A stretch of 64,000 bases of DNA, from the NCBI GenBank assembly GCA_013289765.1, contig JABCZI010000010.1, forward strand, positions 62,001-126,000, given 5' to 3'. The notes below the pieces were generated by a model that made no database searches, was not told the DNA's origin, and saw nothing but the letters and a program-made list of their open reading frames with translations. This document shows, piece after piece, positions 1-64,000 of this stretch (positions are counted from its first letter, which is position 1; each line of letters opens with the position of its first letter). The stretch is from Acidobacteriota bacterium. Lineage in GTDB: Bacteria; Acidobacteriota; Terriglobia; Terriglobales; Acidobacteriaceae. Both the position numbers and the translations under genes were made by a program.

Positions 1-2
1 TA

Positions 3-1070
3 GCCTTGATCCGTCATGCGCTGCTGATTTGTCCCGTCCGCCTCCATGGTATAGACCTGCGGCAGTCCGGTGCTTCCGCTGACGAACGCAATTTGGGCGC
101 CGGTCTTGCGATTCCACACTGGAGACACGTCCGGGCCTTTGCCGCTGGTAATGCGATGAAAGTTGCCGCCGCTGGCATCGCTCTCATAGATCTGGGAATT
201 ACCCCCGCGCGAGGAAGACAGCGCAAGTTTCGCCCCGTCGGGCGACCACGCCGGCGCCAGATTGGTGCCCCCGAACCTCGGAAAACTCACCAGACGGTTT
301 AGGTCGATCGAGTACATCAATATGTCCCAGCCAGATTTTGTAAGGGAACTGAATGCCAGACGAGAGCCGTCCGGTGAGATGCGCGGCGAAAGAGAGATTG
401 AACCCTGATGAGTCAGTTGCCGCTGATTGGAGCCATCGTAATCCATCACCCAGATTTCTTTGTGGCCGGAACGGTCACTGACGAAATAAATCTTGCTCTC
501 CGCAATGCCTGGAACGCCGCCGCCTAAACGGAAGATAATCTCGTCGGCGAATTTATGCGCGATAACGCGGGCCGCTTCGTCCGTGGCATTGTCCGCATAT
601 TGCTTGCCGAGAACCTGCGGCGAAGCCGTGTTCTTAACGTCGTAGAGCCAACCTTGAACCGTCACTTTTCCGTTGACTACAGCCAGATTGCCGAAGGCTA
701 GCATCGCGGCATTGGGTGGAGGAGAACTCCAAGCCGGAAAGGTAATCTCGGTCGGCTGCCCCGGTACCTGCAAAGGATAAAAACTCTTCGAGACGAGTTC
801 GACGACGCCGGAATTGTCCAGGTCATTCCAGAAAGTGTCGTTAAAAACCTTGAGCAGAGCCGTGTTCTGCGGATCGCCGCTGGATGGCTTGAAATCAGGA
901 ACAGCGAGTCGTACTTTCTCGACCCCTAGCCCGGAACCGGTGCGAACCCAATCCTGAGCAAAGCTCGTAGAAGTTAACAGGGAAGAGAACAGGATTACGA
1001 AAGACACCACGCTCACAAGCCGCGCGGCAATCAGGCCAAGGTGCGGAAATATTTTATGTCCTTCGTCCAT
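3..1070 (-). CDS. tolB: TolB, Tol-Pal beta-propeller protein (partial, C-terminus off window)
   Basis: Periplasmic TolB of the Tol-Pal envelope system, which links inner-membrane TolQRA to outer-membrane Pal. The visible 356 residues start with an uncleaved signal peptide of about 39 residues ending near SFAQD. A TolB N-terminal domain follows (about 40-170, with VRLAVPDF), then PD40 propeller blades recognisable from repeated SPDG and ISPDGSRLAFSS-type motifs. The ATG is at 1070. The gene continues past base 1, so the last propeller blades are missing. It is the fourth gene of tolQ-tolR-tolA-tolB on this strand; a 215-base gap separates it from tolA and shows no gene. Family identity is clear from both domains and gene order. 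Confidence 0.93.
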   Translation of the reverse strand, partial: MDEGHKIFPHLGLIAARLVSVVSFVILFSSLLTSTSFAQDWVRTGSGLGVEKVRLAVPDFKPSSGDPQNTALLKVFNDTFWNDLDNSGVVELVSKSFYPLQVPGQPTEITFPAWSSPPPNAAMLAFGNLAVVNGKVTVQGWLYDVKNTASPQVLGKQYADNATDEAARVIAHKFADEIIFRLGGGVPGIAESKIYFVSDRSGHKEIWVMDYDGSNQRQLTHQGSISLSPRISPDGSRLAFSSLTKSGWDILMYSIDLNRLVSFPRFGGTNLAPAWSPDGAKLALSSSRGGNSQIYESDASGGNFHRITSGKGPDVSPVWNRKTGAQIAFVSGSTGLPQVYTMEADGTNQQRMTDQG

Positions 1071-1285
1071 CCGGTTGGATCCGCTGCAGAAACTCGTGCA
1101 AGAAGATACCGTATGCGACAGTATCGTAGGCCGACATGTTCTCATTGGCAAGTCACGTTCGATCATAATCGGAATATGGAACCTAAAGAATAATCACGTA
1201 GATGCTCGGCGTTTTAATCCGGTGGATCGCCAGTTCCGGAATTCCTGTCTCGATGGATGCCTTCAACGGGCTGATTTCATCTATT

Positions 1286-2074
1286 TTATTTCTTGCTGTA
1301 GTCGAACCAATATTCTACTGAGATCTTGCTGCCGCTGTAGTCCTGCGGCAGCGGCCCAAATGTGTCGATGCGTTGCAAGGCGCGCGTCGCTGAGACGTCC
1401 AGCGAAGGTACGCCGCTGGACTGCTCGACTCTCACATTGAAGGGATGTCCATCGCGCGCCACGTCAAAGGTGATGTAAACCCGCTGCGCGCTGGTGATCC
1501 GCGGATCAACTTCATACTTCAACCAGTTCTCCGATACTTTTCGCTGCACGATCTGGACGTAATAGGCGTACTTCGTTCCAAAGTCTCCGCCACTGCCCGT
1601 GATGCCGAATCCGCCTTTAGCGCCACCGGACGCGAAGCTGCCGTAAGGACCACTGACCGGTCCGCCCTCGCCGAACGCAACCTGGTTGGTCTCTTCCTCG
1701 GGCGCGGACTTCGGTTTTTCCTTGGTCGGAGTCGGAAGTTTCTTAGGCTTGATCTTAGTATTCTTGCCCTGGATCGCGATCGCGTCGGGCTCTTTCTCCT
1801 CAATCTTCGGTTGAGATTTGGTCACGCCTTTCGATTCGTTCGCCAGCACGTTCTCGGTTTTTGCCGCGGACGCAGGCAACGGTACGGAACTTACCATCGT
1901 GACGCCGATGGCCGAACCTCCTCCTCCGCCTCCCCAGTTGTTGCCGCGCGGTCCCGCGGACACGACCAAGTAAAGCAGAATGACGGCTGCAACCGCGACG
2001 TGGAAGCCCACAGACCAGCCCAGCGCCCGTGGCCAACTGTCGTGCTCGAAAAATATCTCAGCGTTTTGAGCCAT
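1286..2074 (-). CDS. TonB/TolA-family energy transducer
   Basis: Protein of 262 residues in the TolA position of a Tol operon. It has a short cytoplasmic N-terminus, one membrane helix at about 20-41, a glycine run near 48-53, and a Lys/Pro/Glu-rich periplasmic linker (about 85-130). The C-terminal domain of TonB/TolA type covers about 170-262 (VQIVQRKVSENW, then ITFDVARDGHPFNVRVEQSS). It should carry proton-motive energy from TolQ-TolR to outer-membrane partners. The start overlaps the end of tolR by 17 bases, which suggests translational coupling. The C-terminal domain looks more like TonB than E. coli TolA, so I give no symbol, although operon position argues for the TolA role. Confidence 0.87.
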   Translation of the reverse strand: MAQNAEIFFEHDSWPRALGWSVGFHVAVAAVILLYLVVSAGPRGNNWGGGGGGSAIGVTMVSSVPLPASAAKTENVLANESKGVTKSQPKIEEKEPDAIAIQGKNTKIKPKKLPTPTKEKPKSAPEEETNQVAFGEGGPVSGPYGSFASGGAKGGFGITGSGGDFGTKYAYYVQIVQRKVSENWLKYEVDPRITSAQRVYITFDVARDGHPFNVRVEQSSGVPSLDVSATRALQRIDTFGPLPQDYSGSKISVEYWFDYSKK

Positions 2075-2486
2075 TTTGATCCAAAGGCTGAGTCACGATG
2101 CTCACATTGGCGATCCCTGACTGTTTTACGGCGTCCATCACAGTGGCGAAGGCGCCGAAAGGCACGTTCTCGTCGGCGCGGACGAAGATAAATTGGTTGC
2201 GCGGGTCGCGCACCCGATGACGAATGTTGTCGGCAATCTGGTTAATATTAACCGCGTCATTGCCCAGAAAAACCCGCTGATCCTTGTTAATCGTTATAAC
2301 GATCCGTTCTTCCGTGATTTCTTTTACTGTGCGGGTCTTAGGGACGCTAACCTCGATACCCGACTGTAGTACAGGAGCCGTGACCATAAAAATGATGAGC
2401 AACACCAACACGACATCGACCAGCGGTGTGATGTTGATATCGGCGAGCGCGGTCTGAGTGCGGCCGTTGGAGGAGGTGAAGGCCAT
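2058..2486 (-). CDS. tolR: TolR/ExbD biopolymer transport protein
   Basis: A 142-residue ExbD/TolR protein, the proton-channel partner of TolQ. It has a single N-terminal membrane helix (about 17-38) carrying the conserved ionisable Asp24 in PLVDVVLVLLIIFM, followed by a periplasmic domain. The length is typical of the family. Its start shares one base with the tolQ stop and its end overlaps the tolA-like gene, giving a compact operon. I call it TolR rather than ExbD because tolB lies in the same operon; sequence alone would not separate the two. Confidence 0.92.
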   Translation of the reverse strand: MAFTSSNGRTQTALADINITPLVDVVLVLLIIFMVTAPVLQSGIEVSVPKTRTVKEITEERIVITINKDQRVFLGNDAVNINQIADNIRHRVRDPRNQFIFVRADENVPFGAFATVMDAVKQSGIANVSIVTQPLDQNGSKR

Positions 2487-3196
2487 CAGCGCCTCACTTC
2501 GGCCGCAGCCTGCGGCTGCATGCTCTCAACCGCATTGAGGACTTCCAGCGCGAAATCGTCCCCGCGAGCGGCGAACACGCGAATGGAATTCCCGATCAGG
2601 TTATAAGCGATAACCGCCGGAATAGCGGCCACGAGCCCAGCTGCGGTAGTAATGAGAGCTTCCGAAATTCCTGGAGCGACGGCCCGCAAGGTCGCACCGC
2701 CAGCGGTGCCCAATCCGTGAAATGCGTCAATGATGCCCCACACCGTCCCGAACAATCCGATGAAAGGCGTCACCGCGGCTGTGATCGCGAGCCATGGAAC
2801 GTTCCGCTCCAACCGGGTGATTTCTTCCGACGCTCCGATCTGCATGCCGCGCTGCACCGCGGTCAGGCTGCGCAGCGCACCCGAGGGAGTCGAAACCTGG
2901 CGCTTGTATTCCAAAAAGCCGCCTTCGAATACTCCTACCAGCGGGCTGGGACGAAACTGATCTGCCACCGTCGCAATATCCTGTAAGCGTTGTGCCTTGC
3001 GAAATGCCCGCAGAAAGCGCCCGCTCTGCAACCGGGCGCGGCGCAGCAAGCTCCATTTCGTGAGAATAATTGCCCAGGAGATAAGGCTGAAGGCTAGTAA
3101 GGTGAACAAAACGAATTTGGCGACCGGACCGGTGCTGGAGACAAGTTCGATTATTTCGCCGCCGACGAACAGTGCAAGCACGCAGGCAATTTGCAT
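2486..3196 (-). CDS. tolQ: TolQ/ExbB proton channel protein
   Basis: Inner-membrane TolQ/ExbB family protein of 236 residues. Membrane helices lie at about 25-46, 135-158 and 178-200, with a large cytoplasmic loop between the first and second, as in the family. Typical motifs are STGPVAKFVL at the N-terminus and TPFIGLFGTVWGIIDAF in the second helix. It is the first gene of the Tol operon. The ATG at 3196 has GGAT about a dozen bases upstream in an A-rich stretch; a start slightly further in cannot be excluded. Confidence 0.93.
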   Translation of the reverse strand: MQIACVLALFVGGEIIELVSSTGPVAKFVLFTLLAFSLISWAIILTKWSLLRRARLQSGRFLRAFRKAQRLQDIATVADQFRPSPLVGVFEGGFLEYKRQVSTPSGALRSLTAVQRGMQIGASEEITRLERNVPWLAITAAVTPFIGLFGTVWGIIDAFHGLGTAGGATLRAVAPGISEALITTAAGLVAAIPAVIAYNLIGNSIRVFAARGDDFALEVLNAVESMQPQAAAEVRR

Positions 3197-3408
3197 CGAG
3201 GTTAGAGAATCCTTTTTTTTGGATTATAGATGATGCGGACCGAAGCATTGCGGGACGTATCTGAAACATAACCTGTGGAAACTCGTCTGTGCGCCTCTGG
3301 TGGGTTTTCCTCGTCGAGCTGCAACGTGAATTTGTCGCTATACCCGGCATGCGGGAGTGGCATCCAAAAGGTGCGGGATCACATCGACCTCCGCGGGAGG
3401 ATGAACTT

Positions 3409-4062
3409 ATGGCGCAACAGGGAATGCTACGAGACTATCGCTTCACAGACGCAGCGGAAGACATCCGTGGTTCGAAACTCTTCGGCTGGAATGACGAGAA
3501 ATTAGGCAAGATCGACGATGTGATCTTTGATCATGCTAGCGGTTTGATCCGCTATGTTGTGGTTGATACCGGAGGATGGCTCTCAACGAAGAAATTTATT
3601 GTTCCGTCCGAGCGGCTTCGGGCCTCCGCCGAACATAAGGACGACTTTGCTGTCGACCTGAGTAAAGAGCAGGTCGAGAGCTTGCCGCCTTACGACGAAT
3701 CGCACCTTGAATCCGATCAGCAATGGGCGGACTATGAAGGAAAGTATCGTTCCAAATGGCATACCGGTCCCGTGATGCACCGTGAAGGCACAGACCGGAA
3801 TATCACTCCGACGACGCAGCAGATGACGGGAAACTTCCGCTCCGATCGTGCTGTCGGTTCGGGCCTTACTTTTAAAGACACGGGTGCATTTGAACGAGGC
3901 GGCTTCGCTGCCGGCACTGATACCGTCGAAATCAGCCAAAGCGCAAATGGAATCGGTCCACGCTGGGATACTTTCCAGAACCGGCTCCGGGAGCGCCGCA
4001 AAGAAGTGATCAATCCCGGGTCAACACAATCAGGCGCTGACACTTACAGTAAGGCCAGTTAA
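3409..4062 (+). CDS. PRC-barrel domain protein
   Basis: Protein of 217 residues with a PRC-barrel at about 20-90 (DVIFDHASGLIRYVVVDTGG). PRC-barrels occur in RimM, in photosynthetic reaction-centre H subunits and in many soluble stress proteins. The rest of the protein is polar and shows no recognised domain or membrane segment. I chose the ATG at 3409 because GGGAGG lies eight bases upstream. The same frame is open back to 3289, but that part is Arg/Trp-rich and lacks a ribosome site. A strong terminator follows, so the gene is probably monocistronic. The function is unknown. Confidence 0.8.
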   Translation: MAQQGMLRDYRFTDAAEDIRGSKLFGWNDEKLGKIDDVIFDHASGLIRYVVVDTGGWLSTKKFIVPSERLRASAEHKDDFAVDLSKEQVESLPPYDESHLESDQQWADYEGKYRSKWHTGPVMHREGTDRNITPTTQQMTGNFRSDRAVGSGLTFKDTGAFERGGFAAGTDTVEISQSANGIGPRWDTFQNRLRERRKEVINPGSTQSGADTYSKAS

Positions 4063-4089
4063 CCAGACTCGGCGCGCCCACCCTAAAAG

Positions 4090-4114
4090 CCACGGCCTCG
4101 GTCGTGGTTTTTTT
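4090..4114 (+). terminator. Rho-independent terminator after the PRC-barrel gene
   Basis: A 7-bp stem (CCACGGC with GTCGTGG, one G-T pair) closes a CTCG loop and is followed directly by seven T. It begins 28 bases after the stop codon. Confidence 0.8.
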
Positions 4115-4221
4115 CCTCGCCCCTCACCAGCAATGTCCTCATCCAGAAATCGATCGGCCATTTGATTTTCATGCTATGCTGCGCAAAACCTTGAGACTTT
4201 ATTTACTGGATAGGACGCTCC

Positions 4222-5982
4222 GTGCTGGTTGAGCTGCGATTGGAAAATTATGCGGTGATCGACAACGCGGCGGTGGAATTTGCCCCCGGTCTGAATTTAT
4301 TGACTGGCGAAACCGGCGCGGGGAAATCCATTCTCATCGATGCGCTGGCGCTGCTGCTGGGCGAGAAAGCGTCCAGTGATGTAATTCGGAGCGGCGCGGA
4401 GCGAGCCGTTGTATCAGCTGTGTTCGAGACCGAAGCCGAGGCTGAAGACGCGATCGAAAAAGTGCTGGAGAAAAATGGCCTTGACGAATCCGAAGATGGT
4501 TCCCTGATTATCCGCCGCGAAATTGCCCCCGGTGGCAAAGGCCGCGTTTTCGTAAACAATCAGGCGGCCACAGTCGCTGTACTGCGGCAGCTTGCGCCGC
4601 ATCTGGCAACGATCCACGCGCAAAACGAAACGCTGTTGTCCTTCGATGCACCAGCGAGATTGGCGCTCCTCGACGGTTTCGCAGGCGGCCAAGTTGAGCC
4701 TGTCGTTTCAGTTTACGAATCATGGAAGGGAATCCGCTCCCGCATCGAGGACTTGGAACGAGGGGAGCAGGACCGGCTGCGTCTCGTAGACCTCTGGATG
4801 TTTCAGAAAAAGGAAATAGAAGAGGCCAAACTAAAGGCTGGCGAGGACGAGCAATTAGAAACGGAGAAGCGCGTCCTCGCCAATGCGGAGAAAATTTACA
4901 ACGCCGCCATGCACGCCTTCGATCTTCTCTATGAGGGCGACGCTTCCACGTCTTCGTCCCTGCGAGCTGCGCAAAAACAGATTGAAGAGCTGGCGCGATA
5001 CGAGCCCAAGTTTCAGGAAGCGCTTGCCGCGCTGGAAACAGCGCGCATCAGCGTGGAAGATGTGGGTGCCACCGTGCGCGATTATGCCGGGGGAATCCAT
5101 GCTTCTCCAGAGCATTTGGCCGAAGTTGAGGACCGTCTCGCCGCGCTCGACCGGTTGAAGCGCAAATATGGTCCCAAGCTCGAAGACGTCATTGCCTTCG
5201 GAGCCGATGTTGCCCGCAAGCTTTCCGAGGTCGAAAACAAAGACGAGATTTTGCGCGAACTGCGGTCCGACTCAGCCAAAGCAGCCGGGGATTATTTGCA
5301 CGCAGCGCGATCGCTTTCAAAAAAGCGGCAAGACGCCTCTCGGAAGCTGGAGAAGCTGGTCGAAACGGAAATCAACGATCTCGCAATGAAGTCCGCCTTT
5401 CGCATAGAAATGACAACGTCGGAAGCAGAAGGGAACTGGTCGCCAAGCGGAATCGATCAGGTGCTTTATATGATCGCCACCAATCCCGGCGAGCCCATGC
5501 GCCAGCTCGAACACGTCGCGTCCGGCGGAGAATTGTCGCGTGTAATGCTGGCGCTGAAGGTAAGCGTGGAGTCGGGGACAGACCGTGTCGCTCGGGCACA
5601 CCCTTCGACAAGCTTAGGGCAAGCTTTGCCCGCGAAGGCTGGCACACGCCAAACCGCCAAGCGAAGAGCTCAACGAACGATGGTCTTCGACGAAATCGAT
5701 ACCGGCATAGGCGGCCGCGCCGCCGAATCCGTTGGTAAAAAGCTAAAATCACTGGCCCGCTCAAACCAAGTCTTGTGCGTGACACATCTTCCCCAGATCG
5801 CGACGTTCGCCGATCATCATTATGTGATCGAAAAAAAAGAGCGCAATGGCCGAACCCGTACCAGTATCCGCCTCGTCGTCGCCGAAGAACGCACCGAGGA
5901 AGTTGCTCGCATGCTCAGTGGCGCGAAGCTCACTGACACTTCCCGCAAGCACGCGGAGCAAATGATCAAGGCCAACGCATAA
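4222..5982 (+). CDS. recN: DNA repair protein RecN with an in-frame insertion
   Basis: SMC-like ATPase of double-strand-break repair, 586 residues. Walker A is GETGAGKS at 29-36, a long coiled-coil region follows, the ABC signature SGGELSR starts near 434, and Walker B FDEIDTGIGG starts near 489. The start is GTG at 4222. Between signature and Walker B there are 48 residues where E. coli RecN has 19, an excess of about 29. The extra stretch (about 452-486) is Arg/Ala-rich and is encoded by palindromic DNA at 5592-5650, so it looks like a repeat element caught in frame. All ATPase motifs survive, so the protein may still work, with a new surface loop. Confidence 0.92.
   Translation: MLVELRLENYAVIDNAAVEFAPGLNLLTGETGAGKSILIDALALLLGEKASSDVIRSGAERAVVSAVFETEAEAEDAIEKVLEKNGLDESEDGSLIIRREIAPGGKGRVFVNNQAATVAVLRQLAPHLATIHAQNETLLSFDAPARLALLDGFAGGQVEPVVSVYESWKGIRSRIEDLERGEQDRLRLVDLWMFQKKEIEEAKLKAGEDEQLETEKRVLANAEKIYNAAMHAFDLLYEGDASTSSSLRAAQKQIEELARYEPKFQEALAALETARISVEDVGATVRDYAGGIHASPEHLAEVEDRLAALDRLKRKYGPKLEDVIAFGADVARKLSEVENKDEILRELRSDSAKAAGDYLHAARSLSKKRQDASRKLEKLVETEINDLAMKSAFRIEMTTSEAEGNWSPSGIDQVLYMIATNPGEPMRQLEHVASGGELSRVMLALKVSVESGTDRVARAHPSTSLGQALPAKAGTRQTAKRRAQRTMVFDEIDTGIGGRAAESVGKKLKSLARSNQVLCVTHLPQIATFADHHYVIEKKERNGRTRTSIRLVVAEERTEEVARMLSGAKLTDTSRKHAEQMIKANA
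5592..5650. repeat. Palindromic repeat-like element inside recN
   Basis: Nested inverted repeats: CCTTCG at 5602-5607 pairs with CGAAGG at 5633-5638, and GGGCAA at 5617-5622 pairs with TTGCCC at 5626-5631. The element is flanked by GGGCACAC on the left and GGCACACGCC on the right. It lies where RecN normally has no extra residues. The form is that of a dispersed REP/MITE-like unit; copy number elsewhere in the genome cannot be seen here. Confidence 0.6.
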
Positions 5983-5997
5983 CGCCTGAAGCCTTGC

Positions 5998-6037
5998 TTG
6001 ACATGATTTAATGGATTAGCTAAGATATCTTAGCTAA
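5998..6037 (+). promoter_or_regulatory. Toxin-antitoxin promoter with perfect palindromic operator
   Basis: A -35 TTGACA at 5998-6003 and a -10 TAAGAT at 6021-6026 are separated by exactly 17 bases. A perfect 22-base palindrome at 6016-6037 (half-site TTAGCTAAGAT) covers the -10 box. This is where a Phd/VapB-type antitoxin would bind to repress its own operon. The antitoxin start is at 6051. Confidence 0.75.
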
Positions 6038-6050
6038 CCAAGCGAACAGT

Positions 6051-6281
6051 ATGGAAACGATCACAATCCATAAGGCCAAGACACAGCTTTCACGGCTCAT
6101 CGAAAAGGCCTGCCGAGGCGAAGAAATTGTCATCGCCCGCGGGAAACAGCCGGTAGTGCGCCTTGTAGCGATTGAAAGCGAGAGCGGCAAGCGGAAGCCG
6201 GGAGCTTGGAAGGGGAAAATTAAAATTGGGCCCGAATTCTTTGAGCCGTTGCCTCCTGAAGAGTTGGAAGGCTGGGAGTAA
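6051..6281 (+). CDS. Phd/YefM-family antitoxin
   Basis: A 76-residue antitoxin of the type paired with VapC toxins. The N-terminus METITIHKAKTQLSRLIEK forms the ribbon-helix DNA-binding part; the acidic, Trp/Pro-rich C-terminus (FFEPLPPEELEGWE) is the usual toxin-neutralising tail. The toxin gene starts six bases after the stop. A perfect palindrome over the promoter suggests autoregulation. Confidence 0.88.
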   Translation: METITIHKAKTQLSRLIEKACRGEEIVIARGKQPVVRLVAIESESGKRKPGAWKGKIKIGPEFFEPLPPEELEGWE

Positions 6282-6287
6282 GCGGCT

Positions 6288-6674
6288 TTGCGCCTATTGC
6301 TGGATACCCACACCTTGATCTGGTGGATGACAAGCGATCGACAGTTGTCGAAGACTGCACATGCTCTCATCGAACAGAAAAGTAATCTGGCGTTGGTCAG
6401 CGCGGCTTCCGCTTGGGAGATGGCTACCAAGGTTCGTCTGGGAAGATTGCCTGCTGCGGCAGGTCTGATTCAGGATTTTGTTATCCAGCTATCGTGGGCA
6501 CACATAGAGATTCTAGACGTGACCGCAGATCATGGGATTCGCGCAGGTTCGCTCCCTGGTCCACACAAAGATCCGTTCGATCGGATGCTGATTGCGCAGG
6601 CCTTGGCTGAAAATGTTCCTATTCTGAGCAATGATCAGGCACTAGATGGATACGGCGTGACTAGAGTGTGGTAG
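6288..6674 (+). CDS. PIN-domain toxin, VapC-like ribonuclease
   Basis: A 128-residue PIN-domain protein, presumably an RNase held inactive by the antitoxin just upstream. Acidic active-site residues appear as LLLDTHTLIWW at the N-terminus, SAWEMATKVRLGRL in the middle, and KDPFDRMLIAQAL with ILSNDQAL near the C-terminus. The start is TTG at 6288; reading from it gives the canonical PIN N-terminus, so no better start exists. Together with 6051-6281 it forms a two-gene toxin-antitoxin operon. Confidence 0.88.
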   Translation: MRLLLDTHTLIWWMTSDRQLSKTAHALIEQKSNLALVSAASAWEMATKVRLGRLPAAAGLIQDFVIQLSWAHIEILDVTADHGIRAGSLPGPHKDPFDRMLIAQALAENVPILSNDQALDGYGVTRVW

Positions 6675-6776
6675 AGATTTTGCTAACCGCAAACCATATG
6701 GCGAATTAGAAAGCATCCCGCTCGCCCCCAGTTTTTCACCTTTTACTGCTAATCCCAGCCGTTTGTGCGGCTTACG

Positions 6777-6844
6777 TTGACCATGAAGGTACTTTCCGAT
6801 AGGTTATCAGTATCGCCAAAATGGGCTTCGTGTACCCTGATAAC
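6777..6844 (+). promoter_or_regulatory. Candidate ispH promoter with an inverted repeat
   Basis: TTGACC at 6777-6782 and TAGGTT at 6800-6805 are 17 bases apart. An 8-base inverted repeat, GTTATCAG at 6803-6810 and CTGATAAC at 6837-6844, overlaps the -10 and brackets the probable transcription start. It could be an operator or a 5' RNA hairpin. The -10 is weak, so this remains a candidate. Confidence 0.4.
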
Positions 6845-6903
6845 ATAGGTTTAATGACATTTGCGCTTAGCATTCAGGGAATCGCAGAGCAGGAGTTTAT
6901 TTA

Positions 6904-7881
6904 GTGCCAAATAGCCAGGGAAAGACTTTGCTGTTGCTGAAGCCGCGCGGTTTCTGCGCTGGCGTAGTACGGGCAATTGACGTTGTCCGCATCGCCCTCG
7001 AGGCCTTCGGTCCGCCAATTTACGTCCGCAAAGAGATTGTTCACAACAGCTTTGTGGTGGACGAACTCCGCGGCAAAGGTGCGATCTTTGTCGACAGCGA
7101 AGACGAAGTTCCCAATGGTGAGCGCGTGATCTACAGCGCCCACGGAGTCTCGCCCGAGGTTCGGGAGCACAGCGCCCGGCGCGGCCTCCGCGTGATTGAT
7201 GCAACCTGTCCGCTGGTCACAAAGGTCCACGTTGAAGCCGTGAAGTTCGCCAAGGAAGGCTATTCGCTCATCCTCATCGGGCATCACGATCACGACGAGG
7301 TCGTCGGAACTCTGGGCGAAGCTCCGCTGGTCACCCAAGTCGTAGGCAATCCCGAGCAGGTAAAATCGCTGACCGTGCCTGATCCAAACCGCGTGGCATA
7401 TCTCACGCAAACCACGCTGAGCCTGGACGAGACCAAGGACATCATCGCCGCCCTGAAAAAGAAGTTTCCGAATATCAAGGGCCCGGCGGCGCAGGATATT
7501 TGCTACGCCACCGAAAACCGCCAAGTCGCGGTCAAGCAGGTAGCCTCGGACGCTGACTTGCTACTGGTGGTGGGCTCGGAAAACAGTTCAAACTCGAATC
7601 GTCTGGTCGAAGTGGCCCGGAACCTGGGTACGAACTCGCATCTTATCGATAGTTACAAAGACATTGAGCCCGGATGGTTGGTTGACGTGAAGACGATCGC
7701 GCTGACTGCTGGCGCTTCTGCGCCAGAATGTTTGGTGGAGGAAACCATGAAGTTTCTGGCCACAAAAGGTTTCGACAACGTGCAGGAACTCGAAGTGATG
7801 CCGGAAAACGTCCGCTTCGGGCTGCCGCCGGAGATTGTCGAAGCTATCGCCGCCGCTCCGGCAGGTGCCACCGCGGATTAA
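6904..7881 (+). CDS. ispH: 4-hydroxy-3-methylbut-2-enyl diphosphate reductase
   Basis: Last enzyme of the MEP pathway. It reduces HMBPP to IPP and DMAPP with a [4Fe-4S] cluster. The protein has 325 residues, and the three cluster cysteines are visible: Cys18 (GFCAGV), Cys102 (DATCPLV) and Cys276 (APECLV). The start is GTG at 6904 with AGGAG eight bases upstream. The cyclase gene begins 15 bases after the stop, so isoprenoid supply and hopanoid synthesis are probably cotranscribed. Confidence 0.96.
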   Translation: MPNSQGKTLLLLKPRGFCAGVVRAIDVVRIALEAFGPPIYVRKEIVHNSFVVDELRGKGAIFVDSEDEVPNGERVIYSAHGVSPEVREHSARRGLRVIDATCPLVTKVHVEAVKFAKEGYSLILIGHHDHDEVVGTLGEAPLVTQVVGNPEQVKSLTVPDPNRVAYLTQTTLSLDETKDIIAALKKKFPNIKGPAAQDICYATENRQVAVKQVASDADLLLVVGSENSSNSNRLVEVARNLGTNSHLIDSYKDIEPGWLVDVKTIALTAGASAPECLVEETMKFLATKGFDNVQELEVMPENVRFGLPPEIVEAIAAAPAGATAD

Positions 7882-7896
7882 CGGAGCCGCACACTG

Positions 7897-9879
7897 ATGG
7901 ACACTAACTCCCCCGACTCAAACCTGGCATCCGAGCCACAACTTCGCTTCGGCAAAATCGATGGCTTGGGCGCCCGTGTGGGCGCCGCCATGAGCGCCGC
8001 GCGCAAGCTTCTTTTTTCGGCACAGCACGAGGAAGGTTATTGGTGCGGCGAACTCGAAGCCGACACCACCCTCGAGTCGGATTACATTCTGCTGCACACG
8101 CTCCTCGGAACGGGAGATCCCGCGCGCTTTCAGAAGGCCGCCAACTGGATTGTGCAACATCAGAATGAAGACGGCGGTTGGAGTATCTACGCCGCGGGGC
8201 CTTCGAACATCAGCGCTTCGGTGAAAGCATATTTCGGCCTCAAGTTGGCGGGATATGATGCCGATCATCCCGTCTTGCAGCGTGCCCGCAAAAAAATCCT
8301 CGAACTCGGCGGGGTCACCGAAGTCAATACATTCACCAAGATCTATCTCTGCTTTTTTGGCCAGTACGATTACGATGCGGTTCCAGCCATTCCGCCGGAA
8401 ATCGTTCTGTTTCCCAACTGGTTCTGGTTCAACATCTACGAGATATCGTCCTGGTCGCGCGCTATTCTGGTGCCGCTTTCGATCTGCTATGCGAAGAAGC
8501 CGTTCAAGAAAATTCCGCGCGAGATGGGTGTCGAAGAGCTGTTTGTCGGCGGCATGCAGAAGTCGCGCATGCACCTGCGCTGGTCGAAAAAGCTGGTGTC
8601 ATGGCGAAATTTCTTTCTCTGTTTGGATCGCCTCACTCACTGGTTTGAGCGTGTCCACATCCGGCCACTGCGTTCCATTGCGCTGAAGCAAGCCGAGAAA
8701 TGGATGCTCGAACGATTCGAAATGAGCGACGGCTTGGGCGCGATTTATCCCTCGATGATGAATGCCATCATTGCCCTGCGCTGCCAGGGATATTCTCTCG
8801 ACGATCCGCAGGTAATTCGAGCACTGGATGAGTTCGAGAAACTTGGAATCGAAGAGGTGGGGATAGACGGAGAAGATACGTTCCGCATGCAGCCTTGTAT
8901 GTCCCCGGTGTGGGACACGGCTTATGCAGTCTTCGCTCTGGCCGAAGCCGGAGTGCTTGCCAACGATCCGCGTATGGTAAAGAGCGCCGATTGGATCTTG
9001 CAGAAACAAGTTCGCAATCCCGGCGATTGGCAGGTCAAGAACAAGGCCGGCAAACCGGGCGGCTGGTATTTCGAATTCAACAACGAGTTCTATCCCGACG
9101 TTGACGACACTGCAATGGTCTGCCTGGCTCTGAGCCGCGTCGAGCATCCCAACGGGCGCTACCAGCGCGAGTCTGTGCAACGCGCGATCGATTGGATCTT
9201 GTCGATGCAGTGCAAGAACGGTGGCTGGGCCTCGTTCGATAAAGACAACGACAAGATGGTTTTTCAGCATATTCCCTTCGCCGATCACAATGCCATGCTC
9301 GATCCCGCGACCGTCGATATAACCGGCCGCATTCTCGAGATGATGGCTACTTACGGCTACGACAAGAACCATCCTGCGGTGAAGCGTGCCATTCAATTCG
9401 TTCGCGACGAGCAAGAGCCGGACGGCAGCTGGTTCGGCCGCTGGGGGGTGAATTACATCTACGGAACTGCGTTGGTTCTGCGCGGCCTTGAAGCCATTGG
9501 CATGGACAATCACGAGCCTTGCATCCAGCAAGGCGCCGAATGGTTGCGCATGATGCAGAATCCGGATGGCGGCTGGGGCGAGACGGTGGGTTCTTATGAC
9601 GATCCGACTTTGCGCGGCGTTGGCGAGAGCACGCCATCGCAGACCGCATGGGCGATTCTTGGTCTGCTTGCGGTCGGCGACACGCGCAGCGATTCCGTGG
9701 CGCGTGGGGTCGCTTATCTTTTGCGTACGCAGAAAGAAGATGGTTCATGGGACGAACCTTTCTTTACCGGAACCGGCTTTCCGCGCGTGTTCTATTTGAA
9801 ATATCATCTCTATCGCCAGTACTTTCCACTGCTAGCGTTGACGACTTATGCCAAGGTGATGGAGAAAAGTAACAATTAG
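7897..9879 (+). CDS. shc: Squalene-hopene cyclase
   Basis: Class II triterpene cyclase that converts squalene to hopene/hopanol at the membrane, 660 residues, the normal family length. The catalytic acid motif DVDD is at 401-404 (YPDVDDTAM). QW repeats that hold the double alpha-barrel occur throughout (QNEDGGWS, QCKNGGWASF, QEPDGSWFGRWG, QNPDGGWGE, QKEDGSWDE). The ATG at 7897 has GGAG about ten bases upstream. It is followed by hpnA after a repeat-rich gap. Confidence 0.97.
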   Translation: MDTNSPDSNLASEPQLRFGKIDGLGARVGAAMSAARKLLFSAQHEEGYWCGELEADTTLESDYILLHTLLGTGDPARFQKAANWIVQHQNEDGGWSIYAAGPSNISASVKAYFGLKLAGYDADHPVLQRARKKILELGGVTEVNTFTKIYLCFFGQYDYDAVPAIPPEIVLFPNWFWFNIYEISSWSRAILVPLSICYAKKPFKKIPREMGVEELFVGGMQKSRMHLRWSKKLVSWRNFFLCLDRLTHWFERVHIRPLRSIALKQAEKWMLERFEMSDGLGAIYPSMMNAIIALRCQGYSLDDPQVIRALDEFEKLGIEEVGIDGEDTFRMQPCMSPVWDTAYAVFALAEAGVLANDPRMVKSADWILQKQVRNPGDWQVKNKAGKPGGWYFEFNNEFYPDVDDTAMVCLALSRVEHPNGRYQRESVQRAIDWILSMQCKNGGWASFDKDNDKMVFQHIPFADHNAMLDPATVDITGRILEMMATYGYDKNHPAVKRAIQFVRDEQEPDGSWFGRWGVNYIYGTALVLRGLEAIGMDNHEPCIQQGAEWLRMMQNPDGGWGETVGSYDDPTLRGVGESTPSQTAWAILGLLAVGDTRSDSVARGVAYLLRTQKEDGSWDEPFFTGTGFPRVFYLKYHLYRQYFPLLALTTYAKVMEKSNN

Positions 9880-9946
9880 CCATCGGCAATTAGCAATTAG
9901 CATTCGCCAACTACAGACCTCACCGCTAATTGCCAACTGCCAATTG
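9873..9946. repeat. CAATTAGC direct and inverted repeats between shc and hpnA
   Basis: Three direct copies of CAATTAGC (9873-9880, 9887-9894, 9894-9901) include the shc stop codon. A perfect 10-base inverted repeat, GGCAATTAGC at 9885-9894 and GCTAATTGCC at 9925-9934, lies inside the gap. It could form an RNA hairpin between two genes of one operon. Confidence 0.6.
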
Positions 9947-9952
9947 CTACGC

Positions 9953-10939
9953 ATGCTAGCTTTCGTCACAGGTGCAACCGGATTCCTAGGCTCCCACGTA
10001 GCCCACGTGTTGGCGGAGCAGGGAGCCGATCTGCGCCTGTTAGTGCGCTCCACGAGCAATCTGAAAAATCTGGAGGGACTCAACGCCGAAACCGCGACCG
10101 GCGATTTGCGCGACCCCGCATCCCTGCAAAAGGCGATGGCAGGGTGCGAGACCGTATTTCACGTCGCCGCGGACTACCGGCTCTGGGTGCGCGATCCCGC
10201 CGAAATGTACCGCTCCAATGTGGAAGGCACTCGTGCAGTTCTCGAAGCTGCGCGCAAGAACGGCGTTCGTAACGTGGTGTATACCTCAACTGTAGCCACG
10301 ATCGGTTTCACCGGAAACGGCCATCCTGCCGACGAAGATTCTCCAGTTTCGCTTGCGGGAATGATTGGGCACTACAAGCGCTCAAAGTTTATGGCCGAGC
10401 AGGTGGCCCTCGAAGCCGGCCAGGGCGCTATGCGCGTGGTTACGGTGAATCCCACAACGCCCATAGGCGAGCAGGATATCAAGCCCACTCCGACTGGACG
10501 AATCGTTGTTGATTTTCTAAAACGAAAATTCCCCGCCTACGTAGAAACCGGCCTTAACCTGGTCGACGTTCGCGAATGCGCCCGCGGACATATTACGGCG
10601 ATGGAGAAAGGGAACAGCGGAGAGCGCTACATCCTTGGCGGCGAGAACCTCACCTTGAAACAGATTTTGGATAAGCTGGCCGCAATCTCCGGCTTGCCCT
10701 CGCCCACGGTTAAGTTGCCTTACGCCGTTGCCTACGTCGCCGGCGCGGTGGATGAAATGTTTTCCGGCCGCCTGCTAGGCCGGGAGCCGCGCGCCACTAT
10801 CGAAACGGTTCGCATGGGAAAGAAAAAAATGTGGGCCACGTCCGGCAAAGCCGAGCGCGAACTGGGATGGAAGACAATTCCAGTCGACGGCGCACTTCGG
10901 CGCGCAGTCGAGTGGTTCAAGGCTAACGGTTATGCCTAA
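9953..10939 (+). CDS. hpnA: Hopanoid-associated sugar epimerase HpnA (NAD-dependent epimerase family)
   Basis: Extended short-chain dehydrogenase of about 328 residues. The nucleotide-binding motif is GATGFLG at the N-terminus, and the catalytic region YTSTVATIGF is followed by GHYKRSKFMAEQ, which supplies the YxxxK pair. It matches the epimerase that accompanies hopanoid genes; its exact substrate is not settled as far as I know. The ATG at 9953 is preferred; an in-frame TTG at 9944 adds three residues and neither has a good ribosome site. Its end overlaps hpnG by eight bases. Confidence 0.85.
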   Translation: MLAFVTGATGFLGSHVAHVLAEQGADLRLLVRSTSNLKNLEGLNAETATGDLRDPASLQKAMAGCETVFHVAADYRLWVRDPAEMYRSNVEGTRAVLEAARKNGVRNVVYTSTVATIGFTGNGHPADEDSPVSLAGMIGHYKRSKFMAEQVALEAGQGAMRVVTVNPTTPIGEQDIKPTPTGRIVVDFLKRKFPAYVETGLNLVDVRECARGHITAMEKGNSGERYILGGENLTLKQILDKLAAISGLPSPTVKLPYAVAYVAGAVDEMFSGRLLGREPRATIETVRMGKKKMWATSGKAERELGWKTIPVDGALRRAVEWFKANGYA

Positions 10940-11633
10940 GATCGCAATGGTCGCCGCCCTTGAGCGCGAAGTCCGTGGACTAATTAAAAACTGCACGCGC
11001 GCGCCGCGAGAGTACGGCGGCCGAAAGTTCATGTTTTTCGAGCAGGAGGAAATGGTGATTGTTTGCGGAGGAATCGGACTGGAAGCCGCACGCCGCGCGG
11101 CCGAAGCCGTGATCGCCTTGTATCATCCCGCGCTCGTGTTATCAGTGGGCTTTGCCGGAGCGTTGCATGCGGGCCTGCAGGTCGGCGACGTATTCTCTCC
11201 AGCCGTGGTGTTGGATGCCCGCGATGGGAGCCGCTTTGAGGTTGACGGAGGAAAAGGTTTGCTGGTGACGTTTATGGCCGTGGCCGGCAGTAAGCAAAAA
11301 GCGCACCTCGCCGAAGCTTACAACGCGCAAGCCGTGGATATGGAAGCCGCCGCAGTAGCCGCCGCCGCGCGCGTGCATGGTATCCAATTTGCCGCAACAA
11401 AAGTAGTCTCGGATGGGTTAGATTTCGATATGCCTGAGACGGCGAGGTTCATCGGCCCACAAGGCGAATTCAGAACCGCAAGCTTTGCGTTCTTTGTGGC
11501 ACTGCGTCCATGGCTCTGGGGGCGGGTAGCGATTCTGGCTCGTAATAGCAACCAGGCTGCCAGAATCCTCGCCGGGCATCTGAAGGCATACCCCCAGCAT
11601 CCGAGCGATGTAATTGAAGCAAAAATCACTTAG
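10932..11633 (+). CDS. hpnG: Hopanoid-associated nucleoside phosphorylase HpnG
   Basis: Protein of 233 residues of the nucleosidase/phosphorylase (MTA/SAH nucleosidase-like) fold. The N-terminus is MPKIAMVAALEREVRGL, the substrate-site motif is VDMEAAAVA, and the catalytic Asp lies in VVSDGLDFDMP. In characterised hopanoid producers HpnG removes adenine from adenosylhopane to give ribosylhopane. The start ATG overlaps the hpnA end by eight bases, so the two are coupled. hpnH, the enzyme before it in the pathway, is not in this window. Confidence 0.87.
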   Translation: MPKIAMVAALEREVRGLIKNCTRAPREYGGRKFMFFEQEEMVIVCGGIGLEAARRAAEAVIALYHPALVLSVGFAGALHAGLQVGDVFSPAVVLDARDGSRFEVDGGKGLLVTFMAVAGSKQKAHLAEAYNAQAVDMEAAAVAAAARVHGIQFAATKVVSDGLDFDMPETARFIGPQGEFRTASFAFFVALRPWLWGRVAILARNSNQAARILAGHLKAYPQHPSDVIEAKIT

Positions 11634-11650
11634 GGTTCATCTAACGCGCG

Positions 11651-12790
11651 ATGGGTATTGCCGGACAAATCGAAATCGAAGACCGCAGCCGAACAATTCC
11701 TGCGACCATGCTCGCTGCCGTTTACCGCGCAGTAAACGACGTCCGGCTGGAGACGGTCCCGGTTCCCAAGATCGGCGCCGGAGAATTGCTCGTACGGGTT
11801 CACTCCTGCGGCGTCTGTGGTACCGATCTCAAAAAAATTGCCACCGGCTCTCATTCCGCGCCCCGCATCTTCGGTCACGAAACCTCCGGCGAGGTTGCTG
11901 CCGTCGGCGCCAACGTCCGCAGGTTCGCGCCCGGCGACCGCGTCATGGTGTTTCATCACATCCCTTGCCGCCAGTGTTACTACTGCCGTCACAAGACATT
12001 CGCCCAATGCCCAACCTACAAAAAGGTAGGATGCACCGCTGGTTTCGAACCCTCCGGCGGAGGATTCGCGGAATACGTCCGCGTCATGGATTGGATCGTC
12101 GACCAGGGTACAGTGAAGATTCCCGACGGTATTTCGTTCGAACAGGCGTGTTTTGTGGAACCGGTTAACACTTGCATGAAGGGGATAGAAGCCCTTCGCT
12201 TGCAGCCCGGCGAGACCGTTCTGACCATCGGCCAAGGTCCGATCGGCATCATACTAAGCGTTCTGGCACGAAGGGCGGGGGTCACGGTGATTACTTCCGA
12301 TTTGTATCCCGAGAGGCTTAAAATAGCTAAAACCCTTGGATTTGAGCATACAATTGAAGCATCCCGGAACGACACGGTTCACTCTGTGCGCCAGCAGACC
12401 GAAGGGCGGGGAGCTGACGCTGTAATGTTAGCTGTCGGCAGCAATGCCCTGATTCGTCCTGCTATGGATGCAGTTCGTCCGGGGGGACGGGTGTTGTTGT
12501 TTGCGCAAACGCAGCGCGGCGAAGTAGTCATTGATCCAGCTGCGATTTGTGTCGAAGAGAAGGCGCTGGTCGGTTCGTATAGCGCCTCTGTGGATTTGCA
12601 GGAAGAGTCTGTTCGATTTGTGATGAACCGCGAAATGGATTTGGAACAGTTGATCAGCCATCGCTTTCCGCTGCAGGATGCCGCCCAGGCGTTGGAACTG
12701 GCGGCTCATCCTCAGCCTTCATCGATGAAAGTCGTGATTCAGCCCGGTAGCACCTGGAAGCATCAGGCCTGGGAAGGGAATAAGCAGTGA
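11651..12790 (+). CDS. Zinc-dependent alcohol dehydrogenase (MDR family), first of a tandem pair
   Basis: Medium-chain dehydrogenase, 379 residues from the ATG at 11651 or 360 from a better-looking ATG at 11708 (MLAAVYRAVNDVRLE). The catalytic zinc site is CGVCGTDL, the structural zinc lobe is CRQCYYC plus a fourth Cys in FAQCP, and the dinucleotide motif is GQGPIG. It resembles sorbitol/threonine-type dehydrogenases; the substrate is not evident. It sits between hpnG and hpnC and overlaps the next dehydrogenase by four bases (GTGA). Position in the hopanoid operon suggests a redox step on the side chain, but that is inference. Confidence 0.85.
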   Translation: MGIAGQIEIEDRSRTIPATMLAAVYRAVNDVRLETVPVPKIGAGELLVRVHSCGVCGTDLKKIATGSHSAPRIFGHETSGEVAAVGANVRRFAPGDRVMVFHHIPCRQCYYCRHKTFAQCPTYKKVGCTAGFEPSGGGFAEYVRVMDWIVDQGTVKIPDGISFEQACFVEPVNTCMKGIEALRLQPGETVLTIGQGPIGIILSVLARRAGVTVITSDLYPERLKIAKTLGFEHTIEASRNDTVHSVRQQTEGRGADAVMLAVGSNALIRPAMDAVRPGGRVLLFAQTQRGEVVIDPAAICVEEKALVGSYSASVDLQEESVRFVMNREMDLEQLISHRFPLQDAAQALELAAHPQPSSMKVVIQPGSTWKHQAWEGNKQ

Positions 12791-13836
12791 ACGGAAAAAT
12801 GACAGCCGCCGTCCTGTACGGCAAAGAAGATCTCAAGATTGAAAGAGTGCCCATCCCTCGCGTGGAAAAAGGTGAGGTGCTGGTTAAAGTTCAAGTCGCA
12901 CTCACTTGTGGCACCGATCTCAAAGTTTATCAGCGCGGCTACCACGCCCGCATGATCGTTCCTCCGGCCCTGTTCGGCCATGAACTGGCTGGCGTCATTG
13001 AAGAAGTAGGCGAGGGCGTCGTCAGCTTCAAGAAGGGGCAGCGTGTTGTTGCCCTGAATTCCGCTCCTTGCCAGATGTGTTTCTACTGCTCCAAGCATCA
13101 GGAAAACCTATGCGAGGATTTGCTCTTCAACAACGGAGCCTACGCCGAATACATCCGCGTCCCGCGACGCATTGTCGAAGCTAACATGCTCGTGATCCCT
13201 CCCGGCGTCAGTTTCGAGGACGCCGCCATGACCGAGCCTCTGGCATGCGTCTTGCGTGGCCTGCATGAAACCGGAGTTGAAATCGGCGACACAGTTACGA
13301 TTATCGGCGGCGGTCCCATCGGGCTGATGTTTGTCCAGGTGGCGCGTGCCATTGGCTGCAACGTGATCTCGGTCGTGAAGCGCGATGAGCAGGTTGTAGC
13401 CGCCAAGCACATGGGCGCTCATGAAATCGTTCAGACAACGAAAGTTCAGAACGTGGTTGAAGCCGTGCACGCGCTGACACCCCAAAAGCGCGGATGCGAT
13501 GTAGTGATCGAAGCCGTGGGCCGTCCCGAGGCCTGGGAGTGGACCGTTGAGATGGTGCGCAAGGGTGGTACGGTAAATTTCTTTGGCGGATGCGCCAGCG
13601 GATCGAAAGTGCAGCTCGATACCAATCGTCTGCATTATTCCGAGATTACGCTCAAAGCTACGTTCCATCACACTCCGGAAACCGTGCGCCGTGCCTTCGG
13701 CTTGATCGCGGCTAAGAAGATTCGCCCCACCGATTACATCACCGGCGAAGCTCCGCTCTCCAGCTTGCAAAAGGTGCTCCGCCACATGCTGAACCGCGGC
13801 GGCGACATCAAAACGGCCATCATTCCCGGCCACTGA
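12787..13836 (+). CDS. Zinc-dependent alcohol dehydrogenase (MDR family), second of the pair
   Basis: Paralogue-like partner of the preceding gene, 349 residues. The catalytic zinc region is LTCGTDLK, the structural zinc cysteines lie in CQMCFYCSKHQENLC, and the cofactor motif GGGPIG is followed by a Rossmann fold. The start is GTG at 12787, overlapping the previous stop as GTGA; an ATG at 12799 is also possible. After it come about 190 bases with a common acidobacterial-looking motif, then hpnC. The substrate is unknown. The pair may act in sequence or as a heteromer. Confidence 0.86.
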   Translation: MNGKMTAAVLYGKEDLKIERVPIPRVEKGEVLVKVQVALTCGTDLKVYQRGYHARMIVPPALFGHELAGVIEEVGEGVVSFKKGQRVVALNSAPCQMCFYCSKHQENLCEDLLFNNGAYAEYIRVPRRIVEANMLVIPPGVSFEDAAMTEPLACVLRGLHETGVEIGDTVTIIGGGPIGLMFVQVARAIGCNVISVVKRDEQVVAAKHMGAHEIVQTTKVQNVVEAVHALTPQKRGCDVVIEAVGRPEAWEWTVEMVRKGGTVNFFGGCASGSKVQLDTNRLHYSEITLKATFHHTPETVRRAFGLIAAKKIRPTDYITGEAPLSSLQKVLRHMLNRGGDIKTAIIPGH

Positions 13837-13916
13837 TTGCCTCTGTGCTGCCGTTCATTGATTGGCGATGAACTGATTGACATTGAAAAGTTGCCCCTGT
13901 CGTAAAATTGGACCTG

Positions 13917-13945
13917 TTAACCTGAGCGAAGCGAAGGATCCGTGC
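13917..13945. repeat. Short dispersed-type repeat upstream of hpnC
   Basis: The motif TGAGCGAAGCGAAGGATCC, preceded by TTAACC, resembles a short intergenic sequence that I recall as frequent in acidobacterial genomes. Only one copy is present here, so the assignment rests on recollection, not on counting. Confidence 0.3.
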
Positions 13946-14027
13946 ATGCTTGCAGCGACTGCGGCGCGGCAGGGAGCTCTCAGGACACTCATTCTATTTC
14001 CCGATTGCCGAGGATGCTTCTAAGCTC

Positions 14028-14969
14028 ATGAGCCCCGTTACTAGCGATTTGCAGTTCGGGCAACCTCCTGCAACGGGCTGGAGCCGCCTGCCCGCGGAAT
14101 ACGCGATTCCGCAATTCGCACCCTCGCTCGAAGAGTCCCGCGAATACTGCTGCCGCCTGGCTCGCACTCACTACGAAAACTTCTCCGTCGCCACCTGGTT
14201 CCTTCCTGCAAAATTGCGCCAGGATTTCCTGAACGTTTACGCCTACTGCCGCATCTCCGACGACTTGGGTGATGAAGTGGGAGATCCAGCCGCGTCGCTG
14301 GCGTTACTCGATGAGTGGAAGGCCGAACTTGATGCTTGCTACGCCGGCACGCCGCGTCATCCGGTTTTTGTTGCTCTATCTGAGACGGTGCGAAAATTCG
14401 ATATTCCGGAACACGAGTTCTCCGACCTCCTGATCGCTTTTCGTCAAGACCAGACTGTCACGCGTTTCGAGACTTTCAACGATGTGCTCGCCTACTGCCG
14501 CTACTCGGCGAATCCGGTCGGACATCTCGTGCTTTATCTCTGCGGCTATCGCGATGCCGAACGCCAGCTGCTTTCCGACTACACCTGCACCGCGTTGCAG
14601 CTCGCGAACTTCTGGCAAGACGTCAGCGTCGACTACGAGAAGGGCCGAATCTATTTGCCGCTTGAAGACTTGCGGAAATATTCCGTGCCTGAAGAAGACC
14701 TGACACAGAACCGCAACACTCCCGCGTTTCGCGAAATGATGAAGTTTCAAGTCGAGCGCGCCCGTCAATGGTTTGACCGCGGTCTGCCGCTCGTCGGGAA
14801 AGTGGATAAAGACTTGGCGGTCGATCTCGAACTCTTCAGCCGCGGCGGCCAGGAAATCCTGAACGCCATCGAGCGCCAGGGTTTCGCCGTGCTGGGGCGC
14901 CGGCCAGTGATCTCAAAGCCGCGCAAGCTGGCGCTGGTAGCCCGCGCCGCTCTGAGGAGGTTTCTATGA
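14028..14969 (+). CDS. hpnC: Squalene synthesis protein HpnC
   Basis: Trans-isoprenyl diphosphate synthase-like enzyme of about 313 residues. In the HpnCDE route HpnC turns presqualene diphosphate into hydroxysqualene. Both metal-binding motifs are present: DDLGDE at 78-83, and the second with Asp198 and Asp202 in NFWQDVSVDYEKGR. I chose the ATG at 14028; the frame is open to a TTG at 13950, but that stretch comes right after a repeat-like motif. Its end overlaps hpnD by four bases (ATGA). Confidence 0.92.
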   Translation: MSPVTSDLQFGQPPATGWSRLPAEYAIPQFAPSLEESREYCCRLARTHYENFSVATWFLPAKLRQDFLNVYAYCRISDDLGDEVGDPAASLALLDEWKAELDACYAGTPRHPVFVALSETVRKFDIPEHEFSDLLIAFRQDQTVTRFETFNDVLAYCRYSANPVGHLVLYLCGYRDAERQLLSDYTCTALQLANFWQDVSVDYEKGRIYLPLEDLRKYSVPEEDLTQNRNTPAFREMMKFQVERARQWFDRGLPLVGKVDKDLAVDLELFSRGGQEILNAIERQGFAVLGRRPVISKPRKLALVARAALRRFL

Positions 14970-15925
14970 GTGCAGGGGCGCAGCAGGTGTCCATTTCCTG
15001 GACTCCCGCTCCGGCGCAGCTCACCATGGCGTACTCGGTGTGCCGCGGAATCACGCGCAGCAACGCCAAGAATTTCTACTACGCGTTTCTGGTTCTGCCC
15101 AAACGCAAGCGCGAGTCTCTCTGCGCCGTCTATGCCTTCATGCGCCGCTGCGATGACATCGCGGACGATCCGGCTCTGACTGTCGAAGAACGCCGCTACA
15201 AACTCGATGTTTGGCTGGAGGCGCTACACCGCGTGCAGCAAGGCGAGCCCAGCGACGACCCAATTCTTTTGGGGCTTACCGATACGCAACGCAGATTCAC
15301 GATTCCCGCCGGCTTACTGGATGAACTGGCGATGGGAACCGCAATGGATGTCGAGCCAGGAACCGCAGGTTTAGAAAATCCTGTCTCGCCTGTCGTCCCC
15401 GTTTCTGGCTTAACCGTTCAGTACCAAACCTTCGAGGATCTCAAAGTCTATTGCTATCGCGTAGCGTCGGTGGTTGGATTGGTCTGCATCCACATCTTTG
15501 GATATCGCGATCCCGCTGCCGAACCTCTGGCCGAACAGTGCGGCCTGGCTTTCCAGCTCACCAATATTATTCGCGACGTAAAAGAGGATGCCGCAATGGG
15601 CCGTGTGTATCTTCCACAAGAAGATCTTGCGAAGTTCGGCTTAACGGCCGCTGAGCTGCTTTCCGCTCCCGAGCCGGCGCGCTTCCGTCCTTTGCTTGCC
15701 ATGGAAGCGGACCGAGCCCGTGAATATTATCAGGCCGGTGAACAACTGAATTCCTATATCTCGGAAGACAGCCAGCCCGCGCTATGGGTGCTGGTCAATA
15801 TTTATCGCAAGCTTCTGGAAAAAATCGCTGAACGCCAGTACGACGTCTTCAGTGGCAAAGTGAGTCTCACCGTCAGCGAAAAGCTGCGCATCCTCGCGAA
15901 AGGTTTCCTTCAGCGTATTACCTGA
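14966..15925 (+). CDS. hpnD: Presqualene diphosphate synthase HpnD
   Basis: Enzyme of 319 residues that condenses two farnesyl diphosphates to presqualene diphosphate, the first step of the HpnCDE squalene route. The aspartate motifs are DDIADD at 63-68 and QLTNIIRDVKED further on. GAGGAGG lies just upstream of the ATG, and the start overlaps the hpnC stop. A short loop around residues 135-150 (ENPVSPVVPVSG) looks longer than usual, but the core is intact. Confidence 0.93.
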   Translation: MSAGAQQVSISWTPAPAQLTMAYSVCRGITRSNAKNFYYAFLVLPKRKRESLCAVYAFMRRCDDIADDPALTVEERRYKLDVWLEALHRVQQGEPSDDPILLGLTDTQRRFTIPAGLLDELAMGTAMDVEPGTAGLENPVSPVVPVSGLTVQYQTFEDLKVYCYRVASVVGLVCIHIFGYRDPAAEPLAEQCGLAFQLTNIIRDVKEDAAMGRVYLPQEDLAKFGLTAAELLSAPEPARFRPLLAMEADRAREYYQAGEQLNSYISEDSQPALWVLVNIYRKLLEKIAERQYDVFSGKVSLTVSEKLRILAKGFLQRIT

Positions 15926-16023
15926 TGCCTGATAGATCATACGGTTGTTATTCCTTACCGGGCGTCAATCCCGGGGAGGAACCTGCTTTAGACCGTGACT
16001 GCCGCGACAGTTTGTAATCCCGG

Positions 16024-17427
16024 ATGACTCAACCCACAACACAACCTACTGTAGCGATTGCGGGAGGCGGCTTGGCTGGCCTCGCTGGGGCCTGCGCTCT
16101 CGCCGCCATCGGCTTCCGCGTCACCCTGTTCGAGCGCCGCCCTTATCTCGGCGGACGCGCTTCTTCCTACGAACATCCCGGCACCGGCGAAGTCATCGAC
16201 AACTGCCAGCACGTTCTCTTCCGCGTCTGCACAAACCTGGTGGAGTTCTACCGCCGCATCGGCGTCGAAGATAAAATTCGCTGGTACGAAGACATGACTT
16301 TTATCGAACCCGGCGGCCGCACCAGCGTCATGCATGCTTCGCCGCTGCCCGCCCCGCTGCACACTGCGCCGTCATTCCTGCGTTTTCCATTTCTCGGTGC
16401 GAAAGACAAAATCGCGATCTCGCGCGCTATCGCCGCCCTTACGCTTACCAGGCAACGTGATACCGGGCGTTCATTTCTGGACTGGTGCCGCGAGCACCAT
16501 CAGACGCACAATGCCATCGAACGCTTCTGGAAGCCAATCCTGATCAGCGCCCTCAGCGAAGATCTCGATCTGATTTCGATCTCCTACGCCGCACAAGTGG
16601 TTCGTGAGTCGATGAAGTCGCCCGCCGCTCGTCACATGGGCGTTCCCAGCATTCCTCTCACTGATCTCTACAATTGCGCCGGAGATTATATCCGCGCACG
16701 CGGTGGCGAGATTCGTTTCCGTAACTCACTCGAAACGTTTTTCACTGAACCGTCGCAAGTGCGGATCCGCGTGAACGGCAACGACGAGCCGTTCGACTAC
16801 CTAATCCTCGCTCTACCATTCAACACTCTCGCAAGCGTTCTGCCCGAGACTCCAGAAGCCGCGCCATTGCGCGACAAGCTTGCTCATTTCGAATCCTGCC
16901 CCATCACCGGAATCCATCTCTGGTTCGACCGCCAGATCACCGACCTCGACCACGCCGTCCTTCTCGACCGGACGATTCAATGGATGTTTAACAAGACACG
17001 GCTGCTGACTGCGCGGGGCGCCTCTACCGATTCTGCTGGCAGCTACATCGAACTCGTGGTAAGCGCCTCTAAAAGCCTCATCGATAAATCGCGAGGCGAG
17101 ATCGTTGATCTCGTTCTAAAAGAAGTTCGCGAATTCTTTCCTGCGGCGCGCGACGCGAATCTGCTGAAATCCACCGTCATAAAGGAAGTTCACGCCACCT
17201 ACTCGCCACGCCCTGGTATTGACGCCTACCGGCCGCAGCAAACCACCGCATGGCCGCGCGTCTTCCTCGCCGGTGACTGGACCGCCACCGGTTGGCCCGC
17301 CACCATGGAAGGCGCCGTCCGCAGCGGCTATTTGGCGGCCGAGAGCCTCATCCGTGCCGCCGGATTAGAAAATTTCCGCTTCCTCTCCCCGGAAATTTCC
17401 CCGTCCGGCCTTATGAGCCTGTTCTAG
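16024..17427 (+). CDS. hpnE: Squalene-associated FAD-dependent desaturase HpnE
   Basis: Flavoprotein amine-oxidase-like enzyme of 467 residues that reduces hydroxysqualene to squalene in the HpnCDE route. The FAD dinucleotide motif AGGGLAGLAGACAL is at about 13-26, with ERRPYLGGRASS after it and a C-terminal FAD contact in VFLAGDWTATGWPATMEGAV. It closes the plus-strand hopanoid cluster. The gap of 98 bases from hpnD has no gene. Confidence 0.92.
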   Translation: MTQPTTQPTVAIAGGGLAGLAGACALAAIGFRVTLFERRPYLGGRASSYEHPGTGEVIDNCQHVLFRVCTNLVEFYRRIGVEDKIRWYEDMTFIEPGGRTSVMHASPLPAPLHTAPSFLRFPFLGAKDKIAISRAIAALTLTRQRDTGRSFLDWCREHHQTHNAIERFWKPILISALSEDLDLISISYAAQVVRESMKSPAARHMGVPSIPLTDLYNCAGDYIRARGGEIRFRNSLETFFTEPSQVRIRVNGNDEPFDYLILALPFNTLASVLPETPEAAPLRDKLAHFESCPITGIHLWFDRQITDLDHAVLLDRTIQWMFNKTRLLTARGASTDSAGSYIELVVSASKSLIDKSRGEIVDLVLKEVREFFPAARDANLLKSTVIKEVHATYSPRPGIDAYRPQQTTAWPRVFLAGDWTATGWPATMEGAVRSGYLAAESLIRAAGLENFRFLSPEISPSGLMSLF

Positions 17428-17594
17428 TCTCTCTATAATCTGTCGCAAAATCTTGCGCATCGAGCAAATTCAGCAAGTATCGGCTGCAATTTCCCCCACT
17501 GGTCTTCCCGCCAAAACCCCTTTCCAAACCGGCTGCATGAGCTTACACTTCAGGGGGTTGAGGGTGACATTCCTTTCGCCTCGGGGATTAGGCA

Positions 17595-19517
17595 ATGATC
17601 CGTCAAGGTTCGTCCGCTTTCCTTTTCCTACTCCTGTTCTTCCCCTGCGCAGCATTCTCTCAAGTCTTTAGCTTCCCCTCATCGAATGTTGGCATGACGC
17701 CTTCGACTGGATTGGTCGGTATTGTTCAGGAAACGATGCTGGAACACAGTCTCTGGTTGATAAACGGTGCGAATCGCAGCCCGTTGGAGAGCGCCGCCGG
17801 CTCTCTCTCCAAGCTCGACCTAAAGGCTCCCGGCAAGGCTCGTCGCGAGTACGAAAAGGGTTACCAGCTCTTGATGAAGAAGGAGTTCCAAGGCGCCGTC
17901 CAGCACCTTACGACCGCTAGCTCCATCTATCCCAGTTTCGTAGCAGCCCATAATTCGCTTGGGAATGCTTACCTGGGCCTCAAGCAAAATGATCAAGCCC
18001 GCGCAGAGTTCGCCCAAGCCGTAGCGCTCGACGATCACCTGCCCACTTCCTTTTTCAACCTTGCTTGCGCTGAACTGGCTCTCCAACATTATCTGGCGGC
18101 GGAACAAGCGATCCAAAAAGCCACCACGATTGCCCCGCTCGATCTTTCATTGCTAACCGCCTTGGCATTTGGGCAATACATGAACCAAAATTTCGCAGCC
18201 GTCGTCGCCACCGCTCAGAAGGTTCACGAGCGCAAGCATGAGGGCGCCGCTATGGTTCACTTCTACGCGGCCGCTGCCTGGGAAGCCCAGGGAAACTTCG
18301 CTGAGGCCCAAAGCGAGTTGGATACGTTGCTGAAGGAAGACCCAAAAACACCGGCCGGCGAACAGGCTCATAAGATGATGGAGCAACTCAAGGAAGAGGC
18401 CAGTCGCCCTCCCGCTGCCGCCGCTGGGATAAAAGTCTCTTTCACGCAGGTCCCAAGCGAGGCCCCCACCGGGCCTGTGCAGTTGCCCGAGACCGTCCGC
18501 AAGCTCATGCAGGAGTCCAAAGAAAATACTCAACTCGCCGAAGCCGAAGCTGAAGAGGCCTGCCCTAACTGCGCGGCGAAGGATTCTCCAACTCCATCCG
18601 CGCCCGGAATCACTCCGCCACCAAAAGCCTCTGGCACAAAGTACAACGGATTTACTTTCCGTTCCTCCGCCGATGAAGTAGCTGTATTTTTCGCAGCCAC
18701 CGATCACGGGAAGCCGGTGACCAACCTCACGCTCCAGGACGTCGGAGTTCGCGACGATAGCAAACTTCCGGCTGCCGTAACCGGGTTCCGCAACCAGTCC
18801 GAGTTGCCTCTTCGGCTCGGCCTCGTCATCGATACCAGCGATTCCATTGCCACCCGTTTCAAGTTCGAAGAGGACTGCGCTGCGCGCTTCTTGCAGAAGG
18901 TTGTAACCGGGCCCGATGATTTGGCCTTTGTGATCGGCTTCGCCAACTCCGTGCTTCTGGTCCAGGATTTCACTGGCGACCAGAAACTTATGACTCACGC
19001 TGTCGACCAACTCGTCCCCGCCGGCGGCACTGCCCTGTGGGATGCGGTTGCGTTCGCTGCCGACAAACTCGCCAGCCGCATCGAATCCCAGCCGGTAGCC
19101 AGAATTCTCGTAGTCATCAGCGACGGAGACGACAACTCCAGTAGCGCCACCGCAAAACAGGCAATCAACCGCGCGCAGCGCGGAGAAGTTACCGTTTATA
19201 CGGTTAGTACCCGGGACGTGGCTGACACTGTCGTGAGCTCTCTAGTGGGTGAGCATGCTTTGAAGACCTTAGCCGAGCTTACCGGCGGAGCTGCTTTTAC
19301 GCCAGGCTCCGTTCATCGCTTCAACGGAAGCTTGACTGATCTGCAACAGGTGATCCGCAGCCGCTATTTAGTCTCCTACAAACCGGCCCTCTTCAAACGC
19401 GATGGGCAGTACCGCGCGATTGATATCAAAGCTGAAAAAGATGGCCACAAATTGCGAGTGTACGCTCGCAAAGGTTACTTCGCTTCGGCGAGCGCTCACG
19501 CCTCAGACCATTTTTGA
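17595..19517 (+). CDS. Secreted TPR and VWFA-related domain protein
   Basis: Protein of 640 residues. A signal peptide (about 1-23, hydrophobic run ending CAAFSQ) precedes tetratricopeptide repeats at about 75-260, a Pro/Ala-rich linker, and a VWFA-like domain at about 360-630. The metal-ion adhesion motif is DTSDS starting at Asp413. VWA domains with this kind of C-terminal sequence are abundant in acidobacteria and are thought to bind proteins in the envelope; no function is proven. The ATG at 17595 has a GGGGATTAGG tract upstream. It is not obviously part of the hopanoid operon. Confidence 0.8.
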   Translation: MIRQGSSAFLFLLLFFPCAAFSQVFSFPSSNVGMTPSTGLVGIVQETMLEHSLWLINGANRSPLESAAGSLSKLDLKAPGKARREYEKGYQLLMKKEFQGAVQHLTTASSIYPSFVAAHNSLGNAYLGLKQNDQARAEFAQAVALDDHLPTSFFNLACAELALQHYLAAEQAIQKATTIAPLDLSLLTALAFGQYMNQNFAAVVATAQKVHERKHEGAAMVHFYAAAAWEAQGNFAEAQSELDTLLKEDPKTPAGEQAHKMMEQLKEEASRPPAAAAGIKVSFTQVPSEAPTGPVQLPETVRKLMQESKENTQLAEAEAEEACPNCAAKDSPTPSAPGITPPPKASGTKYNGFTFRSSADEVAVFFAATDHGKPVTNLTLQDVGVRDDSKLPAAVTGFRNQSELPLRLGLVIDTSDSIATRFKFEEDCAARFLQKVVTGPDDLAFVIGFANSVLLVQDFTGDQKLMTHAVDQLVPAGGTALWDAVAFAADKLASRIESQPVARILVVISDGDDNSSSATAKQAINRAQRGEVTVYTVSTRDVADTVVSSLVGEHALKTLAELTGGAAFTPGSVHRFNGSLTDLQQVIRSRYLVSYKPALFKRDGQYRAIDIKAEKDGHKLRVYARKGYFASASAHASDHF

Positions 19518-19607
19518 AATGTTGTGTCTTCCTGTTCCACGCAGGACGGGGTTTCACTCCCGATACCAGTGCACTTGGGTGTTGAAGCAGAAATATCTCG
19601 GAGTGGA

Positions 19608-20285
19608 CTAACGGCCGACGCGCTCTTCGATCCTTGTCACAAACCTGGGCGTGTGGCTTTTCATCAATTGCTCCAAGCCAGGCCGAAATTCGTGCAATAG
19701 GTTCATGCCGGCATCGTTCCCTACGGTCGAACCAAAATCGCTGAACGGGGTCGAAGCCGAGCGATTCCACGATGGACGGTTAGCCATATGAAGCGCGGCC
19801 GAAGTCAACACTCCAAGAAAATAAGAGGTGTTCACTTTCCCTCTTCCGGAGTCATCCCGCGTCACGAAAATGCGCGAAGCGGCGTACGCCGCCCGTCCCA
19901 TAACACTCTCGCTGGTCGAAGGATGGTAATTAAGGTTTCGCTTCAGCAGCGTGGGGTACAGGTATTTGTCGAAGAAATCGCTGGAGGGTTTTTGCGGAAC
20001 CGCTGCGTTTTGGATAAGGGCGAAGCGCGCCTGCGCCGGCCGGGCAATATTTCCCACGTCCGATTCGCGCGTCACATTCAAAGCACGCAAATCACGGATA
20101 ATCGCACTAGAGGAACCGGCTGCGCCGGTAACCATCTTCCCCGACTCCGCTCCCACAGAGGCCATCGCCGACGGAGCATCAGGCAGGGAATTCGACGCCG
20201 CCTTCGAAGAGAGTTCTTGGCAAAATGCCCCGCAAGCCGCTAACAACACGAAACCGGCGACCCGGATTGGAACTGTTCCCGCCAT
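19608..20285 (-). CDS. Secreted protein of unknown function, paralogue of 36136-36948
   Basis: About 225 residues with a signal peptide (MAGTVPIRVAGFVLLAACG, Ala-rich, ending near FCQE). I chose the ATG at 20285 because the frame open to 20330 adds a non-signal stretch. The second half contains a motif shared with the protein at 36136-36948: a Tyr, then a Ser-rich patch, YAASRIFVTRDDSG, Asn and a glycine-rich segment, against YAISRNIITRTDSG there. This points to one family, perhaps an outer-membrane-associated protein. I do not recognise its function. Confidence 0.65.
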   Translation of the reverse strand: MAGTVPIRVAGFVLLAACGAFCQELSSKAASNSLPDAPSAMASVGAESGKMVTGAAGSSSAIIRDLRALNVTRESDVGNIARPAQARFALIQNAAVPQKPSSDFFDKYLYPTLLKRNLNYHPSTSESVMGRAAYAASRIFVTRDDSGRGKVNTSYFLGVLTSAALHMANRPSWNRSASTPFSDFGSTVGNDAGMNLLHEFRPGLEQLMKSHTPRFVTRIEERVGR

Positions 20286-20638
20286 AACCCCACCCACAAC
20301 TAACCTTGACGGTAGCACTCCGCATGCCACTCTTCTGAGCCACAGTGCTCATTCTCAGGTCGTAATTTGGGTGCTAAAGGGGAGGGCCTGGTTGTGAGCC
20401 AAATTTTGTCACTCGCGCTGCTTCTGGAATTGTATCTAGCAGTTAGGGCCGGTCGTCAGACGGTAGGTTTGTTATGTGGATAAGCCTTGAGGCCCCGCCG
20501 TGCGGCCGTTTCCGTCAGCCTTGACCCCGGTATGCAAATTCTCACACTCACCTATGTAAACTCTTTCATTCGAAAGTCTCAGCAGAAGGGCTTTCCCGAA
20601 GCGGGTCGAAGGAGAAGACTAGCCGTAATACGTCCGGA
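20286..20638. other. Intergenic region without a recognised gene
   Basis: Lies between the start of the minus-strand secreted protein and the end of the minus-strand transporter pair. Frames in both directions are broken or have atypical composition. It probably holds the promoter of the secreted-protein gene, but I see no clear -35/-10 pair. Confidence 0.5.
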
Positions 20639-21019
20639 TTACCCCGCCAGAAGCGCCACTCCGGCCGCCACCAGCACAACCGCAATCCACCGCCGCTGGT
20701 CCACGCGTTCATGCAGGAAGATTTTCGCAGCGACAGCGTTGCCGATGAATGTGAGGGAAGCGGCGGCAGGAGCCACCAGGCTTACGTCCCCCCAGGAGAG
20801 CGCGAACAGCAAGCTGAAGAAGGCCGCGGCCATGGCCACGACTCCCAACAAGAAGTTACCGTTGCCAAGGGTGCGGAGGATCACGACGCCCAGTCCGGCG
20901 CGACGCCTCAAATCGCCGACGTCGCCGACCTGCTTCATGGCGCGGGCCAGCAAAACATCGCCCACCACCGACGCGAACACGATGGCCAGGATCGCGCTCC
21001 AGGTGTAAATCTGCTTCAT
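20639..21019 (-). CDS. Half-size DMT/EamA-type membrane transporter, second subunit
   Basis: A 126-residue, very hydrophobic protein with four predicted membrane helices and the SMR/EamA-like pattern (Gly-rich helices, conserved Glu in FLHERVDQRRW before the last helix). Full-size EamA transporters have ten helices; this is a single half. It overlaps the preceding half-gene by four bases (ATGA), so the two are likely a heterodimer, comparable to the ArnE/ArnF flippase. Downstream of hpnJ; the substrate is unknown. Confidence 0.72.
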   Translation of the reverse strand: MKQIYTWSAILAIVFASVVGDVLLARAMKQVGDVGDLRRRAGLGVVILRTLGNGNFLLGVVAMAAAFFSLLFALSWGDVSLVAPAAASLTFIGNAVAAKIFLHERVDQRRWIAVVLVAAGVALLAG

Positions 21020-21504
21020 CGCTCCACGCTCGTGGGTGTTTCAACTCCCGCATTCTTTGCGCGAAGCACGCCTTCACCGGATTCGCGGGGAGAGCTTCCT
21101 GCCGGAATTTCCGTGGACGAATGCGGGTGCTCGGTCAGGCTTGGTCCTCCAGCAATGAAGCCTACCCCGCCAGTGATCAGCGCAATTCCCAACCAGCGCA
21201 TCGGACTCACCTGTTCATGCAGTAGAAATTTCGCAACCAGAGCGAGCAGTACATATCCGAAAGAAGTTGCAGGCAGAACGTAGGTAAGATCGGCCCACGA
21301 AAGCGCCGTCATGTAGGTGGCGAAAAACGCCAGCAGTAGAAGAATCCCGATCGCAACCCAGGGATTGAGAATGGCGAAGATCACGCCCTGCAGATGGTTC
21401 AGAGAGATGCCGCCGGTTTGCTTCATCCCATGCGAGAGCATGGAATCTCCTGCCGCGGCAAACAGCGTCACTCCGGCCAGCACAAGATACTTGCGAAAGT
21501 TCAC
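21016..21504 (-). CDS. Half-size DMT/EamA-type membrane transporter, first subunit
   Basis: A 162-residue protein with four membrane helices in the first 120 residues. The same family Glu precedes the last helix (FLLHEQVSPMRW). A soluble tail of about 40 Ser/Glu/Pro-rich residues, absent from its partner, follows. It starts 65 bases after the hpnJ stop and overlaps the second half-transporter. The layout suggests a coupled pair that moves a lipid or small amphiphile made by the neighbouring enzyme; this is inference. Confidence 0.72.
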   Translation of the reverse strand: MNFRKYLVLAGVTLFAAAGDSMLSHGMKQTGGISLNHLQGVIFAILNPWVAIGILLLLAFFATYMTALSWADLTYVLPATSFGYVLLALVAKFLLHEQVSPMRWLGIALITGGVGFIAGGPSLTEHPHSSTEIPAGSSPRESGEGVLRAKNAGVETPTSVER

Positions 21505-21569
21505 TGGAAGTCTAAGTTGCTACTCTGGAGCGCCTTCTCACCACAGAGGCAGGTGAAAAGCCTCTGTGG

Positions 21570-23033
21570 CTATGCTTTCGCCAGTTCCGCAGCCTCGTCG
21601 CTATGCTGCTTGACCAGTTTATTGCGTTGCGAACGAAGTTTCAGGAAGGTCTTCGCTTCCTTGTAGAGTCGCTTGCGGTCGTTGCTGTTAAACGCAGCCT
21701 TGCGCAGGATGCGGAACGCAGCCTTTGGACGGAAGTAATACTCGTCGTAGAAGCGGTGCACCGCCGAAAGAATGTCATCCGCTGGCAATCCCGGATATTG
21801 GATGTGCGCCAGTTGGTGTCCGCCCTCGTCTACCATCTTGTTGTCGCCGACCATGAATCCATTTTTTACCGCGTAATCGTAAAGCTCGGTGCCAGGATAA
21901 GCGTGCGCCACGGAAACCTGAATGGTTTCCACGTCCAACTCTTTGGCGAACTTGATGGTGTTATTGATCGTTTCGTGCGTCTCGCCGGGCAGGCCCAGAA
22001 TGAAATCGCCGTGAACGACCAGGCCGAGTTTATGACAGTCTTTGGTAAACTGCCGCGCCCGCTCGACGGTTGCGCCCTTCTTGATGTTTTTCAAAATCTG
22101 CTGGTCGCCGCTCTCATAGCCTACGATGAGCAGGCGGCATCCTGCTTCCTTCATCGCCTTGAGCGTTTCGAAATCGGTGGTGACGCGCGAGGTGCAAGAC
22201 CACGTGAGTCCCAGCGGCTTCAATTTGCCGCACAATTCGACGGTGCGCGCTTTCTGAATGTTGAACGTGTCATCGTCGAAGAAGAATTCTTTCACTTCTG
22301 GCCAATACTGTTTAACCTTCGACATTTCCGCGGCCACATCGTCAGTCGAGCGCTTGCGCCACGGATGCCCGCTCAAAGTCTGCGGCCACAAACAGAACGT
22401 GCATTGCGCCGGGCATCCCCGGGTCGTGTAAAGCGACACATAAGGATTCAGCAGGAACGGCACGTTATAGCGGCTGACGTCGAGATCGCGCTTGTAAACG
22501 TCGGTGACGTGGGGAAGCGCATCCAGGTCCTGGATTTGCGGCGAGTCAGGATTGTGCACGACTTTGTCGTATTTTAAGAACGAGACGCCCGGGATATCCG
22601 CCAAAGGTTTGCCCTTGGCGAAATCCACCACGGCGTAATCGAATTCTTTGCGCACAATGAAATCGATGGCGAGACAATCACGCAAGGATTTCTCCGGCAG
22701 CACGCTTACGTGCGGCCCTACAAAAGCAATCTTGATCGTCGGATTCGCCGCCTTGATCGCCCGTGCCAGACCAATGTCGCCAGGGAAGCCCGGAGTGCTG
22801 GTGAACAGCACAAGAAACTCATACCCTTTGGCAATCTCGATGGTCTGCTCCGCCGAAATGTGATGGGGCGGCGCATCCAGCAATCGCGCTCCCTCCAGCA
22901 TCCCAGTGGGATAAGCCAACCAAACCGGGTACCAATAGCTCTCAATCTCTCGGGTGGCGGGCCAACGTGATCCGGCGCCGCCGTCGAAGTTTTCAAAGGA
23001 GGGTGGATTCAGAAACAGTGTCTTAAGAGGCAT
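21570..23033 (-). CDS. hpnJ: Hopanoid biosynthesis radical SAM protein HpnJ
   Basis: B12-binding-type radical SAM protein of 487 residues. The N-terminus (TLFLNPPSFENFDGGAGSR) is characteristic of HpnJ as I recall it. The cobalamin-binding-like domain covers about 50-160, and the radical SAM cluster motif is CPAQCTFC (Cx3Cx2C) after TTRG. HpnJ has been linked to formation of the cyclitol ether head group of bacteriohopanetetrol in Burkholderia. No hpnI or hpnK, its usual partners, is visible here. It is transcribed opposite to the main cluster, with two half-transporters downstream. Confidence 0.85.
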   Translation of the reverse strand: MPLKTLFLNPPSFENFDGGAGSRWPATREIESYWYPVWLAYPTGMLEGARLLDAPPHHISAEQTIEIAKGYEFLVLFTSTPGFPGDIGLARAIKAANPTIKIAFVGPHVSVLPEKSLRDCLAIDFIVRKEFDYAVVDFAKGKPLADIPGVSFLKYDKVVHNPDSPQIQDLDALPHVTDVYKRDLDVSRYNVPFLLNPYVSLYTTRGCPAQCTFCLWPQTLSGHPWRKRSTDDVAAEMSKVKQYWPEVKEFFFDDDTFNIQKARTVELCGKLKPLGLTWSCTSRVTTDFETLKAMKEAGCRLLIVGYESGDQQILKNIKKGATVERARQFTKDCHKLGLVVHGDFILGLPGETHETINNTIKFAKELDVETIQVSVAHAYPGTELYDYAVKNGFMVGDNKMVDEGGHQLAHIQYPGLPADDILSAVHRFYDEYYFRPKAAFRILRKAAFNSNDRKRLYKEAKTFLKLRSQRNKLVKQHSDEAAELAKA

Positions 23034-23094
23034 AGTGGGTGAGTACTTATTTTACCATTCATGGGCAGCACAAGTGGGCGAGAAACCAGTGTTT

Positions 23095-23113
23095 ATGCAG
23101 GTTCGTCCTGCAT
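23095..23113. promoter_or_regulatory. Inverted repeat upstream of hpnJ
   Basis: ATGCAGG and CCTGCAT form a perfect 7-base inverted repeat around a 5-base spacer, about 60-80 bases upstream of the hpnJ start and in the gap to the tolC-like gene. It could be an operator; no regulator is identified. Confidence 0.35.
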
Positions 23114-23253
23114 AACACATACACTTTAGTTATCCCTAACCCACAGGCTGGCTTGAGTTTAGATTACCAAGCGAGGGCTTGGATTCGAACCGGTATACGT
23201 TGAATCGAGCTTTTATAGCAGTGAGTGGCGGAAATCAGTACCCGCCCGCAGGG

Positions 23254-24591
23254 TCATTTTGTTCCAAGAACCCAGGTTTCCAACTCTCCGGTAGCGCGCA
23301 GAAGAGAAACTTGGCTTCGTTCCAGTTCAAAGGTCACATCCTGCAGTGCGATGAAGCGTTCACTCGCTTGAGTGCGGGCATTGTCGAGATCGTGCAAATT
23401 AGCCGTGGCTGAGTTCATACGGGTTTGGACAGCGTCGATATTTTTCTGTGCGATTTCATATTCCAGTTCGGCAACATCGCGGGCAGCCCGCATCTGTGTG
23501 ACCGACCGCTGCAGGCGCAAGGTTTCCTCCGAAACCTGGTTGCGGGCGGCGTCCGCCTGGGATTTGGCTTTACGGGCATCGGCATCGGCGGCCTGGGCAC
23601 GCGAGCGCTGCGCGGCGTTGAAGATCGGAAAGCGGATCGCTACTCCCACCGTGGCGTTGTTGCTCTGAAAACTTCCCCGCACATAGTAGTTTTGATAGTT
23701 ATTAATTGTTGAGAGCAAGGCATACTGCGCGGCGAAATCGACGGTCGGCAACACAGATTTGTGCTCCCCTTGGGCAACAAGGAATTGGGCGCGAGCGTGT
23801 TCTACAGCCGATTGAACTGCCGGATTGGAATCCGTAGCTTTGACTGTCCCGTTTTCTTGCGCAACTTCTTGCGCAGCGTTTTTCGCAACTTCGGGAAGCG
23901 CTGGGATTGACTCAGTTTCCGTCTGAATGCCAGAGGCGGGAAGGCCGGTGAGTTTAGAGAGCCGTTCGCGAAGCACGTCAGCCGCGCCCTGAGCTTCGGC
24001 GATACGCAACCGGAGGCGTGCCTCCGAAAGGCGGGCCTTCGTTCCCTCAAGTTCGCTATCGATTCCTTCCTTCACTCGATCGGCGACCGCAGCCTGCATC
24101 CTCTGCGCTTCGGGTTCGGCTTGGTGCAGCCGAGCCAGTCGCTGCTCCCATTTTTCGAGCTCGGCATAGCTGAGCACGGTCTCCTGGATGATTTGATTGC
24201 GTTGGTCTTTGCTGCGAGACGACGCGGCAGCGCCCTCCATTTCGGCAGCGCGCAAAAATGGCCGAAGCTCGGGATGCAACAGTGCCGACTGCGCAGTTAC
24301 GTTGAACAGCGAAGGCGCGGATCCCTCCAGGCTAAGAGGAAATCCGTAAGACCATCCCAGGCCGGCGCCGACTGTGACTTGCGGAATATAGCTATTGTGC
24401 AGTTCGCGGTAGGCGGCGGAGGCGTGCTGCACATCGTCGGCTGCGATAGCCGCGCTAGTGGCGTGTTTCAGCGCGAGTTCTACGGTCTGGCGGAGGGTTA
24501 CCGGTTCGGCCAGCACTGAAGCGGGTAGCAATAGGATCACCGCTACCATCACTGTATGAGTGCACGCGCCGATGCAGGAATCAGTCTTCAT
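23254..24591 (-). CDS. TolC-family outer-membrane efflux protein
   Basis: About 445 residues. A signal peptide ends near VLAEPVTL, and two outer-membrane-efflux repeats follow with long amphipathic helices rich in Ala, Glu and Arg (RLRIAEAQGAADVLRERL and RSRAQAADADARKAKSQA). It should form a trimeric exit duct for a tripartite pump or type I exporter, but no pump or adaptor gene is adjacent. The ATG at 24591 has AAGGTG seven bases upstream and is preferred to the in-frame GTG at 24600. Confidence 0.85.
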   Translation of the reverse strand: MKTDSCIGACTHTVMVAVILLLPASVLAEPVTLRQTVELALKHATSAAIAADDVQHASAAYRELHNSYIPQVTVGAGLGWSYGFPLSLEGSAPSLFNVTAQSALLHPELRPFLRAAEMEGAAASSRSKDQRNQIIQETVLSYAELEKWEQRLARLHQAEPEAQRMQAAVADRVKEGIDSELEGTKARLSEARLRLRIAEAQGAADVLRERLSKLTGLPASGIQTETESIPALPEVAKNAAQEVAQENGTVKATDSNPAVQSAVEHARAQFLVAQGEHKSVLPTVDFAAQYALLSTINNYQNYYVRGSFQSNNATVGVAIRFPIFNAAQRSRAQAADADARKAKSQADAARNQVSEETLRLQRSVTQMRAARDVAELEYEIAQKNIDAVQTRMNSATANLHDLDNARTQASERFIALQDVTFELERSQVSLLRATGELETWVLGTK

Positions 24592-24735
24592 TAGTTTCAC
24601 CTTGTTGGGGCTGAAAAGATTCTACGGGCAATCTGATGCGAGAGAAATGATAAGGATGGGTCAGGGACAAGGGCCCGTTCTTTTGGACGCGAAATGCTTT
24701 TCTATCGCATACGCTCGAAGTATCATAGAGCGTAA

Positions 24736-24957
24736 ATGGCTTTCCCTATCAAAATCTGCAGCATCTGCGAAGAGGAGTTCGAGCTTAAGCCGGATAAGCC
24801 CGGTTTTGCCGATCGTTGCCCCGAGTGCAGCACATCCGAGAAAACCGCGTCCACGGCTCAGCATCGAATGGATGCTGACGAGCGCAAGTCTCTGAATGAA
24901 GCAAATGAAGCTCGGAGGCAGGCGATGCGCAACCTTCTGTACCGCAAGGATAGCTAA
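24736..24957 (+). CDS. Small zinc-ribbon protein
   Basis: A 73-residue protein with two CxxC knuckles (CSICEEEF and CPECSTSE) in the first 35 residues and a charged helical tail (ERKSLNEANEARRQAMRNLL). It is likely a structural zinc-ribbon with nucleic-acid or protein-binding activity. It stands alone between a divergent tolC-like gene and the sulfate operon leader. The function is unknown. Confidence 0.7.
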   Translation: MAFPIKICSICEEEFELKPDKPGFADRCPECSTSEKTASTAQHRMDADERKSLNEANEARRQAMRNLLYRKDS

Positions 24958-24993
24958 TTGGGTGGTGCGGGTTTGGGGCCGTGCCCAGGTGGA

Positions 24994-25036
24994 GACAGCC
25001 GCCCTCGGCTGTCTGGTCGAGCGGAGGGTGCTCGAC
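24994..25036. repeat. Two tandem hairpin-forming palindromes
   Basis: GACAGCCG (24994-25001) pairs with CGGCTGTC (25006-25013) around a 4-base loop; GTCGAGC (25016-25022) pairs with GCTCGAC (25030-25036). No T-run follows, so they do not look like a standard terminator. They resemble dispersed intergenic palindromes and lie upstream of the sulfate operon promoter. Confidence 0.5.
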
Positions 25037-25086
25037 GTTGTGGGCTCCCCCAGATTGCGTATCCGCCGATCAAAATTAAAATTAGT

Positions 25087-25099
25087 GATACTTCTTATC
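25087..25099. promoter_or_regulatory. GATA-N5-TATC dyad, candidate LysR-type site
   Basis: GATA at 25087-25090 and TATC at 25096-25099 form a short dyad in an AT-rich stretch, centred about 74 bases upstream of the predicted transcription start. That is where many LysR regulators bind. A LysR gene lies at the other end of the operon. The match is short and could be chance. Confidence 0.3.
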
Positions 25100-25131
25100 G
25101 AAATTATTCATCAAACAAGGGCGACGGTAAG

Positions 25132-25160
25132 TTGACGGGTTTGAGCCCGCAGCTTATTAT
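25132..25160 (+). promoter_or_regulatory. Sigma70-type promoter of the sulfate-assimilation operon leader
   Basis: TTGACG at 25132-25137, a 17-base spacer, and TATTAT at 25155-25160. Transcription would start at about 25166-25168, only 3-5 bases before the leader ATG at 25171. The leader message would therefore be nearly leaderless, which explains why no ribosome-binding site precedes it. A CGGG/CCCG dyad lies in the spacer. Confidence 0.7.
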
Positions 25161-25170
25161 TCGTAATAGC

Positions 25171-25263
25171 ATGACTCGTTTCAGCAATCCTCGCCAGTCT
25201 TGTATGTGTGCATGTTGTTGTTGTGCATGCGTGTGTTCTGGCGCAGGGAGGTTGCTGACTTAA
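25171..25263 (+). CDS. Cysteine-rich leader peptide of the sulfate-assimilation operon
   Basis: A 30-residue peptide starting MTRFSNPRQS, then CMCACCCCACVC (residues 11-22, eight Cys in twelve), then SGAGRLLT and TAA. It precedes a sulfite reductase gene by 83 bases and ends 29 bases before an intrinsic terminator. A run of codons for the end product of the pathway is the hallmark of a ribosome-mediated attenuator: stalling at Cys codons when charged Cys-tRNA is scarce should alter folding of the RNA behind it. The peptide itself probably has no other job. The same frame is open upstream to 24958, but that part has no sign of being coding. The start is inferred from promoter position. Confidence 0.78.
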   Translation: MTRFSNPRQSCMCACCCCACVCSGAGRLLT

Positions 25264-25321
25264 AAGTTTCATAAGATCGTCAGCACTTATCGCCCACCGC
25301 CAGAGAGCATCTGGCGGTGGG
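25189..25321 (+). promoter_or_regulatory. Cysteine attenuator: alternative RNA pairings 1:2, 2:3, 3:4
   Basis: Segment 1 is 25189-25197 (CCTCGCCAG, just before the Cys codons). Segment 2 is 25237-25248 (TCTGGCGCAGGG, just after the last Cys codon). Segment 3 is 25293-25304 (CCCACCGCCAGA). Segment 4 is 25310-25321 (TCTGGCGGTGGG). 1:2 gives nine pairs with one bulged C; 2:3 gives seven pairs plus three after a small internal loop; 3:4 gives twelve perfect pairs. Within the 2:3 loop GCTGAC (25254-25259) can pair with GTCAGC (25279-25284). A ribosome stalled at codons 11-18 masks segment 1 and frees segment 2 to pair with 3, blocking the terminator. Confidence 0.75.
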
Positions 25322-25332
25322 TTTTTCTTTTT
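25293..25332 (+). terminator. Intrinsic terminator of the cysteine attenuator
   Basis: A 12-bp perfect GC-rich stem (25293-25304 with 25310-25321), 5-base loop GAGCA, then TTTTTCTTTTT. It ends 14 bases before the sulfite reductase ATG. Its placement upstream of the structural gene, not downstream, marks it as a regulatory terminator. Confidence 0.88.
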
Positions 25333-25346
25333 ACGGTCAATTTTCT

Positions 25347-27050
25347 ATGGAAAACACGGTGAAAGAAACCAAGGCGCAAAAATCTGAACGGCTGAAGCGC
25401 GCCATGAATCCCTGGGACGGCTTGACCGAGATCCGCCGCTTTGCGCGCGAAGGCTTCGATTCGATTCCGCCAGAATGGATTGGAACCTACTTCCGCTGGT
25501 GGGGTGTCTACACTCAAGGCGACGGAGTGGGAGTGGTCGGCGGTAAAGACGGGCAGGGCAAGGCGCTGCCTTTCTTCATGGTCCGGATTCGAATTCCGAA
25601 CGGTCTGTTGCGCTCCGACCAACTGCGAACCATTGCCAGTCTCACTCAGCGTTATGCGCGCAGCATCGCTGATCTCACGGTCCGGCAAAATATTCAACTG
25701 CACTGGGTTTCGATTGAAGCGCTGCCCGAAGTGCTCGACGAACTGTGGCGCGTAGGCCTCAACACGACCGGGTCTTGCGGCGACGTCACCCGCAACATTA
25801 CCGGCTGCCCTGTGGCCGGAGTGGATGCGGACGAGATTTGCGATGCTTCGTCGCTCGCCCTGGAAGCGGATCGCATGCTCGCCGGCAACGCGGAGTTCTA
25901 TAACCTGCCGCGAAAGTTCAAGATTTCTATTACCGGATGCCGCGTGTGGTGCCCCTACCCCGAAATTAATGATGTTGGACTGACGGCGGTTGAGCGAGTC
26001 GTAAAGGGAAAGCCTGAGGTTGGATTTGCGCTACGCGTCGGCGGCGGGCTTTCCACCGAGCCTTACCTCGGCGCTCCGCTCGACGCTTTCGTTCGCTGGA
26101 ATCAAGTTCTCCCCACCATTCGAGGAATTGCCGAGTTGTTTCGCGACTCCGACCAATTGCGCGAGCACCGCGAGCGGGCGCGGCTTAAATTTCTTTTCCT
26201 ACGGCACGGCTGGACGGCGCAGGCCTTCCAAAAAGAGCTGGAACGCCGCATCGGATTTCAATTCGATCCTGCTGAACCGGCGCAGCCACCGAATGATGTC
26301 TACCGTGATCACATCGGAATTCATCCGCAAAAGCAGCCGGGCTATTGCTACGTGGGAGCCACCGTACTGCGCGGCAGGATCACCCCGGAGCAGATGCGTG
26401 CCGCCGCGGACCTGTCCGACAGATTCGCCAGCGGCGAACTACGCACCACGAACATGCAGAACTTGCTGATCGTCAACGTGCCTCGGTTAAAGGCTGACGA
26501 GCTGGCTAAAGAGTTGGGCGCGATTGGCTTGCCTGTCAGTGGCTCCGCTTTTTGGCGCGGAGCGGTCGCCTGCAGTGGAACTGAATTCTGCAAGCTCGCG
26601 ATCACCGAGACGAAGAGTTTTTCGCGCTGGCTGGTGGAGGAATTGGAAGAACGCCTGCCGGGCTTCGATCAGCATTTAAAACTGCACGTCACCGGATGCC
26701 CCAATAGTTGCGGTCAACACTGGATTGCCGACATCGGAATCGAAGGTAAGAAGATCAAGGCCAATGGACACATGATCGACGCCTACTACTTCTGCCTGGG
26801 CGGTGCACTTGGCCTGCATCAGTCGATCGCGCGGCCCGTGGGATATCGCTGCGCCGCAACTGAAGTTCCCGAGGCGATCGAGCGGCTACTGCGGAGATAT
26901 CTTGCGGACGGCACGCCCGGCGAAAATCTGCGGCGCTTTTTTGCGCGCCACAGCGATGAGGATCTGCGGAACTTCCTGGCGGGAGAATTTGTGGATGCAG
27001 TCGCGCGCGATCTGCCCGAAGGGCGTGTGCCAAGCGGGGTAGAAGGATGA
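25347..27050 (+). CDS. Assimilatory sulfite reductase (ferredoxin type, NirA/SirA family)
   Basis: Siroheme and [4Fe-4S] enzyme that reduces sulfite to sulfide with six electrons, 567 residues. Two ferrodoxin-like halves and two siroheme domains are present. The cluster ligands are Cys409 and Cys415 (ACSGTEFC) and Cys451 and Cys455 (TGCPNSC). Nitrite reductases share this fold; sulfate operon context favours sulfite. The ATG at 25347 is right because an upstream in-frame GTG at 25317 lies in the terminator stem. The C-terminus (GRVPSGVEG) comes from DNA resembling the recN repeat. The end overlaps the next gene by four bases (ATGA). Confidence 0.9.
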   Translation: MENTVKETKAQKSERLKRAMNPWDGLTEIRRFAREGFDSIPPEWIGTYFRWWGVYTQGDGVGVVGGKDGQGKALPFFMVRIRIPNGLLRSDQLRTIASLTQRYARSIADLTVRQNIQLHWVSIEALPEVLDELWRVGLNTTGSCGDVTRNITGCPVAGVDADEICDASSLALEADRMLAGNAEFYNLPRKFKISITGCRVWCPYPEINDVGLTAVERVVKGKPEVGFALRVGGGLSTEPYLGAPLDAFVRWNQVLPTIRGIAELFRDSDQLREHRERARLKFLFLRHGWTAQAFQKELERRIGFQFDPAEPAQPPNDVYRDHIGIHPQKQPGYCYVGATVLRGRITPEQMRAAADLSDRFASGELRTTNMQNLLIVNVPRLKADELAKELGAIGLPVSGSAFWRGAVACSGTEFCKLAITETKSFSRWLVEELEERLPGFDQHLKLHVTGCPNSCGQHWIADIGIEGKKIKANGHMIDAYYFCLGGALGLHQSIARPVGYRCAATEVPEAIERLLRRYLADGTPGENLRRFFARHSDEDLRNFLAGEFVDAVARDLPEGRVPSGVEG

Positions 27051-27748
27051 GCTATACAAAAGAAATCGCGAGCAGCTTGTTTCCAATGTTTATGAAACTC
27101 GAAGGCAAACGTTGCCTTGTGGTCGGCGCCGGGAAGGTTGGCGAACCCAAGATCGGCGGACTGATCGACACCGGGGCAGCGCTCCACGTTGTCGCCCTGG
27201 AAGCGACCGAAACGGTTCACGCGTGGGCTAGGGCAGGGAAGATCACGCTCGAGATACGTGCCTTCGCCGACTCCGACCTCAAAGGAACATTTTTGGCGAT
27301 CGTAGCGACGGCATCGCGAGCCCTCAACGCTGTGATCTATCGGGAAGCTCAGCGGCGCGGGGTGTTGTGCAATGTGGTCGACGTTCCGGAGTATTGTGAT
27401 TTCTACTATCCGGCTGTAGTTCGGCGGGGCGATCTGCAAATAGCGATCTCCACCAACGGCCAGAGTCCCGCGCTTGCGCAAAAACTTCGGCAACAGCTTG
27501 AACGGCAGTTTGGTCCGGGATATGCGCGCTGGGTTGCGGAACTCGGAGCGACACGAAAGCTGGTGCTGGCGAGCGATCTTGACCAGCAACGAAAGCGCGA
27601 ATTGTTGCTCAACCTGGCGAGCCGCGAGGCTTTGCAGGCGGCACTGGAAGAAGAGTCGGCGAAGAACCAATCGGCAGAGACCGAGTCGATAACGACCGAG
27701 TCGATAACGACCGAGTCGGCAGAGGCTCACGGGAGGGTAACGGCATGA
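27047..27748 (+). CDS. Precorrin-2 dehydrogenase / sirohydrochlorin ferrochelatase (siroheme synthase N-terminal half)
   Basis: A 233-residue protein like the N-terminal part of CysG or Met8p. It oxidises precorrin-2 with NAD and inserts iron to give siroheme, the cofactor of the sulfite reductase just upstream. The NAD motif is VVGAGKVGEPK at about 25-35, and VVRRGDLQIAISTNGQSPAL marks the central domain. The last 30 residues hold a 5-residue repeat (TESIT) encoded by a 15-base tandem repeat and are not part of the family core. ATGA overlaps on both sides indicate tight coupling. Confidence 0.88.
   Translation: MSYTKEIASSLFPMFMKLEGKRCLVVGAGKVGEPKIGGLIDTGAALHVVALEATETVHAWARAGKITLEIRAFADSDLKGTFLAIVATASRALNAVIYREAQRRGVLCNVVDVPEYCDFYYPAVVRRGDLQIAISTNGQSPALAQKLRQQLERQFGPGYARWVAELGATRKLVLASDLDQQRKRELLLNLASREALQAALEEESAKNQSAETESITTESITTESAEAHGRVTA
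27679..27723. repeat. 15-base tandem repeat in the siroheme synthase tail
   Basis: Two exact copies of GACCGAGTCGATAAC (27679-27693, 27694-27708) and a third diverging copy (27709-27723). The unit is a multiple of three, so copy-number change would keep the frame and lengthen or shorten the protein tail. Confidence 0.8.
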
Positions 27749-28554
27749 AGGGCTTCAATAACAAGAACGGCAAGGTGTATCTGGTGGGCGCGGGACCTGG
27801 TGATCCTGAATTGCTTACCGTGAAAGCTCTTCGGCTTTTGCGGACTGCCGACGTGGTGCTGTATGACGACCTGGTCGCTCCGGAAATTCTTGCATTGGCT
27901 TCGCCAACCGCAGAATCGAAAAATGTGGGTAAGCGCTGCGGCCACAAAGCGATCCGGCAGGAAGAAATCAATTTTCTGATGGTCACATTGGCCGGCTCAG
28001 GGCGAGAGGTAGTGAGGCTCAAGAGTGGAGACCCATTGATCTTCGGCCGCGCTGGCGAAGAGATTGAGGCGCTGCGACGAGCCGGAATCGAATACGAAAT
28101 TGTACCGGGTGTCACCTCCGCGCTGGGCGCGGCGGCAGCGGCAGGGATTCCGCTGACGCATCGGCAAGCATCGTCCACCCTGGTATTGACGACTGGCAAC
28201 CGCGCTCCAGGAAACGAGAATGAGGATTGGAGCAAGTTTGCGGCTTCACAAGCCACGTTGGTGGTTTATATGCCGGGCCAGAACTACGGCGGGATTGCCG
28301 CAAAACTCTCGGCAGCAGGGTTCGCCGGAGAGACTCCTTGCGCAATCATCTCGCGCGCGACAACTTCCCGGCAGCGGACATATCGCACCACGGTTGCAGA
28401 TCTTCCTGGGTCGCCGAGGCTCGCATCTCCCACGCTGCTGGTCGTCGGTGAGGTCGTGAGATTTGTCGATCAGAATCTAGTCGAACCCGAACTCGCGGAA
28501 AGCCTGTTTTCGCCCCCTGAAAGTTCTCTTCAGAACGAGGAGCCCCTGGCATGA
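27745..28554 (+). CDS. cobA: Uroporphyrinogen-III C-methyltransferase
   Basis: SAM-dependent methyltransferase of 269 residues making precorrin-2 from uroporphyrinogen III, the step before siroheme synthase. Family motifs are VGAGPGDPELLTVKAL at the N-terminus, LKSGDPLIFGRAGEE in the middle and GVTSALGAAAAAGIPLTHR after it. Together with the preceding gene it replaces a fused CysG. The start and stop overlap the neighbouring genes by four bases each. Confidence 0.92.
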   Translation: MKGFNNKNGKVYLVGAGPGDPELLTVKALRLLRTADVVLYDDLVAPEILALASPTAESKNVGKRCGHKAIRQEEINFLMVTLAGSGREVVRLKSGDPLIFGRAGEEIEALRRAGIEYEIVPGVTSALGAAAAAGIPLTHRQASSTLVLTTGNRAPGNENEDWSKFAASQATLVVYMPGQNYGGIAAKLSAAGFAGETPCAIISRATTSRQRTYRTTVADLPGSPRLASPTLLVVGEVVRFVDQNLVEPELAESLFSPPESSLQNEEPLA

Positions 28555-29267
28555 AAGAACAGATTGAAGAACTGCAGATCGTTGCGGAAGCATGGAAACC
28601 CGAACGGGTGCTGGAGTGGGCGTTCGAAAAATTCGGGGATACGGTCGCGATCTCCTCAGCCTTCGGAGCCGAAGGAATGGCTCTGATTGATATTGCCTCG
28701 AGGGTGCGCAAGCACTTTCGGTTGTTCACGCTGGACACCGAATTCCTTTTTCCAGAAACGTACAACCTCATGGACAGGGTCGAAGAAAGATATGGGATCA
28801 CGATCGAAAAAGTTTATCCGCTGAACTCTCCGGAAGAGCAGGAGCGAATTTACGGTGCGGCACTCTGGGAACGGCAAGCTGATCAATGCTGCAATCTTCG
28901 CAAGGTTGAGCCGCTGCGGCGAAAGCTGAGTGAACTGAGCGCGTGGATCACGAGCATTCGCCGCGATCAAACCTCATCCCGGGCAGGCGCAGGCAAAGTG
29001 CAGTGGGACGAGAAATTCGGACTGGTGAAGATCAATCCCATCGCCGACTGGAGCTCCAAGCAAGTCTGGCAATACATTCGCCAGCATGACGTTCCGTACA
29101 ACGTATTGCATGAACGCAGCTATCCCAGTATCGGTTGCACGCACTGCACGCGAGCGGTGTTGCCGGGAGAAGATCCCAGGGCAGGACGCTGGTCGGGATC
29201 ATCGAAGACCGAGTGCGGACTGCATATCATTCAACCCGTGACTAATCCTCCGGAAGCGGGCGCATAG
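28551..29267 (+). CDS. cysH: APS/PAPS reductase (CysH family, iron-sulfur type)
   Basis: Protein of 238 residues that reduces activated sulfate to sulfite. The PP-loop-like N-terminus is VAISSAFGAEGMALID, the catalytic Cys222 sits in the ECGLH motif, and the Cys pairs CC at 113-114 and CTHC at 196-199 are the ligands of a [4Fe-4S] cluster. That second set marks the enzyme as the adenylyl-sulfate (APS) reductase type, not the cluster-free PAPS type of E. coli. It ends the operon seven bases before the convergent LysR gene. ATP sulfurylase is not in the window. Confidence 0.92.
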   Translation: MKEQIEELQIVAEAWKPERVLEWAFEKFGDTVAISSAFGAEGMALIDIASRVRKHFRLFTLDTEFLFPETYNLMDRVEERYGITIEKVYPLNSPEEQERIYGAALWERQADQCCNLRKVEPLRRKLSELSAWITSIRRDQTSSRAGAGKVQWDEKFGLVKINPIADWSSKQVWQYIRQHDVPYNVLHERSYPSIGCTHCTRAVLPGEDPRAGRWSGSSKTECGLHIIQPVTNPPEAGA

Positions 29268-29274
29268 TCGAGAA

Positions 29275-30189
29275 CTATTTGTGCGCCGAAGCGTCCGTCT
29301 TCTTTAAATATTCGGAGAGCTGCCGCACCACGGTCACAAACGTTTTTGTGGCGACCGAGAGAGTTCGGTCGCGACGGTACGCTAGTCCAAGTTCACGCCA
29401 AAGGTCCGCACCCTCCAGTTCCACCAGCTTCACTCTGCCCGTCGCCACCTCATCGCGCGCGAATGACGCGCTGATGAGCGAGATGCCAAGATCGGCGGCC
29501 ACAAAGCTTTTAATCATCCCGATGCTGGGCAATTCCATCCTGACTTTGAGTTCCGTATTGTATTCGCGGAAGAGTTTATCCAGCAGTCTGCGGGTATGGC
29601 CGGTCTTCGGCAACAGCAGAGGATATTTCACCACCTCGCTGATGTTGGCCGACTTTAACTTGGCAAGGGGGTTCTTGGGGCTCACCATCAGCAGCAACCG
29701 GTCGCGAAAGATGGGCTGCACTTTCAAACTCGGAGATTGCACGGGCAGGCTCAGGATGCCGACATCGAGCGAACCATTCTCCAGTTTCTCGACAATCTTA
29801 TAAGTGAAGTTTCGATAGATACTGATCTGCACTTCGGGATACTTGCGGCAGTACTCGCCAAATACTTCCGGCAAAACATACAGGCAAGTGGCTTCGTTAG
29901 CGCCGACCATCAGCGTGCCCCGCGGCGTGTGGCCGTGGTCCGCTACAGCGACGAGCGATTCGTCGCGCAGCTTTTTCATGCGCAGCGCGTATTCGTGGAA
30001 GACCTGACCGGCGGGAGTGAGCTTGACGGTTTTGCCCGAACGATCAAGCAGCCGATCGCCGTACTCCTGCTCCAGTTGACGGATCTGTGCACTAACAGCT
30101 GATTGTGAGCGGAAGACTTTCTCCCCGGCACGCGAGAAACTTCCTTGCCGGGCAACCTCGAGGAAGGTGACGAGTTGATCAAAATCCAT
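29275..30189 (-). CDS. LysR-family regulator, CysB/CysL-like
   Basis: A 304-residue LysR regulator with an N-terminal winged helix-turn-helix (LVTFLEVARQGSFSRAGEKV, then QSAVSAQIRQLE) and a periplasmic-binding-protein-like effector domain (about 90-295). It is convergent with cysH with only seven bases between stops, so it is not in the operon but may control it. It could equally respond to nitrogen or 2-oxoglutarate, since gltB lies on its other side in the same orientation. Confidence 0.85.
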   Translation of the reverse strand: MDFDQLVTFLEVARQGSFSRAGEKVFRSQSAVSAQIRQLEQEYGDRLLDRSGKTVKLTPAGQVFHEYALRMKKLRDESLVAVADHGHTPRGTLMVGANEATCLYVLPEVFGEYCRKYPEVQISIYRNFTYKIVEKLENGSLDVGILSLPVQSPSLKVQPIFRDRLLLMVSPKNPLAKLKSANISEVVKYPLLLPKTGHTRRLLDKLFREYNTELKVRMELPSIGMIKSFVAADLGISLISASFARDEVATGRVKLVELEGADLWRELGLAYRRDRTLSVATKTFVTVVRQLSEYLKKTDASAHK

Positions 30190-30300
30190 GCGCGATTATA
30201 GCGAACTTACTGGCGAGACGCTGCTTTTGATCCATTCGCTTCGGTGAATATAAGTGAGTCGAACTGAAGCGAATGACAAAACTTCCCCCGAGAGGCTTGG

Positions 30301-33300
30301 TTACTGCACAACGGGTCGTTCCGAAGAAAGAAGTTTGTCGCGTCCGTAGCTGCGGGCTTCCGCGGCGGAAAGACGCGCGAGAATCGGAGCCCATGTCTCT
30401 TCCACGGAGCACGCAGGCGTAACCGGCTCAACTCGCAGTAAAGGCAGCTCCGAGTAGGAGAGAAGATCGGCGGCACGGGGGCTGCCCGTAAGCTGCACGT
30501 GCCGGTGAAGAATTCGGCGAAGCCATTGTTCTTCCTGCGGTTCGAGAGCGGCAAACCGTACGGACTCCCGGTTCATCCGATCCTGATTCATTTGGCCGTC
30601 GCTCTCGTTGCGTAGCAAGTAAGCCAGGCCCCCGGTCATCCCCGCTCCCATATTTGCGCCCGCAGGACCGAGAATGAGCACCACTCCGGCTGTCATATAT
30701 TCGCAGCCATGACGGCCTACGCCCTCGACTACGGCCAGCGCGCCGCTGTTCCGGACCGCAAATCGCTCTCCCGCGCGACCGGCAACAAATAATTCGCCGG
30801 CAGTTGCGCCGTAGAGGACGGTGTTTCCTACCAGCACATCTCCACGTTCCGAAGCATCAGCCTGTGCGCCGATTGCAATGCTGCCGCCGCACAGGCCTTT
30901 CCCCACATAATCGTTCGCTTCCCCGATCAACCGGAAATTCGCCCCCGAGATAAGGAACGCGCCAAAGCTTTGCCCTGCCGTGCCCACAAATTCACAATCC
31001 GCTCCGGTCATTTCCAGAGTGGAAGAGCCGACCCGGCGCAGAACCTCACCGCTGAAGTGTGCGCCTACGGCTCGATCCTCATTGGTGATTGCAAAATGAT
31101 AGGGACGGAGCGAAAGTGATTCCAGGTCGTCCACCACTCGATTCAGTTCCGCATGTAGCGCCCCGCTGTTTTCATGAGGACAGTCGAACTGCGGGGGCGG
31201 GTTCAAAATCGGCTGCAGAAGCGATTTCACGCTCGATTCGTCCATCGCCGACCGGGGCTGCAGGCGCTCGACGCAACCTAGAATTTCGTCGATGGATCCC
31301 GCGCCCATGGTGGCCAACAGTTGCCGAATATCTTCGGCCAGCGCGCGGAAAAATGTTTCCACCATCTCTGGCTTACCGGCGAAGCGCGCGCGCAATGTTT
31401 CATCCTGAGTAGCGATGCCGACCGGACAGGTATTCAGGTGACACTGCCGCGCCATGACGCAACCGATTGCCAGCAGGGAAGCGGTTCCAAAGCCAAATTC
31501 TTCGGCGCCGAGCAGCGCGGCCACCACAACGTCGCGGGCAAATTTAAGGCCGCCATCCACACGTAATCTCACTCGGGCGCGGAGGCCTGCCCGCACGAGC
31601 GCGGTGTGCGCGTCGCGCAGGCCAATTTCCCAGGGCAGTCCCGTATTCTTGATCGAGGTCAGCGGCGAAGCTCCGGTGCCGCCGTCGTGACCGGCGATCG
31701 TAATCACGTCAGCCCCGGCTTTGGCGACGCCGGTGGCGATAACTCCGACGCCGGAACTGGAAACTAGCTTAACCCCGATGCGCGCATTCGGATTCACTGC
31801 GCGCAGATCGTAAATCAATTGTGCAAGGTCTTCGATGCTATAGATGTCGTGATGCGGAGGCGGAGAAATCAGCGAAGTCCCGGCTATCGCGTGCCGCAGG
31901 CGCGCAATGTAAGGCGTAACCTTCGCGGAAGGCAGTTGTCCGCCCTCGCCGGGCTTCGAGCCCTGGGCCATCTTGACTTCAATTTCGTCCGCGTGCACCA
32001 GATATTCCGCGGTCACACCAAAACGTGCGGACGCTACCTGCTTCACCCGGTTGTTGGCTTCGGGCCGATCGTAATAAATACTTGGATCTTCTCCACCCTC
32101 GCCCGTGTTGCTGCGCCCTCCAAGGCGGTTCATCGCAATGGCCAGAGTTTGGTGGGCTTCTGGCGAGATTGCGCCGAGCGACATGGCCTGCGTACTAAAG
32201 CGGCTGAGCAGAGAAACTTCGCTCTCCACTTCGTCCAAAGACAGAGGCTGCGCGAAACGCACTTCGAGTAAGTCCCGCACCGCAATGTTTTTTCTCTCTT
32301 CCGACAGAGCAGAAAAAGCAGCATGATTCTCCGCAGTTGGCGATTTGATGTAGCGATGCATTCGCCGCACCAACTCAGGCGAACTAGCGTGCAGCTCGCC
32401 GTTGCGGCGGAACCGATAGAGGCCGGTATCGCGAAATTCAGCGGCGGAAGAACCGAAACCGGCAGCATGGCAGGAGATACAATCCGCCAGCAGATCATCC
32501 AAAGTTTTGCCGCCGAGAGTGTGCCCGGCGTCTTCAAAAAAGCGCTCGCACACCGCGGCATCAAGACCGATGGTTTCAAAGATCTGGCTGTTACGGTAAC
32601 TGCTGATGGTCGAAATTCCCATTCGCGCCAGCACTTTGCGCAGGCCTTTCTCCAGAGCAGTTCGGTAGCGCATCGGCCCGTTGACATCCGTCCCTGCGGC
32701 CAGACTCATGGCCAGATAAGGATGCACCGCGCTCGCCCCTGCCGCGACCAGCAAGGCTACGTGATGCGTATCGAAGGCTTGACCAGTTTCTACAATCAAG
32801 GGAATATTCCAGGCGCCAGCGTTCACCAGTGCCCGCCATACCGTGGAAACCGCCAACAGCGCGGGTAGAGCCGCCCGCTTGTCGCTGAGGCCGCGATCAC
32901 TCAACAGAATCGATCCGGCGAAGGACGCCGATGCCGCCGTTGCCTCTTCACGAATCTTATTTAACATTTCAAGGCCGCCGTCAATTCCCCCCGCCGTCTC
33001 AAAGGTAAAGTCGATGCAATGAACCGGCGGGAGAGCACTTGCAGCCGCCTTTAGTTGCCCGGCATCGAGCAACGGAGAATGTAGTTCCGTATTGTTGCCC
33101 AGGTACACGTCCAGCGACATCACGTGGCTCTCACGCAGGGGATCGATGGGAGGATTGGTGACTTGGGCAAACCGTTGCTTGCAATAATCCCAAAGAGGAC
33201 GCGGCAGACTCGACAAAAAAGCCGGAGGAGCATCGTCGCCCATGCTCCACAGCGGTTCCTGAGCGTCCTCCACCAGTGGCTGATAGAGCATGCGGAACTG

Positions 33301-34671
33301 GTCTTCAGTCCAGCCAAACGCTGCCATGAGGCGGTTCGCATCGGCAGGGGCGGGCTCTGCTGTGTTCTCAGCCGGGATAATCTTTCGAGGGTCGGGAGTT
33401 GGCGCAGCATCGACGAGCCGAGCAGCCTCGTTCGGACGGAAGAAAGTTCCGCTGGAAAGATCGGCAATCAGCATTTCGCCGGGCCCGAGCCTCTGCCGCT
33501 CCACTACCTGCTTATCCGAGAGATCATTGATGCCGACTTCAGACCCCACGATCAGCAATCCATCCGAAGTCAGCGTATAGCGCAGTGGACGCAAGCCGTT
33601 GCGATCAAGTTTCGCTCCGACGACTTGGCCGTCGGTGAAGATCAGAGCCGCCGGCCCGTCCCACGGTTCTTGCTCAGGGGCGCTGAGAGAAAGAAATTGC
33701 CGCAATTCCGGATCCGCATGTTCGTCATATTCCCAGGCTGGAGGCACGAGGCGTAAAGCGGATTCGGCGAGGCTCGAACCGCGCCGCACCAGGGCTTCCA
33801 GCGCGTTATCGAAACTGGCGGAATCGCTCATCCCCGGCTGCAACAGGCGCGCTTCGGTGGGCATTCCCAAGTCGCGGCGCAGACTGGCGGCCCTTGCCTG
33901 GAACCAGCGCCGATTGCTGCTGATGGTATTGATCTCGCCGTTGTGAGCAACGAAACGAAACGGCTGCGCCAGTGACCAACTGGGTTGCGTGTTGGTGGAA
34001 TATCGCTGATGAAAAATTACAAACGAACTGGCAAACTCCGGATCGCTCAGGTCGGAATAAAAAGGAGCCAACTGCTCGGGCGTTAGCAATCCTTTGTAAA
34101 CGATAGTTCGCGCCGAGAGTGAACAGTAGTAGCCGGAGTCAGGAGTGGCTTCGAGCTCGTGTCGCAGCCGGAAAAGTTGCAGCTCGAAGTCGGACGAGTC
34201 GACACCGGAAGTCTCAGAATTCACAACGCCATTACCAGGCGCCACAAAGCATTGCCGCACAAGAGGCAGGGATTCGCTGGAGCGCGGTCCGAGGATCGAA
34301 GGATCGGTGGGTACCGTGCGCCAGCCAAGAAAAGCGAGATTGAATTTCGAAACCGCGGCGCGAAGAGTTTTTACCGCGTGAGCTTCCTGGCCCGGCTGAA
34401 GAAACACCATGCCGACGCCGAATTCTTCCGGCAACTTGATGCCGTCAGAGTGAGCTGCCTTGCGGAAAAACGTTTTTGGAATCCCAGTCAACAAACCCGC
34501 GCCATCCCCGCTGCGCCCGTCGGCATCCACGCCTCCGCGATGCGCCAGGCGTTTCAGGGCGCTGAGACCGCGTTCGACCACGGCATGCGACGCTGGTCCG
34601 CCGAGCTGCGCGATGAAGCCCACGCCACACGCGTCATGATCGTTCGAGAATGTAGGGCGACTTTCCGCCAT
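30301..34671 (-). CDS. gltB: Glutamate synthase large subunit
   Basis: Glutamate synthase alpha subunit of 1456 residues. It transfers ammonia from glutamine to 2-oxoglutarate. The N-terminal class II amidotransferase has its nucleophile in NDHDACGVGF (Cys15, exposed after pro-sequence removal). A central domain and an FMN-binding synthase domain follow, with the [3Fe-4S] cysteines in CVMARQCHLNTC near 1070, and a C-terminal GXGXG-type beta-helix domain (about 1190-1400). The small subunit gltD is not adjacent on either side. LysR follows it on the same strand after 111 bases. Confidence 0.95.
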   Translation of the reverse strand: MAESRPTFSNDHDACGVGFIAQLGGPASHAVVERGLSALKRLAHRGGVDADGRSGDGAGLLTGIPKTFFRKAAHSDGIKLPEEFGVGMVFLQPGQEAHAVKTLRAAVSKFNLAFLGWRTVPTDPSILGPRSSESLPLVRQCFVAPGNGVVNSETSGVDSSDFELQLFRLRHELEATPDSGYYCSLSARTIVYKGLLTPEQLAPFYSDLSDPEFASSFVIFHQRYSTNTQPSWSLAQPFRFVAHNGEINTISSNRRWFQARAASLRRDLGMPTEARLLQPGMSDSASFDNALEALVRRGSSLAESALRLVPPAWEYDEHADPELRQFLSLSAPEQEPWDGPAALIFTDGQVVGAKLDRNGLRPLRYTLTSDGLLIVGSEVGINDLSDKQVVERQRLGPGEMLIADLSSGTFFRPNEAARLVDAAPTPDPRKIIPAENTAEPAPADANRLMAAFGWTEDQFRMLYQPLVEDAQEPLWSMGDDAPPAFLSSLPRPLWDYCKQRFAQVTNPPIDPLRESHVMSLDVYLGNNTELHSPLLDAGQLKAAASALPPVHCIDFTFETAGGIDGGLEMLNKIREEATAASASFAGSILLSDRGLSDKRAALPALLAVSTVWRALVNAGAWNIPLIVETGQAFDTHHVALLVAAGASAVHPYLAMSLAAGTDVNGPMRYRTALEKGLRKVLARMGISTISSYRNSQIFETIGLDAAVCERFFEDAGHTLGGKTLDDLLADCISCHAAGFGSSAAEFRDTGLYRFRRNGELHASSPELVRRMHRYIKSPTAENHAAFSALSEERKNIAVRDLLEVRFAQPLSLDEVESEVSLLSRFSTQAMSLGAISPEAHQTLAIAMNRLGGRSNTGEGGEDPSIYYDRPEANNRVKQVASARFGVTAEYLVHADEIEVKMAQGSKPGEGGQLPSAKVTPYIARLRHAIAGTSLISPPPHHDIYSIEDLAQLIYDLRAVNPNARIGVKLVSSSGVGVIATGVAKAGADVITIAGHDGGTGASPLTSIKNTGLPWEIGLRDAHTALVRAGLRARVRLRVDGGLKFARDVVVAALLGAEEFGFGTASLLAIGCVMARQCHLNTCPVGIATQDETLRARFAGKPEMVETFFRALAEDIRQLLATMGAGSIDEILGCVERLQPRSAMDESSVKSLLQPILNPPPQFDCPHENSGALHAELNRVVDDLESLSLRPYHFAITNEDRAVGAHFSGEVLRRVGSSTLEMTGADCEFVGTAGQSFGAFLISGANFRLIGEANDYVGKGLCGGSIAIGAQADASERGDVLVGNTVLYGATAGELFVAGRAGERFAVRNSGALAVVEGVGRHGCEYMTAGVVLILGPAGANMGAGMTGGLAYLLRNESDGQMNQDRMNRESVRFAALEPQEEQWLRRILHRHVQLTGSPRAADLLSYSELPLLRVEPVTPACSVEETWAPILARLSAAEARSYGRDKLLSSERPVVQ

Positions 34672-34808
34672 GTTATTGGTCTAAACGGAAATGCCGCCAA
34701 AGTACAATCGTCAATTTTAATGCGGTGGATGTGTTTTTTTGCACGGTGGCTCGGTGCTTACAAGGGCTCAGCCCTGTATGGTTAGGGATCGAGATTCTTT
34801 GAGGTAAA

Positions 34809-34844
34809 ATGTCGGCTTCCACCGCAACCGCGGCCAAATGGTGA
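34809..34844 (+). CDS. Possible 11-residue upstream peptide coupled to ilvA
   Basis: A short frame MSASTATAAKW with GAGG five bases before its ATG. Its TGA at 34842-34844 overlaps the ilvA start region (ATG at 34838, or GTG at 34841 giving a GTGA overlap). The ilvA start itself has no ribosome site, so reinitiation from this frame would explain how it is translated. It may be only a chance frame. Confidence 0.35.
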   Translation: MSASTATAAKW

Positions 34845-36058
34845 CTCTCTCGCAAATACAGGCCGCTCTCGGCCACGTTCGACAATCGATTCACGTCTCC
34901 CCATGCACCCGCTCGGAAACATTTTCCGAACTGACCGGTAATTCGATCTATCTGAAGCTGGAGAATCGTCAGAGAACCGGCGCTTACAAAGAACGGGGAG
35001 CTCTGAACAAGCTCCTCAGCCTGACTCCCGAAGAGCGATCACAGGGAGTGATTGCGGCTTCGGCGGGCAATCATGCCCAAGCCGTGGCGTACCACGCTTC
35101 AAGACTCGGCATTCGCGCCAAGATCGTGATGCCGCTGGCGACGCCGTTAATCAAAGTTTCAGCTACCCGCGGCTATGGCGGTGACGTGGTGCTTCACGGA
35201 GCGAATTACGACGAGGCCTACGACGAGGCGCTGCGCCTCAGTGCACAGGACCATCTCACCTTCGTCCATGCCTTCAATGACGACGTGGTCATTGCGGGGC
35301 AGGGAACTCTGGGGCTGGAGTTGCTCGAGCAGCATCCCGATCTCGAGGCAGTGATCGTGCCGGTCGGTGGTGGAGGGCTGATCGGCGGTATCGGTTGCGC
35401 TCTGAAAGAAACTAATCCGCGCATCCAGGTGATTGGAGTTCAGCCGGCCAGGCTATCGTCGATGAAGGCTGCTCTGGCGGAAGGCAAACCCGTAACGCTG
35501 CCTGCGGCGGTCACCATTGGAGACGGTATTGCCGTGCGGCGCGCGGGCGAGCGCACGTTTCCCCTCATTCAGAAATATGTGGATGATATTGTCACGGTGG
35601 AAGAGGAAGAAATTGCGAACGCAGTCCTGCTCCTGCTGGAACGAGAAAAAATTCTGGCCGAAGGAGCTGGCGCGGCGGCGCTGGCGGCCTTGGTCAACCA
35701 CCGCATCCCCTTGATCAAGGATCACTTCGCGAAGAAGATTGTTGTCGTCGTGAGTGGCGGCAACATTGATGTGACGCTGCTGGCCCGCATCATCGAACGC
35801 GGTCTCGTCAAGGATGGAAGACTCGTACGCTTACGCGTGCATCTTCCTGATTATCCCGGCGCTCTGCATCGGCTTACCGGCATTCTCGCGCAGCATCGGG
35901 CCAATATCGTTGAAACTTCCTACGACCGCGCCTACCACAATGTAAATCTGGGCGACACCGCGATCGACATCACCATGGAAACTCGCGGGCCTGACCACAT
36001 CGCGGAACTGATTTCTGCCCTGAGCGCCAACGGCTACACCCACGAGAGAATCCTGTAA
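34838..36058 (+). CDS. ilvA: Threonine dehydratase
   Basis: PLP enzyme of 406 residues that deaminates threonine to 2-oxobutyrate. The PLP lysine is Lys51 in RTGAYKERGA; the phosphate-binding glycines are VGGGGLIGG. A C-terminal ACT domain (about 325-406, LRVHLPDYPGALHRLTGIL) suggests amino-acid feedback. This single-ACT layout is the shorter IlvA/TdcB-like form. A strong ribosome site is missing directly upstream; see the small frame at 34809. Confidence 0.92.
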   Translation: MVTLSQIQAALGHVRQSIHVSPCTRSETFSELTGNSIYLKLENRQRTGAYKERGALNKLLSLTPEERSQGVIAASAGNHAQAVAYHASRLGIRAKIVMPLATPLIKVSATRGYGGDVVLHGANYDEAYDEALRLSAQDHLTFVHAFNDDVVIAGQGTLGLELLEQHPDLEAVIVPVGGGGLIGGIGCALKETNPRIQVIGVQPARLSSMKAALAEGKPVTLPAAVTIGDGIAVRRAGERTFPLIQKYVDDIVTVEEEEIANAVLLLLEREKILAEGAGAAALAALVNHRIPLIKDHFAKKIVVVVSGGNIDVTLLARIIERGLVKDGRLVRLRVHLPDYPGALHRLTGILAQHRANIVETSYDRAYHNVNLGDTAIDITMETRGPDHIAELISALSANGYTHERIL

Positions 36059-36063
36059 CTCTT

Positions 36064-36130
36064 TTAAGCGGGTAAAGCCAGTTGGGTAAAGCCGCCTCAA
36101 ATTACCACGTCTATAAAAGCTGGCTTCGCC
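36064..36130. repeat. Inverted and direct repeats between convergent genes
   Basis: AAAGCCAG near 36074 is complementary to CTGGCTT near 36119, and GGGTAAAGCC occurs twice directly. The structure sits between the ilvA stop and the stop of the minus-strand gene and may act as a bidirectional terminator, although T-runs are weak. Confidence 0.4.
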
Positions 36131-36135
36131 CGTAC

Positions 36136-36948
36136 TTACGGCTTGGCACTGACGGCCGCGGGCTCGTTGACAATATTCTTATGCGATAACTTGCGATGGA
36201 TGTCGGGCCAGAATTCTTTCACCACGATGGTGATCGTATCGTAGGCATATTGTGTTGCCCATACGCTCATCGTATTCGAGACTGTCTTGTCGGCACTCGG
36301 ATGGTAGCTATACGTGGAAATGAAAGCTGACATCCCTCCGCCAAGAATTTCGGAATAGTTGAATTGCGAACCGCCGGAATCGGTTCGCGTAATAATGTTG
36401 CGGCTGATGGCATACATGCTGCGGTGCACGAAACTGCCGCTGCCCAACTGGAAATATCTCGGGTCCTCATGCAGCGCCGAGGGCAATATCGCGCCGGTGA
36501 TAAAGTTTTCGATGGTTCCATCAGCGAAGGCCGCGCCGTAACGCTTCCCGTAGCCTCCCCAGCCTTGTCCGTAGCCCGGTTCGCTGTCCTGTGCCTGGCT
36601 GATGGCCGACAGGAAACCGTACCAGGGATATATCACGGGATCGAATGAACCCCGAGCCACCACCTTAAATTTTTCCTTTGAGGTGAGCGGCGGTAAGTTA
36701 GCGCCATTTTCCAGAGTCAAGAAATTCGGCAGCGTATAGAAGAGCCGGTCTTTCGAAGTTCCGGCATTTTTATCTGGGACAGTTGTGCCTTCCACCGGCT
36801 TCGCCGGATCGGACGTGGATTGCGGCGCCGTGGAAGGAGCGGTGGGTGTTGATGGAGAAACCGGTTGCCCAGAACCTTGCTGGGCCATGCACGGAAGACA
36901 AACAAGACTTAAGACCAACGCCGCAAAAGGCCGCGTAAAAAACCTCAT
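36136..36948 (-). CDS. Secreted protein of unknown function, paralogue of 19608-20285
   Basis: About 270 residues with a signal peptide (RFFTRPFAALVLSLVCLPCMAQ), a Pro/Thr/Ser-rich linker of about 45 residues, and a C-terminal half rich in Gly, Tyr and Phe. It shares the YAISRNIITRTDSG motif with the protein near 20 kb (YAASRIFVTRDDSG). The composition suggests association with the outer membrane. AGGAG lies 11 bases before the ATG at 36948; in-frame TTG and GTG starts lie 6 and 9 bases further upstream. I do not recognise a function. Confidence 0.7.
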   Translation of the reverse strand: MRFFTRPFAALVLSLVCLPCMAQQGSGQPVSPSTPTAPSTAPQSTSDPAKPVEGTTVPDKNAGTSKDRLFYTLPNFLTLENGANLPPLTSKEKFKVVARGSFDPVIYPWYGFLSAISQAQDSEPGYGQGWGGYGKRYGAAFADGTIENFITGAILPSALHEDPRYFQLGSGSFVHRSMYAISRNIITRTDSGGSQFNYSEILGGGMSAFISTYSYHPSADKTVSNTMSVWATQYAYDTITIVVKEFWPDIHRKLSHKNIVNEPAAVSAKP

Positions 36949-37100
36949 AGACAACACTTCTCCTGAAAAAAGAAATCCACATTCCTTGGTAAGAATGTTG
37001 TCATTCTAGCAGTCGATCACTGGTTGTCTCGCTGCTTTCCTCATGTTTTACATGGATTTACAAACTTTGGTTTTAACGAAGTTGCCCAAAGAAGTTCGCC

Positions 37101-37137
37101 CAAATAAGAAAAAGGCGGCCGGATCACGGCCGCCTTT
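37101..37137 (-). terminator. Rho-independent terminator of the TonB-dependent receptor gene
   Basis: An 11-bp stem (AAAGGCGGCCG with its complement, 37111-37121 and 37127-37137) with loop GATCA. Read on the minus strand it is followed by TTC and TTATT, 18 bases after the receptor stop. Confidence 0.8.
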
Positions 37138-37154
37138 TGCGAAACGTGCGCCCG

Positions 37155-39926
37155 CTAGAAGTGGAAGCCGAGCTCCGCCGTGAGCGAGCGCGGGGTGACA
37201 TAGTGCGTGCCGCTGAAGGTGGAGAAGAAGTTGTACAACGCCACCTTGTTCGTAAGGTTGATCGCCGTCAGCCGCAGGCTCCACTTGTAACGTTCGCCGC
37301 GCAAGAGGTTATCGTCTCCCACGCTGAGATCGAACAGGTTTCGCGGTGCAATCCGCTGCGGATTGTGGTCATCGTTTTCCTTTCCCGGAGCAGGGATCTT
37401 GACGTAAGTGGATCCCAGCCCAGCCGCATCGCACGTCGCCAGCGCCGGGCCAAAGGGACTCGGAGCCGCCGGTTTTCCGTCGCAAGTAAGGCCCGCCTGA
37501 AATTCCTGGTCTGCCGTCAAAGGCAAGCCTGTGATGTTGTTTACGAATGCCACTTGGCCGCTGGGAATGTTCGCCCCGCCGCCATCGGCAATAGGCGTCG
37601 AGCCGAAGCACGTTGCCGTTGGTGCAGAGCATGGAATCGATCCCGCCACTAATCCGCTGTCATACCTCCAGTTGAAGCCGAGCCATGGACCGTTCTTCCA
37701 CGGCTGGTACTGAAAGTGAGTGGTCTGGTTGAATTTTTCGTCGTGGTCGATGCGGAAGACGCCGGGCGCCGGCAGGAATGGCACTCCGCCAACTTGCGGT
37801 GGGAAGAATCGAGCCGCAACGCTCGACATCACCACATAAGCGGTAAACCCGCGATAGTTGGGAACGCTTACGCGCAAGGTGTATCCCGGAATTTTTGAAT
37901 TATGCCACTCGATCGGAAACGCAATCGGCGAGGCCGCCACGACGCCGAAGTCGTAAGCGCCATGCGTGTATTTCCAGATGTACTCGCCGTCGATCACCAA
38001 ATATTTCCCGACCGCTTGCTGAAGGCCAGCGTGGAATTCGTTGCGCCATCCCGGACGAATGTCCCCGCTAACGCAAGGAATGTTAGGCGGCGGCACCATG
38101 GCGGCGATGACTGGATTGCTGCATCCCGTGCTGGCAATGATCAGATTTTCGTTGAACGGCGATTCCATGGTTCGCGCATACGAAACACGCAGCACCGTAT
38201 TGCTCGGTTTAACTTTGTAGGCGATTCCGACTCTTGGTTGCGCCTGGGCGTCTTTGGCAAACCCGTGATAGATGTCTCCGCGAATTCCAACGTTAAACGC
38301 CCAATTTCCCTTAGTAATGGAGTCTTGTACGTACAGTGCGCCTTCCTTAACGTCGGTGTGTCCGTGAAAAAACAGCGACGTTCCTCCCCGCGTTAAGTCA
38401 CTGGGCGCAAGGGTCGTGCATGGAGGCCCGGTGGGATTGCCTGCTGAATCCAGGCACGAGGTGCCCGGCACGGGTGCGCCCGTAACTGGATCAAGCTGGT
38501 TGAACAGTGCCAGGAAGCCTGGATCCACCGTTCCCAGCGTGTCATTCTCTGTCAGGAAGGTGTGTTGGAAAGTGAATCCGGCTTTTATGTTGTGGATACC
38601 CTTCACATAAGAGATATCACCGCGCAGGCCCGCGTTCGTAAGTTTCCGGTCTTGTGCGATGGTTTGGGCTTGCAGGTCCGGAGAAAAGTCCGCGAAGGGA
38701 TCGGCGCTCGGATAGTAGTTGAACTGGTCCTTCCGAACAAAAGCGCCCAGCGTCAGCACAGCCGAAGAGCTGACCACGTGCGTCCAGGACGGGGCGATGT
38801 TGAATGTCCCGATCTTTGAGCGCTGATCGGTCTGACCGAGAACTGCGCCCGTCAGGGGATTCGTGGCCTGGCCCACAGAGTTGCAAGTGAATCCGGCACT
38901 GCACGTATGAAATTGCTGATCGTATGTATTTGGGTTTTGAAACCAGGAGCGGGTGTAGCCGAAATTAAAGTGAATTGAATCGGCGCCGGTGAACTGATAG
39001 TCGACGCGGTCGAACACGTTTTCTTCGTTGCCCTTATCGTGCATTACTTTGAATTCTGGAGGATCGAGAAAACGCCCGCTGTTCAAGGCATTCGCGGAAA
39101 TGAAGTTTCCCCACTTCTGGCCTCCGTAACCAAGATTGAACCCCACGTTGGAAGTGCCAAAGGATCCGTATGAAGCGGTCACGCTGCCGTGGGGCGTCGT
39201 CATACCCTGACCTGATCGGGTCGTGGCCACAATCACCAGGCTGGTCTTGCCTCCGTATTCAGCTGGCGGCGCGCCCTGAATTACTTCCAACGACTCGATC
39301 GAATCGACGGGAACCTGGTTCGAAAAGACTTTGCTTTGCTGATCAGTGATGGGCTGGCCATCTATCGAGAAGGAGTTGGACGCGTGGTCGCCCATTCCGT
39401 GAAACAATCCATTCGAGTCAGCGGCGATTCCCGGCGTCGATTGCGTGACCAGCGCGCTCAATGAGGACGAGGCACTTTCCAGAGGAATCTTGTCAAACAA
39501 TGCGCGATCCACATCGGTGTGAGCCGTGGGATCGTTCTCCAACAAATCTTCCCCGGCTTCGACGGTTACGGTTTGGGACGATCCCGCAACTTTGAGGTTG
39601 ATCTTCACATCCACAGGCACCGCGGAGCGAATCTCAACGTCCTGAGCGTAGGGAGCAAATCCCTGCCCAGACACGCTCAAATGGTAGGGATTGAACGGCA
39701 CGTTGGGGAAGGTGAATTTCCCGGAACTATCGGTAGTGGTGGATCGATCGAAGTGACTGACTGGGTTATGGATTTCTACCGCCGCATTGGGAACCAGTGC
39801 GCCGGTGGGGTCCAGAACCGTGCCGCCGATAGATGCAGAGTTGGATTGCCCGTAAACGAAACTGCTGGTTAGACAGAATAAGACGCCACCAGCGACGATC
39901 AGCCGCCTGAAGATTGGATTAAGCAC
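37155..39926 (-). CDS. TonB-dependent receptor with carboxypeptidase-like N-terminal domain
   Basis: Outer-membrane receptor of about 923 residues. A signal peptide (to about VYGQS) is followed by a carboxypeptidase regulatory-like Ig domain (about 30-110, GGTVLDPTGALVPNAAVEI), a plug (about 120-240, ESLEVIQGAPPAEYGG) and a beta-barrel ending in Phe (LTAELGFHF). I chose the GTG at 39926, as AGGAGG lies four bases upstream and a signal peptide follows immediately; the frame is open further to 40259 but reads as non-coding there. It lies behind the small exported His/Cys protein. The substrate may be a metal complex or an organic ligand; not determined. Confidence 0.88.
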   Translation of the reverse strand: MLNPIFRRLIVAGGVLFCLTSSFVYGQSNSASIGGTVLDPTGALVPNAAVEIHNPVSHFDRSTTTDSSGKFTFPNVPFNPYHLSVSGQGFAPYAQDVEIRSAVPVDVKINLKVAGSSQTVTVEAGEDLLENDPTAHTDVDRALFDKIPLESASSSLSALVTQSTPGIAADSNGLFHGMGDHASNSFSIDGQPITDQQSKVFSNQVPVDSIESLEVIQGAPPAEYGGKTSLVIVATTRSGQGMTTPHGSVTASYGSFGTSNVGFNLGYGGQKWGNFISANALNSGRFLDPPEFKVMHDKGNEENVFDRVDYQFTGADSIHFNFGYTRSWFQNPNTYDQQFHTCSAGFTCNSVGQATNPLTGAVLGQTDQRSKIGTFNIAPSWTHVVSSSAVLTLGAFVRKDQFNYYPSADPFADFSPDLQAQTIAQDRKLTNAGLRGDISYVKGIHNIKAGFTFQHTFLTENDTLGTVDPGFLALFNQLDPVTGAPVPGTSCLDSAGNPTGPPCTTLAPSDLTRGGTSLFFHGHTDVKEGALYVQDSITKGNWAFNVGIRGDIYHGFAKDAQAQPRVGIAYKVKPSNTVLRVSYARTMESPFNENLIIASTGCSNPVIAAMVPPPNIPCVSGDIRPGWRNEFHAGLQQAVGKYLVIDGEYIWKYTHGAYDFGVVAASPIAFPIEWHNSKIPGYTLRVSVPNYRGFTAYVVMSSVAARFFPPQVGGVPFLPAPGVFRIDHDEKFNQTTHFQYQPWKNGPWLGFNWRYDSGLVAGSIPCSAPTATCFGSTPIADGGGANIPSGQVAFVNNITGLPLTADQEFQAGLTCDGKPAAPSPFGPALATCDAAGLGSTYVKIPAPGKENDDHNPQRIAPRNLFDLSVGDDNLLRGERYKWSLRLTAINLTNKVALYNFFSTFSGTHYVTPRSLTAELGFHF

Positions 39927-40006
39927 AAGGCCTCCTGGGATAGATGATGAAATAGGGAACCTCCGGCTACAGGAAAAAAGCCGGTTACGCCGTATTGAAG
40001 GGATCC

Positions 40007-40288
40007 CTAAACCGTAGGAGGACCGCGAATGCCCAACTCGGAAATACTGATCCGGGCCTTCGCGATGACTTCTTCTTCTTGCAGCAAGCCAATCGCGGCA
40101 AACACCGGCCTGGCTTGATGGATACTGTTGGAGGGCGCGGTGCTGTGCGCTACCACGCAAATGGAGCAGGACGCCGATTCGGACTTGTTCGGATGGGTAT
40201 GGGTGGACTCCACGACCGCCGCCCATAACATCAGGGACAGGCAGAGCCACGTCAGCCATCGAGAAGTAAACCGCATACGTTCCTGCAT
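40007..40288 (-). CDS. Small exported His/Cys-motif protein (DUF2946-like)
   Basis: A 93-residue protein with an N-terminal hydrophobic segment (WLTWLCLSLMLWAAVVES) and then HTHPNK and CSICVVAH, a likely metal-binding pair. Small proteins of this layout are often encoded next to TonB-dependent receptors and copper/metal genes. It is followed after 80 bases by the receptor on the same strand. A metal role for the pair is inference; family assignment is from memory of the motif. Confidence 0.6.
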   Translation of the reverse strand: MQERMRFTSRWLTWLCLSLMLWAAVVESTHTHPNKSESASCSICVVAHSTAPSNSIHQARPVFAAIGLLQEEEVIAKARISISELGIRGPPTV

Positions 40289-40421
40289 TGGGCTAGATTC
40301 TTTCTACCCTATAACGGTTGCATTGCACAAGGCAACGCGCGACAAGTTACTATGGAGTGTACTGTTATGTTTGTCGCGCTGAGTCGCAGGGCAGCCATTA
40401 AATTTACAAACGAGGATATGC

Positions 40422-40673
40422 ATGTCAGAACCTACTTACGAAGAACTCAAAGCCAAATTATCGCAGCTGGAAAAAGAAGTCGATACCAAGAAGCGCAGCG
40501 GTGACCTGATCTTCAAGGTCGGCGAAAAAGGCGGCGTCAGTGTTTACGGCCTGGGCCGTTTCCCGGTCACGCTGTATTACGAGCAATGGAACCGCCTGCT
40601 GGCAGCGGCCGAGGATATTAAAAAGTTTCTTGAAGAAAATAAGTCGCGGTTGAAATTGAAGGAGCAAGGTTGA
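40422..40673 (+). CDS. Small conserved protein of unknown function
   Basis: An 83-residue protein: a coiled-coil start (EELKAKLSQLEKEVDTKKRS), a compact middle with GVSVYGLGRFPVTLYYEQWNRLL, and a charged helical end. The middle section looks like a conserved small family that occurs in several phyla, without known function. No membrane segment or signal. The start ATG has GAGGAT nine bases upstream. Confidence 0.65.
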   Translation: MSEPTYEELKAKLSQLEKEVDTKKRSGDLIFKVGEKGGVSVYGLGRFPVTLYYEQWNRLLAAAEDIKKFLEENKSRLKLKEQG

Positions 40674-40764
40674 ACGTTCTTTCTCCAGGGCTTTTGTAGC
40701 CTCCTTTGGTACCGAACTGCACCAATGCCGGGATTTTGCGTGTGTTTTCGCATACGGTTCACGC

Positions 40765-40770
40765 TATAAT
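40765..40770 (+). promoter_or_regulatory. -10 box close to the glycosyltransferase start
   Basis: A perfect TATAAT at 40765-40770, only ten bases before the GTG at 40780. If used, the transcript would begin at about 40777 and be leaderless. The -35 region is weak. Confidence 0.45.
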
Positions 40771-40779
40771 AAAAAGACT

Positions 40780-41757
40780 GTGCCCAAATACTCCATCGTC
40801 GTCCCCCTGCACAACGAGCAAGAGAACGTCACCGATCTCTACGACCGCCTGAAAGCGGTGATGGAGGCTGCCGGGGAGACCTTCGAAATCGTGCTGGTCG
40901 ATGATGGCTCCAGCGATCATACCTTCGCCATGTTGCGCGAAATCGCCGCCGTCGATAGCCGAGTCACGGTAGTCAAACTGCGCCGCAACTTCGGCCAGAC
41001 CGCCGGCCTGGCCGCCGGGTTTGACCATGCCCGCGGCGAATACATTATTGCGATGGATGGCGATCTGCAACACGATCCCGCCGATATTCCAATGTTTCTG
41101 GAAAAGATTGCGGCCGGATACGACATTGTCAGCGGCTGGCGCAAGGTTCGTATCGATAACTTCTGGATGCGCCGCATCCCCTCACGCATTGCGAACTGGC
41201 TCATGGCCAAGTTGAGCGGCGTCGATATTCACGACTTCGGCACCACCTTCAAAGCCTATCGCCGCGAGATCCTCGAGCAGGTGCCGCTCTACGGCGAATT
41301 GCACCGTTTCATTCCCGCGCTGGCGTCGTGGTACGGCGCGTCGATTTGCGAAGTGCCCATCCGCAACGTAAATCGCGAACGCGGTGTTTCACACTACGGC
41401 ATCACCCGCACTTTCCGCGTATTCTTCGACCTCATCACCATTCGGTTCCTGCTGCGCTATCTTTCCCGTCCGTTGCACTTCTTCGGAACCTTTGGGCTGT
41501 TCAGCTTGTTCGGCGGGAGCGCCCTGGTGGCCTGGCTGGCCGCGGAAAAGTTCCTGCGCAATGTTCATATCATGGCTTCCCATGGCCCGCTCATGATGCT
41601 GGCTCTGGGCCTGCTGCTCGGCGGATTGAATCTGCTCGCCATTGGACTCCTCGGCGAAATGCAAGTCCGCCACTACCACGAGCCCCGCAACCGCGCTCCT
41701 TACTCCGTAGACCGCGTTCTTCGCGCGCAGAACGAAGAACACAGCGTTTCGGAGTAA
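40780..41757 (+). CDS. Polyprenyl-phosphate glycosyltransferase (GT2, DPM/ArnC-like)
   Basis: Enzyme of 325 residues. The GT-A domain has VDDGSSDHT at about 40-48 and DGDLQHDP near 93, and two C-terminal membrane helices cover about 228-250 and 265-290. This is the layout of ArnC/GtrB enzymes that move a sugar from a nucleotide donor to undecaprenyl phosphate. It is not the ceramide-glucosyltransferase-like HpnI that acts on hopanoids. The start is GTG; no ribosome site is evident. Confidence 0.85.
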   Translation: MPKYSIVVPLHNEQENVTDLYDRLKAVMEAAGETFEIVLVDDGSSDHTFAMLREIAAVDSRVTVVKLRRNFGQTAGLAAGFDHARGEYIIAMDGDLQHDPADIPMFLEKIAAGYDIVSGWRKVRIDNFWMRRIPSRIANWLMAKLSGVDIHDFGTTFKAYRREILEQVPLYGELHRFIPALASWYGASICEVPIRNVNRERGVSHYGITRTFRVFFDLITIRFLLRYLSRPLHFFGTFGLFSLFGGSALVAWLAAEKFLRNVHIMASHGPLMMLALGLLLGGLNLLAIGLLGEMQVRHYHEPRNRAPYSVDRVLRAQNEEHSVSE

Positions 41758-41786
41758 TTCCCGCTTACCGATTTCGACTCGTATCA

Positions 41787-41840
41787 GGGCACGGCTTCAG
41801 CCGTGCCGCTCACAGCCAAGGGACGTGGGGCTTTAGCCCC
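41787..41840. repeat. Pair of hairpin palindromes of dispersed type
   Basis: GGCACGGCT (41788-41796) and AGCCGTGCC (41799-41807) form one near-perfect palindrome; GGGGCT (41827-41832) and AGCCCC (41835-41840) form another. Such paired palindromes recur between genes in acidobacterial genomes as far as I recall; copy number cannot be checked here. Confidence 0.5.
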
Positions 41841-41878
41841 TGAGGACCTTTTTCCTCTGGCAGCCGTTCCGTGATTAG

Positions 41879-41924
41879 CATAGATCGATGAACATAGATC
41901 GATGAACATGGATCGATGAACATG
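41879..41924. repeat. 14-base tandem repeat over a methyltransferase start
   Basis: Three consecutive copies of CATAGATCGATGAA (third copy and the partial fourth with G at position 4), at 41879, 41893 and 41907. Each copy contains an ATG, and because 14 is not a multiple of three, the ATGs lie in successive frames. The first two ATGs (41888, 41902) open five-codon frames that stop with ATGA overlaps onto the next ATG; the third (41916) opens the real gene. Confidence 0.85.
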
Positions 41925-42707
41925 GATAAATGGACCTCTGGCGCCGACTACGACCGGTGGATGGGCCGCTGGAGCTATTTGCTGGCCCAAGAGTTTCTGC
42001 AGTGGCTGAACCTTCCTGCGGGCCTGAAATGGATTGACGTCTGCTGCGGCAGCGGCGTCATCACCGAAGCCATTGTTGAGCGCTGCACTCCCGCCAGCGT
42101 CGTGGGAATCGATGCTTCTTCCGATCAGATCAGCTTTGCTCGTCAGCATCGTGGGCGCGCCAATGTCACCTTCGAAACCGGGGACGCGATGGCCCTGCCG
42201 TTCCCCGTAGCCAGTTTCGACGTTGCCGTGTGCGGTCTGGGCTTGAACTACATTCCGAATCCGGTCCGAGCGCTGGAAGAATTCTGCCGCGTCACACGCT
42301 CCGGCGGCACCGTCGCGGTCTATGTTTGGGACTACGCGCAGGGTACAAGATTCTTGCGTGAGTTTTGGGATGCGGCCATCGCAATCGACAGCGATGCCGC
42401 CACATTCGATCAAGCCCGCCGTTTCCCCATGTGCACGCCAGAAGGACTGCGATCTCTCTTCGAGCAAGCAAAGCTGGACGATTCAACCCTGCACGCGCTT
42501 GATACAGTAACTCGCTTCACCAGCTTCGACGACTACTGGGAACCGCTTCTGACCGGGCAAGGCTCGGCGCCGAACTATCTCGCCACGCGCGATCAGCGGA
42601 CCCAGGCGGCGATTCGCGAACGCCTGAGAGCGGCGCTCCCGGCAAACGCGCAGGGAACGATCGCACTGCCTGCACGCGCCTGGGCGATTCGTGCGCCACG
42701 ACCCTGA
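41916..42707 (+). CDS. Class I SAM-dependent methyltransferase
   Basis: A 263-residue methyltransferase. SAM motif I is IDVCCGSGVIT at about 40-50; acidic motif II is VVGIDASSDQ; the post-motif is GDAMALPFPVASFDVAVCGLGLNYI. It resembles UbiE/class XI-type enzymes; the substrate is unknown. The start ATG at 41916 (or 41922) sits in the last unit of a tandem repeat made of overlapping minigenes. No neighbour points to a pathway. Confidence 0.82.
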   Translation: MNMDKWTSGADYDRWMGRWSYLLAQEFLQWLNLPAGLKWIDVCCGSGVITEAIVERCTPASVVGIDASSDQISFARQHRGRANVTFETGDAMALPFPVASFDVAVCGLGLNYIPNPVRALEEFCRVTRSGGTVAVYVWDYAQGTRFLREFWDAAIAIDSDAATFDQARRFPMCTPEGLRSLFEQAKLDDSTLHALDTVTRFTSFDDYWEPLLTGQGSAPNYLATRDQRTQAAIRERLRAALPANAQGTIALPARAWAIRAPRP

Positions 42708-43180
42708 ACCACGTGGCCGGCAAAGTTTTCCACAGACAAATCTTCTGCGCTGTGACATGTAACCTTCACTTGGCAATTCGGCTCGCCTATTCTGGAACAG
42801 TAGGTGCCGGATGTATAGCCGCGCGGTCCTAGGAAAACGCCTGGCCCCCGCAACCTCCCCATGCGAGTGAGGACAGTGGGACATCTGATCAGGGCGCATT
42901 CAGATAGGCTTCCCTGGAAAGCCCAGGGCTGTCGCCCGTTGTTGGTGGTGATCACTACCAAGCTTAAAACGATTAGGACGGTCAACAAAACGCTAAACTG
43001 AATCGAAGCTGGAACAAGAAGCTGGAATAAATACTTCGCAAACCTCGGAGAATCACCGCCAGTAGCTCTTAAGCGGTGGCTATCGTCGCCCATTCGGCGT
43101 GAGATGCCTTCGCCCTTCCTCACTGGCAGCAGTGTGCTGGGCCATCCCCCGGCGCGCCAAGCAGTTACCGTGCTGGTCAT
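42593..43180 (-). CDS. Doubtful membrane protein frame
   Basis: A 195-codon minus-strand frame. In favour: a good ribosome site (GGAGGATTAGGGAG) just before the ATG and one strong membrane helix (ASIQFSVLLTVLIVLSLVV). Against: it overlaps the methyltransferase end by 115 bases, no domain is recognised, and the parts outside the helix look unlike coding sequence. Treat as a possibility only. Confidence 0.2.
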   Translation of the reverse strand: MTSTVTAWRAGGWPSTLLPVRKGEGISRRMGDDSHRLRATGGDSPRFAKYLFQLLVPASIQFSVLLTVLIVLSLVVITTNNGRQPWAFQGSLSECALIRCPTVLTRMGRLRGPGVFLGPRGYTSGTYCSRIGEPNCQVKVTCHSAEDLSVENFAGHVVQGRGARIAQARAGSAIVPCAFAGSAALRRSRIAAWVR

Positions 43181-43262
43181 CTCCCTAATCCTCCTCTCCC
43201 ATCCTGCACTCCGTCGCGGCGTATAATGTGCGGTTTAGTCTCTTAGGAGCATCCAGTCCTCA
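42708..43262. other. 555-base intergenic region with palindromes
   Basis: Contains a hairpin CCCTGG/CCAGGG near 42912-42928, a near-perfect 20-base palindrome at 42942-42961 (TTGGTGGTGA and TCACTACCAA), and CACCGC/GCGGTG at 43054-43078. It may hold a structured RNA or operator sites. I could not match it to 6S RNA, RNase P RNA, SRP RNA or tmRNA. Confidence 0.4.
43222..43227 (+). promoter_or_regulatory. -10 box of the aminotransferase gene
   Basis: TATAAT at 43222-43227, 36 bases before the ATG, with TTAGGAG at 43242-43248 as ribosome site. No good -35 is seen at the expected spacing. Confidence 0.45.
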
Positions 43263-44453
43263 ATGTCACCGACTACGCAGCACCAATTACAACTAGCCAG
43301 CCGGATGTCGCGCCTGGGCACGGAAACCGCTTTCGAAGTTCTAAACAAGGCGCGAGCCCTGGAACGCCAGGGCAAGAGCATCATTCACCTGGAGATCGGC
43401 GAGCCCGATTTCGACACTCCGGCCAACGTCGTCGAAGCTGCCGTGGACGCACTACACAATGGTTGGACCCACTACGGCCCTTCCGCCGGGCTTCCCGAAC
43501 TGCGCCAGACCATCGCGGATTACGTAAGCCGCAGTCGCGGCGTAAGAGTCGCCCCCGAAGAAGTAGTCGTTGTGCCTGGCGGTAAGCCAATTATTTTCTT
43601 TACCATGCTGGCATTAATTGATGAAGGCGATGAGGTTATTTATCCCAACCCTGGCTTTCCCATATACGAGTCGATGATCAACTACGTGGGGGGCCGCGCG
43701 ATTCCGGTCCAGCTTCGCGAGGACCGCGATTTTTCTCTGGACGTGAACGAACTCGCCACGCTTATTACCGACCGGACCAGGCTGATCATTCTGAATTCAC
43801 CGCAAAATCCAACCGGCGGGGTGATGGAGCGCAAAGAGGTTGAGCAGTTGGCGAAGGTGATCGGCGACCGCAACATCCTGGTTTTGTCGGACGAGATTTA
43901 CAGCCGGTTGCTTTTTGAAGGCGAGCATTTTTCCATTATGTCGGTGCCCGGAATGCAGGACCGCACCATTCTTCTCGACGGCTTCTCGAAGACTTATGCC
44001 ATGACCGGATGGCGCATGGGTTACGGGGTGATGCGAGCTGACCTGGCCGCGCACATCACGCGGCTGATGACAAATTCGAATTCCTGTACCGCCAGCTTCA
44101 CCCAGATGGCCGGGATTGAGGCTCTGCGCGGCGACCAGAGTTCGGTCGATCACATGTGCGCCGAATTCAAGCGTCGCCGCGATGTCTTTGTCGCTGGCCT
44201 GAATAAGATCAAGGGCTTTTCCTGCCGCCTGCCGAAAGGCGCCTTCTATGTTTTCCCCAACATCATGAAGACGGGATGGAAGTCCAAGCCGCTGGCGGAC
44301 GCTCTGTTGGAACAAGCCGGCGTAGCCGCGCTTTCTGGAACCGCCTTCGGCGAATTCGGCGAAGGTTATCTGCGCTTCAGCGTGGCCAATTCACTGGAGA
44401 ACCTGCAGCAGGCTCTGGATCGTATCGGGCAGTGGACAGAAAAGAATCTCTGA
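43263..44453 (+). CDS. PLP-dependent aminotransferase (class I/II)
   Basis: A 396-residue fold-type I aminotransferase. The PLP lysine is Lys243 in DGFSKTYAMTGWR; other family marks are EIGEPDFDTP near the N-terminus, NSPQNPTGG and LSDEIYSRLLF. It is close to aspartate/aromatic aminotransferases; the amino donor is not evident. A 2-hydroxyacid dehydrogenase follows after 58 bases, so the two may share a transcript and interconvert amino, keto and hydroxy acids. Confidence 0.88.
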   Translation: MSPTTQHQLQLASRMSRLGTETAFEVLNKARALERQGKSIIHLEIGEPDFDTPANVVEAAVDALHNGWTHYGPSAGLPELRQTIADYVSRSRGVRVAPEEVVVVPGGKPIIFFTMLALIDEGDEVIYPNPGFPIYESMINYVGGRAIPVQLREDRDFSLDVNELATLITDRTRLIILNSPQNPTGGVMERKEVEQLAKVIGDRNILVLSDEIYSRLLFEGEHFSIMSVPGMQDRTILLDGFSKTYAMTGWRMGYGVMRADLAAHITRLMTNSNSCTASFTQMAGIEALRGDQSSVDHMCAEFKRRRDVFVAGLNKIKGFSCRLPKGAFYVFPNIMKTGWKSKPLADALLEQAGVAALSGTAFGEFGEGYLRFSVANSLENLQQALDRIGQWTEKNL

Positions 44454-44511
44454 ACTTCAAGTAATTTATCCGTTAATGGCATAGTGCCTGCCACCTTTTA
44501 TCAGGAAAATA

Positions 44512-45621
44512 ATGGCCAAGAAATTTCGTGTTTTCGCCACCTGCGACATTGGAGAAGCAATCGATCTGCTGCGCAACCGAGGATACGAAGTCGAGGTTTA
44601 TCCGCAACCCGAGGCGCCGCCGAAAAGTCTGATCATCGGCAAAGTGAAGTCCGGTATCGACGGGCTGATCACCACGCTCCGCGATCGGATCGACGCCGAG
44701 ATATTCGAAGCAGGCAAGAGTACTTTGAAAGTTGTGGCGCAGATCGCCGTCGGCTTCGACAACATCAACCGCGCCGACGCCAACCGCTACAAGATTCCGT
44801 TCACCCATACGGCCGATGTCCTCACCGAAGCCACCGCCGAGTTTGCCTTCTTCATGATGGGCATGCTGGCCCGCAAGTTATGGACCGCCGAGCATCTGAC
44901 TCGCGATAATCAGTGGGGATATTGGCATCCTTACCTGCCGTTTCTCGGCGACGAAGTTACCGGTAAGACGATCGCGATTATCGGCACCGGGCGCATTGGC
45001 TTGGCAATGATCAAGAAGTGCGCCGGCTTTGATATGAACATGCTGTGCTACGACCCGGCCTACGAGAACCACGATTACATCAAAGCCATTCAGGAAACCA
45101 TGGACTTGCGCCAGGCCCGCGGCATCTCCCGGGAAAAGAACTGGATCAAGTACGTCACTTTCGAAGAGGCGGTGCGCCAAGCCGATTTCGTCAGCGTGCA
45201 TGTTCCCCTGCTGCGTCCCGGCGAAAGCGCCACGCCCACTTATCATCTGTTCAACGAACAAACTTTGAGAATGATGAAGCCCACCGCATTTCTGGTGAAT
45301 GACTCGCGCGGACCGGTGGTTGACGAAGCCGCGCTGGTGAAGGCGCTGCGCGAGAACTGGATTGCCGGCGCAGCCCTCGATGTCTACGAAAAGGAACCGC
45401 TGCCCGCCGATTCGCCCCTGCGCGATCCCGCGATCGCCGATCGCCTCCGCCTCATGCCGCACTTTGCCAGCGCCGGGCGCATCACCCGGCTTTCCACCGA
45501 TCCCAGCAAAGGCATGGCGGGGCGCTGCGTGCAGGGATTGATCGACGTGCTCGAGGGCAACTACGGCGGTGATGTCGCGAAGATGCCCTACGTTGTGAAC
45601 AAAGAAGCGTTCGCGAAGTAA
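44512..45621 (+). CDS. D-isomer-specific 2-hydroxyacid dehydrogenase
   Basis: NAD-dependent dehydrogenase of 369 residues. The Rossmann motif is IAIIGTGRIGLAMIKKC in the middle. The catalytic triad shows as Arg in NDSRGPVVDE, Glu in DVYEKEPLP and His in MPHFASAGRIT. The length fits phosphoglycerate or hydroxypyruvate reductase-like enzymes without an ACT domain. An insertion around 195-220 (QETMDLRQARGISREKNW) looks longer than usual. The substrate is not settled by sequence. Confidence 0.87.
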   Translation: MAKKFRVFATCDIGEAIDLLRNRGYEVEVYPQPEAPPKSLIIGKVKSGIDGLITTLRDRIDAEIFEAGKSTLKVVAQIAVGFDNINRADANRYKIPFTHTADVLTEATAEFAFFMMGMLARKLWTAEHLTRDNQWGYWHPYLPFLGDEVTGKTIAIIGTGRIGLAMIKKCAGFDMNMLCYDPAYENHDYIKAIQETMDLRQARGISREKNWIKYVTFEEAVRQADFVSVHVPLLRPGESATPTYHLFNEQTLRMMKPTAFLVNDSRGPVVDEAALVKALRENWIAGAALDVYEKEPLPADSPLRDPAIADRLRLMPHFASAGRITRLSTDPSKGMAGRCVQGLIDVLEGNYGGDVAKMPYVVNKEAFAK

Positions 45622-45735
45622 ATTGCAGATCGCCATAAACCTTCGTGTCCTTGGTGGTTAATGAATTTAGAATGCAACCGTCCGAAGAGCCCGGTTCCAC
45701 TAGAATGTAGGTTCGATTCACCGTCAAGGATACGA

Positions 45736-46338
45736 ATGAAAAAGTCTCAATCCCGCGTTGTTCTTTTTATTCCGCTGCTTCTGATTTCTGCGTTTGCGGC
45801 AGCGGCGCCCGGCCCGGAGAGTCAACTGAAGCTGATCCCCGAGCCCAAGGAGGTTCGCGTACAGGAGGGAAGCTTCCACGTACGGGCGAAGACGCGAATC
45901 CTGGTTGAATTCGGACATCAGGCCGAAGACCGCATCGCTGCCGAAACGCTGGCGGAGGAAATTCATGATCAGTCCGGCTTGAAGTTGAACATTACCGGCG
46001 CAAAAAGCGAATCTAAACAAGAAGCACCCAAAGAGGCCGGGGATGTCATCGTTTTAGCCCGCGTGCAGGACCGCCGCGTACGCCAGTTTCTGGAATCGAA
46101 AGGCCTGAAGGCAGATCTGATCGGCGACCAGGGCTATCTTCTTTTTTCCGACCGCTCGCACCTCATCGTCGCCGCAAACACAGGCCAGGGGCTGTTCTAC
46201 GGTGTGCAGACCCTGAGGCAGTTGCTGCGCGCCGACGGCCAAAGCCTGGTGTGCCCCGCAGTTGCCATTCGCGACTGGCCCAGCATGGAGTGGAGCAGCC
46301 TGCGGGGCGACATCCGCCGCGGTCCCATTCCTGTTTAG
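45736..46338 (+). pseudogene. Truncated GH20 beta-N-acetylhexosaminidase
   Basis: A 200-residue frame with a signal peptide (MKKSQSRVVLFIPLLLISAFAAA) and a GH20 N-terminal alpha/beta domain (LKLIPEPKEVRVQEG, then YGVQTLRQLL). It stops at IRDWPSMEWSSLRGDIRRGPIPV, exactly where the catalytic TIM barrel should begin. No continuation is found in any frame before the next gene 40 bases on. The normal protein would have 500 or more residues, so most of the enzyme is deleted. AAGGA precedes the ATG, so the remnant may still be translated and exported. Confidence 0.78.
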
Positions 46339-46378
46339 GCGCTGAATCTGCCATTCGAATCGGTGCAAAGACGCAAGC

Positions 46379-47554
46379 ATGTTTTCCGACCGCACCAACT
46401 GGAAGCTAACGCGTAATCGTCTGACGGAGACGCTTGAAGAGGTGCGGTCGAGCGGCGCTCGCGTGCTTGATCTAACGATCTCTAATCCCACGCGCGCCGG
46501 GCTGCGCTACGACAATACGCAAATTCTGCAATCCCTCGCCTCTCCGCAGTCCATGGATTACGATCCTCAGCCGAAAGGCTTGCCGGGCGCGCGCGCTGCG
46601 GTCGCAGAGTACTACCAGGCTGCGCACGGGATTCACAATCTCGATCCCGATCAGCTGATTCTCACCACCAGCACGAGCGAAGGCTACTCTTTCGTTTTCC
46701 GCCTGCTCTGCAATCCGGGCGATGAATTGCTGGTTCCGAAACCGAGTTATCCCTTGTTTGAATTCCTGGCCGATTTAGAGGACGTGAAGCTGGTGCCGTA
46801 TCCGCTGATCTACGATCACGGCTGGCAGATGGATTTTCCCTCGCTACAACAGGCAGTGACCGAGCGCACGCGTAGCATAGTTGTGGTTCATCCTAATAAT
46901 CCCACGGGTTCCTTCGTGCAATCGCATGAACTGGAATCTTTAAATGGCTTGTGCCGCGAGCATGCTCTCGCGCTGGTTGCCGACGAAGTCTTTCTCGATT
47001 ACGCTCACGGTCTCGCTCCCCGGCAGAGTTTCGCAGCTAATTCTGACGTGCTGACATTCACGCTGAGTGGAGTTTCGAAAATCTCGGCGCTGCCTCAGAT
47101 GAAAGTCGCGTGGATCGTTACTAGTGGCCCCGCTGCGGTGGTTCAGGCTGCTCAATCGCGCCTGGAGGTGATCGCCGATACGTATCTTTCCATGAACGCT
47201 CCCATCCAGTGGGCTACGCCAACGCTGCTGGACCAGAGAAAAAGTATTCAGCAACAATTGCTGACTCGCGTGCTCGCGAATCTGAAAGAATTAGACCGGC
47301 AACTCGCCGCGCAGCAAGCGTGTCAGCGCCTGGACGTGGAAGGCGGATGGTACACGGTGTTACGCGTGCCGGTGACGCAGACCGATGAAGAATTAGCGGT
47401 GGCTCTGTTGCGTAGCAAAGCTGTGCTGGTGCATCCCGGGCATTTCTATGATTTTCCCAGCGATGGTTATTTGATCTTGAGTTTGATCACGCCGGAGGAG
47501 GATTTCGCGGAGGGGATCGGGCGACTGCTGGAATTGCTAGTCGCCAATTGCTAA
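46379..47554 (+). CDS. PLP-dependent aminotransferase (class I/II), second
   Basis: A 391-residue fold-type I aminotransferase. Marks are LTISNPTRAGL near the N-terminus, VVHPNNPTGS, ALVADEVFLDYAHG, and PLP Lys234 in SGVSKISALPQMK. It differs clearly from the enzyme at 43.3 kb and resembles alanine/aspartate-type transferases that have a shorter N-terminus. The last residues (LVANC) lie at the edge of an AT-rich repeat, so the C-terminus may have been altered by it. Confidence 0.86.
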   Translation: MFSDRTNWKLTRNRLTETLEEVRSSGARVLDLTISNPTRAGLRYDNTQILQSLASPQSMDYDPQPKGLPGARAAVAEYYQAAHGIHNLDPDQLILTTSTSEGYSFVFRLLCNPGDELLVPKPSYPLFEFLADLEDVKLVPYPLIYDHGWQMDFPSLQQAVTERTRSIVVVHPNNPTGSFVQSHELESLNGLCREHALALVADEVFLDYAHGLAPRQSFAANSDVLTFTLSGVSKISALPQMKVAWIVTSGPAAVVQAAQSRLEVIADTYLSMNAPIQWATPTLLDQRKSIQQQLLTRVLANLKELDRQLAAQQACQRLDVEGGWYTVLRVPVTQTDEELAVALLRSKAVLVHPGHFYDFPSDGYLILSLITPEEDFAEGIGRLLELLVANC

Positions 47555-47630
47555 TTATTGATTGTTGATTGTCGATTCAAAGCACGCTGATTAGCTTTTC
47601 AATCAACAATCAGCAATCCTCAATCATCAA
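47543..47630. repeat. AT-rich inverted repeat between convergent genes
   Basis: GATTGTTGATTG (47560-47571) is the exact complement of CAATCAACAATC (47600-47611), with further ATTGATT/CAATCAT copies around it. It fills the gap between the aminotransferase stop and the stop of the minus-strand hydrolase. It could act as a bidirectional terminator or be a decayed mobile palindrome. Confidence 0.65.
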
Positions 47631-47633
47631 TTT

Positions 47634-48281
47634 CTACCGCTTCACCAGAAACGGATTGCTCTCGCGTTCTTCCCCGATGGTAGTGACCGGGCCGTGGCCG
47701 GGCACAACGACAGTCTCATCCGGCAGAGTGAGCACGGTACCATGCAGCGATTGCATGATCTTCTGCATGGAGCCGCCGGGAAGGTCGGTACGGCCGATCG
47801 AGCCAGCGAACAGAGTGTCGCCGGCAATAAGCGTTTTTTCGGCAGGGAAATAAAGGCAGATGCTGCCTTCCGTGTGACCGGGCGTGTGCAGAACGTTGGC
47901 TGCATGCGCGCCGGCCTTCACCGTATCGCCAGTGCTCACGCTCTGGTCGATCTGCACCGCGCCCGGAGCCGCCATGCCGATCCAGGCGGCTTGCACGTCG
48001 AGCATCTTGAGCAAGGCGTAGTCGTTCTGGTTGAGCAGGATCGGAGCTCCGGTGGCGGCGCGAAGTTTCATGGCGCCTCCCACGTGATCGATATGAGCAT
48101 GAGTGATCACGATCTGCTTGACTTGCAGGTTATGCTTGCGGAGTAGTGCCAGCACGTCCTCGACATCGTCGCCCGGGTCGATGACCATGGCTTCGCGCGT
48201 GGTCTCGTCGCCTATGATTGAGCAGTTGCATTGCAGCGGGCCGACGGGGAAGATTTCGTGGATCATAGTTGCCTTGATCAT
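47634..48281 (-). CDS. MBL-fold metallo-hydrolase, glyoxalase II-like
   Basis: About 215 residues of the metallo-beta-lactamase fold. The dinuclear metal motif is THAHIDHVGG, with further ligands in LHTPGHTEGS, AGDTLFAGSIGRTD and VVPGHGP. The N-terminus MIHEIFPVGPLQCNCSIIGD is typical of the hydroxyacylglutathione-hydrolase-like group. The ATG at 48281 is preferred to one eight codons upstream. It may hydrolyse thioesters; no pathway neighbour is evident. Confidence 0.85.
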   Translation of the reverse strand: MIKATMIHEIFPVGPLQCNCSIIGDETTREAMVIDPGDDVEDVLALLRKHNLQVKQIVITHAHIDHVGGAMKLRAATGAPILLNQNDYALLKMLDVQAAWIGMAAPGAVQIDQSVSTGDTVKAGAHAANVLHTPGHTEGSICLYFPAEKTLIAGDTLFAGSIGRTDLPGGSMQKIMQSLHGTVLTLPDETVVVPGHGPVTTIGEERESNPFLVKR

Positions 48282-48336
48282 GGGTTTATTGTAGCGAAGG
48301 TTCATTAGACTTAGAGATTAGAGATCGAGAGGTTCT

Positions 48337-48777
48337 GTGGCAGCCAAATATCGCCAGCACGGATATCAGGATCGCGACCGTCCGGAAAAGCCCCGCAAGG
48401 ATTCCGCGGAAAAGCCCGCCTCGACGCCGCTGGCGCGACGCGACTACAGCATGGGACCAAAACCGGTGAATATGCCCGGGACGCGTGAGGTCTCGCGCTG
48501 CGCGCAATGCGGCACCGTGCTGCAGGCGATTCCGCCCACCGGACTTTGTCCCAAGTGCGGGTTTGAATTGCATTCCTGCAAACAGTGCATGTATTTCGAT
48601 CCCGGAAGCCGCTTCGAGTGCATGCAACCGGTGAAGGAGCGGGTGCCGAAAAAAGACGCGCGCAATGACTGCACGTTCTATGAAATCCGCGTCACTCGCG
48701 AAAAGGAAACTTCCACCCCCGCCAGCCTGCGGCCAAGCGACGCAAGGCAAGCCTTCGAGAATTTATTCAAGAAGTAA
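48337..48777 (+). CDS. Zinc-ribbon protein of unknown function
   Basis: A 146-residue protein. A polar, Lys/Pro-rich N-terminal 50 residues precedes a Cys-rich core (CAQCGTVLQAI, CPKCGFELHSCKQCMYFD, FECMQP and a later Cys in NDCTFYEI) that should bind one or two zinc ions. The start is GTG with GAGAGG five bases upstream. It is likely a conserved soluble protein; I do not know its role. Confidence 0.72.
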   Translation: MAAKYRQHGYQDRDRPEKPRKDSAEKPASTPLARRDYSMGPKPVNMPGTREVSRCAQCGTVLQAIPPTGLCPKCGFELHSCKQCMYFDPGSRFECMQPVKERVPKKDARNDCTFYEIRVTREKETSTPASLRPSDARQAFENLFKK

Positions 48778-48927
48778 ATTACACCGGATAAAAGTACTCG
48801 CCGACCTCCGCGGCCGTTCTCCGCGGTCGTTCTCAGCGACCTCTGCGCTTACGCTTTTTCTTCTTGTGTACTTCAAAAGCTAGGCGCGGAGTTCGCGGAG
48901 AAAGGCCGCGCGGTGAAGGCGGAGAAT

Positions 48928-49662
48928 TCAGGGTTTCTGCGTGGGCCTCATCAGTACCTCGCTGATGAATGACTGCGGAGACTGCGTTACCAGCATGGCT
49001 ACCGCGTGCGCCACATCTTCCGGTTGCAACATTTTTGCCGGATCTTTTCCTGTGTGCGGGCTCAAATCGGTGTTGGTTGAGCCGGGGCAGATCACAGCCA
49101 CGCGGATGTTGTGGCTTCGCAGTTCTTCCGCCAGAGAGTAGCTGAGCCCGTTCAATCCCCATTTTGACGCGGCATAGGCGGCGCCATTGGGCAGCGCATT
49201 CTTTCCGGCGAGTGAGGAAATGTTGATGATGTGGCCGGTGCGCGCGCGAATCATCAATGGCGCGAACGCCCGCACCGCATAGAACACGCCCCGCAGGTTT
49301 GCATTCAGAATTTGCTCCCAGCCGTCGGGCGAGAGTTGATGCAGAGGACCGCCAAATCCACGGATACCCGCGTTGTTGACCAAAATATCCGCGCGCCCAA
49401 AAGAGCTTTCAACCTGCTTCGCCGCCGCCTCCACCGATTGCAGACTAGTCACGTCGCAAACCACCGCCTCGGCCTTCCCGCCTGCCTGAGCGATGGACTT
49501 GGCGGTCGATTCGAGAGCGGCGCGCGTGCGTCCGCACACCACCGCCGTAGCACCCAAATTCGACAACTCACGAGCGATGGCAGCGCCGATGCCGCGACCT
49601 GCGCCGGTAATGATCGCTACCTGCCCCGCCAGGGGATGAATGTCGGCTTGAACTGAATTCAT
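48928..49662 (-). CDS. Short-chain dehydrogenase/reductase
   Basis: Classical SDR of 244 residues. The cofactor motif is TGAGRGIG at 19-26; NNAG and the catalytic Ser (NISSLAG) and YAASK motif are present. It resembles 3-oxoacyl-ACP reductase-like enzymes; the substrate is not determined. The ATG at 49662 has AGGAGG eight bases upstream, so the frame's longer N-terminal extension to 49824 is rejected. Confidence 0.88.
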   Translation of the reverse strand: MNSVQADIHPLAGQVAIITGAGRGIGAAIARELSNLGATAVVCGRTRAALESTAKSIAQAGGKAEAVVCDVTSLQSVEAAAKQVESSFGRADILVNNAGIRGFGGPLHQLSPDGWEQILNANLRGVFYAVRAFAPLMIRARTGHIINISSLAGKNALPNGAAYAASKWGLNGLSYSLAEELRSHNIRVAVICPGSTNTDLSPHTGKDPAKMLQPEDVAHAVAMLVTQSPQSFISEVLMRPTQKP

Positions 49663-49906
49663 TAGAATTGCCTCCTGCCCAAACTGTCTCGCAAGGCCCC
49701 CATTACGGGCCATCCGCGAGCTGTAATATCTGCATCTTATACAATGGGCGCAGGATAAGCCGGCAGGATAAGCGGAAGTTGCTTGCCTTCGGATGAAGAG
49801 GTACATATAATCCGGCAAACCCAATGTGCGGGTCAGTCGTCTTGCAGAGCTAAGGCATATTGCTTCCTAAGATTTCGATTCCCAAAGGCCAAGGAGCCAT
49901 ACACTG

Positions 49907-51277
49907 ATGAATAAGATTCTGGTTACGGTTGTGCTTGGGGTTGCCGCAGTGGCAGCGGCCCAGGGCGCCACCAAGCCTGCGCAACCACCACAGGGGCAAG
50001 CAGCACCGGCCCAACCGTCCGCGACCTCAACCCAAGCGCCGGCTGGGGCGCCCGCCCAAGCCCCGGTCATCAAGGACCCTGCCGAATACAACGCTTATGT
50101 GGGCGCCATCCAGCAGAAAGATCCTGCGGCGCAGATCAGCGGCCTTGAGGCCTTCATGACGCAGTATCCCAACAGCGTCATGAAAGTTGCGGCCCTGCAA
50201 ACGCTGATGCAGGATTACCAGCAGACCAATAACCAGCAAAAAACCATCGATACCGCCATGAAGCTGGTGACGGCCGATTCCTGTAACGTGCGGGCTTTGG
50301 CGTTGCTGGCCTTCTTCGATCGCCTCAAGGCGCAAGGCGGCGACCCCAATGCCAAGCAAGATCTGGTCGACGCGAAGAAGTACGCGCAGATGGGACTGGA
50401 TTGCCTGCCGAAATTCAGCAAGCCCGAAGGCACTGCGGACGCTGATTTTCAGAAGATGAAAGATCAGATGACCGGCATTTTTAACGCGGCCATCGGCATC
50501 GCTGCCCTGACTGACAAGGACTATGACACGGCCCGCAAGGCCTTGCGCGCCGCCGTCGACAGCAACCCGGACTCGCAAAAGGACTTCAGCGTTGTGTATC
50601 CTCTGGCGCTGGCCTCCGCAGGTCCGACTCCGCCGGATCCGAAGGTCGCTCCAGATCCGATCAATGCGATCTGGTTCGCAGCCCGCGCCTCCACGGTGGC
50701 GCCGAATGCGCAGTATCAGGCGTCGATCGAGAAATACGCCAAGGGCCAGTACGTGAAGTACCACGGCGGCGACGACGGCTGGACGGACGTTCTGGCGCAG
50801 GCCAAGGCCAGTCCGACTCAGCCCGCCGGTTTCACGATCAAGCCCGCGCCTTCTCCAGCCGAGCAGGTTCACGCCATGGTGACCACCAAGAAGCCGGAAG
50901 AGATGGACTTCGCGACCTGGCAGTTCATCTTCACCAGCGGTTCCAAGGAAGATCAGGATATCGTCTGGAACGCAATCAAAGGCAAAGCGGTGCAGATGAA
51001 TGGAACCGTCATCAAAGCGACGGCGACCGAGTTCCAGATTGCCGGCAGCTCGGATGACATTGACGCGAAGAAGCCGGATATTACCCTTACTTTCGAAGAG
51101 AAAGTTCCGCTGCGGCTGATCCCGAAAGAGGGCGCCAGTCTGGACTTCCAGGGCGAGCCGTCTTCCTATACGCCGAGTCCGTTCATGATGAGCATGGAGA
51201 AAGGGAAGCTGCTCAAGGCCGCGGCGCCGACCCCGGCCAAAAAGGCTCCGGTTCACCACAAGCCAGCTAGCCAGTAA
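49907..51277 (+). CDS. Secreted TPR-like protein of unknown function
   Basis: A 456-residue protein with a signal peptide (MNKILVTVVLGVAAVAAAQ) and a Pro/Ala/Gln-rich linker to about residue 55. A helical, TPR-like section (about 60-260) follows, then a beta-rich C-terminal domain (about 330-430) and a Lys/Ala/Pro-rich basic tail (TPAKKAPVHHK). It is likely periplasmic. AAGGAG precedes the ATG and a strong terminator follows, so it is probably monocistronic and well expressed. Confidence 0.72.
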   Translation: MNKILVTVVLGVAAVAAAQGATKPAQPPQGQAAPAQPSATSTQAPAGAPAQAPVIKDPAEYNAYVGAIQQKDPAAQISGLEAFMTQYPNSVMKVAALQTLMQDYQQTNNQQKTIDTAMKLVTADSCNVRALALLAFFDRLKAQGGDPNAKQDLVDAKKYAQMGLDCLPKFSKPEGTADADFQKMKDQMTGIFNAAIGIAALTDKDYDTARKALRAAVDSNPDSQKDFSVVYPLALASAGPTPPDPKVAPDPINAIWFAARASTVAPNAQYQASIEKYAKGQYVKYHGGDDGWTDVLAQAKASPTQPAGFTIKPAPSPAEQVHAMVTTKKPEEMDFATWQFIFTSGSKEDQDIVWNAIKGKAVQMNGTVIKATATEFQIAGSSDDIDAKKPDITLTFEEKVPLRLIPKEGASLDFQGEPSSYTPSPFMMSMEKGKLLKAAAPTPAKKAPVHHKPASQ

Positions 51278-51297
51278 CGTAAGTGAAGTTGAAACTT

Positions 51298-51328
51298 AAG
51301 GCAGCCCGCCAGGGCTGCCTTGTTTTTT
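51298..51328 (+). terminator. Rho-independent terminator after the secreted TPR-like gene
   Basis: A 10-bp perfect stem (AAGGCAGCCC, 51298-51307, with 51312-51321), loop GCCA, then GTTTTTT. It begins 21 bases after the stop. Confidence 0.9.
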
Positions 51329-51366
51329 GGCGAGAAGAATTAATCGCAAGGCGAGAGCGGCGGCCG

Positions 51367-51645
51367 CTAACGCATCGCTTTCTTTTCCATCGACAGAGGC
51401 CGCGCGCTCCGGGGCGGGCGCTTGGCTACGTCGCGAAGCTGACGGATGTCGATCTTGAGTTCGTCGATGGTCCGGCTCAGCGTGTTGCGATGCATTCCCA
51501 GTTCGCGCGCCGCCCGGCACTGGTTGCCCTTGTTCTCCTGAAGAACGGTAAGGATGAAGCGCTTCTTGAATTCGCGCACTCCTTCGGAGTAAAGGATGTT
51601 GCTCTTGTACATCTGCAGAATAAGTGCTTCCAATTGATCTTTCAC
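51367..51645 (-). CDS. Small Fis-type DNA-binding protein
   Basis: A 92-residue protein whose middle (about 30-68) matches the Fis/NtrC C-terminal helix-turn-helix (VLQENKGNQCRAARELGMHRNTLSRTI). A basic tail of about 20 residues follows. It lacks the AAA+ domain of NtrC regulators and is therefore a nucleoid-type or stand-alone regulator. The start is GTG at 51645. It is third in line after purC and cvpA on the same strand, 50 bases behind cvpA. Confidence 0.8.
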   Translation of the reverse strand: MKDQLEALILQMYKSNILYSEGVREFKKRFILTVLQENKGNQCRAARELGMHRNTLSRTIDELKIDIRQLRDVAKRPPRSARPLSMEKKAMR

Positions 51646-51695
51646 GGTAGGTCTCTCTCTCGTTCGATGTCTTTTGTTTTAGCTGTGTACTCGAC

Positions 51696-52253
51696 TCACG
51701 GCTTCGGTTTCGACTTGGATGCCGGAGTACTCGTCATATCCTTCGGAGCACGATGCAGGAAATCCAGTCCCTCGTAGAACCGCGCCCGTAAATCCGGTGG
51801 CGCCACCCAAATCGCGGCCCGTCCGACCACCAGAAAATACGGAGCCAGTTCCGACTTCTCCAGCATCTGCGAAGTTGGCGCGAAAGCGGTCAGTCCCATC
51901 AGAACCACGGCCACTACGAACCCACCCTTTACCAAGCCCAGAAGAGCGCCCAGTAGGCGGTCAAACCCGCTCAACCCAGCCACCTTCATCCATTTGCGTG
52001 CGACCCTTCCAGCCAGGCCGAAAATAGTCAACACGGCAAAAAAAATAATGAGGAATCCGAAGATCTGGGCCAATAACTCCGACTTCAAGAATGACATCAA
52101 CCACTCCGCCAGCTTCTGATACTGCCAGGCGGCAAGAATGTAACCGACGGTGAGGCCGGCCATGCTCAACGCTTCCGCGAAGAAGCCATGGATCCCGGCC
52201 AGCACCACATTCAGCAGCACGACCGCGACAATCAGCCAATCCGCCGGGGTCAT
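51696..52253 (-). CDS. cvpA: CvpA-family membrane protein
   Basis: A 185-residue membrane protein with four hydrophobic helices in the first 125 residues and the family pattern LSGFDRLLGALLGLVKGGFVVAVVL. CvpA proteins are linked to purine supply and envelope stress. AGGAG lies six bases before the ATG. It begins 39 bases after purC, which agrees with a purine connection. A polar tail (HRAPKDMTSTPASKSKPKP) ends the protein. Confidence 0.85.
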   Translation of the reverse strand: MTPADWLIVAVVLLNVVLAGIHGFFAEALSMAGLTVGYILAAWQYQKLAEWLMSFLKSELLAQIFGFLIIFFAVLTIFGLAGRVARKWMKVAGLSGFDRLLGALLGLVKGGFVVAVVLMGLTAFAPTSQMLEKSELAPYFLVVGRAAIWVAPPDLRARFYEGLDFLHRAPKDMTSTPASKSKPKP

Positions 52254-52292
52254 GCTTTTCTCCTGTCCGCTGTTATGCGGACGTTTTCGGGC

Positions 52293-53204
52293 CTACACAT
52301 CCAGCTTGTGACCGGTGATTTGTAGATAGGCGTCGAGATATTTTTCGCTGGTGTGGGTTGCCACCTCCGCCGGTAAAGCTGGCGCGGGCGGCTGCTTGTT
52401 CCAGCGAATCTGTTCCAGGTAATCGCGAACGTACTGCTTGTCGTAGGACTCCTGCGAGCGTCCTGCCTCGTATTTATCCGCTGGCCAGAAGCGGGAAGAA
52501 TCTGGGGTGAGGACTTCGTCGGCCAGTGTGATTCCTTTGGCCGTCCGTCCAAACTCAAATTTAGTATCGGCGATGATGATACCGCGCTGGCGCGCATAGG
52601 CGGCAGCCTTCTTATAGATCCGCAAAGTCAACTCGCGCAGATGGCTGGCGGTCTCGGTTCCCACAATCTCGCACATTTTAGCGAACGGGATGTTCTCATC
52701 ATGGCCGCTCACTGCCTTTGTGGCGGGAGTGAAAATGGGCTCGGGGAAAGCTTCGGATTCGCGAAGGCCCGGCGGTAAATCGATGCCGCACACTTTACCA
52801 GTGGCTTGGTATTCCTTCCAGGCGGAGCCTGAAATGTATCCTCGCACCACGCACTCAACGGGAAACATTTCAGCGCGCTGCACGATCATGGACCGGCCGC
52901 GCAACTGGTCGGCATATTTCTGCAGGGCTTGCGGGTACTGCGCCACATCGGCGGTGATCACGTGGTTGGGAACGATGTCCGAAAGAAAATCGAACCAGAA
53001 CAACGACATCTGGCTCAGGACGCGGCCTTTGTGAGGAATGCCTGTAGCCAGGACATAATCGAAGGCAGAAATGCGATCGGTAGCCACGAACAACAGGCGT
53101 TCGTTATCCAACTGGTAAACGTCGCGGACCTTGCCGCTGGCGTGAAGATGAAGGTCGGGGAAATCAGTTTGTAGGATTACGGCGTCGAGAAGATTAGGGC
53201 TCAT
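52293..53204 (-). CDS. purC: Phosphoribosylaminoimidazole-succinocarboxamide synthase
   Basis: SAICAR synthetase of purine synthesis, 303 residues: ATP, aspartate and CAIR to SAICAR. Family motifs are HASGKVRDVYQLDNERLLFVATDR at the N-terminus, VVRGYISGSAWKEYQ and ADTKFEFG in the middle, and EVLTPDSSRFWP near the C-terminus. The length fits the longer, fungal/actinobacterial-type form. It heads a purC-cvpA-fis-like set. Confidence 0.95.
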   Translation of the reverse strand: MSPNLLDAVILQTDFPDLHLHASGKVRDVYQLDNERLLFVATDRISAFDYVLATGIPHKGRVLSQMSLFWFDFLSDIVPNHVITADVAQYPQALQKYADQLRGRSMIVQRAEMFPVECVVRGYISGSAWKEYQATGKVCGIDLPPGLRESEAFPEPIFTPATKAVSGHDENIPFAKMCEIVGTETASHLRELTLRIYKKAAAYARQRGIIIADTKFEFGRTAKGITLADEVLTPDSSRFWPADKYEAGRSQESYDKQYVRDYLEQIRWNKQPPAPALPAEVATHTSEKYLDAYLQITGHKLDV

Positions 53205-53459
53205 AGGGAAATTTTACAGGTAAGCAGCGTGGCGTATTTTAGACTGCCAGAAATTTTTGTCAACGACAGAATGCGAGACAAAAGAGAGGCCGCATCTTAT
53301 TGAGAGAAAAAACTTTGGACGCGCAAGAATTTGCGGAAGGTAGGCCGGGTCGCGGCCTTTCAGCCATGACGACTGTGGAAAAGCTGAGGATGCAAGTGGA
53401 TAAAAGGGCCAGTCTCCGGGCTGGAATGCTGCCACGCTCCAGCCTTTGATGCGACCTCC

Positions 53460-56400
53460 CTACGCCGCCCCGAAGCGCACTGAAACCAGTTTCGAAACTC
53501 CAGGCTCTTGCATGGTGACGCCGTAAAGAACGGGCGCGATGCTCATCGTCTTCTTGCTGTGCGTGATCAGAACGAACTGGGTCTTGATGCTCATCTCTTT
53601 AACGAGGTCGGTGAAGCGGCCGATGTTGGCTTCGTCGAGCGGGGCATCCACTTCGTCGAGGATACAGAAGGGGCTCGGCGTGAACTGGAAGATGCCGACC
53701 AGCAAGGCAAGCGCGGTCAGGGCCTTCTCGCCGCCGGAAAGCAGCAGCACACTTTGCAGGCGCTTGCCGGGAGGCGATGCGACGACGTCAATGCCGCTCT
53801 CGGCGGAGTTCTCTTCATCGGTGAGCTTCATGAATGCGTGGCCGCCGCCGAAAAGTTTCTTGAACGTTGCCTGGAAGTTCTCGTTGATTTTAGCGAAGGC
53901 CTCTTCGAATTTCTCGCGCGAGACCTGGTCGATTTCGCAAATCGTCGCCGTGGTGTTCTCGATGGAAGAGATGAGATCCTTTCGCTGAGTATCGAGGAAG
54001 GTGTGACGCTCGGCAGTCTCGCGATACTCTTCGAGCGCCATCATGTTGACCGGCCCCATGGCTTCCAATTTGGTGCGCATCTCGCGGTAAGACTGATCGC
54101 AGGCTGCGAGTTCGTCTCCGGTGACCGTCGCGATGGTGGCGTCGGCGAGCAGAGCGGCGCGCTCGATTCCAAGTTCGTTCAGGCAAGTCTCCGCCATATG
54201 TTGCGCGTCAGCTTGCAGCTTGGCCGCGGCTGCTTGCAACTCACCCCGGCGGTCGCGGGCCTGGTCGAGAAGTTGGCGGGCGTGGCGCAGGAGTTCGTCG
54301 ATCTCCGAAAGGCGGGCGCGCAACTGATCTTTCTCAAATTGCAGCAAGCCTTCTCGGGCCTGGCCCGCGTTACGCTCAGCCTCGAAGTCGGCCGCTTGCT
54401 GCTCGAGCTGTCCGTTCTCGGTTTCGCGCTGTAGCTTTTCGGCCGCTGCCCCTTCGATTTGCGAGGCCAGCGAATGAATGCGCTGATTCATTTCGGTGAA
54501 CAAAGATTCGATCCGCACCAGCGCGGCGTTGGCGGAGCGGTGGCGTTCTCCGAGGGCCGCGACCTGCGCCACCCGCTGCGAACTGGCCTGCGCCGCGTCT
54601 TCGCGACGCTGCCGCAATAGAGCGAGGGATTCCTGGGCGGCCGCGATTCGCTGTTCGAGTTCGGCGCGAGTCTGTTCCAGCGCGGCAATCTCCGTCTGCC
54701 GCGCCGTGATAATCGACTGCTGATCGTTGCGCTCCCCGGCAAGCCGTTGCAATTCGGCCTGCGAAACGCTCATGCGCTCGGTGACGCGGGCCATCTCCGA
54801 ATCGAGCTGCTGCAACATATGGCGGGAGGTCATCGACTGATGTTCGGCTTCCCGCTTTTCACCTTCGAGACGTTCGAGAAGGGAACTGAGTTCTTTAAGT
54901 TCGCGGCCCAGCGTGAGCACCCGCATTTCTTCGTCACGCAGCGCGCGCTCCAGATCTTCCACTTGGCGGAGGACTTCGCGGAGTTCGCGCTTCATTGAAA
55001 GCGGGCCTTCGGCGCGCTGTTTGCCGCCGGTGACGGTTACATTGTGAAAGCATTCACCGGATTGCGACAAGAAGAATGCGTCGGGATTTTCGAGCGCCAA
55101 TCCTCGGGCAACGTCGGAACCAGGAACGATGTAGCCGTCGCGCAGCTTGGGCAGGATTACTTCCAGCGACTTGCCGAATCCGTCGAGCACGCGAATCGTG
55201 TTCTTCAGCGGCACGATGGAGGCCGTCGGCGGTGCGCAATGCGCAGCTTCATCCACGATGAAAGAGAATTTGGCCTGCGAGTCTTCGGGATGAACCAGGA
55301 AGGTCGCGCGGCCATCGACGCCGCTGCGCAGCAGACGAAGGCCTTCGTCCGCAGCGTCCCATGACTTGACGACGATGTAGTTCAGTTCGTCGCGCAGAAA
55401 GTCTTCGACCACACGCTCGAAGCGCGGCTCGACTTCCAGAAAGTCCGCAAGCACTCCCACCGGCGCCAAACCACTCTGCATCACGCCCGACTGGAACAGC
55501 CGCCGGACCGATTCGGTGGAGTAGCCGTGCTCGGCGATCACCGCTTCCAGAGATCCCTTCTTCCCGAGAGCTGTGGCGAACTCGGCGCGAAGCACGTCCA
55601 GATTGGCCTTTCGCTTGGTCTCGTCCTGGCGTTTGCTTTGAATGAGACCCCGAAGCTGGTTGATCTCTTCAGTGATTCCGGTGACGCGCTGCGTTACCGT
55701 CTCGAACTCAAGAGCGAGTTGTCCGCGCTGCCCGCCAAAGGCTTCCACCTGATGGTTCGCGTTCGTGATTTCAGTTTCGAGACGGCGGGCTTCACGGTCT
55801 GCGCCCGCCAGCCGCTCTTCGGCTTGTGCAAGTTGATTGCGCAGACGCGAAACCGACGACACCGTATCGAAGATGGCAACGCGAGATTCTTCCTGCTGAT
55901 GTTCAACTTCCGCAAGCGCGGTTGCTGCAGCGGCGGCTTCCTGCTGCGAGAGAGCCAACTCGTGCTGTGCTGCGGCTAAGTCAGCGGCAGCAGATTCCAG
56001 CACCTGACGATTGGAATCGCGCTCGGCCTCAAGCGAAGTCAGGCGAAGGCGGGCCTGGGCGAGCTCCGCTTCGGCTGCGGCGGAACGCACGACCAGCTCG
56101 GCGCAGCGCTCGTCATTGTGACGGCGGCGGGCATGCGCGCGATCGATCTCCATGGCCAGCTGGCTCAGGCGATCGCGATTTTCACGCAACTCGGTTTCGA
56201 TGGCGTAGCCGCGCTCCGTGCCTTCGCCGTGTTCGGCCTCGAGTTGCTGAACGGCCTCGGTGCGATGCTGCATGTCCTCGGAAAGGACGTTCAGTTGGGC
56301 ATCGAGTTCGGTGCTCTCGTGCTCGATCTCCGCAAACTTACTGGCCAGGACGATACGCAACTGAACTCGCATCTCGTCGCGCAACTTGGCGTAACGCTCG

Positions 56401-57443
56401 GCTTTCGACGCTTGCCGCTTCAACGAATTCATCTGGCGCGTGACTTCGTCAAAGATATCGTTGATGCGAGCCAGGTTTAGCTTGGCGTCTTCGAGGCGAG
56501 CCTCGGCAAGTCGCTTCTTGGTTTTGAACTTTGTGATTCCGGCGGCTTCTTCGAGAATGGCGCGGCGATCGGTCGGGCGGCTGCTGAGAATCTGGCCGAT
56601 GCGTCCTTGTTCGATGAGAGCGTAGGTTTCAGGTCCGAGACCTGTGCCCATGAAGAGTTCCTGGATGTCGCGCAAACGGCAGAGTTTTCCGTTCAACAGG
56701 TATTCGCTATCGCCCGAACGGAACAGCCGCCGCGTGACTACGATTTCGCCCGCATGGAATTGCTGCTGATTAAATTTGCGGCGGCGGATTTTCAGCACGA
56801 CCTGCGGCGCAGCGGTTACGGCTACGGAAGTTATTGGAGTGACGGTGGCGAGTGTCCCTGACGGTGACGCGAAGACAGGTTCGTCGTCGGGGAAGGCGAC
56901 GGCGATGGTGGTGATTTTCGAGCGCGGAATTTCGATTTCTTCCGTTTTGCCAGGTTGCGCATCTTCGATGGCGCGCTCAGTCTCTTCGGCGGCGCGGGCG
57001 CGGATAGCGGTTTCGTCCCAGTTCTTATCGGGTTGATCGCCATTCGTTGGATCGAAAGTCGAGTGCTCGCCGAGACGAGGATCGGCCGCGCGTTTCAAGA
57101 CTTCGGCGGCGCTTGGCAGTTCATCCTGAATATCGATTTCTGTCGGCGCCTCTGCGTCAGCGCCGGGATACTCTTCGGGATCGATCAAGGTCAGCGAAAC
57201 CTCGGCCATGCCAGTCGGCTTGCGGTCGCGCGTGCCGGCGAAGATTACATCTTCCATGCGCGATCCGCGCAGAGTCTTGGCAGACTGCTCGCCCAGCACC
57301 CATGAGATTGCGTCGGCGATGTTCGACTTTCCGCAGCCGTTAGGGCCGATGATGGCAGCGACGCCGTCCCCGTGAAACTTGAGGTCGGTGCGATCGCAGA
57401 ACGATTTGAAGCCGAGAATCTGTAGCCGCTTCAGTTTAAGCAA
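53460..57443 (-). CDS. smc: Chromosome segregation protein SMC with a large head insertion
   Basis: Structural maintenance of chromosomes ATPase, 1327 residues, longer than the usual 1150-1190. Walker A is GPNGCGKS at 33-40, long coiled coils flank the hinge (about 590-720), and the signature LLLSGGEKALTALAL and Walker B LDEVDAPLDEANIGRF lie near the C-terminus. About 140 residues at 88-231 interrupt the N-terminal head lobe between MAEVSLTLIDPEEY and GEIVVTRRLFRSGDSEYLLN. They are acidic and Pro/Ala-rich with no known domain. The start is TTG with AAGGAG seven bases before. scpA/scpB are not adjacent. Confidence 0.95.
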   Translation of the reverse strand: MLKLKRLQILGFKSFCDRTDLKFHGDGVAAIIGPNGCGKSNIADAISWVLGEQSAKTLRGSRMEDVIFAGTRDRKPTGMAEVSLTLIDPEEYPGADAEAPTEIDIQDELPSAAEVLKRAADPRLGEHSTFDPTNGDQPDKNWDETAIRARAAEETERAIEDAQPGKTEEIEIPRSKITTIAVAFPDDEPVFASPSGTLATVTPITSVAVTAAPQVVLKIRRRKFNQQQFHAGEIVVTRRLFRSGDSEYLLNGKLCRLRDIQELFMGTGLGPETYALIEQGRIGQILSSRPTDRRAILEEAAGITKFKTKKRLAEARLEDAKLNLARINDIFDEVTRQMNSLKRQASKAERYAKLRDEMRVQLRIVLASKFAEIEHESTELDAQLNVLSEDMQHRTEAVQQLEAEHGEGTERGYAIETELRENRDRLSQLAMEIDRAHARRRHNDERCAELVVRSAAAEAELAQARLRLTSLEAERDSNRQVLESAAADLAAAQHELALSQQEAAAAATALAEVEHQQEESRVAIFDTVSSVSRLRNQLAQAEERLAGADREARRLETEITNANHQVEAFGGQRGQLALEFETVTQRVTGITEEINQLRGLIQSKRQDETKRKANLDVLRAEFATALGKKGSLEAVIAEHGYSTESVRRLFQSGVMQSGLAPVGVLADFLEVEPRFERVVEDFLRDELNYIVVKSWDAADEGLRLLRSGVDGRATFLVHPEDSQAKFSFIVDEAAHCAPPTASIVPLKNTIRVLDGFGKSLEVILPKLRDGYIVPGSDVARGLALENPDAFFLSQSGECFHNVTVTGGKQRAEGPLSMKRELREVLRQVEDLERALRDEEMRVLTLGRELKELSSLLERLEGEKREAEHQSMTSRHMLQQLDSEMARVTERMSVSQAELQRLAGERNDQQSIITARQTEIAALEQTRAELEQRIAAAQESLALLRQRREDAAQASSQRVAQVAALGERHRSANAALVRIESLFTEMNQRIHSLASQIEGAAAEKLQRETENGQLEQQAADFEAERNAGQAREGLLQFEKDQLRARLSEIDELLRHARQLLDQARDRRGELQAAAAKLQADAQHMAETCLNELGIERAALLADATIATVTGDELAACDQSYREMRTKLEAMGPVNMMALEEYRETAERHTFLDTQRKDLISSIENTTATICEIDQVSREKFEEAFAKINENFQATFKKLFGGGHAFMKLTDEENSAESGIDVVASPPGKRLQSVLLLSGGEKALTALALLVGIFQFTPSPFCILDEVDAPLDEANIGRFTDLVKEMSIKTQFVLITHSKKTMSIAPVLYGVTMQEPGVSKLVSVRFGAA

Positions 57444-57967
57444 CGTGAACTCCTTGGAAAGAGCAGTGGCCAGTGGTCAATTTCGAGGCAACCGGGGCTA
57501 TTTACCAGACGGATACCCCTGCCTTCAGATAGATGCCAGATCGGTTCAATTTCGTAATCGGTTCCGGCCTGGGCTGGGGAGGACGGGCACAAATTTAAGT
57601 AACTGTAACGGCGAAGTGGGGGCGGGGTCAAGCAATATAACACTATATATTGTATGGCCTTACGGTGGAGCGCGTTGGGTTGCACACACATTGCAGCACA
57701 TGCCTGGTTTTTGGATGAGGGAAGGACGAGGGCGGGAGAATCGCGAGAGCATGTCTAGGATAGCGCAGCCAGAAGGAAGAAACAACCTAAGGAGTTGCGC
57801 GGGACAGTTATCGAGCCGAGCGCTCAAAGGAGCCAGAGCCTGCTTGGCCGCAGGCCTGGCTTGGGTTGGTTATCTCAATATTCGTTCTACTGATCGAGAT
57901 GGCTGGGGACAACGCACACGTAATTCCCCGGGTCGTAGGCTTGTCAGATGAAAACTGCGCGTTCGCC
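57444..57967. other. Intergenic region without a recognised gene
   Basis: 524 bases between the smc start and the end of the small unknown protein. It has an AT-rich core at about 57635-57657 (ATAACACTATATATTGTAT), which might be the smc promoter zone. Frames crossing it look non-coding. Confidence 0.5.
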
Positions 57968-58225
57968 CTATTGGACCTTAATCACTGGATCCGTCTGTTT
58001 ACCGCAGCAATCAGGACTATATGGGTAATCGCCTTTCGCAATGGGCGGGGAAAGCTGGATGGTCAAGGTGCCTGCCACCCCATTTGCCTTGGCTGGGACC
58101 ACAGGGTTGGGTTTCGGCCATCCCGGTAGGTTGCAGCTTCCAAGGTCGCAAGGCTGCGAGTGATGGTTTACAAAAGTAATCGAGCTCGTAGTCGTACTGA
58201 TCGTACCTCCGGCACAGACATCCAT
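57968..58225 (-). CDS. Small Cys-containing protein of unknown family, intact copy
   Basis: An 85-residue protein without signal peptide or membrane helix. Its pattern is MDVCAGGTISTTTSSITF, a Cys pair in CDLGSCNLPGWP, PVVPAKANG, GTL, LSPP, YPYSPDCC and the end TDPVIKVQ. A neighbouring copy with the same pattern lies just upstream (58333-58588). The even spacing of Thr, Ser and Val suggests a beta-sandwich. AAGGAG precedes the ATG. It lies downstream of a TPR Ser/Thr kinase and may be cotranscribed with it. I know no function. Confidence 0.7.
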   Translation of the reverse strand: MDVCAGGTISTTTSSITFVNHHSQPCDLGSCNLPGWPKPNPVVPAKANGVAGTLTIQLSPPIAKGDYPYSPDCCGKQTDPVIKVQ

Positions 58226-58332
58226 AACTTTTTCTCCTTGTCAGAGATTGGGCTCCGCATCGTTCCCCGTTCAAGCTAGAGGCAACGCGTTGCTGAGTGC
58301 ACGTGACTTGGCTACTTCCCCGGGGTTCGGCT

Positions 58333-58588
58333 CTACTGAACTTTGATCACCGGATCCGTCCGCTTGCGGCAGCAACTGGCACTGTAACTGTAGTCTCCGA
58401 CGGATAAAGGGGGAAAGATCGACGACTAGCGTGCCATCCGTCCCGTTTGCTCTGGCTGGGACAACCGGGTCGGTTGTCGGCCACCCTGGCAGGGTGCAGC
58501 CGGAAAGCGTGCAAGCCTCCGGATGATTGTTTTCAAACGTAATCGAGGATGTGGTAGTGCTGATCGTACCTCCGCCACATACGTCCAT
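58333..58588 (-). pseudogene. Frameshifted tandem copy of the small Cys-containing protein
   Basis: Starts MDVCGGGTISTTTSSITF with GGAGGAGG six bases before the ATG at 58588, and follows the intact copy up to GTLVVDLSP. There, at about 58401-58412, the DNA is two bases shorter than the intact gene, and the frame shifts to an unrelated tail ending at 58271. Read in the shifted frame the DNA continues VGDYSYSASCCRKRTDPVIKVQ and stops at 58333, matching the intact copy to the last residue. The length of 256 bases against 258 fits a two-base deletion. It begins 39 bases after the kinase stop. Decay must be recent, or frameshifting is programmed. Confidence 0.8.
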
Positions 58589-58627
58589 ATTTTTCCTCCT
58601 CCACAAGAATTTGACCGCTGACTATTC

Positions 58628-61375
58628 CTATGGGTTCGGCCCTGAACTACTGGACTTCAATAAATCTTCAAAGCGTGCATCACCATGCAGGTTGTCCAAA
58701 TCCGGTTGTTGCCGGGCCATTTCCGGAGAATATCCCGCACGCAAGGCCTTGCCGAGCCATTCGAGCGCTAGGCCTTTATCGCCAAGGTGGTTATAGATCA
58801 GCGCGGCGGAAAAAAGCGCGCCTTTATCAGACTTGCTCTGTTCCAATGCCAGAGCCAAGTATTTGAGTGCATTATCGCGGTCATCGGTCATGACAGAATA
58901 GTTTGCTAGGGTTTTCAGCAACTCTGGATCGCGAGCATTGACGGCTAACTCTTTCCTGGCAATCGCAATTCCCCGTTCGAACGCGGCACGAGCCTTCGGA
59001 CGTTCGCCATCCAGATAATAAGCCTCTCCTAAATTCCCCCAGTTAGTGTAGTCCTTATCGTTTAACTGCACAGCCTTCTCGTATGTTTGCGCCGCGTCTC
59101 CAAACCGATGCAGGTAGTAATAGGCTGTGCCCATGTTCGAGTAGGTGTCGGCGGTAGGATGGATCGCCAGCGATTGTTCCAGCGGCTTGATCGCTTCCGC
59201 GTACTTTGCCTCATATAAATACGCCGCGCCCATGTTGGCGTATCCGCGAAAACTCTCTGGCGTGCGCTCGATGACTTTTTGAAACATCTTAGCTGCATCC
59301 TCATACTGCGCTTGCCTAAGATAAAACGCGCCCAGCAGGTTATAGCCCCGCCAGTAGTTGGGGCGCAAGGCGATAATCTTCTTGTAAGTATTTTCTGCAC
59401 CCTGCGTTTTGCCCAGCCGTTCATAAGCTCCGCCCAAGCCGATGAAGGCATCTTCGTTCGATGGTTCGAGTTGGATAGCGCGCTGGAACTGGTCTACAGC
59501 ATCTTCGTACTTGCCGGTGCCGCTCTTGATGACTCCCAGGCAAACATGACCTGCGGCCCCTGAGTTACCCAAGTCAATCGCTTTCGCACAAGCTTGCTGC
59601 GACTTTGCGATCAGGTTCTTATCCTTAATCGCGGAGTACTTCGCCCAGTAGGCACTACCTAAGTCAGCTTCTGCTCTGCCGTAATTTGGATCTACCTTGA
59701 GGGCTTCGCCGAGCAGAATAATAGCGCTATCTATGTTTGCGGCTTTGCTGGCGTCTTCCAGATAGCCACACGCCTGCGTGTAGTAATTGTAGGCGTCGGG
59801 CATGCTGGTGCCGTGGAAGGCGAGTTCTCGAGTTTCGTCCGCCTTCAAAGAAAAGCCAAGCGCCGCAGCAACGGCTTTTGTGACGTCGTCTTCAATGGCG
59901 AATGGGTCAGTAACGGGAGCATCGGCCGATCCAGCTTTTAGAACTTTGCCATTCCTGACGTCGGTTAAAGAATAAGTCACTCGCACCAGATCGCCGGACC
60001 GTTGCAGCCCTAGATGAAGTCCGGTGTTGGCGCCGAACTCCTGATGCGCCTGAGCAAGATTGGAAACATTTCTCTGCCGAAGCTCACCTGCGGAAACAAC
60101 TTGCAGCGGATGATTCCCCGTTAACTGCGCAAGCTTCGCGGTGAGCGTATCGACCAGACCGTTGCCGAACGCGGTCAGTTGGGCGTCATCCGATACTCCT
60201 TCGAAAGGAAGGACAACCAACGTGGCGGATTGTTCCCCAACGTTCTGGGCGGAGCCGAATGTGCTTGGACCGGAACTATGCGGAAGGAAAGTTCGAAGCA
60301 AGAAAAAAGCGCCGGCGAGCAAAGCGATTGCAACTGTTGTGGCCGCTAACTTTATCGGGGAGAATCTAAACTCAGAGAATCCAAGCTTCGATATTCGAAG
60401 ATTCGATTTGGGCGCACCAACTGGGGCGCGCGCGAAGACGGGAGCCTCCCCCGCTTGTATGCGTCGCAAATCGAGCAGCACATCTCTCGCTGAAGAATAG
60501 CGTTCAGCCGGTTCCTTCGCCATCATGGTTTGCAACACGGCGGAGAGAGCCGGGGAAACCTTTGGGTTTAGTTGTTCGATCGGTGGCGGCTCCGTGTGCA
60601 GCACCGAGGCGAGCGTGCCGGCCATGCTGTCGGTTTCAAAGGGCTGCCGGCCGCCCAGCATCTCATAACAGACCAAGCCCATGGAAAAAAGATCGGCGCG
60701 GCCATCGTAAGGCTTTTGCATCAGAACTTCGGGCGCCATGTAAGCCGGAGTGCCGCTGATGCTGGTGGAGAGCGTAGCAACGGTAAGGGTCGCTTCGTTG
60801 GCGTCGCCCAACGAAAACCGTCGCGCCACTCCGAAATCCAGCACCTTCACTCTGCCCTCGCGGGTGAGCATCAGGTTCTCCGGCTTGATGTCCCCGTGCA
60901 AAATGCTCTTTTCGTGTGCGGCATTGAGCCCTTCCAAGCTCTGCGATGCTACTTTGAAAAATTCATCTGCGCTGAAATCTTTGTGGGCCTGAAGGGAAGT
61001 GCGCAACGGCGTGCCTTCTACATATTCCATGATGAGGAAGATTTCTCCCTGTTCCTCGATCACGTCATAAATACTCGCGATATTGGGATGATTCAGTGCG
61101 GAGGCTTGTTGCGCCTCGCGAAGAAAACGCCGGCGATCGCCCTCATCCTGCTGCAGGCGCGGGGCCATCCGCTTGATGGCTACCACGCGTTTCAATTTTG
61201 TGTCTTGCGCCTGATAGACCTGACCCATGCCGCCGGCGCCCAGCATCTTCACAATCGCGAAACGTCCGGCGATAGTCCCGGTCAGCTCGAGAGTGCCGGA
61301 GCGCGGCGCTGCAAAAGGAGGTTCCTGCATACTTTTCGGCGAGAAGCGCGATAATTGTAACGCCGGAACCTGCAT
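58628..61375 (-). CDS. Ser/Thr protein kinase with C-terminal TPR array
   Basis: About 915 residues. The PknB-like kinase domain covers about 38-300 (Gly loop LGAGGMGQVY, VAIK lysine near 68, catalytic loop HGDIKPEN, DFGVA, APE). A membrane helix at about 345-365 and an extracytoplasmic part follow, with a periplasmic adenylate-cyclase-like region (about 390-530) and then about eight tetratricopeptide repeats (NMGTAYYYLHRFGDAAQTYEKA and others). The catalytic loop has Gly in place of the usual Arg before Asp (non-RD). The start is uncertain: ATG at 61375 or 61330; a TTG at 61474 would overlap the response regulator. Confidence 0.87.
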   Translation of the reverse strand: MQVPALQLSRFSPKSMQEPPFAAPRSGTLELTGTIAGRFAIVKMLGAGGMGQVYQAQDTKLKRVVAIKRMAPRLQQDEGDRRRFLREAQQASALNHPNIASIYDVIEEQGEIFLIMEYVEGTPLRTSLQAHKDFSADEFFKVASQSLEGLNAAHEKSILHGDIKPENLMLTREGRVKVLDFGVARRFSLGDANEATLTVATLSTSISGTPAYMAPEVLMQKPYDGRADLFSMGLVCYEMLGGRQPFETDSMAGTLASVLHTEPPPIEQLNPKVSPALSAVLQTMMAKEPAERYSSARDVLLDLRRIQAGEAPVFARAPVGAPKSNLRISKLGFSEFRFSPIKLAATTVAIALLAGAFFLLRTFLPHSSGPSTFGSAQNVGEQSATLVVLPFEGVSDDAQLTAFGNGLVDTLTAKLAQLTGNHPLQVVSAGELRQRNVSNLAQAHQEFGANTGLHLGLQRSGDLVRVTYSLTDVRNGKVLKAGSADAPVTDPFAIEDDVTKAVAAALGFSLKADETRELAFHGTSMPDAYNYYTQACGYLEDASKAANIDSAIILLGEALKVDPNYGRAEADLGSAYWAKYSAIKDKNLIAKSQQACAKAIDLGNSGAAGHVCLGVIKSGTGKYEDAVDQFQRAIQLEPSNEDAFIGLGGAYERLGKTQGAENTYKKIIALRPNYWRGYNLLGAFYLRQAQYEDAAKMFQKVIERTPESFRGYANMGAAYLYEAKYAEAIKPLEQSLAIHPTADTYSNMGTAYYYLHRFGDAAQTYEKAVQLNDKDYTNWGNLGEAYYLDGERPKARAAFERGIAIARKELAVNARDPELLKTLANYSVMTDDRDNALKYLALALEQSKSDKGALFSAALIYNHLGDKGLALEWLGKALRAGYSPEMARQQPDLDNLHGDARFEDLLKSSSSGPNP

Positions 61376-61445
61376 TACCCTAAACCAATCATTCCGCTTG
61401 CGATCCTGAAACCCAGTGGTTGGGCTGCGAAATGAAGGCGAGGTG

Positions 61446-62198
61446 TCAGGATGAGTGCCACTCCCGAACTCCAAGGCGGGACTGCAATTCCTTACTGTAA
61501 CGGCGGCTCATTCGTAGGGTCGTGCCGCGATCAAGCAACACATCGTATTCGCCGTCGACGCCGATTTCCATCCTTTGCACTCGCGCAAGGTTCACGATTG
61601 TCGAACGGTGGATGCGGCAAAACACTGTGGGATCTAATTCCTGTTCCAAGTCTGCCATGCTGCGGCGCAACAGGTGGGTTCGCGGTCCTACATGCAGGCA
61701 GGCGTAATAGTCGGCCGCCTCGATCCAGTCAATCTCGGATATTTTCACGAATGAGATTTGTCCGATGCTCTTGATGGCAATGCGCTCCAGCTTTCTGGGC
61801 GAGTGTTTGCCGTGCGCGACGGATTGCTTGGCGCGGTCGAGAGCACGATCAAATCGAGCGTTGTCGAAGGGCTTCAGAAGATAATCGAGCGCTCCGGCTT
61901 CGAAGGCGCGAAGCGCATATTGATCGTAGGCAGTGACGAAGACGACAGCGGGAGGTAGTTGCTTGCCCAGCATTTCGAGCACATCGAAGCCGTCGCATTC
62001 CGGCATTTGCACGTCGAGGAAAAGCAGGTCTGGTGCCAAGGCGCGTATCTTTACCAGCGCCTCGGCCCCCGAGCCACATTCGCCCACGATTTCGATCTCG
62101 GGATCAAGCCGCAATAGAACCGAAATGTTGCTGCGGGCGAGGGGTTCGTCGTCCACGATGAGGGTGCGAATCTTGGCAGAAAGATCTTGCGGACGCAA
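61446..62198 (-). CDS. LytTR-family response regulator
   Basis: A 250-residue regulator with a receiver domain (about 10-125; acidic pocket DD at 16-17, phospho-acceptor Asp62 in LFLDVQMPE, Lys109 in LLKPFD) and a C-terminal LytTR DNA-binding domain (about 140-245, EIDWIEAADYYACLH, FCRIHRSTIVN). The start is TTG with GGAG eight bases upstream. It follows the sensor kinase after five bases, and the TPR kinase comes next. Confidence 0.92.
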   Translation of the reverse strand: MRPQDLSAKIRTLIVDDEPLARSNISVLLRLDPEIEIVGECGSGAEALVKIRALAPDLLFLDVQMPECDGFDVLEMLGKQLPPAVVFVTAYDQYALRAFEAGALDYLLKPFDNARFDRALDRAKQSVAHGKHSPRKLERIAIKSIGQISFVKISEIDWIEAADYYACLHVGPRTHLLRRSMADLEQELDPTVFCRIHRSTIVNLARVQRMEIGVDGEYDVLLDRGTTLRMSRRYSKELQSRLGVREWHSS

Positions 62199-62203
62199 CG
62201 ATG

Positions 62204-63316
62204 CTACTCCTTGGGAACCGCGGCAATGAAGGGTATCGAAACCGAGGCTGTTACGCCACCCGTGCGTTCATTTTGCAGCCTCATCTCGAACTTGTCGCCG
62301 TAAAGGCCGCGCAGGCGCGTGCGTACGTTGGAGATCCCTACGCCGGAAGAAGTCTTCTCCCAGTCCGCCGGCAGACTTGGACCTTCGTTATAAACGCTGA
62401 GTGTGATGGTGCCGTTGCAGCGCGACGCGGCGATGCGAATGACGCCTCCTTGGACGCGTTGGGCAATGCCATGCTTCACCGCGTTTTCCACCATGGGCTG
62501 CAGAATCAAGCTGGGAACCTCAGCTGAAAAGAGTTCGGCGGGGACATCCACGCTTACCTGAAGGTGCTCGGCAAATCTTACCTTCTGGATGTCTAGATAT
62601 TTTTGCGCGAACTCCAATTCCTCGATCAGTCGAACCTGCTGCCGATCAGAATCTTGAACGACGCGGCGCAGAAAGTCGCTGAGGCCGGCGATCATGCTGA
62701 CCGCCGCATCATTTCTTTTCTCGCGCACCAGTCCGGCAATAGCGTTGAGAGTGTTAAAAAGAAAATGGGGCTCGATTTGCCGGCGGAGGGCATTGAGCTG
62801 CGCCTTCGAGAGTTGCTCGCTGAGCTTCGCGGCCTCGGTTCGTTGCATGGCCAGCCGCTCCCTGGAGTCCAACATATAAGCAATCAGCAGAAGGACGCCG
62901 TAAAGAATTAGATAAGAGAGAAGTCCGTTATCAAACTTGTGCAACCAGAGATCAATGAACGGATCTGGACCAGGAGGCTTGGCCCACGGGTTGAGTAGTT
63001 TCTCCCAGCCAGCGATCCAGGCGGCGTACACCAGACCGATCGCGGCGCAGGCGGAGATGTGCACGCCCCATGTGGCGAAGCGTCTCCATTGGTCTGGAGG
63101 ATACTGGCGGCTGAGGCGCAGTACCCAGGGCGTGGCCAGTGCCCACGGCAGCCAGGAAAGCAGAAGAGTGACGAACAAGTGGCCCCAGGCGTGGTGCATG
63201 CCTTCGGCCCGCATGACGAAGACTGTCTGCGTCGCATCGAAGAGCCCAACGCCCGACCAAATGGCTGCGATCCAAAACCATCGTGGCGGCTCGGTGCGTG
63301 TGAGCGCGGTCGGCAT
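62204..63316 (-). CDS. LytS/YehU-type sensor histidine kinase
   Basis: A 370-residue membrane sensor with about four membrane helices in the first 150 residues, a linker helix, and a His_kinase domain (about 165-260) with phospho-acceptor His184 in IEPHFLFNTLNAI. The HATPase domain has MVENAVKHGI and GVGISNVRTRL. It pairs with the LytTR regulator five bases downstream. The signal is unknown; it may control the genes that follow or the divergent cytochrome gene. Confidence 0.92.
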   Translation of the reverse strand: MPTALTRTEPPRWFWIAAIWSGVGLFDATQTVFVMRAEGMHHAWGHLFVTLLLSWLPWALATPWVLRLSRQYPPDQWRRFATWGVHISACAAIGLVYAAWIAGWEKLLNPWAKPPGPDPFIDLWLHKFDNGLLSYLILYGVLLLIAYMLDSRERLAMQRTEAAKLSEQLSKAQLNALRRQIEPHFLFNTLNAIAGLVREKRNDAAVSMIAGLSDFLRRVVQDSDRQQVRLIEELEFAQKYLDIQKVRFAEHLQVSVDVPAELFSAEVPSLILQPMVENAVKHGIAQRVQGGVIRIAASRCNGTITLSVYNEGPSLPADWEKTSSGVGISNVRTRLRGLYGDKFEMRLQNERTGGVTASVSIPFIAAVPKE

Positions 63317-63428
63317 ATCGAGAATCGTACTCTAGAGCATGGCCAGGTGGGCTAACAATGCAGCGAATCGCCGGCACCGTGCAGCGGGACGTCTGGCCGG
63401 CTAACAGCGGTTGAGAGATACTGCCGGC

Positions 63429-64000
63429 ATGATCAGCAAAACGAAACTCCTATTGCTCGTTGCTGCCGTGCTGTTGTTCGCGGCCGCTTTTGGCCCATCG
63501 AGGACTCCATCGAGTTCGAACGTGGAATATAACAGCGACGCTCAACTCAAGTTTCCCGAACACTACCGCGAGTGGGTTTACCTGACCACGGGGTTCGACA
63601 TGAGTTACAGCCCGGCGATGCAAATGGGCCATCACATGTTCGACAACGTGTTTGTGAATCCCGAAGCGTACAAGGCTTTCGTGGAAACAGGCACCTGGCC
63701 CGACAAAACGGTGCTCGTGCTCGAAGGGCGGGGCGCGGAGGGAAAAGGGTCGATCAACAAGAGCGGCAACTATCAAGGAACAGAGACCATGGGGGTAGAG
63801 GTGCACGTAAAGGATGAAGCGCGGTTTCCCGGAAAGTGGGCGTTCTTCGGCTTTGATGATGAAAAGAAGCCCGCGAAGATGATTGCAACAACCGCCAACT
63901 GTTATAGCTGCCACGTTGATCATGCCGCGGTCGACACAACGTTCGTGCAGTTCTATCCCACGCTGTTGCCCATTGCAAAGGCCAAGGGAACGCTATCCGC
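63429..64000 (+). CDS. Cytochrome P460-family protein (partial, C-terminus off window)
   Basis: 190 visible residues. The N-terminal signal is SKTKLLLLVAAVLLFAAAF; a cytochrome P460-like domain follows (FPEHYREWVYLTTGFDMSY, FVNPEAYKAFVETGTWPDKTVLVLEGRG). The heme-binding motif is CYSCH at 158-162. Such proteins are periplasmic haem proteins; some oxidise hydroxylamine, but the function of short homologues is unclear. It is divergent from the LytS/LytTR genes across 112 bases. The end is not visible. Confidence 0.8.
   Translation, partial: MISKTKLLLLVAAVLLFAAAFGPSRTPSSSNVEYNSDAQLKFPEHYREWVYLTTGFDMSYSPAMQMGHHMFDNVFVNPEAYKAFVETGTWPDKTVLVLEGRGAEGKGSINKSGNYQGTETMGVEVHVKDEARFPGKWAFFGFDDEKKPAKMIATTANCYSCHVDHAAVDTTFVQFYPTLLPIAKAKGTLS

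Follow-up and report, generated by a model that had tools for sequence, protein, structure and literature searches.

The nitrite/sulfite reductase gene found in the 64,000-nucleotide stretch of soil-acidobacterial DNA analysed here (the window) is preceded by a short open reading frame rich in cysteine codons and by a putative intrinsic terminator, which raises the question of whether the supply of cysteine could decide if transcription continues into the gene. The analyses presented here indicate that this leader is very probably a ribosome-mediated transcription attenuator that senses charged Cys-tRNA, as judged from sequence comparison and folding, and they give a concrete, testable mechanism for the control of sulfate assimilation.

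The leader region and its operon

All the leader and operon features lie on the forward strand. Sequence reading and a promoter scan confirmed the predicted promoter (25132-25160) given in an earlier note on this DNA, with TTGACG as the -35 box (25132-25137), a 17-nt spacer and TATTAT as the -10 box (25155-25160). The scan yielded two promoter-like sites in 24900-25500 versus a mean of 0.4 in shuffled sequences. The transcript is predicted to start near 25167, approximately 4 nt before the ATG (25171) of a 30-codon leader ORF (MTRFSNPRQSCMCACCCCACVCSGAGRLLT, 25171-25263) that ends with a TAA codon at 25261-25263. Its peptide contains eight cysteines, at residues 11, 13, 15-18, 20 and 22, and the corresponding codons (seven TGT and one TGC) fall within 12 codons (25201-25236) that would constitute the sensor.

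Segment 1 (CCTCGCCAG, 25189-25197) can pair with segment 2 (TCTGGCGCAGGG, 25237-25248), which comprises TCTGGCG (25237-25243), directly after the last Cys codon (25234-25236), and GGG (25246-25248). Segment 3 (CGCCAGA, 25298-25304), the alternative partner of segment 2, belongs to the left arm of a 13-pair intrinsic terminator hairpin (25292-25322) whose right arm carries segment 4 (TCTGGCGGTGGG, 25310-25321), and a T tract (TTTTTCTTTTT, 25322-25332) follows directly 3′ of the hairpin. Scanning gave two terminator-like sites versus a shuffled mean of 0.6. The reductase ATG (25347) is located 25 nt past the hairpin. On reading the sequence, the 30-residue frame with its cysteines at residues 11-22, the four segments, the T-run and the reductase ATG were all found where the earlier note had put them. 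In four relatives (L011, L019, L020 and L022), the sulfite-reductase ATG is about 10 nt or less from the terminator hairpin, just past the T tract, and is therefore so near that no room is left for a Shine-Dalgarno site.

The operon consists of four successively overlapping genes that encode a nitrite/sulfite reductase of the NirA family, presumed to be a sulfite reductase (25347-27050), an N-terminal type siroheme synthase (precorrin-2 dehydrogenase, 27047-27748), a uroporphyrinogen-III C-methyltransferase (27745-28554) and a phosphoadenylyl-sulfate/adenylylsulfate reductase (CysH, 28551-29267). The nearest named locus is L032, from an Acidobacteriaceae MAG, with a reductase 93% identical. 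The siroheme and CysH genes agree with the sulfite-reductase operon that had been claimed; the word sulfite itself needs qualification, as the best NCBIfam model for the reductase, ferredoxin-nitrite reductase, scores 366 bits where its cut-off is 594 bits, and NCBIfam does not settle between nitrite and sulfite. Because siroheme and CysH genes accompany the reductase, sulfite is the likely substrate, an assignment that comes mainly from the operon context. A convergent LysR-type regulator gene (29275-30189, reverse strand) adjoins the operon.

Mutually exclusive helices and the timing of folding

The region 25160-25360 folds with -73.3 kcal/mol (z -5.4), a value that none of 200 shuffled sequences reached. 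Sequence and comparison indicate that helices 1:2, 2:3 and 3:4 can form and exclude each other, as the earlier note had proposed, and their energies in isolation are near balance (-26.6, -29.0 and -28.0 kcal/mol, respectively). The antiterminator extends beyond TCTGGCG:CGCCAGA through a GGG:CCC pairing and an inner helix between TGCTGAC (25253-25259) and GTCAGCA (25279-25285), neither of which was part of the original proposal.

A ribosome with the first Cys codon in its A site overlies segment 1, and one at the stop codon covers the 5′ side of the inner helix. In folding calculations, a 30-nt mask around the first or the second Cys codon removed helix 1:2, and a mask placed from the third Cys codon onward left it standing. 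With the ribosome at the stop codon and segment 4 not yet made, helix 2:3 stood at 0.32 versus 0.66 for 1:2. At equilibrium, helix 2:3 wins even without a ribosome once segment 3 is made and segment 4 is not, and in the full-length RNA helix 3:4 wins whatever is masked. Taken together with the masking results, these equilibrium outcomes mean that the switch could work only with kinetic timing and with a ribosome that stalls at the first Cys codons; we infer that the choice between helices has to be made kinetically, as it is in the trp attenuator.

According to the mechanism that we propose, the ribosome would load on the 5′ end as the RNA leaves the polymerase, given a start approximately 4 nt before the leader ATG. 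When cysteine is scarce, it would wait at the first Cys codons and cover segment 1, so that segment 2 and the RNA behind it could fold with segment 3 into the long antiterminator and the polymerase would continue through to the reductase, siroheme and CysH genes. When cysteine is plentiful, the ribosome would reach the stop codon and cover the inner antiterminator helix, helix 3:4 would form and transcription would end. If no ribosome were present, helix 1:2 would form first and helix 3:4 would again end transcription. In this scheme we infer the site of transcript initiation, ribosome stalling, transcription termination, the folding order and the effect of cysteine. Neither the window nor 15 related loci matched any Rfam riboswitch, T-box or leader family at gathering score; a candidate hit to RF02969 (DUF3800-I), with 25.7 bits against a threshold of 44.2, was set aside as terminator-driven.

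Conservation of the Cys run and the terminator

The DNA upstream of the reductase gene was collected from 210 loci (30 of the matches listed in one search, 80, and 100 from genomes of the family), some of which have the same sequence; reductase matches in G166, G053, G127 and G154, a second match in G104, a fragment in G135 and weaker matches lie outside this sample. When a minimum of 4 Cys in 12 codons was required, a Cys-run leader was present in 148 of the 210 loci (52 of 80 in one set and 96 of 130 in the other), equivalent to 135 non-redundant leaders, and 62 regions had none at that threshold. Among the 135, 129 were followed by a hairpin and T tract forming a terminator candidate, some of them weak. 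A leader together with a hairpin of -8 kcal/mol or lower was found in 52 loci of the set of 80 and in 88 of the set of 130. Among relatives the run contains as many as 10 Cys in 12 codons. At least 6 Cys in 12 codons occurred in 82 of 205 regions and in none of 2050 shuffles, 205 reverse strands or 581 other windows of the set-of-80 loci; at least 4 Cys occurred in 148 of 205 regions versus 0.040 of shuffles. Sixteen listed regions from Rokubacteria and Methylomirabilota had at most 3 Cys, though the best segment of their reductases shows 65-73% identity.

The terminators behaved similarly. With L044, L046 and L113 left out as near-duplicates (here and in the counts of 127 leaders given below), a terminator of -12 kcal/mol or lower followed 118 of 133 leaders versus 36 of 399 shuffles. 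A hairpin of that stability was present anywhere in the last 250 nt in 122 of 133 leaders, and in 27 of the 57 regions lacking a 4-Cys leader, some of which have a 3-Cys leader. In the 127 leaders, the hairpin lies a median of 27 nt past the leader stop codon. The repeated occurrence of both Cys run and terminator before this gene among relatives is thus more than chance.

The position of the hairpin bears on a second reading, translational attenuation as in mycobacteria, whereby a ribosome on the Cys run would alter access to the reductase start and the hairpin would act on translation. According to PMC9031893 and PMC13236596, the polycysteine ORFs of M. smegmatis, which are leaderless, act on downstream translation; among 127 leaders of the present set, 13 have a hairpin whose end lies no more than 12 nt from the start of the gene match, where it could cover the start too. 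However, the hairpin lies a median of 44 nt from the gene-match start, the true start being possibly a few codons earlier, and the hairpin with T tract recurs far above shuffled expectation. We therefore consider translational control improbable here and transcription attenuation the better account.

The leaders themselves vary in the number and spacing of their cysteines. The tail SGAGRLLT is common to the near clade, and the Cys run is the longest-lasting feature of the peptide, as would also be expected of a functional Cys-rich peptide that binds metal or has a redox role, the hairpin then being the ordinary terminator of a small gene. Yet the tail differs between clades as the Cys run persists, the flanks of the helix cores pair across segments above shuffled levels, and a similar core accompanies Thr-containing leaders before aspartokinase genes (see below). 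All of this makes a functional peptide very unlikely, and an attenuator remains the preferred reading. Many of the leaders L132-L211, from other genera of the family, are Cys leaders of other types, with tails such as ALRRTCG and RTAKAMA and with other RNA sequences.

Pairing across segments in relatives

Covariation was analysed in an alignment of 74 leaders, with L029, L109, L128 and all of L132-L211 left out; the antiterminators of most L132-L211 leaders were examined by folding alone. Antiterminator pairs were present in 77.7% of cells versus 33-49% in slid versions, and 51 cells showed double changes compared with 27.5 in shuffled alignments. Since slid versions reached up to 49 double changes, it is the pairing percentage alone that stands out for the antiterminator. 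The terminator paired in 83.6% of cells (27-53% when slid), with 19 double changes versus 10.0 in shuffled and up to 24 in slid versions. In distant leaders such as L076, L085, L101 and L105, the left arm keeps GCCAGAG and the right arm no longer matches it; the persistence of this motif despite the mismatch fits a second partner, namely segment 2.

Among the 127 leaders, the anchors of segments 1, 2 and 3 were found in 59, 75 and 81, respectively. The first flank next to the core paired in 0.85 of 48 leaders for helix 1:2 (0 of 5000 shuffles as high) and in 0.64 of 74 leaders for helix 2:3 (14 of 5000), and the second flank position of these reductase-gene leaders showed no pairing excess. 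Fifty-one of 60 fetched attenuators of other genes were also examined, both anchors being found in 28. Specifically, flanks 1, 2 and 3 of helix 2:3 paired in 24, 21 and 15 of the 28 (122, 331 and 28 of 5000 shuffles), and those of helix 1:2 in 16, 10 and 12 of 17 (44, 229 and 42 of 5000). These flank counts take leaders as independent, ignoring kinship. Tree-based contrasts gave 2 pairs on supported branches and 5 on the best tree, few in number, and RNAalifold gave 3 pairs. Sequestration of the left arm was modestly above shuffles (0.66 vs 0.51; 20 of 126 leaders at p ≤ 0.05), and cross-pairing of leaders with the terminator arms of other leaders gave no discrimination (mean fraction 0.34, n = 129). 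On balance, pairing and compensating changes support helices 1:2 and 2:3. Conservation in relatives had been set as a test beforehand, and the Cys run, the terminator and the pairing segments do recur, with some compensating changes.

A predicted near-leaderless ORF with a disfavoured Cys codon

No Shine-Dalgarno sequence was recognised by eye before the leader ATG, and the Cys-run ORF is predicted to be almost leaderless. For the relatives, the top-scoring sigma-70-like promoter ahead of the Cys run was picked regardless of start codons. The first in-frame ATG or GTG then lay 6-11 nt past the -10 box in 98 of 127 leaders, corresponding to a 5′ end of approximately 0-5 nt; in 10 of the 127 no promoter exceeded the score used. 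Of the ATGs located no more than 25 nt from the -10 box, 118 were in frame and 14 out of frame, an excess that argues for translation of the leader ORF.

The same comparison addresses a further alternative, in which the hairpin would be a plain terminator against upstream read-through and the operon would have its promoter elsewhere, governed for example by the LysR-type protein whose gene adjoins the operon on the other strand. Against this, the terminator is located downstream of the leader promoter, this promoter keeps a similar distance to the leader start in relatives, and the scan revealed no forward-strand sigma-70-like site between terminator and gene. A plain terminator is hence hardly credible, which again leaves an attenuator as the reading of choice.

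Codon usage sets the leaders apart. TGT accounts for 483 of 742 Cys codons in the leaders, whereas the reductase genes of 68 of those loci use it for 87 of their 807 Cys codons, and a sample of 34 large ORFs from the window for 33 of 171. A disfavoured codon would suit a sensor, and the needs of RNA structure could also contribute to this preference. Both the near-leaderless start and the use of a codon favoured in the leader and avoided in genes are new beyond the earlier note.

Similar switches before other genes

A covariance model built from the 74 leaders matched 107 of 298 genomes of the order. At the level of the class it matched 103 of 299, and no genome there had more than 6 matches. 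Sixty matches that do not precede the reductase gene were fetched, and Pfam was run on the next ORF of 30 of them. Most of the genes identified after Cys leaders are sulfur genes: siroheme synthases, second nitrite/sulfite reductases, ATP sulfurylase, a TauE-type exporter, rhodaneses, PALP enzymes (CysK by resemblance) and PAPS-reductase-domain genes (CysD by length and resemblance). The rhodanese genes with a Cys-containing leader and a similar terminator core were identified by Pfam in L261 and by resemblance in L274, L275, L276 and L280; in L276, a gene for an SrpI-type encapsulin follows 476 nt on. A ThiS-like gene has a 3-Cys leader (L268). The exception to the sulfur theme is a carbonic-anhydrase family gene after a Cys-containing leader and terminator (L272, 2338-2949). 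Pfam gave no match for the next ORF of L267 and L273, and the gene after the Cys leaders of L253, L331 and L333 went without identification. One genome (G785) has five Cys leaders, located before TauE, siroheme synthase, nitrite/sulfite reductase, CysD-like and rhodanese genes.

The model also matched loci with aspartokinase-like and homoserine dehydrogenase genes (L243-L245, L258, L259, L263-L266, L281 and L282), whose terminator core is nearly the same as that of the Cys attenuators. Their leaders contain Thr and Ile, for example 12 of 31 residues in MTTLIQKSTRITSTGTGMSTRITCLLEDGIG, with 5 and 4 such residues in L265 and L281; those of L258 and L259 were not resolved. In L243-L245, from genomes of the same genus, the Thr/Ile leader is on the strand opposite to the sulfite-reductase leader, approximately 5.5 kb away from it. 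These leaders resemble attenuators of the thrL type. Unlike that type, they share a hairpin core with the Cys attenuators, and the four aspartokinase loci and one homoserine-dehydrogenase locus scanned had no Rfam match at gathering score. A ketol-acid reductoisomerase gene (L269) also has a weak model match 191 nt before it, where no leader was recognised.

In the genome to which the window belongs, the model finds a single switch (the second row has an E of 9). No comparable leader was seen by eye before its best CysK-like gene (L314) or its aspartokinase (L313), and, among 49 matches to a four-Cys-codon run, none of the 30 inspected as loci resembled the switch.

The core shared by these switches is GCCAG / CTGGC / CCCACC-GCCAG...CTGGC-GGTGGG-U. 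We narrowly favour the view that they form a modular attenuator family of Terriglobia, in which one RNA core was copied before many genes and the sensor codons were exchanged, Cys for sulfur genes and Thr/Ile for aspartokinase. If true, this would constitute an RNA-based amino-acid regulon with no need for a regulatory protein. The apparent re-use of one RNA switch with different sensor codons bears on the origin and spread of attenuators.

Comparison with known systems

The E. coli trp operon has a ribosome-mediated attenuator with a leader peptide, alternative helices and an intrinsic terminator. The switch described here differs from trp-type attenuators in its Cys codons, its sulfur-assimilation genes, its occurrence in Acidobacteriota and its two-part antiterminator. 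It has in common with them a leader peptide with sensor codons, alternative helices and an intrinsic terminator, and its predicted near-leaderless start resembles S. meliloti trpE(G), where the RNA begins at the leader ATG itself (PMC7298713).

The earlier note knew of no described cysteine transcription attenuator of this kind in acidobacteria, a claim of novelty that has to be narrowed. No Cys attenuator of Acidobacteria was recognised among the papers listed in searches of mostly open-access literature, and PMC11109978 mentions neither cysteine nor Acidobacteria. Elsewhere, the uORFC-8-2 motif, located before cysS in Rhodobacterales, is predicted to be a ribosome-mediated attenuator with Cys codons (PMC8632094). 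Both would act as transcription attenuators with Cys codons and an intrinsic terminator. The uORFC-8-2 motif has two tandem Cys codons before a cysteinyl-tRNA synthetase gene of alphaproteobacteria, whereas the leaders analysed here have as many as 10 Cys in 12 codons and precede sulfur-assimilation genes.

Cys-rich leader ORFs without obvious terminators precede cys operons in actinobacteria, as stated in PMC1262725. The leaderless polycysteine ORFs of M. smegmatis are those of Canestrari 2020, as presented in PMC9031893, which likewise describes them as acting on translation, in agreement with the earlier note. The likeness to these mycobacterial ORFs lies in a Cys-run ORF before cys operons, leaderless in M. 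smegmatis and predicted to be nearly so here. The difference lies in the mode of action and in the hairpin: the mycobacterial ORFs are described as acting on translation, and PMC1262725 reports that a conserved terminator hairpin was not found there, whereas terminator candidates accompany nearly all the leaders analysed here. Altogether, a Cys-codon attenuator has already been predicted and leaderless polycysteine leaders are known elsewhere, and the acidobacterial leader is real, widely conserved and best explained as a variant of ribosome-mediated attenuation.
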